Assembly: GCA_022564935.1 (NCBI GenBank)
Contig: JADFKM010000028.1
Coordinates: forward strand, 1-25,444
Direction of reading: 5' to 3'
Length of the DNA stretch: 25,444 bases
DNA from: Candidatus Dadabacteria bacterium
GTDB taxonomy: Bacteria > Desulfobacterota_D > UBA1144 > Nemesobacterales > JADFKM01
Position numbers and translations under genes: made by a program. Within the stretch, counting starts at the first letter, position 1. The number at the start of each line of letters is the position of its first letter. The notes under the pieces are model-generated. The model ran no database searches and was not told where the DNA came from. It was given only the letters and a program-made list of their open reading frames with translations. Shown piece after piece: positions 1-25,444 of this stretch.

Positions 1-53
1 ACAAGCCGACCATCTCTGGGACAGCCCAGCGCAGCAAGGGAAGAGCGATACGC

Positions 54-137
54 GTGTTTTATTGGTTCAGCCTGGACTTCATCTACTGGCCCGTGTCGGC
101 GATCATGTGGGGTTGGTACAAGGCATTCGGTCACATG
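54..137 (+). CDS. yidC: N-terminal fragment of actinobacterial YidC membrane insertase (foreign DNA)
   Basis: The GTG at 54 opens a frame whose first ~28 residues read FYWFSLDFIYWPVSAIMWGW followed by YKAFG. This matches, from memory, the start of mycobacterial and related YidC proteins ([21 protein letters not shown]), which insert proteins into the inner membrane. The match stops at about residue 28. The rest of YidC (five further membrane segments and the insertase core) is absent, and the frame runs on into unrelated sequence. YidC of this type belongs to Corynebacteriales-like actinobacteria, whereas the rest of the window is Gram-negative. I read it as a foreign piece joined to the contig, not a working gene. 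The frame is also open upstream to base 3, so the GTG start is a choice by homology. Confidence 0.65.
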
Positions 138-417
138 GTCAAGTCGAGCGAGATGCGAGTTCAGGAATGGCGGCGCTACTATTCGGAGCAGTCCAAGCGC
201 GCCGGCTGGAGCTTTGTTCCGTTCAGCGGGACAGGTGGCGGGTTTCGCCTCCGGCACGGTCTCGAAGAGATCGACGCAAACGCTGGTGACGTGCTCGTCT
301 TATCGCCGTGGCCGGACTTAGAACCCGCAGAGATGTACGGGCAGGTCCGCGAACTGACGTATGAAGATTTCAATTCCGTGCGGAGTGCCATGCTGGACCA
401 CGGCCCCGACGAGCTGT
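138..417 (+). other. Unrecognised coding-like segment between the YidC and alanine dehydrogenase pieces
   Basis: The open frame from 54 continues for about 93 codons that match neither YidC nor alanine dehydrogenase. The translation is rich in Arg, Trp, Glu and Asp, with a stretch WSFVPFSGTGGGFRLRHG near residues 52-69, and has no membrane segment. Base composition is moderately GC-rich and looks coding. I do not recognise the family. It may be a third DNA source between two junctions, or an unrecognised part of one neighbour. Both edges are approximate, since only the flanking homologies define them. Confidence 0.4.
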
Positions 418-1325
418 TCGAGAAGAAAGGGGCCGAGATTGTGGACACCGAGCAGGAGCTTTTCTCCAGGGCCGAGCTCATCGTCAAGGTAAAAGAGCCT
501 CAGAGTGAAGAGTACGGGCTGCTCGGAGAGGGGCAAACGCTGTTCTCATATCTGCACCTCGCCCCGAACGAGGAGCTTCAAAAGGCACTCATAAATAGCG
601 GCGTCAGGGCCGTGGCGTTTGAGACGGTGGAGCTTGAGGACGGCTCGCTGCCCCTTCTCGTGCCGATGAGCAGGATTGCGGGGCAGCTTGCTGTTCAAAG
701 GGGTATACATTACCTTGAGAGGGTCTCAGGAGGGAAGGGGGTACTGCTGAGCGGGGCACCGGGCGTCAAGCCCGGGAGGGTAGCTATCATCGGAGGCGGC
801 ACGGTGGGCTATAACGCGGCAGTTGTCGCGCTGGGGCTGAGGGCCGATGTGGTGGTTATCGATATTAATATAAACAAGCTGGTCTCCTATCACGGGCTGT
901 TCAAGGGGGCGGTGAAGACCCAGCCCTCATACCCTGAGATTGTTGAGCGGGAGGTAAGTGCTGCGGACCTGGTGGTCGGGGCCGTGCTCGTAACCGGGGC
1001 CAGGGCGCCAAGGGTAATAACCAAGGCGATGATTTCAGCAATGGAGCCCGGAAGCGTTTTCGTTGACGTCGCAATCGACCAGGGCGGCTGCTCCGAGACG
1101 AGCCGTACGACTACCCATGAGGAGCCCGTGTACAGTGTGGGAGGTGTCATACACTACTGTGTCGCCAACATCCCATCTCTTGTTTCAAGAACGGCAAGCT
1201 ACGTTCTCTCGGACACCATACTCCCATATGTGCTCAAAATTGCGGATGGAAAGACCGATGAAGACCCGGCTTTAACTAGGGGCATTAATGTGGACAGAGG
1301 CAAGACGGTCTTAGACATGGGTTGA
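418..1325 (+). pseudogene. ald: Alanine dehydrogenase, N-terminus missing (chimeric join)
   Basis: Alanine dehydrogenase catalyses NAD-dependent, reversible deamination of L-alanine to pyruvate in the cytoplasm. From GAEIVDTEQELF onward the protein follows the family. It has VKVKEP (catalytic Lys), YLHLAP (catalytic His), the nucleotide-binding loop IIGGGTVGYNAA followed by VVVIDIN (NAD-binding Asp), then FVDVAIDQGGCSETSR and HYCVANIPSLVSRTASY. About 60 N-terminal residues are missing, including the GVPKE...R segment that holds the substrate-binding Arg. In their place stand ~122 unrelated codons beginning at 54. The C-terminal tail is also slightly short. As written it could not form a normal active site. 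The genome it came from probably has an intact gene, cut here by the join at about 417-425. The downstream neighbour is an ACT-domain regulator-like gene, 102 bp away. Confidence 0.8.
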
Positions 1326-1427
1326 GCAGTCGTTAAAACTCCGTCCCGTATGGGACTCGAGGTCAATACTTGCTGGTCTTTTTTGGGATGTCTTTTTAAG
1401 GGTGTCAATCATGAGGGTTGATGTGTT

Positions 1428-1964
1428 ATGAAAAGATATTTCTCCATAACGTCTATAGGAGACGACAGGCCGGGGATCGTGGCAGCCGTTTCGGAAGTCA
1501 TTTACAAGCTAGGCGCCAATATCGAAGACTCCAGCATGACGATTTTGAAGGGGCAGTTCGCCATGATATTAATAGTATCAATGGACGACGGTCTTGACAA
1601 GGGCGGTTTCCGGGGGTTGAGAGAAGCCCTCGGTCTCCACATCACGGTCGAAGAGCTTGACCGTGCGCAGTTAGACGAACACGTTGTCCCCTCCGGCACG
1701 CCGCACATAATTTCAGCCATCGGAACGGACAAGCCCGGAATAGTGTACGGTCTGTCGAAGCTGCTTTCATCCAAGGGGATAAACATCACCGATATGAGCA
1801 CCAAGGTCATTCCCGGCGAGGATACCCCGGTGTACACGATGGTAATAGAGATTACCGTTCCGGCGGGGATTGAGATCGACAAAGTTGAGGAAGAGCTGTC
1901 GGAGCTGGGCAGGGAGCTGTCGGTGGATTTCAGTTTACGCGAGGTTGAGGTGCTGGGGCTGTAG
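1428..1964 (+). CDS. Two-ACT-domain protein, GcvR-like
   Basis: This 178-residue protein contains two ACT domains, about residues 3-75 and 92-170. The first opens FSITSIGDDRPGIVAAVSEV, the second HIISAIGTDKPGIVYGLSKL. The D-[RK]-PGIV loop in both is the typical amino-acid-binding turn. The layout matches the GcvR family (glycine cleavage system repressor accessory protein), which has ACT repeats and no DNA-binding domain. In enterobacteria GcvR acts by binding GcvA; no GcvA-like gene is visible here, so the ligand and partner are unknown. It lies between ald and def on the same strand. The ATG at 1428 overlaps, in ATGA, the stop of a seven-triplet frame starting at 1411, which has the better-placed Shine-Dalgarno sequence. 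Confidence 0.8.
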   Translation: MKRYFSITSIGDDRPGIVAAVSEVIYKLGANIEDSSMTILKGQFAMILIVSMDDGLDKGGFRGLREALGLHITVEELDRAQLDEHVVPSGTPHIISAIGTDKPGIVYGLSKLLSSKGINITDMSTKVIPGEDTPVYTMVIEITVPAGIEIDKVEEELSELGRELSVDFSLREVEVLGL

Positions 1965-1997
1965 AGGCAGGAGCGCAGCAGGTAAGGAATTTGGACT

Positions 1998-2495
1998 ATG
2001 GCGATTCTACCAGTGCTGAGGTACCCGCACCCCGCGCTGAGGGCAAAGTGCAAAGCGGTTGAAGACACAAACGATGAAATAAGAACACTCTTTGAGGACA
2101 TGACGGAGACAATGTGCGCATATCCGGGCTGTGTGGGTCTGGCAGCCCCTCAGGTCGGGGTTGTCAAGAGGCTGTTTGTGATCGATGTGTCAAGGAAGAT
2201 CGGGCCTAAGAAGAATCACGGCCTCCTTAAGCTCCTCAACCCGGTGATAACCTATAGCGAGGGTGAAAAGATATCCAGAGAGGGGTGTTTAAGCATTCCC
2301 GAGTTCCTGGGGGATGTGAAGAGGGCAAGGAGGGTGATTCTCAGGGCACTCGATGAAAGCGGAGAAGAGATAGAGGTGCCCGCAAAGGGTCTCGAGGCCA
2401 TTGCGATTCAGCACGAGCTTGACCATCTGGACGGTATTTTGTTCATAGACAAGGTCAGCTCTCTTGGCAGGAATCTGATAAGGAGAGAGGATTGA
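1998..2495 (+). CDS. def: Peptide deformylase
   Basis: This 165-residue cytoplasmic metalloenzyme removes the formyl group from the N-terminal Met of new proteins. All three family motifs are present: CVGLAAPQVGV (residues 45-55; the first position is Cys where Gly is usual), EGCLSIPE (metal-ligand Cys97) and IQHELDHLDG (His139 and His143 as ligands, Glu140 as catalytic base). The length is normal for the bacterial family. The ATG at 1998 is preceded by AAGGA about 10 nt upstream. It follows the ACT-domain gene by 33 bp on the same strand and may be cotranscribed. The fmt gene that often accompanies def is not here. Confidence 0.95.
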   Translation: MAILPVLRYPHPALRAKCKAVEDTNDEIRTLFEDMTETMCAYPGCVGLAAPQVGVVKRLFVIDVSRKIGPKKNHGLLKLLNPVITYSEGEKISREGCLSIPEFLGDVKRARRVILRALDESGEEIEVPAKGLEAIAIQHELDHLDGILFIDKVSSLGRNLIRRED

Positions 2496-2533
2496 GCGCC
2501 TTATTCCCTTGCTGCGCTTGATGCGCGGCGGGC

Positions 2534-2562
2534 TTGACAGTCCCTCGTTATCAAAATAATAT
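2534..2562 (+). promoter_or_regulatory. Strong sigma70-like promoter for bamD
   Basis: TTGACA (2534-2539), a 17-nt spacer and TAATAT (2557-2562) form a near-consensus promoter. Transcription should start at about 2568-2570, only 7-9 nt before the bamD ATG at 2577. There is no good Shine-Dalgarno sequence in that stretch. Confidence 0.65.
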
Positions 2563-2576
2563 AAACCGATTGGTAG

Positions 2577-3398
2577 ATGAGAAGAATTGATTCTTTGTTA
2601 AAGAGCTCAGCAGTAGCTGCAATCTCCGTATTTGTCGTACTCTCCCTTGGCTGCGGCAAGAAGAGGATAGGAACCGGTGAGCCCCCCGACGTCCTTTATG
2701 CCAAAGCCACCACTGAGCTTGCCAAAGAAGGCGGGTTCCCGTATTTTCTCCGCGGCCCGGATTACGACAAGCTGTTCAGCCTTCTAAAAGAGATCCAGTT
2801 GAGACACACGTACAGTCCGTATACTACTCTTGCCGAGTTGAGAACGGCCGACGCATATTTCAAGCATGGGGAGTATGAACAAGCTGCCGTTGAGTATGGA
2901 GAGTTCATCAAGAGACACCCCAGTCATAAAGAAACCCCTTATGCGACGTACAGGCTGGGGCTCGCGCACTACAGGCAGAAACACGCCATAGACAGAGACC
3001 CCACTAGCCTGCGGGAAGCAAGTAAGTGGCTCAGCTATTTTAAGGAGAGACACTCCCGCTCCGAGCTAGCGCCTGAGGCCGAAAAACTGTATAAAAAAAC
3101 AAGGAAGCTCCTTGCAAAACGGGAGATGTATATAGCCAACTATTATTGGAAAAAGAAGAATTACAAAGCCACCTCAATGAGATACAACACTGTTGTGGTC
3201 ACGTACGGCGATACCACATTGGTGGAAGAAGCCCTTTACAAGCTGGGCAAGTGTTACCACAAAATGGGCGAGGACTACCTGGCGGTCGCCTCCCTTGAGC
3301 GGATTGTAACGGAGTATCCCAACGAAAAGTACCATAAAAAGGCTGCTAAACTGATTTCTAAAATAAAAAGGAAACAGAGCAAAAAAGCTGAAAATTGA
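2577..3398 (+). CDS. bamD: Outer membrane assembly lipoprotein BamD
   Basis: BamD is an essential lipoprotein of the BAM complex, which folds beta-barrel proteins into the outer membrane. This 273-residue protein begins with a lipoprotein signal peptide (residues 1-26), with lipobox LSLGC and the lipidated Cys at 26. Next is YAKATTELAKEG and a run of TPR-like helical hairpins, for example AELRTADAYFKHGEYEQAAV, then YRLGLAHYRQ and ALYKLGKCYHKMGEDYLA. The C-terminus is Lys-rich. Length and helical layout fit the YfiO/BamD family. The start is fixed by the signal peptide and lies just after a near-consensus promoter. A second small lipoprotein gene follows with a TGATG overlap, so the two are probably translated together. 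Confidence 0.85.
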   Translation: MRRIDSLLKSSAVAAISVFVVLSLGCGKKRIGTGEPPDVLYAKATTELAKEGGFPYFLRGPDYDKLFSLLKEIQLRHTYSPYTTLAELRTADAYFKHGEYEQAAVEYGEFIKRHPSHKETPYATYRLGLAHYRQKHAIDRDPTSLREASKWLSYFKERHSRSELAPEAEKLYKKTRKLLAKREMYIANYYWKKKNYKATSMRYNTVVVTYGDTTLVEEALYKLGKCYHKMGEDYLAVASLERIVTEYPNEKYHKKAAKLISKIKRKQSKKAEN

Positions 3399-3862
3399 TG
3401 TATAAAAAGTTCCTTCCTTTAGCGGCGCTGGCAGTCTTGTCTGCGCTGTCCTGTGCACAGTCTGAAAGGAGTCTCATTGAAAAAACGCTTTCCGACAGGG
3501 AGCAGTCGTTTGAAACGAACGACGTCGAGTTGTATCTCTCCTCTATCTCACCCGACTACAGCGCCAAGAAGGGAAAGCGCACATTCGGCATTAAAGAGCT
3601 TAAACTTAACTTCGAGGGTATTTCCAAGTTTTTCGATCACATTAAAATTACCCATTCCAACAGGAGTATCTATTACTATGGGGATAAGGCAAAAGTTGTT
3701 CAGAGAGCGCTTGTGGAGGTGAGAATGGAAAAAGAAAATATTCACACCAGTTTTATGATGAAAGAGACAATCGAATTGAAAAAGACCGGTGAGAAGTGGC
3801 TGATAATCAAAGAGGCCGACAGGGATTACGCCGAGGGCTTTGTTTACGGAGGGGGAGGGTAG
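3398..3862 (+). CDS. Small lipoprotein with NTF2-like fold
   Basis: From the ATG at 3398 (one base shared with the bamD stop, TGATG) the product has 154 residues. It starts with a lipoprotein signal peptide, MYKKFLPLAALAVLSALSC, with the lipidated Cys at residue 19. The mature part has an N-terminal helix (LIEKTLSDREQSFETNDVEL) followed by alternating strands ending KKTGEKWLIIKEADRDY. This pattern is typical of the NTF2-like/DUF4440-type superfamily, a cone-shaped fold used in enzymes and in binding proteins. No catalytic residue set can be assigned. Its coupling to bamD suggests a periplasmic, envelope-associated role, but that is inference from position. The protein ends in a Gly-rich tail. 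The convergent dksA-like gene ends 18 bp away. Confidence 0.7.
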   Translation: MYKKFLPLAALAVLSALSCAQSERSLIEKTLSDREQSFETNDVELYLSSISPDYSAKKGKRTFGIKELKLNFEGISKFFDHIKITHSNRSIYYYGDKAKVVQRALVEVRMEKENIHTSFMMKETIELKKTGEKWLIIKEADRDYAEGFVYGGGG

Positions 3863-3880
3863 GCGCCCACATTAGCGGTA

Positions 3881-4243
3881 TTACTTCCCAAACTGCTTTT
3901 CCATTGTTTCCTGCTCTTCCTTGCAGTTGATGCACAGAGTGGCTTCGGGCCTGGCCCTTAGTCTTTCGCCCGAAATTTCATCGCTGCAGTCTTCGCATTC
4001 CCCGTAGGAGCCGTCCTGGATTTTTTTGAGGGCGCTTCGTATCTTTTGGATGAACTTCCTTTCGCGGTCGCTCTTTCTGAGCACTATGCTAATGCTCGAC
4101 TCTGACATCGCCCTGTCCACCGGGTCGGGGAAGGAGTCGTCGTCTTTGGTAAGCTCTTCGATTGTCTTGCCGGCCGTGCCGAGCAAACCCTCAAGCTTCT
4201 CTATCAACAGGTCTCTGTGGAACGAAAGCTGCTCAGGAGTCAT
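3881..4243 (-). CDS. DksA/TraR-family RNA polymerase-binding regulator
   Basis: This 120-residue protein fits the DksA/TraR family, which binds in the RNA polymerase secondary channel and, with ppGpp, changes promoter choice under stress. It has an N-terminal helical hairpin, a tip motif DPVDRA (residues 40-45, matching the DxxDxA tip of DksA), the helix RKSDRERKFIQKIRSALKKI, then a C4 zinc finger with Cys83, Cys86, Cys104 and Cys107 (YGECEDC and TLCINC). It is shorter than E. coli DksA (151 aa), as is usual for many non-gamma homologues. The acidic tip is intact, so it is probably functional. It is a single gene with its own promoter and is convergent with the lipoprotein gene. I would not assign it strictly as dksA rather than a paralogue. 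Confidence 0.85.
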   Translation of the reverse strand: MTPEQLSFHRDLLIEKLEGLLGTAGKTIEELTKDDDSFPDPVDRAMSESSISIVLRKSDRERKFIQKIRSALKKIQDGSYGECEDCSDEISGERLRARPEATLCINCKEEQETMEKQFGK

Positions 4244-4252
4244 ACTCTATAA

Positions 4253-4281
4253 AGTATATCATTTGGAAAGTGGTATGAAAA
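4253..4281 (-). promoter_or_regulatory. Candidate promoter of the dksA-like gene, leaderless
   Basis: On the minus strand TTTTCA (4281-4276), a 17-nt spacer and TATACT (4258-4253) give a fair sigma70 promoter. The predicted start, about 4246, is only ~3 nt before the ATG at 4243. No Shine-Dalgarno sequence is present. Confidence 0.45.
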
Positions 4282-4333
4282 TAATATCAAGGTGTACTTA
4301 AGGTTGAGCCGGCCGGTTTGAATGGAAGCTTAA

Positions 4334-4381
4334 TCAGTAATTCGACACCTTGTAGATTCTTACGAGCTTAAGCGCCGTCCA
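4334..4381 (-). pseudogene. Decayed 3' end of a second EamA transporter gene
   Basis: Read on the minus strand, this stretch encodes KLVRIYKVSNY and a TGA stop, closely like the last residues of the EamA transporter at 5402-6265 (LILYGIYRVSNY, stop). Aligned without gaps from the stop codon, the DNA agrees at 22 of the first 24 bases and about 31 of 40. An in-frame TAG lies ~16 codons upstream, so nothing longer remains. It looks like the remnant of a duplicated transporter gene on the other side of the enoyl-CoA hydratase. Confidence 0.5.
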
Positions 4382-4470
4382 CTAACGAGGGTCTGAGTTT
4401 GATGGAATGCGCTCCAGCCCTTGAGATTCCTGTTTTTTGGGGCACACTCCCAGAGGGCTTTTGTTCCTCT

Positions 4471-5250
4471 CTACTCCCCTTTAAACTCAGGGGTTCTTTT
4501 TTCAAGAAAGGCGGTTACCCCTTCCTTGAAATCGCCGGTTTGCAGTAGCCGCTCCATGCATTCCTTTTCCAGTTTGAGGGCGTGCTGAAATTCCATGTCG
4601 GCTGCTTCGTTTATGCATTTTTTTACCGAACCGATCGCCGATAGTGCTCCGCTAGCCACGCCCTTTGCATATTCTATCGCTTGGGACATAATTTCTCCTG
4701 AGGGGAATATCCGATCCACAATGCCGATTTTATGGGCTTCCTCGGCGTCCATGAGCCTTCCGGAAATCAGCAGGTCAATGGCTCTGGACTTCCCGATAAG
4801 CTTGGAGAGCCTGTATGTCGTGCCCCAGGGAGCTATGATCCCCAGCCTTAGCTCCGGCAGACCGACCTTGCCGTCTCCCTGCGCCATGAAGCGCAGGTCG
4901 CAGGCCAAAGCAAGCTCCAGACCTCCTCCTACGCAATGACCTTCGATGGCCGCAATTACAATTTTGGGAAGCGCCTCGATCTTTGCCAGGTTTTTCTGAC
5001 ACAGATCCACAAAGCCCATCAAGTAATCAACGTCACTGTACTGAAGCATGTTGATATCCGCGCCTGCTGAGAAGGTTTTTCCTTTCCCGGAAAGCACCAC
5101 CGCTTTTATACCCTTCTCCGAGCCGACTTCCTCAATAGCCGCTCCCAGCTCCTTCATCGCTTCCAGGTTAAAGGCGTTCACAGGAGGGCGGTCTATTTCT
5201 ACGAACCCTACCGAATCCTCTTCGTGCAAATGGAAAAATTTATAGCTCAT
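4471..5250 (-). CDS. Enoyl-CoA hydratase/isomerase (crotonase) family protein
   Basis: This 259-residue cytoplasmic protein has the crotonase fold. It shows the oxyanion-hole segments TFSAGADINML (residues 59-69) and EGHCVGGGLELALACDLRF (103-121), and the active-site strand GLPELRLGIIAPWGT (130-144). Typical members hydrate 2-enoyl-CoA in fatty-acid or amino-acid breakdown. Of the two catalytic Glu of rat crotonase, the first is kept (Glu133), but the second aligns with Asp159 (GKSRAIDLLISG). The usual PGAGG turn is APWGT. The substrate or reaction may therefore differ from plain hydration; isomerase or other crotonase chemistry is possible. A strong promoter sits 42 nt upstream, but no Shine-Dalgarno sequence precedes the ATG. 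No beta-oxidation partner is adjacent. Confidence 0.85.
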   Translation of the reverse strand: MSYKFFHLHEEDSVGFVEIDRPPVNAFNLEAMKELGAAIEEVGSEKGIKAVVLSGKGKTFSAGADINMLQYSDVDYLMGFVDLCQKNLAKIEALPKIVIAAIEGHCVGGGLELALACDLRFMAQGDGKVGLPELRLGIIAPWGTTYRLSKLIGKSRAIDLLISGRLMDAEEAHKIGIVDRIFPSGEIMSQAIEYAKGVASGALSAIGSVKKCINEAADMEFQHALKLEKECMERLLQTGDFKEGVTAFLEKRTPEFKGE

Positions 5251-5291
5251 AGGAGTTTCAATTTATCGGTTTTGATGTTCTGTATAAAAGC

Positions 5292-5319
5292 ATTATAAAC
5301 CAGTGCATTGTAATGACAA
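5292..5319 (-). promoter_or_regulatory. Promoter of the enoyl-CoA hydratase gene
   Basis: On the minus strand TTGTCA (5319-5314), 16 nt and a perfect TATAAT (5297-5292) give a strong sigma70-like promoter. It leaves a leader of about 35 nt before the ATG at 5250. Confidence 0.6.
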
Positions 5320-5401
5320 ACAGATGTATGAGAAATGAAAAACTAATTGAAAATGAGGTCGGAGTAGCGGTTGGTTTAATCACTCAAATGTTTTGTTGAC
5401 T

Positions 5402-6265
5402 TCAGTAGTTCGACACCCTGTAGATGCCGTAGAGAATAAGCACGCCGCCGACCATGACCCCGGCGTCGAGTGTGCTTCCCAGTTGAACCCAGTCGAAAAG
5501 GAGGCCGAACACGGGCACGAGCAGCACCGAGAAGGCTACCGTGTGTGTGTCGATCTTGCGCAGCAGGTAGAACCATATGGTGAAGTTCACCGCCGTGGCC
5601 ACGATGGCCGTGAACACAATGGCGAATACAGACATGGGCGTCCACAGTATATTGGCGCCCCCTCCCTCGGCGAAGAACGCAATCGCCACAAGACCCAGCG
5701 AGCCGATTATGGTCTGGAAACCGTTTATCGAGAACGGGTCTTCGTCCGCAAGCCTCGTCTTGACCCAGATGTTCGATACCGACCAGCCCACGGCCGCCAA
5801 TACTATGAGAAGCTCGCCGAAGAGGATTTGGATGTTTTGATGGGTTATGGTGTCCCAGCCGAGGATGCAGAGCAGCCCCAGCGCGCCGCTCGCTATGCCA
5901 ACCCACCTCCAGCCGTGGAGTGTGTCCTTGAGGTAGAAGTGGGCTATGAGGCTCGTCCATATGGGCATTGTGTAGAGCAGTACCGCCGTTTTGCCCGCGG
6001 TCACGAACTGCATTCCGAACAGGATTAATCCAAACAGCGCCGTGGTCTGCAGCGCGCCCACCAGGGCGTAGTGCGGCCATTTTTCCCGCTTTGGGAGTGG
6101 GGCTCGCATGAGGAAGAGCACCGGCAGCATCACCACCCCGCCCAGCACGCACCTCCACGCAGCGAAGGTGAACGGCCCCATGTACTGAAGCCCAATTTTC
6201 ATCAGCACCCACGAGTAGCCCCATGTAATTATGACAAAACCGAGCAAGAAGATGTTGAATAGCAC
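5402..6265 (-). CDS. EamA (DMT-superfamily) inner-membrane transporter
   Basis: This 287-residue, very hydrophobic protein has about ten predicted membrane helices in two EamA repeats (about residues 3-135 and 149-285). The first repeat begins IFLLGFVIITWGYSWVLMKI, with the family-typical TWGxxW and the later RxxLG motif (WRCVLGGVVML). The second begins GELLIVLAAVGWSVSNIWVK. EamA proteins export small metabolites or amino acids; the substrate cannot be read from sequence. The start is GTG at 6265, with AGGA about 9 nt upstream. A long antisense frame overlaps it but is only a shadow. A 3'-terminal remnant of a related gene lies at 4334-4381, beyond the enoyl-CoA hydratase. Confidence 0.9.
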   Translation of the reverse strand: MLFNIFLLGFVIITWGYSWVLMKIGLQYMGPFTFAAWRCVLGGVVMLPVLFLMRAPLPKREKWPHYALVGALQTTALFGLILFGMQFVTAGKTAVLLYTMPIWTSLIAHFYLKDTLHGWRWVGIASGALGLLCILGWDTITHQNIQILFGELLIVLAAVGWSVSNIWVKTRLADEDPFSINGFQTIIGSLGLVAIAFFAEGGGANILWTPMSVFAIVFTAIVATAVNFTIWFYLLRKIDTHTVAFSVLLVPVFGLLFDWVQLGSTLDAGVMVGGVLILYGIYRVSNY

Positions 6266-6410
6266 CTGTGTTTTTCCTGGAGGGTGGAAATGCCGTTAGA
6301 GATAAATAGCCTCAAACAGCTTGGGGTTTATTAATAACAGATGAAGGGAGGGAGGGCAAACATCAGTTGTATTAGACAAGGTATTCAAAAGGGCGGGTAA
6401 AACTGGGAAG

Positions 6411-6438
6411 TTGAAAACGGCAAATACAACATTATATT
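6411..6438 (+). promoter_or_regulatory. Promoter of the small zinc-ribbon gene
   Basis: TTGAAA (6411-6416), a 16-nt spacer and TATATT (6433-6438) form a sigma70-like promoter about 41 nt before the ATG at 6480. The leader also contains the Shine-Dalgarno GGGAG at 6466-6470. Confidence 0.5.
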
Positions 6439-6479
6439 TGAAGTAAGAATTCTAAACGAATAGCTGGGAGTAAACATCT

Positions 6480-6710
6480 ATGGATCATATTTTACCTTTT
6501 GAAAACTTATTTAACGGGAAGCGGTTAGTACTTGGATTTGACAGCGAGAACGACGCTAGTCTCGAAAATTTTGAAAAAAATAGTCTTTGGACAATCTGTC
6601 CAAAGTGCTTTTCATTATATCGTAGAGAAATACTAACTTTTCGAGGCCAAAAACCTGCGCTCACAGAGGAAAGTTTAAAATGTCCTAAATGTGGTAAGAA
6701 GAAGCACTGA
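6480..6710 (+). CDS. Small zinc-ribbon protein of unknown function
   Basis: This 76-residue protein carries two CPKC knuckles (in WTICPKCFSLY near residue 41 and LKCPKCGKKKH at the C-terminus). They are separated by about 25 residues, which is the arrangement of a zinc ribbon that could bind nucleic acid or protein. The N-terminal half (MDHILPFENLFNGKRLVLGF) is not recognised. The gene has its own promoter and a good Shine-Dalgarno sequence (GGGAG, 9 nt before ATG). Its DNA is clearly more AT-rich than its neighbours, which hints at a different origin. It stands alone on the plus strand between minus-strand genes. It is probably real, because promoter, RBS and paired Cys motifs all agree. Confidence 0.6.
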   Translation: MDHILPFENLFNGKRLVLGFDSENDASLENFEKNSLWTICPKCFSLYRREILTFRGQKPALTEESLKCPKCGKKKH

Positions 6711-6735
6711 TAGTGTTTCATAATATCTGATAGTG

Positions 6736-7665
6736 CTAACCTCCCTCCCGTATCAGCTTCTCCAAAATCTCCCTGCCTCCCTTACCAAGCAGCGAATCGG
6801 CAAGCTCAGTGCCGATTGCGCGGTGGTCGGTGACGCTGCCGCTTATCTCCTCGCGAATAAGCTCCTTTCCGTCCGGCGAGGCGATTATGGCGAGCATGTT
6901 GATGCTGTCGCCGTCAATCTGTGCGTGGCAGCCCACAGGCACCTGACAGCCGCCGCCGAGCCACTCAAGGAACGCGCGTTCCGTCTCCGAGGCAACCAGG
7001 GTCTCAGCGTCGTTTATTTCAGCGAGGATTGCGTCTACCTCGTTGTCATCTACCCGTGATTCGATTGCGATGGTCCCCTGACCGGGAGCGGGGACCATGA
7101 CATCTGGGGTGAACACCTCCGTGATGTTTTCAGAGAGCCCCATGCGCTCAAGCCCGGCCTGGGCGAGTACCACGGCCTCAAGCCCCTCGGTGTGGAGCTT
7201 CTTCAGGCGTGTGTCGACGTTGCCACGAAGAGGCGTTATCTGGAGGTCGGGGCGGGAGTGAAGGAGCTGTGCCTGGCGGCGGATGCTGCTCGTGCCGACC
7301 TTCGCTCCCTGGGGAAGCTCTGCAAACGGCGTTCCGTTTGCGGTGCACAGCGCGTCATATGGGCTGTGGCGTTTTGCAACGGCGCCGATTTTAAGCCCCT
7401 CTGGCAGGTCGGTGGGCATGTCCTTCATGCTGTGCACGGCTATGTCTATTGAGCCGTCGAGAAGCGCCTCTTCTATCTCTTTAACGAAAATGCCTTTGCC
7501 GATCTGCGCAAAAGGGGCGTTGAGGATTTTGTCCCCAGTGGTTTTGATTATCGTCGATGAGATTTGGAGGTCTGGAAACCTGGGTTCAATGAGTCTAGCT
7601 ATAAAGGCTGACTGCCATTTGGCAAGCGTACTGCCGCGTGTGCCTATCTTAAGCGCTTGCCTCAT
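6736..7665 (-). CDS. hemC: Porphobilinogen deaminase (hydroxymethylbilane synthase)
   Basis: This 309-residue cytoplasmic enzyme joins four porphobilinogens into hydroxymethylbilane for haem and related tetrapyrroles. The family signature is complete: KIGTRGSTLAKWQ (residues 6-18), AVHSMKDMPTDLP (76-88, catalytic Asp82), VGTSSIRRQAQL, LRGNVDTRLKKL (147-158) and LGGGCQVPVGCHA, with Cys240 holding the dipyrromethane cofactor. The length is normal. Its ATG at 7665 lies inside the end of hemA (17-bp overlap), so the two are cotranscribed and translationally coupled, as in many bacteria that make aminolaevulinate by the C5 pathway. hemD and hemB are not next to it. Confidence 0.97.
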   Translation of the reverse strand: MRQALKIGTRGSTLAKWQSAFIARLIEPRFPDLQISSTIIKTTGDKILNAPFAQIGKGIFVKEIEEALLDGSIDIAVHSMKDMPTDLPEGLKIGAVAKRHSPYDALCTANGTPFAELPQGAKVGTSSIRRQAQLLHSRPDLQITPLRGNVDTRLKKLHTEGLEAVVLAQAGLERMGLSENITEVFTPDVMVPAPGQGTIAIESRVDDNEVDAILAEINDAETLVASETERAFLEWLGGGCQVPVGCHAQIDGDSINMLAIIASPDGKELIREEISGSVTDHRAIGTELADSLLGKGGREILEKLIREGG

Positions 7666-8968
7666 TATCTTCTTCTTGTTCTTCTTCTAGGAAATCGAAA
7701 TGGGAGTCCAGCTCGAAAAGCTCGTTCATGGTGTTGCTGTAGAGGGCGCCGAGGGATTTTGAGGCCTTCCGCTTCAGTTTTGTGAGGGGGCTGTGCAGGA
7801 TCTTGCCGATGATCCCTGAGGCCATGGCTTCGATGATTTCCTTTTCCCTTTCGGATAAGGTGTCCATCTTGGCAAGGGCTTTCTCGACTTCTGATGTTTT
7901 GATGGATTCGAATTTCTGTTGCAGCGAGATGATCGTGGGCACCACTTTGAGTCCGTCGAGCCAGGTCTCGTAGTACTTCACTCCCTGCTCCGCGATCTCC
8001 TCGGCAATTTCGGCGTACTTGCGCCTTATTTTCAGGTTGTCGTCAAGAACCCCGTTCAGGTCGTCTATGTCATAGAGGTAGACGTTGCCTATTTCTCCGA
8101 CCCTGGGGTCGATGTCCCTGGGGACGGCTATGTCTATCATGAACATCGGCTCGTTCCTGCGAAGCTTCAGGGCGTCGGTGACGTGGTTTCTCTTTATTAT
8201 GAAGTCGGATGAGCCCGTGGCGGTAATCAATATATCCACTTTACTGAGGTAGTAGTGCACTTCCTCTATCTTGATCGGTGTGCCCTTGAGCTTGGAGGCC
8301 AGTGTACGGGCGCTCTCAAACGTCCTGCTTGCTATTACCAGGTCTTTTATTCCTGCAGAGATCAGGTGCTTCGCAGTGAGCTCTCCCATGTCGCCGGTGC
8401 CGATAAGGAGGGTGGTTCTCTCCTCCAGGTCGTCGAATATGCGCTTGGCGAGCTCGACGGCGACGTAGCTTACCGACACGGCCTGGGAGCCGATCTTCGT
8501 GTTGTACCTAACTTTTTTTGCGATAAAAAAGGCCATATGGAACAGCCGGTTCAAAATCAGGCCCGTGGTTCCGGCTGATTGAGCCGCGCTGTAGGCTTCT
8601 TTCATCTGTCCCAGGATCTGAGGCTCTCCGAGCACCATGGAATCGAGGCTCGAAGAAACCCTGAACAGGTGCTTGACGGCGGTGCCGCCGTTCATGACGT
8701 TGAGGTAGGGGGCGAACTGCTCGGGTGGCACATCGTGGTATTCGGAGAGGAAGGCCGTTATGTCCTCTGCGCAGGCTTCGGTGTCGGACGATACGGCATA
8801 CACCTCGACGCGGTTGCAGGTCGAGAGGATCGCGCATTCTTCTACGTTTGCTTTGGATTGGAGCCTTTCCAGACCTGACTGAAGAGAGGCCTTGTTGAAC
8901 GAAAACCTTTCCCGGATTTCTACAGGCGCCGTTTGATGAGTGAGCCCTACAACAACTATTCGAAGCAT
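7649..8968 (-). CDS. hemA: Glutamyl-tRNA reductase
   Basis: This 439-residue enzyme reduces glutamyl-tRNA(Glu) with NADPH to glutamate-1-semialdehyde, the first committed step of C5-pathway haem synthesis. The N-terminal catalytic domain has GLTHQTAPVEIRE and STCNRVEVYA with the nucleophile Cys51, then VSSSLDSMVLGEPQILGQMK. The NADPH domain has LLIGTGDMGELTAKHL and VIASRTFESA, followed by FMIDIAVPRDIDP. The C-terminal dimerisation helices end in an acidic tail. It is first in an operon with hemC. An inverted repeat, TATCCC-TTT-GGGATA on the coding strand, sits 7 nt before the ATG and covers the only Shine-Dalgarno-like GGGA. Confidence 0.97.
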   Translation of the reverse strand: MLRIVVVGLTHQTAPVEIRERFSFNKASLQSGLERLQSKANVEECAILSTCNRVEVYAVSSDTEACAEDITAFLSEYHDVPPEQFAPYLNVMNGGTAVKHLFRVSSSLDSMVLGEPQILGQMKEAYSAAQSAGTTGLILNRLFHMAFFIAKKVRYNTKIGSQAVSVSYVAVELAKRIFDDLEERTTLLIGTGDMGELTAKHLISAGIKDLVIASRTFESARTLASKLKGTPIKIEEVHYYLSKVDILITATGSSDFIIKRNHVTDALKLRRNEPMFMIDIAVPRDIDPRVGEIGNVYLYDIDDLNGVLDDNLKIRRKYAEIAEEIAEQGVKYYETWLDGLKVVPTIISLQQKFESIKTSEVEKALAKMDTLSEREKEIIEAMASGIIGKILHSPLTKLKRKASKSLGALYSNTMNELFELDSHFDFLEEEQEEDNEASA

Positions 8969-8975
8969 TTCTCGC

Positions 8976-8990
8976 TATCCCAAAGGGATA
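8976..8990 (-). promoter_or_regulatory. Perfect inverted repeat in the hemA leader
   Basis: The sequence TATCCCAAAGGGATA is a perfect 6-bp inverted repeat around a 3-nt loop. It ends 7 nt from the hemA ATG. In mRNA it could fold into a small hairpin including the GGGA that would otherwise serve as the ribosome site. It could equally be a protein operator, or chance. Confidence 0.35.
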
Positions 8991-9035
8991 AAACTAAAAG
9001 TTAGATGGATTTGAAATCTTTCCGATACATCCGGA

Positions 9036-9063
9036 TTTATAACCGCCAACCCGTATTAAGCAA
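9036..9063 (-). promoter_or_regulatory. Candidate hemA-hemC promoter
   Basis: On the minus strand TTGCTT (9063-9058), 16 nt and TATAAA (9041-9036) give a moderate sigma70-like promoter with a leader of roughly 60 nt that includes the 8976-8990 inverted repeat. Confidence 0.35.
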
Positions 9064-9350
9064 AGTTCAATTACATATATTTTACTTCATTTTTCTGATT
9101 TCCCAAGGCTTCATGTCCGATTCCCGAAATCTGCGCTCACTACAAGGGGTCTCCATTCATAATATAATCCTTTTGCTCCAGAAACCCAGAGGCGTACCCG
9201 CCTATAAATTCCAGTCCGTAGAAGCACTTAGCGCTCTTCGGAGCATTGAGCTTTGGTATGAGTGAGCGTGAAGCCCGTAGTTCGCCTGCGGTTGCTGGGG
9301 CCGCTATTAGTATCTTTACCGGGGAGACTGTGCGGAATCGAATTCCCGCC

Positions 9351-10055
9351 CTACATAACGCCGCCTTGAGGCATAATCACTACTTCTTCGGTCATCGATT
9401 CAGGGGGCTGTGTGTAGATATTGAGTATCATATCGGCTATTACGCCGGGCGCAGTCATAGCTGATGTGTCCCATTCGCCCTCAAGGGCGCCCCATATCGG
9501 GGTGTCTGTGGGCCCGGGCAGTATGGACGTCACCTTTATGCCGCTTGAGCGAATTTCTTCTCTAAGTGCGTTTGTAAACCCCAGGAGGCCCCATTTAGAG
9601 GCGCAATAGGCGGCCCAGTTCGCAAACCCAGTTTTAGCAGCGATTGAGCAGAGGTTGAAGATGTGCGAGCCTGAGCGCATGTGGGGGAGGGCCGATTTCG
9701 TGACCAGAAAGGCCCCCGTGAGGTTTGTCCTTATGACCTCTTCCCATTTATTGATATCTGTTGAGGTGACCGGATTGGTGTAGGCTACCCCCGCGTTGTT
9801 GACAACGACATTTATAGTTCCCGTGATCTCGGAGGCTTTTACGATGAACGACTCGACTTCGGCGGCGTTTCCCACATCGCACCGCTCGGCGAGGGCCGCT
9901 CCGCCCGCGGCCAGTATTTCCGTCCTCACGCGACTGAGCTCGTCAGGTGTGCGGGAGCAGATCACAACGGTCGCTGCACGTTTTGCAAACCGGAGCGCCG
10001 TTTCTCTGCCGATCCCCCTTCCGGCTCCGGTTACCACGACCACATGGTCTTTCAT
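9351..10055 (-). CDS. Short-chain dehydrogenase, probably sepiapterin-reductase-like
   Basis: This 234-residue classical SDR has the nucleotide loop VTGAGRGIGRE (residues 8-18), NNAG (86-89), catalytic Ser137 and the YxxxK pair Tyr150/Lys154. Arg35 after strand 2 (ICSRT) suggests NADPH rather than NADH. The start at 10055 is chosen because the Rossmann fold begins there and the ATG overlaps the folE stop in ATGA. A longer frame reaching 10178 only adds antisense-like Arg/Glu-rich sequence from folE. In an operon after two PTPS genes and GTP cyclohydrolase I, the natural role is reduction of 6-pyruvoyl-tetrahydropterin to a biopterin-type cofactor. That role is inferred from context; the SDR fold alone would not reveal the substrate. 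Confidence 0.85.
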   Translation of the reverse strand: MKDHVVVVTGAGRGIGRETALRFAKRAATVVICSRTPDELSRVRTEILAAGGAALAERCDVGNAAEVESFIVKASEITGTINVVVNNAGVAYTNPVTSTDINKWEEVIRTNLTGAFLVTKSALPHMRSGSHIFNLCSIAAKTGFANWAAYCASKWGLLGFTNALREEIRSSGIKVTSILPGPTDTPIWGALEGEWDTSAMTAPGVIADMILNIYTQPPESMTEEVVIMPQGGVM

Positions 10056-10702
10056 AGCGGCTTTTTTATCAGGCTGAGGAACTCCATCCTGGTTCTCTCG
10101 TCCTTCTTGAACACACCTTTCATGGAGCTTGTGAGCATGTTGGCTTCGGCCTTCTTCACCCCCCTCATCGCCACGCACAGGTGGTAGCCTTCGACCACAA
10201 CGGCTACGCCCTTGGGGTTGAGGGCGTCGTTCAGCAGGACGGCTATCTGTTTGGTCATCCTCTCCTGCACCTGCAGCCTCATGGAAAACATCTCGACGAT
10301 TCTTGGGATTTTACTCAGGCCTATGATTTTTCCGTTCGGCACGTAGGCCACATGGCATTTGCCGAAGAACGGCAGAAGGTGGTGCTCGCACAGGCTGTAG
10401 TACTCTATGTCCCTGACTATCACCATTTCGTCGTATTCTTCTTCGAATATGGCGTCGTTTATAAGCTCGCCCGGCTCTATTCTGTACCCCGAAGTGAGCT
10501 CCCGGTACATGCTGCTGATTCTTGACGGTGTTTTGATGAGTCCCCTCCTGTCTGGGTCTTCCCCTATTTGGATCAGGATTTCCCTTACTGCATCCTCGAC
10601 GTTCATTTCGCCCGCTGAATCCCTGCCGTCGTGAATGGCGTTAAGATCGTGGGTCTCCTCGATGGTTTTGGCGGCGGGTTTGCCGGTTGACTCATCGTCC
10701 AT
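10052..10702 (-). CDS. folE: GTP cyclohydrolase I
   Basis: This 216-residue enzyme converts GTP to 7,8-dihydroneopterin triphosphate, the entry to folate, biopterin and queuosine synthesis. The zinc ligands are all present: Cys105 and His108 in YYSLCEHHLLPF, and Cys176 in GYHLCVAMRGV. GKIIGLSKIPRIVEMFSMRLQVQERMT and the C-terminal TSSMKGVF...TRMEFLSL complete the family pattern. The N-terminal ~33 residues are poorly conserved and acidic. The start at 10702 overlaps the upstream PTPS gene by 11 bp, and its stop overlaps the SDR start by 4 bp. Its place among PTPS and SDR genes points to biopterin rather than folate supply as its main job, though it could serve both. Confidence 0.95.
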   Translation of the reverse strand: MDDESTGKPAAKTIEETHDLNAIHDGRDSAGEMNVEDAVREILIQIGEDPDRRGLIKTPSRISSMYRELTSGYRIEPGELINDAIFEEEYDEMVIVRDIEYYSLCEHHLLPFFGKCHVAYVPNGKIIGLSKIPRIVEMFSMRLQVQERMTKQIAVLLNDALNPKGVAVVVEGYHLCVAMRGVKKAEANMLTSSMKGVFKKDERTRMEFLSLIKKPL

Positions 10703-11150
10703 GCCGTCTCACCCCTTGTGGTTGAGAGTTTTCGAAGTACTCAAAGTAGTTCTTCGGGGTCTCCCACAGCTTCAAGTGGGTGAGTTTTGCCCCGTCCAGT
10801 TTGTTTATTTTGGGCTCGAGCCGGGTCCAGATGTATTTGACTATCAACTCTCCAGAGGGCTGGTTCTCTCTAAAGAACGGGACCTCGATGTCGAGCCTTT
10901 TGTGGTCAAGCTCTTCGATAATTCCGTTCATTAAATCATTAAGCTCCCCGAGGTTGATTACCATGCCCGTCTCAGGGCAGATAACGCCCGACACCTTAAC
11001 CTCGACCGAGTAATCGTGACCGTGGCCCAACTCGTTTGTGCATTTGCCGAATATTTCCCAGTTTTCCTCCGGCGTGAATTTTTTATTGTGGAGCCTGTGG
11101 CCGGCGCTGAAGCGATAAACCTTTGTCAGTGAACAGTGCTCTCGGCTCAA
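10692..11150 (-). CDS. 6-pyruvoyl-tetrahydropterin synthase family protein, paralogue 1
   Basis: This 152-residue COG0720 protein has zinc ligands His18 (AGHRL), His43 and His45, catalytic Cys37 in CTNELGHGH, the Asp82-His83 pair (LDHKRL) and the pterin-anchoring Glu130 (LWETP). The C-x5-HGH spacing is that of mammalian PTPS, not the C-x3-HGH of QueD. The segment aligned with TTEN of PTPS reads PSGE (98-101), unlike its neighbour paralogue. It probably eliminates triphosphate from dihydroneopterin triphosphate to give 6-pyruvoyl-tetrahydropterin. The start is TTG at 11150, overlapping the previous stop as TTGA, with GGAGAG just upstream; no ATG or GTG is available near the start of the fold. 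A Gln/Arg-rich tail follows the domain. Confidence 0.85.
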   Translation of the reverse strand: MSREHCSLTKVYRFSAGHRLHNKKFTPEENWEIFGKCTNELGHGHDYSVEVKVSGVICPETGMVINLGELNDLMNGIIEELDHKRLDIEVPFFRENQPSGELIVKYIWTRLEPKINKLDGAKLTHLKLWETPKNYFEYFENSQPQGVRRHGR

Positions 11151-11572
11151 CTCTCTCTCCAGTACTCGACATACAGCTCGGGGGTCTCGTAGAGCCTGAC
11201 TTTGTAAAGGGCGCAGTCGGCGTTTTCAATGATCCGTACCTCTATGAGCTCCCACAGAGCCTTTGCTATGTTTTCCGTAGTAGGAATGGTGTGTTTGAAA
11301 CGGGGGTTGTCCTCATTTAGGTACTTGTGGTCGAAGTCCGCCAGCACGTCCATCAAGATGGGTTTCAGGTCGTAGAGGTTCATGATCATGCCGGTGTCGG
11401 GATGAGGCTCGCCCTGGAGGGTGACTTCGAGCACGTAGTTATGGCCGTGACCGTAGGGACTTGTGCATTTCCCGAACACTCGTCTGTTTTTTTCTTCCGT
11501 CCAATTTGGGTTCCAGTAGCGGTGAGATGCCGCAAATGTGACCTGTTTTGTGAGCAGCGTTGTGTGTTTCAC
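11147..11572 (-). CDS. 6-pyruvoyl-tetrahydropterin synthase family protein, paralogue 2
   Basis: This is the first gene of the pterin operon, 141 residues. It has all PTPS positions: His17 (ASHRY), Cys36 in CTSPYGHGH with His42 and His44, Asp81-His82 (FDHKYL), the PTTENIA motif (97-103) and Glu129 (LYETP). The C-x5-HGH spacing again follows PTPS rather than QueD. Compared with paralogue 1 it keeps the canonical TTEN segment, so it is the more likely genuine 6-pyruvoyl-tetrahydropterin synthase. The start is GTG at 11572 with AGGA 6 nt upstream. The DUF4175 operon begins on the opposite strand 118 bp away. Confidence 0.88.
   Translation of the reverse strand: MKHTTLLTKQVTFAASHRYWNPNWTEEKNRRVFGKCTSPYGHGHNYVLEVTLQGEPHPDTGMIMNLYDLKPILMDVLADFDHKYLNEDNPRFKHTIPTTENIAKALWELIEVRIIENADCALYKVRLYETPELYVEYWRES
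11155..11160 (-). promoter_or_regulatory. Shine-Dalgarno site supporting the TTG start of PTPS paralogue 1
   Basis: GGAGAG on the minus strand lies 4-6 nt before the TTG at 11150, inside the end of the upstream PTPS gene. It supports translation from TTG, coupled through the TTGA overlap. Confidence 0.6.
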
Positions 11573-11618
11573 CGGTTATCCTATTTTATTCCATGAGCTG
11601 ACTATGCTCAGATTGACT

Positions 11619-11646
11619 AGGATAGCACATGGCGGGTAATTGTCAT
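11619..11646 (-). promoter_or_regulatory. Candidate promoter of the pterin operon
   Basis: On the minus strand ATGACA (11646-11641), 16 nt and TATCCT (11624-11619) make a plausible sigma70 promoter with a leader of about 40 nt. It lies in the divergent 118-bp region shared with the DUF4175 operon. Confidence 0.35.
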
Positions 11647-11690
11647 ATAAAATGTTTTATTTTCGCGCGCACTGCGGTATTTTTAATTGA

Positions 11691-14342
11691 ATGGATAGTC
11701 ATCCCAAGCTGGTTCTGCAATCGTTTCTTGACAGATATTTTTCTGAAAAGAGCAGGGCTGCCGTTTTAGGCGGTGTCTTGGCTTTTCTCGCCGCCGCTGC
11801 AGGCGGTTTAGGGTTTATATCAATACTGTCCCTTATCGGCTCCAACCCGTTCTATTTATCTTTCCTGAAAATTATATACCTCATGGGGTTTGTTTTGTGT
11901 ATTTATAGGTTCCTCGTTCTTCCTGCGCTTAACCGCGAGCCGCGCTCCGACATCATCGAGGACTTCGACAAGGTCCGTCGCGGCATCGGTGAGGACATCT
12001 TAAGCGGCCTTGAGCTGATGGAGCAAAGAGAGGCTGGTAAGAGTACGGGCGTATCGGAGGACCTGGTAGATGCGCAGATTCAGGTTGTTTCCGGGAGCCT
12101 GGAGAACGAGGACATAAAAACGGCCGTTTCCCTAGAGCGGCTGAGGCGCTACTTTGCTCCCCTTGCCGTCTCAGTTGTTCTGTCGACATTGGCGCTGCTC
12201 TTTACAGGCCCCGAGTTCCGGAGTTTTTTCTTCAGCACACGGCTTGTTCCCTTAACGGGGCACGCGGCGCTTGAGCTTGCCGATATCAGCATTACTTATA
12301 AGTACCCGCAGTATTCGCGCATACCTCAACAAACCGTCCTGGGAACCACGGGGGATGTGAAGGCCCTGATGGGCACGCAGGTAACCCTGCGGGCAGTGCC
12401 CTTGCGCGCCGTGGGGAACCTAGAGCTTGTGTTGAGCTCGGGCCTTAGGGTTTCTGTGTCCAGGGAGGGAGGCTCTATAGAGGGCAGTTTCACCGTCCTC
12501 TCAGACGGTAGTTATTTTATCCGCGACTCACTGGGTGCAAGGACGAGGGACTTTGCCGTTACGGCTGAAAAAGACCGTTTTCCATCCGTTAAAATCAGCT
12601 CTCCAAACACTGAGGACATTTTGGATATTAAGGGTGAGGAATCGATCGACATTGAGTACGAGACCGCGGACGATTTCGGCCACACAGCGATTTATCTCCT
12701 CTCCCGCAGCGAGCATGGGGAGCACATCAAGCTCTTGAGCGAGCTGGCTGAGGAGCCGCAGCGTTTCGGGGGCTCCGTCAAGATCGACGTATATTCAGTT
12801 CCCGGTCAGCCCGGCGAAGTATTTGAGGTTGGGGTCATGGCCTACGACAACGACGGGGTTTCGGGGCCTAAAGCCGGCATCTCAAACACCATCCGTATCA
12901 GAGTCAAAGACCGCAGGCAGGAGCACAGAGACATCGTCGAGCTTGCCGAGGTGTTGTTCGAGCAGCTGCTTGAGACGCTGGCCGACGACATAGAGTTCCG
13001 CCCCGATACATTGGCAGCCGCAATCGATTACCAGGCAGTTCGTGAGACGCAGGGCGATATAACTGTGAAGATCCAAGGGGCGTACGCCACGCTTGAGGCG
13101 CTCATCGATAATATGAAGGGAGACGATTACTCGGACTATACCTATTTTATCGGCCTCTCCAATATGCTCAGCAGGATCGACGAAATCCTTGAAGACCGCA
13201 ACGAAACCTCGTCCCTGTTTTCCCAGGCAGGTATCGGCCGTTTTGACGGACGGATAACCAGGGAGATAAACGAGTTCGAAGACGATGTTCTGTTCCTCGA
13301 CTCCATGATTAAGAGTGAGATGATTCGGGACTCGCTTCTTTACGGGCAGGATATGGCCAGTGGATACGAAGAGCTTTCCGAGCTGCTTAAGAAGCTCAAA
13401 GAAGGTGTAGACGAGGAGACATTGAAGGCTATCGAGCGTAAAATTGCGGAGCTCAAGGAATTGATGGCCCAAATGGCCCAGAAGCTCGCCTCGCTTAACT
13501 CCTCAATCCCAGAAGGCCACCTCAACCCCGAGGCATTCAAGACTGTGAACGTTAGCGAGCAACTCGATGAGATGATGAAGTTGATTGAAGAGGGCAGGCT
13601 GGATGAGGCCCTCAGCATGCTCGGGGACATGGAAAGCCAGATGCAGGATATGATGGCGGCCCTGCAAAGCGGTGCGCAGTCGTTTGCTTCCGCCTCCCTT
13701 TCGGGCGGTATAATGACCTTAAACAACATAGTATCTCGGATTGAGAAGCTTGAAGAGGCGGAGAGTGAGCTAAAGCAAAACACAGAGAGCTTGATGGACT
13801 CACTCCTTAAAAATCGTGAAGGGGCTGAGCGTGACGACAGCGCCGCTAAAAAAGATATGAGAAAACTTGCGGACAGACAGGACAAAATCGAGCGAGAGAC
13901 ATACGAGCTCGCAGGCGAGTGCAACAACCCCTCGGCCGGGGCTGTGCTGCCCGGGGAGCTCGGCAAGGAGCTCGGTGAAGCGAGCAGGTACATGGCCGGG
14001 GCTTCGGAAAACCTGAGCGAGGCTGAAATATCTAAGGGAATATCCAACGAGTCCGAGGCCCTCGAGGCCCTGCGGAGGGCAAAGGCATCGGCCAAGGGGC
14101 TGTTGGAGCAGCTAAAGATGAGCTCGATGGGCCGGGGACAGTCAGTTCCCTTCGTGCTCGGAGGTGGGAACCGGAGACACGGCATGATCGGGGTGGATAC
14201 CGGCTACGTCGAGATTCCCCAGGCTGCCGAGCCCGTGGTGGGCAAGGAGCTGAAAGAGTCCCTGCTTAAGGCGCTGCGCGACGGCTCGCCTGAAGGGTTC
14301 GATGAGCTTAATAGAAAATACTACGAGAGGATCATTAAATGA
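11691..14342 (+). CDS. DUF4175-family large membrane protein
   Basis: This 883-residue protein opens with two membrane helices (about residues 24-48 and 55-78) and has a third near 154-172. A long extracytoplasmic part follows. The section around 195-310 is beta-rich (ADISITYKYPQYSRIP, then GTTGDVKALMGTQVTLRAVP), characteristic of DUF4175 proteins. Residues ~560-720 are strongly helical and charged with Met-rich coiled-coil stretches (DEMMKLIEEGRLDEALSMLG). The biochemical function is unknown; such genes often travel with MoxR ATPases and von Willebrand-type proteins in envelope operons. Here it is the first gene of a three-gene operon, and its stop overlaps the next start in ATGA. Upstream there is no Shine-Dalgarno sequence, and a TATTTT box lies only ~8 nt before the ATG. 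Confidence 0.8.
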   Translation: MDSHPKLVLQSFLDRYFSEKSRAAVLGGVLAFLAAAAGGLGFISILSLIGSNPFYLSFLKIIYLMGFVLCIYRFLVLPALNREPRSDIIEDFDKVRRGIGEDILSGLELMEQREAGKSTGVSEDLVDAQIQVVSGSLENEDIKTAVSLERLRRYFAPLAVSVVLSTLALLFTGPEFRSFFFSTRLVPLTGHAALELADISITYKYPQYSRIPQQTVLGTTGDVKALMGTQVTLRAVPLRAVGNLELVLSSGLRVSVSREGGSIEGSFTVLSDGSYFIRDSLGARTRDFAVTAEKDRFPSVKISSPNTEDILDIKGEESIDIEYETADDFGHTAIYLLSRSEHGEHIKLLSELAEEPQRFGGSVKIDVYSVPGQPGEVFEVGVMAYDNDGVSGPKAGISNTIRIRVKDRRQEHRDIVELAEVLFEQLLETLADDIEFRPDTLAAAIDYQAVRETQGDITVKIQGAYATLEALIDNMKGDDYSDYTYFIGLSNMLSRIDEILEDRNETSSLFSQAGIGRFDGRITREINEFEDDVLFLDSMIKSEMIRDSLLYGQDMASGYEELSELLKKLKEGVDEETLKAIERKIAELKELMAQMAQKLASLNSSIPEGHLNPEAFKTVNVSEQLDEMMKLIEEGRLDEALSMLGDMESQMQDMMAALQSGAQSFASASLSGGIMTLNNIVSRIEKLEEAESELKQNTESLMDSLLKNREGAERDDSAAKKDMRKLADRQDKIERETYELAGECNNPSAGAVLPGELGKELGEASRYMAGASENLSEAEISKGISNESEALEALRRAKASAKGLLEQLKMSSMGRGQSVPFVLGGGNRRHGMIGVDTGYVEIPQAAEPVVGKELKESLLKALRDGSPEGFDELNRKYYERIIK

Positions 14343-15955
14343 GGGTACTGCTGAGCACCGTAATGCTCCTGCTCGCAGCATATGGATCCGCCGCCCTAGG
14401 GGCCGAAAGTGAAATTTCTTCGAGCCGTTTCCAGTTTCATATCAAGGCCGTCGAGGAGCACCTATACAAGTGGCAGGTAAAGGAAGCTACAGTCAGGTCT
14501 AAACTCGCATTTTCGGCGGCAGGCACCGAAGAGGAGAAAGCCCTTGCAAATTACGTTGCATCCAGGGTGGAGTTCTTCAAGGGTAACTACGCCGCCTCCC
14601 TCCGTATGGCTCAGGAAGCCAAACAGAGCAAAAAAAAGCTTCCGAAATACATAGATGAGTACGTCGAATATATACAAAAAGTGGCCGAGACCGGCAGCAT
14701 GTTCAAGGAGGTGGCCTCCCGGAACTTCAAGGTGCGTTACGCCCATCCCAAGGACAAGATTCTGGTTCATTTCGCAATTGATGGGCTGGAGAAGTCATAT
14801 GCTAATATAGGGAGGGATTTCAACCGTTACCCCGATGTTCCGGTCATAGTGGAGATATTCCCCAGCCTCGAGAGCTTTTCACACGCTTCTACTCTCACGC
14901 TTCGCGAAATACAGACAACCGGGGTTGTGGGGGTTTGCAAGTTCAACCGCATAATGATACTTTCGCCCAGGCTGCTTCCCAGGGGATACAAGTGGCTCGA
15001 TACCCTTGCGCATGAGTACGCGCATTATCTCATATTCGTCGCTACTGAGAACAATATGGCTGTGTGGCTTCATGAGGGGCTCGCGAAGGCTCATGAAAGC
15101 AGGTGGAGGGACGATAAGAGGAATTTCCTCACCCCCCTCTATGAAACCGTACTGGCAAGGGCCTTGAATGAGGACAGGCTTGTGCCCTTGGAGAAGATGC
15201 ACCCATCGTTCGGAAAGCTCGACAGCGCCGACGAAGCGCAGCTTGCGTTTGCCCAGGTGGGAACGATGGTCGAATTCCTGCTCGACAGATGGGGAGAGGG
15301 AGTCATCCCGATGCTTCTTCAGGAAGTAAAGGAGCGGGGAGATATAAATTCCGCCCTCCAGACCGTTACAGATTTGGAGTTCGGCTCCTTTTACGAGGAG
15401 TGGGAAAAAGACCTGCGCTCCAAGAGCCTCAAGGAGAAGATAAGTGACACAAAGGTCATTGAGTTGAAGTTCGTCGAAGAAGGAGAGGGGGAGGACAAGG
15501 GCTCAGAACTTGACCTCGGCGAGGTAACAGACTTGCAGGCCAGGGAGTATACGCGTATCGGTGACCTGCTGCGCTCTAGAGGCAGAGTACGGGCCGCGGC
15601 TTACGAGTATGAAAAAGCGCTGCGCCACAACCCGCTCTCGCCCGTGGTAGTGAACAGGCTTGCTTCGGTGAGGAACTCGATGGGCAAATACGTCGAGGCT
15701 CGTGAGGTATTGATTCCGCTCGTAGATTACTTTCCCGGTTACCCCAATACCTTTATTAACCTGGGAAAATCGTATATGGAGAGCGGGGATTACAAAAGAG
15801 CTCTCCGGGCCTACGAAAACGTCATTTCCATCGACCCGTTTGACCCGGAGCTTCACTCCTCGCTTCTGCATCTATATGACAAATTGGGTTTGAAAGAGGA
15901 ATCGAAAAGCGAAAGGGAAATTCTAGCCGTTCTGGCTGACAAGGAGACAAGATGA
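14339..15955 (+). CDS. Secreted peptidase-MA-like metalloprotease with TPR repeats
   Basis: This 538-residue protein has a signal peptide (residues 1-22, cleavage near GSAALGA). A gluzincin-type zinc site follows: HEYAH at 225-229, with a downstream WLHEGLAK (Glu246) as the likely third ligand. The preceding NFKVRYAHPKD...VIVEIFPSLESF resembles the start of the peptidase MA family. The C-terminal part (about 395-535) carries TPR-like repeats (EYTRIGDLLRSRGRVRAAAY, then NTFINLGKSYMESGDYKRAL), probably for protein binding. It is expected in the periplasm or at the envelope. ATGA overlaps join it to the DUF4175 gene before it and to moxR after it, so the three probably act together. The substrate is unknown. 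A second protein of the same class lies at 21917-24172. Confidence 0.8.
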   Translation: MRVLLSTVMLLLAAYGSAALGAESEISSSRFQFHIKAVEEHLYKWQVKEATVRSKLAFSAAGTEEEKALANYVASRVEFFKGNYAASLRMAQEAKQSKKKLPKYIDEYVEYIQKVAETGSMFKEVASRNFKVRYAHPKDKILVHFAIDGLEKSYANIGRDFNRYPDVPVIVEIFPSLESFSHASTLTLREIQTTGVVGVCKFNRIMILSPRLLPRGYKWLDTLAHEYAHYLIFVATENNMAVWLHEGLAKAHESRWRDDKRNFLTPLYETVLARALNEDRLVPLEKMHPSFGKLDSADEAQLAFAQVGTMVEFLLDRWGEGVIPMLLQEVKERGDINSALQTVTDLEFGSFYEEWEKDLRSKSLKEKISDTKVIELKFVEEGEGEDKGSELDLGEVTDLQAREYTRIGDLLRSRGRVRAAAYEYEKALRHNPLSPVVVNRLASVRNSMGKYVEAREVLIPLVDYFPGYPNTFINLGKSYMESGDYKRALRAYENVISIDPFDPELHSSLLHLYDKLGLKEESKSEREILAVLADKETR

Positions 15956-16956
15956 AAGCTCTAACGACCGCTATAAGTGAAGACGCCGCCAAAGTCGAGC
16001 AGCTTGCGGGGATACGCGAGGAAATTATCGGGGAGATCAGCAAGGTTATAATAGGGCAAAAGGGTGTTGTCGAGCTGCTGTTGAATTCGCTTCTTTCCCA
16101 GGGTCATTCCCTGTTTGTGGGCGTGCCCGGCCTTGCGAAAACCCTTCTAGTGAGCACGCTGTCGAGAGTGTTGAAATTACGGTTCAACCGCGTCCAGTTC
16201 ACCCCCGACCTCATGCCCTCCGACATTATAGGCTCCGAGGTGTTAGACCGGGACCCTGACTCGGGAAAACGCCTGTTCAGGTTCATTCACGGACCGATCT
16301 TTTGCAACCTCCTGCTTGCAGACGAGATAAACAGGTCTTCGCCCAAGACGCAGGCCGCCCTATTGCAGGCGATGCAGGAGCTCAAGGTCACAGTGGGCGG
16401 GGAGACTCACACACTGTCACCTCCGTTTCATGTCATGGCCACGCAGAACCCCATTGAGCAGGAAGGGACGTATCCGCTCCCGGAGGCCGAGCTGGACAGG
16501 TTCATGTTCCAGATAGACGTAGATTACCCTTCTATGGAAGAGGAAGTGGAAATCGTTAAGACTACGACCTCGTCGTTTGAGCCTGACTTGAAGGTCGTCC
16601 TAGACGCTCGGCAGATAATGGACTATCAAGGGCTCGTGCGTCGAGTGCCCGTTCCCGATCACGTGGCCGAGTTCGCCGTCACGGTTGCCAGGTCTACCAG
16701 GCCGCATGAAGATATCGCCCCCGAAGTGGTTAAAAAATGGGTTTCGTGGGGAGTAGGTCCGCGCGCCTCGCAGTTCCTGCTGCTTGGGAGTAAAGCAAGG
16801 GCCATTCTGGACGGCAGGTACGCTCCGGGCGTGGATGACGTCAGGGCGCTGGCTCCGGCGGTGCTCAAGCATAGGATTGTGATCAATTTTAGGGGAGAGG
16901 CCGAGGGGATCAAGGCCGACCGAATTATTACTGAGATTTTGAACCGGCTTCGGTAA
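15952..16956 (+). CDS. MoxR-family AAA+ ATPase
   Basis: This 334-residue cytoplasmic ATPase has the MoxR-type Walker A GVPGLAKT (57-64), Walker [12 protein letters not shown] (120-130), sensor-1 region [20 protein letters not shown] (162-181) and a C-terminal lid domain ([20 protein letters not shown]). MoxR ATPases act as chaperones that mature or insert metal or cofactors into partner proteins, usually VWA-domain proteins encoded alongside. Here it is the last gene of the operon, and the usual DUF58 and VWA partners are absent from the window. Its ATG overlaps the previous stop. Its 3' end overlaps that of nuoM on the opposite strand by 29 bp. Confidence 0.93.
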
Positions 16957-18493
16957 CCGCAGGCGATTCGACCACCATGACGTGGGAGTACTTGGTCTTC
17001 AGGAGCCCGGCGACCGAGGGCTCAATCCTTTCGAGTATGGGCTTGGGATAGATGCCCATAAAGAACATCATAACCGTGATTGGGAGCAGCACGAATATCT
17101 CTCTCAAGTTGAGGTCGAGCAGGGCCTTGTTTTCTTCTTTGTCCAGCGGGCCGAGCATGACTCTCTCATAGGCCCACAGCATATACACCGCCCCCAACAC
17201 AACTCCTGTGGCGCCCAGGGCAGAGTAGACATAGTTGAACCTGAACACACCGAGCAGTATCAGGAACTCTCCTATAAATCCGTTCAGGAGCGGAAGCCCG
17301 ATGGACGACAGGGTTGAGATAAGGAAAAAAGCTGCGAATATGGGCATCGACTTCGATATACCCCCAAAATCCTTTATCAGCTTCGTGTGTCTGCGCTCAT
17401 ATATCATCCCCACTATGATAAACAGCGCCCCGGTGGACAGGCCGTGGCTTAACATCTGATATATAGAGCCTTGCATTCCCTGTACGTTGAGCACGAATAT
17501 GCCGAGCATTACCAGACCCATGTGGCTCACGCTAGAGTAGGCGATCAGCTTCTTCAGGTCGACCTGGGCAAACGCCACCATAGCCCCGTAGATTATCCCT
17601 ATGATGGAAATGACGCATATCCAGGGGAGGAGGTCTGTGGTGGCCTCGGGAAACAGGGGGAGCAGGAACCTCAGGATCCCGTATGTGCCCATTTTAAGCA
17701 GTATGGCCGCCAGGACTACGCTGCCCGGAGTGGGGGCTTCAACGTGGGCGTCTGGAAGCCACGTGTGGAAGGGGAACAGGGGCACTTTTATGGCAAAGGC
17801 CAGGAAGAAAGCCAAGAAGCATAATCCCTGCGGGCTCATAAGGCCGAGGTAGGGGAGCTCTACTCTGTACAGGTCGATGATGCTCATAGACGGCGTCCCG
17901 AACTGCTCGATATGGGAGTAGTAGAGATAAAAAATGGCCACAAGCATAAGGGCGCTGCCGAAAGCCGTGTATATGAAAAACTTTATCGCCGCATAAATCC
18001 TGCGTTCCGCTCCCCATAACCCGATGATAAAGTACATTGGTATGAGCACCGCTTCCCAAAAGGTGAAGAACAGCACCATGTCGAGAGCAGTGAAGGTTCC
18101 CACGAGGGCCGTCTGAAGCACCAGCATAAGCACACAGAATGCGGTTACCCTCTCCCCTATTGCGTTCCATGCGCTGAGCATCGTTATGGGCATCATGAAT
18201 GTGGTTAGGAGCACGAGGAAGAGGCTAATGCCGTCTATGCCCAGGAAATAGCTGATTCCCAGGGACTGAATCCATGGCAGGTGCTCGGTGAACTGCATAC
18301 CGGCCATGCCTACCTCGAAGTTAATGAACAACGGGAGCGACAGCAAGAACTCGACGGCCATGACTATGAGGGTGGCCGTGAAAACGTGGGTTTTAGAGTT
18401 TTTATTTACCAGCGAAACGAAGAGGATAATGGGTATTCCCACCAGGGGAAAAAACGTGACTATAGTAAGGTTTCCGCTTAGGATCGCTTCCAA
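16928..18493 (-). CDS. nuoM: NADH-quinone oxidoreductase subunit M
   Basis: This 521-residue inner-membrane antiporter-like subunit of complex I has about 14 membrane helices. The proton-path residues are present: Glu147 (FWEAVLIPMYF), Lys236 in AFAIKVPLFPFHTWLPDAHV, Lys267 (LLKMGTYGILRF) and Glu409 (GFIGEFLILLG). The length is normal. The start is TTG at 18493: an in-frame TAG lies 6 nt upstream, and GGAGGT is 11 nt before it. Unusually, nuoL is not upstream and nuoN is not downstream; instead there are a broken peroxidase gene and a convergent moxR. It may be a second or displaced copy, or the last gene of a rearranged complex I cluster. Mrp or hydrogenase subunits related to NuoM are less likely given the close NuoM motifs. 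Confidence 0.9.
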   Translation of the reverse strand: MEAILSGNLTIVTFFPLVGIPIILFVSLVNKNSKTHVFTATLIVMAVEFLLSLPLFINFEVGMAGMQFTEHLPWIQSLGISYFLGIDGISLFLVLLTTFMMPITMLSAWNAIGERVTAFCVLMLVLQTALVGTFTALDMVLFFTFWEAVLIPMYFIIGLWGAERRIYAAIKFFIYTAFGSALMLVAIFYLYYSHIEQFGTPSMSIIDLYRVELPYLGLMSPQGLCFLAFFLAFAIKVPLFPFHTWLPDAHVEAPTPGSVVLAAILLKMGTYGILRFLLPLFPEATTDLLPWICVISIIGIIYGAMVAFAQVDLKKLIAYSSVSHMGLVMLGIFVLNVQGMQGSIYQMLSHGLSTGALFIIVGMIYERRHTKLIKDFGGISKSMPIFAAFFLISTLSSIGLPLLNGFIGEFLILLGVFRFNYVYSALGATGVVLGAVYMLWAYERVMLGPLDKEENKALLDLNLREIFVLLPITVMMFFMGIYPKPILERIEPSVAGLLKTKYSHVMVVESPAVTEAGSKSQ

Positions 18494-18623
18494 AGGCTAT
18501 TAAGACCTCCGTGGCGGGAGAGTGTCGAGTATTAGACGGTGAGAGTAACTATACAACAGAGCAGGGGGGTTCTCAATGCGACAGTTTTCTGCGGTTGCGT
18601 GTAAGGCGGAATACGGTTTATTC

Positions 18624-18637
18624 CCCGAAATTTCGGG
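18624..18637. repeat. Perfect 14-bp palindrome
   Basis: CCCGAAATTTCGGG is a perfect palindrome just before the first codon of the broken cytochrome c peroxidase frame and 131 bp from the nuoM start. It could be an operator or the remains of one. It lacks a T-run and so is not a typical terminator. Confidence 0.3.
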
Positions 18638-19412
18638 TTGTTAAGGACTAAAAAAGTGTATATAGCAATAAGAATAATTTCCATTTTGGGGGTTTACGCA
18701 CCATCGAAATACGGGTTTGTTGTCGCAATTTCCGGCACTGTGTGTCTGTTTATACTCCAAGGCGTTAACGCCCGAGGGGATGAGCTCCTAAGCGATGCCG
18801 AATCCCGATTTGGTTATTGCACGGCTGAGGTCGATCCCCTCATACGGGGAGGAGTTCAGAGCCGCCTTCGGTGGTGAATCCAACCCCGTTAATTACGACA
18901 ACGTGGCAAAGGCAATCGCCGCTTTTGAGAGAATCTCCTCACCCCTTCGCGCTTTGATAACTATTTGAAAGGGGACGAGGGAGCCCTGACGAAGGCCGAG
19001 AAGCGGGGGCTTAAGCTTTTTATCTCCAAGGGCTGCACGGCCTGTCACAACGGAGCCGCTCTAGGCGGTGGCGCATATATTGAAGTTCGGTATCGTAGAG
19101 CCCTACGGCAACAAAAAGGACTTGGGAAGGTATGAGGTGACCAAAAACGATGCCGACAAGTTCGTGTTTAAAGTCCCCTCGCTGAGGAATATAACGAGGA
19201 CTTACCCCTACTTCCACGACGGGGCGGTGTGGGATTTGAAAGAGGCCGTCAGGATTATGGGCACAACTCAGCTCGGCATGGAGCTAAGGGATGATGAAGT
19301 GGATAAGATCACCACTTTTCTCGATTCGCTGACCGGAGTTATACTGCATGATGCGCTCGTGCTTCCGGTGCTGCCGCCATCGACGCCTAATACTCCGAAA
19401 CCGGCGCTGTGA
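18638..19412 (+). pseudogene. Broken di-haem cytochrome c peroxidase (MauG/CcpA family)
   Basis: An intact relative would be a periplasmic di-haem peroxidase reducing H2O2. Here the hydrophobic N-terminus (18638-18793, ending NARGDELLSD) jumps straight to MPNPDLVIARLRSIPSYGEE at 18795 in a different frame. That removes about 120 residues, including the first haem motif. The frame then slips by one base near 18932 (ERI / [12 protein letters not shown]), passes the second haem motif CTACH near 19034, and slips back near 19078 into [30 protein letters not shown] and the end at 19412. The two slips compensate each other, so a stop at about 18966 is avoided only by the shifted segment. The deletion makes it non-functional whether or not the slips are sequencing errors. 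Confidence 0.8.
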
Positions 19413-19600
19413 GCCGGGGCGTATGATGTTGTTAAAGTGGGGTGTCGATTTAGCGGCGGTTTTCATTCCGGGGCGAAAATGATGTAGTATTTAAAGTAGT
19501 ATTTTGGCTTAAATTTTTTTGAGGGAGGAGAGGACGGGGCGTTGCGTTTTTTCCCCTTCGATGCGGCTACGGAAAGGGTATGGTAAGAGGCCGGAGAGCC

Positions 19601-19605
19601 GGAGG
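19601..19605 (+). promoter_or_regulatory. Shine-Dalgarno site fixing the start of the acidic protein gene
   Basis: GGAGG, 6 nt before the ATG at 19612, marks that codon as the start rather than the upstream GTG-type start at 19519, whose extra ~31 residues are Arg-rich and unlike the rest. Confidence 0.6.
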
Positions 19606-19611
19606 ACATTT

Positions 19612-20064
19612 ATGAGTGGGAAAATAAAACTCGGTACGCATATAAAGGGGCTGCATATAGACCTTCTCGACGACACGCTTATGAAGGCCTACAAAACAAA
19701 CGGTTGCAAGCCCGTCAAGGTATATATCAAGGAAGCCGATAACGACGATGACTCCCATTTCTCCGTTGATGTGGAGGTGCTCGGAGTCCAGGAGCTTATG
19801 CCTCCCTCAGACGACGTTGTGGAGCTGGATAAGCTGAGCGCCTTCGAGCTCCATTTTGACTACGACCTTTCGACTTACCTTGAGCGCAGCGTTCTAGTAA
19901 TAACCTCCACGGCAACGCGGCTGTTTAACGCACTGTTTGTGCCCTTCTCTGAGGTTGAGTGTGTGGTGGAGCCCTTCGGTGGGGACTGGAAGATAGCCTT
20001 AACGAGCATCGTAGAGCGCGAGTCCGATTCCGACACTACCGATTTCGAAGAGATTAAGTACTGA
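19612..20064 (+). CDS. Unrecognised acidic cytoplasmic protein
   Basis: This 150-residue protein starts MSGKIKLGTHIKGLHIDLLD and is acidic throughout. It has runs such as KEADNDDDSHFSVDVEVLG and ends with ERESDSDTTDFEEIKY. It has no signal peptide, membrane segment or Cys motif, and the pattern of alternating strands suggests a compact beta-rich domain. I do not recognise a family. A good Shine-Dalgarno sequence and coding-like composition make it a likely real gene. It sits alone between the broken peroxidase and the acyl-CoA ligase, all on the plus strand, with 204 bp of non-coding sequence after it. Confidence 0.65.
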   Translation: MSGKIKLGTHIKGLHIDLLDDTLMKAYKTNGCKPVKVYIKEADNDDDSHFSVDVEVLGVQELMPPSDDVVELDKLSAFELHFDYDLSTYLERSVLVITSTATRLFNALFVPFSEVECVVEPFGGDWKIALTSIVERESDSDTTDFEEIKY

Positions 20065-20268
20065 GGTTCCTCGGTAAACGAATACCCACGATATACTAAG
20101 GGTTCATTAACCTATAACCCTCCCCAAAATCCTAACTGCGAAACCGGATGACATAATCGTGTCTTTATCTGTATGTTTTACCGATGTAATATGAACAACG
20201 GAATTGTCGCATGCTGAACGGAGGTTTGAACCGGAACCCCCGGAAGGGCTGGGGTATTAAGCGAAATT

Positions 20269-21894
20269 ATGGAGTTCGATTACGACAGGCTCAGGAAAAG
20301 CTGGAAGTGGGAAGTCCCGGAGTATTACAACATAGGAAAGGACTGCACGGATAAACTCGCCCTCCTGCCGTCCCACAGGGAAAAAGTGGCGCTTTACTGG
20401 GAAAGCGATGAGGGGGAATGCAGGACTTATACGTTTGCCGACCTCTCTGTGCTCACTAATAAGATCGCCAACGCCCTTCTGTCGCTGGGTTTCGATAAGG
20501 GGGAGCGCATCGTAATAAGGCTCCCCAACCTCCCCGAATTTCCCCTGGTGTTTCTGGGCGCCGCAAAGATAGGGGCCGTCCCCGTGCCCACCAGTTCCAT
20601 GCTTACAGAAGAAGAAGTGGGATTCGTGCTTTCAGACAGCGGCGCTAAAGGTGTGGTCACCACTCCTGAGCTTTACGGGGCCGTGGAGCCTAACCGTGGA
20701 GCTTCAGGACAGCTTGAGCACGTTCTCATCGTAGGGGGTCCCGTGCCGCGCGGCTGCGTGGATTTAAAAGAGCTAATCATGAAGACCCCCGACTCCCTGA
20801 ATGTCCCCGAAACCAAAGCCGTTGACCCGGCGTACATGTGCTACACCTCCGGCACCACTGGCTACCCCAGGGGCGTGGTGCACGCTCACAGGTCTCTCAT
20901 CGGACGCGACCCATCCGCAAAGTTCTGGCAGGCGCTAAGGCCTGACGACACGGTGATGCATGCGGGGAAGCTCAACTGGACATACGCTCTCGGCACCGGG
21001 TGTCTCGACCCGTGGAGGAGGGGGTGTGCTACGGTGATTTGGGGAGGGGAGCACGACGCCTTGAAGTTCCTTGAGATGATAAAAAAATACGGCGTAAACG
21101 TGTTCATGGCCGTTCCCGGCGTCTACAGGCAGATGCTGAGAGCAGCGGGAACGGCCCCATTCGACCTCTCGGGCCTAAGGCACGCCCTTAGCGCGGGGGA
21201 GCATCTGAGCGAGGAGCTTTTTCTGTCCTGGAAGGAAAGGTTCGGAGTAGAGCTCTACGACGGCCTGGGGATGAGCGAGTTCAGCTACTACATCTCCAAT
21301 ATGGCGGGGATGCCCATTAAACCCGGCTCTCCGGGCAAACCGCAGCCGGGCCATCAATCCACGCTCATAGACGAAGATTGTGTGGAGGTTCCTCCGGGCG
21401 AGGTCGGCGTGCTCGCCACTCCCGCAGGGGACCCCGGGATCATGCTCGGATACTGGAGTCAGCCTGAGCAGACGGCCGAGAGTTTCAGGGAGGGCTGGTT
21501 TATCAGCGGGGATTACTTCTACAGGGACGAAGAGGGCTACTACTGGCTTATGGGAAGACATGACGACATGATAAACACCTTCGGCTACAGGGTTTCGCCC
21601 TTCGAGGTGGAGAGGGTCATTAGCGAGCACCCGGCGGTTGGTGAGTGCGCCGTTGCGGGGATCACGGTGGATAAGGACAAGACCGTGACTGCGGTGTTTG
21701 TAGTTCTCGGCGCCGGGCAGGGAGATAAGGAGGAGGCCAGGAAGTCCATAATCGAATACTCGAAGAGCCGCCTTGCCGACTACAAGTGCCCCCGGGAGGT
21801 GTATTTCGTCGAGTCCGTACCCAAGACCCCGAACGGCAAGATAATGCGCGCCGTGCTGCGAGAGGAGTATAGCAATGCGGAGCCGAATCTGTAA
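20269..21894 (+). CDS. AMP-forming acyl-CoA (acyl/aryl acid) ligase
   Basis: This 541-residue ANL-superfamily enzyme activates a carboxylic acid with ATP and then forms its CoA thioester. The motifs are in order: P-loop YTSGTTGYPRGVVHAH (near residue 192), GLGMSEFSYY (A5 region), GWFISGDYFYRDEEGYYWLMGRHDDMI (hinge Asp/Arg region) and, at the C-terminus, VPKTPNGKIMRAVLR with the catalytic Lys. The overall pattern, with LNWTYALGTG and GDPGIMLGYW, recalls benzoate- or medium-chain acyl-CoA ligases rather than acetyl-CoA synthetase. The acid cannot be fixed from sequence. It has no convincing Shine-Dalgarno sequence and no catabolic partner adjacent, though a crotonase-family gene lies elsewhere in the window. 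Confidence 0.9.
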   Translation: MEFDYDRLRKSWKWEVPEYYNIGKDCTDKLALLPSHREKVALYWESDEGECRTYTFADLSVLTNKIANALLSLGFDKGERIVIRLPNLPEFPLVFLGAAKIGAVPVPTSSMLTEEEVGFVLSDSGAKGVVTTPELYGAVEPNRGASGQLEHVLIVGGPVPRGCVDLKELIMKTPDSLNVPETKAVDPAYMCYTSGTTGYPRGVVHAHRSLIGRDPSAKFWQALRPDDTVMHAGKLNWTYALGTGCLDPWRRGCATVIWGGEHDALKFLEMIKKYGVNVFMAVPGVYRQMLRAAGTAPFDLSGLRHALSAGEHLSEELFLSWKERFGVELYDGLGMSEFSYYISNMAGMPIKPGSPGKPQPGHQSTLIDEDCVEVPPGEVGVLATPAGDPGIMLGYWSQPEQTAESFREGWFISGDYFYRDEEGYYWLMGRHDDMINTFGYRVSPFEVERVISEHPAVGECAVAGITVDKDKTVTAVFVVLGAGQGDKEEARKSIIEYSKSRLADYKCPREVYFVESVPKTPNGKIMRAVLREEYSNAEPNL

Positions 21895-21916
21895 CTAATA
21901 CTGTAGTATTGATGGC

Positions 21917-24172
21917 ATGAATTTCCTCGCTCTGCTTTCCTCAAAGAAGTTTCTCATCTCTGCGGCGCTGATAACGGCGGCGGCGCTTGCACTTACCGCC
22001 TTTCCCCTCGTAGGCGTCCTTGGATTTGAGTACAGCGTATTTACCGCCTTCGTACTGGCGTTTTTATCTGTGTTCCTCTCTGCTGAGCTGATCGCTCTCG
22101 ATTACACCAAAGGGCCGAAGGGACAGAACCGGTTTTCCGATTTGATGTCGATGGTGCTTTCTTTGCACCTGATCCTGCTCGCTATACCGTTTCTCGTAGG
22201 TCTTGGAAGCTCGGTAATAAGGTCGGACTGTTATATAAGTGAGGGTGTTGTGTTTTATCTGTTAATCCCGCTCGTCACCGTGTTCTTCTCCTGCTCCCTG
22301 GGGATGTTTTTGGGAACGGTGTTTCCGAGGAGGGGGTTTTTAATCGGGGCGCTTGTGCTTATCGGCACGGTTCTGTACTCCCTTTGGAACCTGTACCGTG
22401 AGCTTCCCGTGTATGCCTACAACCCGGTCTTCGGGTTTTTTCCCGGCCCCCTTTATGACGAGGTAATACCTATCACTAAAGCCCTCATCATGTACAGGGC
22501 GCTTATAGTCTGCTGGGGTTTGAGCTTCCTTACGGCCCTGGGCCTATACAGGAGGGTAAAGTTCGGGATCTTGAGGGCGTGGGAAGCGGTCGTGTTAGTC
22601 GTATTAATTGCAGTGCTTGTAGCTGGGTATGTGAAGCGCGAGGAGCTGGGGTTTCAATACACAAGGGACTACGTTGTTGAAAACTATCTGGTAGGCTCGG
22701 TAGAGACCAAGCACTTCATAATCTATTTCACTCCCGGCACGAGGGAAGCTCGCGACATTGCGCTCATCGCCAACGACCACGAGTGGCGCTACCGGCAGCT
22801 AGCCGATTTCATGAAGGTAGGCTCGGAGGAGAAAATCCGTTCCTACATATACCCTGACTCCAAAACACGCAAAAAGCTCCTGGGCTCAGGCGCCGTGACC
22901 GTGGCGAACCCCATACACCGCGAGATTCACCTGGTCTACGACTCCTTCCCCCACGACGTATTGAAGCACGAGCTTGCGCACGTAATGGCCTCCGAGTTCG
23001 GCACCAGGGTTCTACGCGTAAGCCCGAAGGTGGGGCTTGTCGAAGGGCTGGCGGTGGCAGCCGATTGGGGGGGTGAGGCTCACGACCCCCACCAGTGGTC
23101 TGCGGCTCTCCATGACATTGGGGCGGCGCCCGATATTACCGAGGTGCTCGGTTACGGGTTCTGGGTCAAGGCCCCTTCGAGGAGCTACACAGTTATGGGC
23201 TCCTTTTCCAGGTTCCTCATCGACACATACGGGATTCAAAGATACAAGCGGTTTTACAGGTCGGGAGACGCTTCAGTGTATGGGAAGGCCCTGGATGAGC
23301 TTGTTGGACAATGGAGGGAATTCCTAGGGGCCATAAGCGTGCCCGAGGGCCTCCGTCAGCTGGCTCTCTATAAATTCAGCCAGCCTAGCATATTCGAAGG
23401 GAAGTGTCCGCGAAAGATAAGCGCATTGAGGGAGAAGGCAATATTAGAGTTCAAGAACCGGAACTACTACCGCGCGCGTAGCTATGTTGATTCTGCTCTA
23501 CGGCACAGCCCCGACGACCCGTCTCTCCTACAGATCCTTTCATACACGTATTACTACGGGGGCGATTTCGATTCTTTGCTGGCCATGGATGCGCAGAGGG
23601 AGTCTTTAACTAAAGTCGATAGGGCGGTAATCGAGAATTTAAGGGCAAACGCGCTTTGGCAGCTTGGAGATGCGCAGAAGGCGCTTGAGTTGTATCGATC
23701 TCTTCACAAGTTGGGTTACCCGCCCGATCTGCAAAGGTCGATTGAGCTGAAGATCAACTCTATCGAGATCGGAGGAGGTATAGAGGAGAAGATGAGGGAG
23801 TACTTCTCAACCAGGGACAAGGTAACTCAGGTAGCCGTCCTCAGTGATCTGGTAAGGGAAAACCCCGATTACGGTGGCGGATTCTATTTGCTGGGAAAGA
23901 TATTTTACTCGAATGGAGAGTACAAGAGGGCAAAGGGCTATCTTTCCCGTTCCGTACGGCTCGGACTTCCGACCGGGAAGCTTTTTAGGGAAAGCCTGAT
24001 GCTGCTCGGACTCAGCTCTTTTGCAGACGGGGACTACGCGGATGCTACAGCCGGTTTTGAAAGGGTGCTTAAACTTGGAGCCGACCGGAGACTGACAGAG
24101 TCGGCAAGGGATTTCATCGACAGGTCTAAGTGGTCGGTGAGCTCCGAGGCGTGGAAGATTAAAGACGGTTAA
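21917..24172 (+). CDS. Polytopic membrane protein with peptidase-MA domain and TPR repeats
   Basis: This 751-residue protein has three parts. Residues 1-240 hold about seven membrane helices whose character (FSDLMSMVLSLHLILLAIPF and later loops) recalls ABC-2-type permeases, though I cannot prove it. Residues ~262-450 form a peptidase-MA-like metalloprotease with KHFIIYFTPG, HELAH at 351-355 and VEGLAVAADW (Glu376, probable third zinc ligand). Residues ~490-745 are TPR-like repeats (FKNRNYYRARSYVDSALRHS, then GKIFYSNGEYKRAKGYLSRS). It resembles a membrane-anchored version of the secreted protein at 14339-15955. The function is unknown; an envelope protease with a protein-docking arm is a fair guess. 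lspA follows 66 bp later. Confidence 0.75.
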   Translation: MNFLALLSSKKFLISAALITAAALALTAFPLVGVLGFEYSVFTAFVLAFLSVFLSAELIALDYTKGPKGQNRFSDLMSMVLSLHLILLAIPFLVGLGSSVIRSDCYISEGVVFYLLIPLVTVFFSCSLGMFLGTVFPRRGFLIGALVLIGTVLYSLWNLYRELPVYAYNPVFGFFPGPLYDEVIPITKALIMYRALIVCWGLSFLTALGLYRRVKFGILRAWEAVVLVVLIAVLVAGYVKREELGFQYTRDYVVENYLVGSVETKHFIIYFTPGTREARDIALIANDHEWRYRQLADFMKVGSEEKIRSYIYPDSKTRKKLLGSGAVTVANPIHREIHLVYDSFPHDVLKHELAHVMASEFGTRVLRVSPKVGLVEGLAVAADWGGEAHDPHQWSAALHDIGAAPDITEVLGYGFWVKAPSRSYTVMGSFSRFLIDTYGIQRYKRFYRSGDASVYGKALDELVGQWREFLGAISVPEGLRQLALYKFSQPSIFEGKCPRKISALREKAILEFKNRNYYRARSYVDSALRHSPDDPSLLQILSYTYYYGGDFDSLLAMDAQRESLTKVDRAVIENLRANALWQLGDAQKALELYRSLHKLGYPPDLQRSIELKINSIEIGGGIEEKMREYFSTRDKVTQVAVLSDLVRENPDYGGGFYLLGKIFYSNGEYKRAKGYLSRSVRLGLPTGKLFRESLMLLGLSSFADGDYADATAGFERVLKLGADRRLTESARDFIDRSKWSVSSEAWKIKDG

Positions 24173-24201
24173 ATGCTCAACTGCATGTGGGGAATATAAG
24201 G

Positions 24202-24229
24202 TTGCGTAGCGGGGAGCTACCCGTATAAT
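24202..24229 (+). promoter_or_regulatory. Candidate lspA promoter, leaderless
   Basis: A perfect TATAAT (24224-24229) lies 9 nt before the lspA ATG at 24239, with TTGCGT (24202-24207) 16 nt upstream of it. Transcription would start at about 24236. No Shine-Dalgarno sequence lies close enough; GGGGAG at 24211 is over 20 nt away. Confidence 0.45.
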
Positions 24230-24238
24230 CATAAAATC

Positions 24239-24724
24239 ATGATCAAGGCACGTTTAAGCGTATCGATCGCCTTATTAGTGATCGTAACCGACCAGCTTAC
24301 AAAGTTCCTAATACGCACTAACCTCGCCCTTCACGAAAAGATCCGGGTGCTCCCGTTTTTAGATATAGTGCACTATCAAAACAGCGGCGCTGCCTTCGGG
24401 ATTCTGAACTCACTCGATGAGCGTCTCAGGATGGGCTTTTTTGTATTTGTGCTTATTGTTGCGGTGGTGGTTCTCGTAGCCTTGATGAGAAAGGCCTCTG
24501 AAGATAACAAACTTCTTATTTCAGCCCTGTCGATGATATTGGGGGGAGCGATAGGGAATTCGATGGACAGGATCTATGCCGGGTCTGTGACCGATTTTCT
24601 CGACCTGCACTGGTTTGGACACCAGAAGCTCCACTGGGCGGCATTCAACATTTCGGATTGCGCCATCACAGTAGGGGTGGCAATTGTCTTGTACGACACT
24701 TTCCGGTCTGCGAGGGCAGGGTAG
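24239..24724 (+). CDS. lspA: Lipoprotein signal peptidase (signal peptidase II)
   Basis: This 161-residue inner-membrane aspartyl protease cleaves signal peptides of lipid-modified prolipoproteins. It has four predicted membrane helices and all family motifs: VTDQLTKFLI (residues 16-25), NSGAAFGIL (48-56), GGAIGNSMDRI (102-112) and the catalytic dyad Asp119 (GSVTDFLDLH) and Asp140 (AAFNISDCAI). The length is normal. Its substrates here would include BamD and the NTF2-like lipoprotein. It is followed 3 bp later by riboflavin synthase, so the two are probably cotranscribed. The ileS gene often found before lspA is absent. Confidence 0.96.
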   Translation: MIKARLSVSIALLVIVTDQLTKFLIRTNLALHEKIRVLPFLDIVHYQNSGAAFGILNSLDERLRMGFFVFVLIVAVVVLVALMRKASEDNKLLISALSMILGGAIGNSMDRIYAGSVTDFLDLHWFGHQKLHWAAFNISDCAITVGVAIVLYDTFRSARAG

Positions 24725-24727
24725 CCT

Positions 24728-25051
24728 ATGTTTACAGGGATTGTAGAGTGCGTGGGTACGGTGAAGGCCGTCAAGGCCGGGTCGGCCGATTCAGTGTTTA
24801 CCATTTCGCCCGCCGCAATCGAGCTCTCCGGCGTTAGCGCAGGCGAAAGCATTTCCGTAAGCGGGGTGTGCCTAACCGTCACGTCGATAACGCCCGATTC
24901 GTTCACTGTGGACGCTTCGCATGAGACCCTCGCCCGCACCACTCTATCGAGCCTTAAAAACGGCAGCAGGGTGAATCTGGAAATGGCGCTACAGGCCGGC
25001 GGGAGGATGGGGGGACACATCGTCAACGGCCACGTGGACGGAGTCGGCACG
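24728..25051 (+). CDS. ribE: Riboflavin synthase alpha chain, C-terminal part cut by a chimeric join
   Basis: Riboflavin synthase joins two lumazine molecules into riboflavin using two similar lumazine-binding repeats. This frame starts with the family hallmark MFTGIVECVGTV, then GVCLTV (near residue 60), DASHETLARTTL and ALQAGGRMGGHIVNGHVDGVGT, which opens the second repeat. At about residue 105-109 the homology ends within VGTI, and the frame continues into enoyl-CoA hydratase. About half of the enzyme (second repeat) is therefore missing. The ATG at 24728 is 3 bp after the lspA stop. The gene is probably intact in the source genome. Confidence 0.9.
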
Positions 25052-25054
25052 ATC
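25043..25054 (+). other. Chimeric junction, riboflavin synthase to enoyl-CoA hydratase
   Basis: GTCGGCACGATC encodes VGTI, which fits both the riboflavin synthase motif (HVDGVGTI) and the start of the hydratase strand (VGTIRLDRP). The two sources may share these bases, which explains an in-frame switch at a short identical stretch. Confidence 0.6.
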
Positions 25055-25444
25055 CGGCTGGACCGGCCCAAGATGAACGCGCTGAACCAGCAGGTCCAGG
25101 AGGAGATCCGGGCCGCGGCGCAGGAGGCGACCGAGCGCGACGACGTACGCGCCGTCGTGGTGTACGGCGGCGAGCGGGTCTTCGCCGCCGGCGCCGACAT
25201 CAAGGAGATGGCGGAGATGTCGTACGCGGACATGGGCGCCCGCTCCGGCGGCCTGCAGTCCTCGCTGACCGCCGTCGCCCGCATCCCCAAGCCCGTCGTG
25301 GCCGCGGTCACCGGCTACGCCCTCGGCGGCGGGTGCGAGCTCGCGCTCTGCGCCGACGTGCGTATCGCCGCCGACAACGCGACGCTCGGCCAGCCCGAGA
25401 TCCTGCTCGGCATCATCCCCGGGGCCGGCGGCACCCAGCGGCTC
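25055..25444 (+). CDS. Actinobacterial enoyl-CoA hydratase fragment (foreign DNA, runs off the end)
   Basis: From residue ~110 of the open frame the product is a crotonase-family protein: RLDRPKMNALN, FAAGADIKEMAEMSYADM (oxyanion hole), TGYALGGGCELALCADVRIA and LGQPEILLGIIPGAGGTQRL (catalytic Glu kept), where the window ends. The family match and wording are those of streptomycete and related enoyl-CoA hydratases. Of the 130 codons here only GTA and CGT do not end in G or C, in sharp contrast to the mixed third positions of lspA and ribE next to it. The gene lacks its true start and its C-terminal third. It is a foreign or misjoined piece, unrelated to the intact crotonase gene at 4471-5250. 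Confidence 0.9.

Follow-up and report, generated by a model that had tools for sequence, protein, structure and literature searches.

Contig C18 of assembly G000 ends in an open reading frame that begins as riboflavin synthase (RibE) and continues as enoyl-CoA hydratase. This raises the question of whether the frame is a gene fusion, a site of recent recombination, or a join made in the laboratory or in the computer. The stretch of DNA analysed here (25,444 nt, hereafter the window) is the whole of contig C18 (G000:C18:1-25444), so base 25444 is the true end of the contig and not merely that of the window. The assembly comprises 1.99 Mb in 104 contigs, with 88.6% completeness and 0.91% reported contamination. 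The features around the join are listed in Table 1.

Apart from the join, the window carries a GTP cyclohydrolase I-like gene that adjoins two adjacent 6-pyruvoyl-tetrahydropterin-synthase-like paralogues at 10052-11572 on the minus strand, all named by eye from their translations.

Table 1. Features at the 3′ end of contig C18 (window coordinates)
Feature	Position	Strand	Basis
lspA (signal peptidase II), genuinely of the host	24239..24724	+	ORF; gene order as in relatives
Host riboflavin synthase (ribE) 5′ half, covering the first lumazine-binding repeat and the beginning of the second as far as HVDGVG	24728..25048	+	PF00677; relatives' identity
Junction zone GACGGAGTCGGC (Asp-Gly-Val-Gly), 12 bases that fit either parent	25037-25048	+	Identity to both parent locus sets
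Foreign actinobacterial enoyl-CoA hydratase 5′ part, cut by contig end	25037..25444	+	PF00378 positions 4-140 of 251
End of contig C18, assembly G000	25444..25444	.	Window = whole contig

One open frame holds parts of two genes

The frame at 24728-25444 spans 239 aa and runs off the contig end. A switch from riboflavin synthase to enoyl-CoA hydratase within this frame had been claimed in the preliminary description, and the claim holds: the ORF is uninterrupted, and Pfam places Lum_binding (PF00677) at residues 3-87 followed by ECH_1 (PF00378) at residues 104-239. The described abrupt shift to nearly all G/C at third codon positions is equally evident, as third-position GC rises from 0.72 over the first 109 codons to 0.985 (128/130) over the remaining ones.

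We compared each part with the family to which it belongs. The ribE models align to residues 1-124, with scores below the model cut-offs. Riboflavin synthase (RibE, TIGR00187) consists of two PF00677 repeats; residues 1-107 correspond to an ordinary member with an intact N-terminal repeat, but the second repeat is cut off after HVDGVG. A second lumazine-binding repeat was not found, as PF00677 gave a single match both in the 239-aa frame and in the whole assembly. Residues 104-239 align with Nocardioidaceae enoyl-CoA hydratases (PF00378; best NCBIfam model PRK05862) from profile position 4 at up to 91% identity, but this tail has neither a native start nor the C-terminal half. The match ends at position 140 of the 251 in the profile, and thus a complete crotonase domain (~250 aa) is not present in the frame.

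Could the 239-aa open frame encode a functional fusion of riboflavin synthase and enoyl-CoA hydratase? Riboflavin synthase requires both lumazine-binding repeats, whereas here the second one is cut near its start. The hydratase is represented by roughly half its length, codon usage changes at the join, and the fusion is found in no relative. These observations make a functional fusion protein vanishingly improbable in spite of the open frame.

The two parts originate from different lineages

Separate searches of the two parts, a check proposed in the preliminary description, led to Actinobacteria for the tail and to the order of the host for the ribE half. Residues 1-108 share 45-65% aa identity with RibE from other families of this order. 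The tail shares 90-91% aa identity with the best enoyl-CoA hydratases of Nocardioides/Nocardioidaceae, versus ~77-81% with those of Streptomyces; at the nucleotide level, its identity to the best Nocardioidaceae is ~86%, and the highest value obtained is 87%. The hydratase had been called GC-rich and streptomycete-like; it is indeed actinobacterial and GC-rich, but the Nocardioidaceae (Nocardioides, Marmoricola, Kribbella) are nearer kin than Streptomyces. In terms of composition, measured as 4th-order Markov log-odds per base, the tail scores 0.162, inside the range of the Nocardioidaceae controls (0.09-0.18), and the maximum of the window before 24700 is -0.05.

A tail so clearly foreign might be expected if the entire contig were a contaminant placed in the wrong bin. 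However, the ribE half and the gene order agree with those of relatives in the host's order, the order TPR gene, lspA, ribE being common to the host and the relatives L085, L087 and L088. The composition of the first 24.7 kb of C18 fits the remaining assembly, and the foreign part amounts to the last ~400 bases only. Misbinning of the whole contig is therefore extremely unlikely.

The rest of the foreign hydratase is absent from the bin, where a PF00378 search detected no C-terminal half and all other matches begin at profile position 2-5; contig C95 terminates in the N-terminal part of a different enoyl-CoA hydratase. As no other contig of the bin holds the remainder, the bin does not supply the second parent, a point against an artificial join. 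A plasmid donor was considered for the tail and is not indicated, the best listed plasmid records showing only 67-77% nucleotide identity.

The join falls on a short sequence compatible with both genes

To either side of the join, sequence identity changes within a few bases. Mean identity to actinobacterial hydratase loci is 0.25 before 25037, rises to 0.74 at 25037 and stays at 0.74-0.93 just downstream, and identity to the ribE loci of order relatives is 0.78 immediately before 25049, 0.45 from there on and 0.11 from 25055 on. The overlap of the ribE part and the hydratase part is thus limited to GACGGAGTCGGC. The blastn alignments to 24990-25100 stop at 25047-25049 in 17 relatives, two relatives are identical to the window at every base of 25028-25047, and the Kribbella locus L053 carries the exact 12 bases of GACGGAGTCGGC. 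A short shared stretch had been described at 25043-25054; such a stretch exists, but the identity profiles and the blastn ends place it ~6 bases upstream. The true shared stretch could exceed 12 bases, since the intact gene of neither parent strain is in hand.

Relatives lack the join and suggest the true continuation

The same fusion in a related genome had been named as an observation that would speak against a chimera. The join is absent from 56 other genomes of the class, and an alignment crossing the junction was obtained only in the genome's own sequence (57 searched, own included). The ribE gene was matched in all but two of 40 genomes, mostly in frames of 205-225 aa and with the second repeat detected in most, and relatives in the order carry a complete ribE. 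A 415-aa frame around ribE in G007 was rejected as a natural fusion; there, ribE itself is otherwise normal and the frame simply stays open on its upstream side.

Of the 19 relatives checked, 18 have the shikimate kinase gene (aroK) 3′ of ribE on the same strand; in 15 of these, the distance between the start of ribE and the GFMGAGK-type motif of aroK is 656-686 nt. The sole aroK match in the assembly is C48:4440-4931 on a contig of 4944 bases, and the aroK frame, read from the broken end of C48, starts after the first few codons (KKLSLNIFLVGFMGAGK). Given the gene order of the relatives and the break within the first codons of aroK, C48 is likely the true neighbour of the ribE fragment, ~310 bases beyond the break. 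When the reversed C48 is set after the ribE fragment, ~310 nt are left unassembled, which is the size of the missing second half of ribE. This half was not found elsewhere in the assembly by searches with the C-terminal half from a relative and with PF00677.

These data also bear on real recombination, in which a recently acquired fragment of an actinobacterial enoyl-CoA hydratase gene would have integrated in ribE and broken it, with the loss of riboflavin synthesis. The join does not interrupt the frame, and such a loss is conceivable in that ribH (PF00885) and ribB (PF00926) were also undetected in the whole assembly. However, acquired DNA should return to host sequence, whereas here the contig ends; the usual neighbour aroK begins at another broken contig end, and similar joins occur at other contig ends. 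The absence of ribH says little when the gene is present in 18/18 good relatives and assembly completeness reaches only 88.6%. It fits incompleteness for the same reason, and both ribH and ribB are probably missing because the assembly is incomplete. We regard recombination in the living cell as very unlikely.

The fusion is best read as an artificial join

Taken together, the origin of the two parts in two lineages, the relatives without the fusion, the location of aroK at the broken end of another contig and the other chimeric ends agree with the artificial chimera initially proposed. We put the probability at about 96% that the riboflavin synthase-enoyl-CoA hydratase 'fusion' was created artificially at the end of the contig, through an assembly or library error, and is not a real gene. 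The host contig should then stop inside ribE at ~25048, with ~310 bases missing between this point and the truncated aroK start on C48. Attached to the ribE end, via the 12 bases of GACGGAGTCGGC that both genes could share, would be ~400 bases from an enoyl-CoA hydratase gene of Nocardioidaceae type. The source of the join may be the amplification of the library or, alternatively, a step of assembly, merging or gap filling in which short overlaps were accepted. An overlap of 12 bases is below the word sizes normal for de Bruijn assemblers, which somewhat favours chimeric fragments, or else merging or gap filling at a later stage. The reading frame kept across the C18 join counts against a chimera, as a random join is expected to keep it in ~1/6 of cases; the shared DGVG codons may explain why it is kept.

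Inter-species chimeric contigs in metagenome assemblies likewise combine two distant lineages in one contig at a single join point. In contrast to these, the foreign pieces in G000 are short (~0.3-5 kb) and lie at contig ends, and the reported contamination is low. The GUNC tool (PMC8201837) was built to detect chimerism. The value of the present case is only that of a warning: a spurious fusion of this kind would be recorded in protein databases as if it were a new domain architecture.

Other contig ends of the assembly

We fetched 204 contig ends of the assembly, leaving out C102 and C103, and scored 198 of them; the ends of C1, C4 and C8 are mostly N. Among the scored ends, those of C51, C18, C74, C10, C58 and C98 stood out as GC-rich. 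The 5′ end of C51 is a second chimeric end and the clearest of the other foreign-looking tails. Its GC content is ~0.67 across the first ~5.3 kb and ~0.5 beyond, and this region (C51:1-5300, L198) holds sdhA/sdhB-like genes together with aldehyde dehydrogenase coding sequence that is connected in frame with a CBS-domain gene of the host. The ORF at the join encodes two CBS domains and then, in frame, an aldehyde dehydrogenase without its N-terminal half. The closest relatives in the order of the host align to the CBS part only, up to residue 124-125, and the dehydrogenase part shares ~70% identity with records from Rhizobium and Azospirillum.

Two further ends are probably chimeric. The start of C74 (C74:1-736, L201) contains a dehydrogenase/ketoreductase-like frame that terminates in the C-terminus of an enoyl-CoA hydratase, and the last ~550 bases of C56 (L239) encode a secreted-protein-like start followed in frame by the C-terminal portion of a short-chain dehydrogenase. 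The 3′ ends of C10, C58 and C85 and the 5′ ends of C98 and C40 are GC-rich over 0.26-1.5 kb and foreign-looking by composition; they are candidates, as they were judged by composition and gene content only.

With several foreign-looking ends, contig-end chimerism recurs in this assembly despite the 0.91% of reported contamination, and contig ends should be checked before gene fusion or gene transfer is claimed. In a small number of joins, partly picked by eye, the four that were read closely (C18, C51, C74 and C56) keep the reading frame, above the expectation of 1/6.
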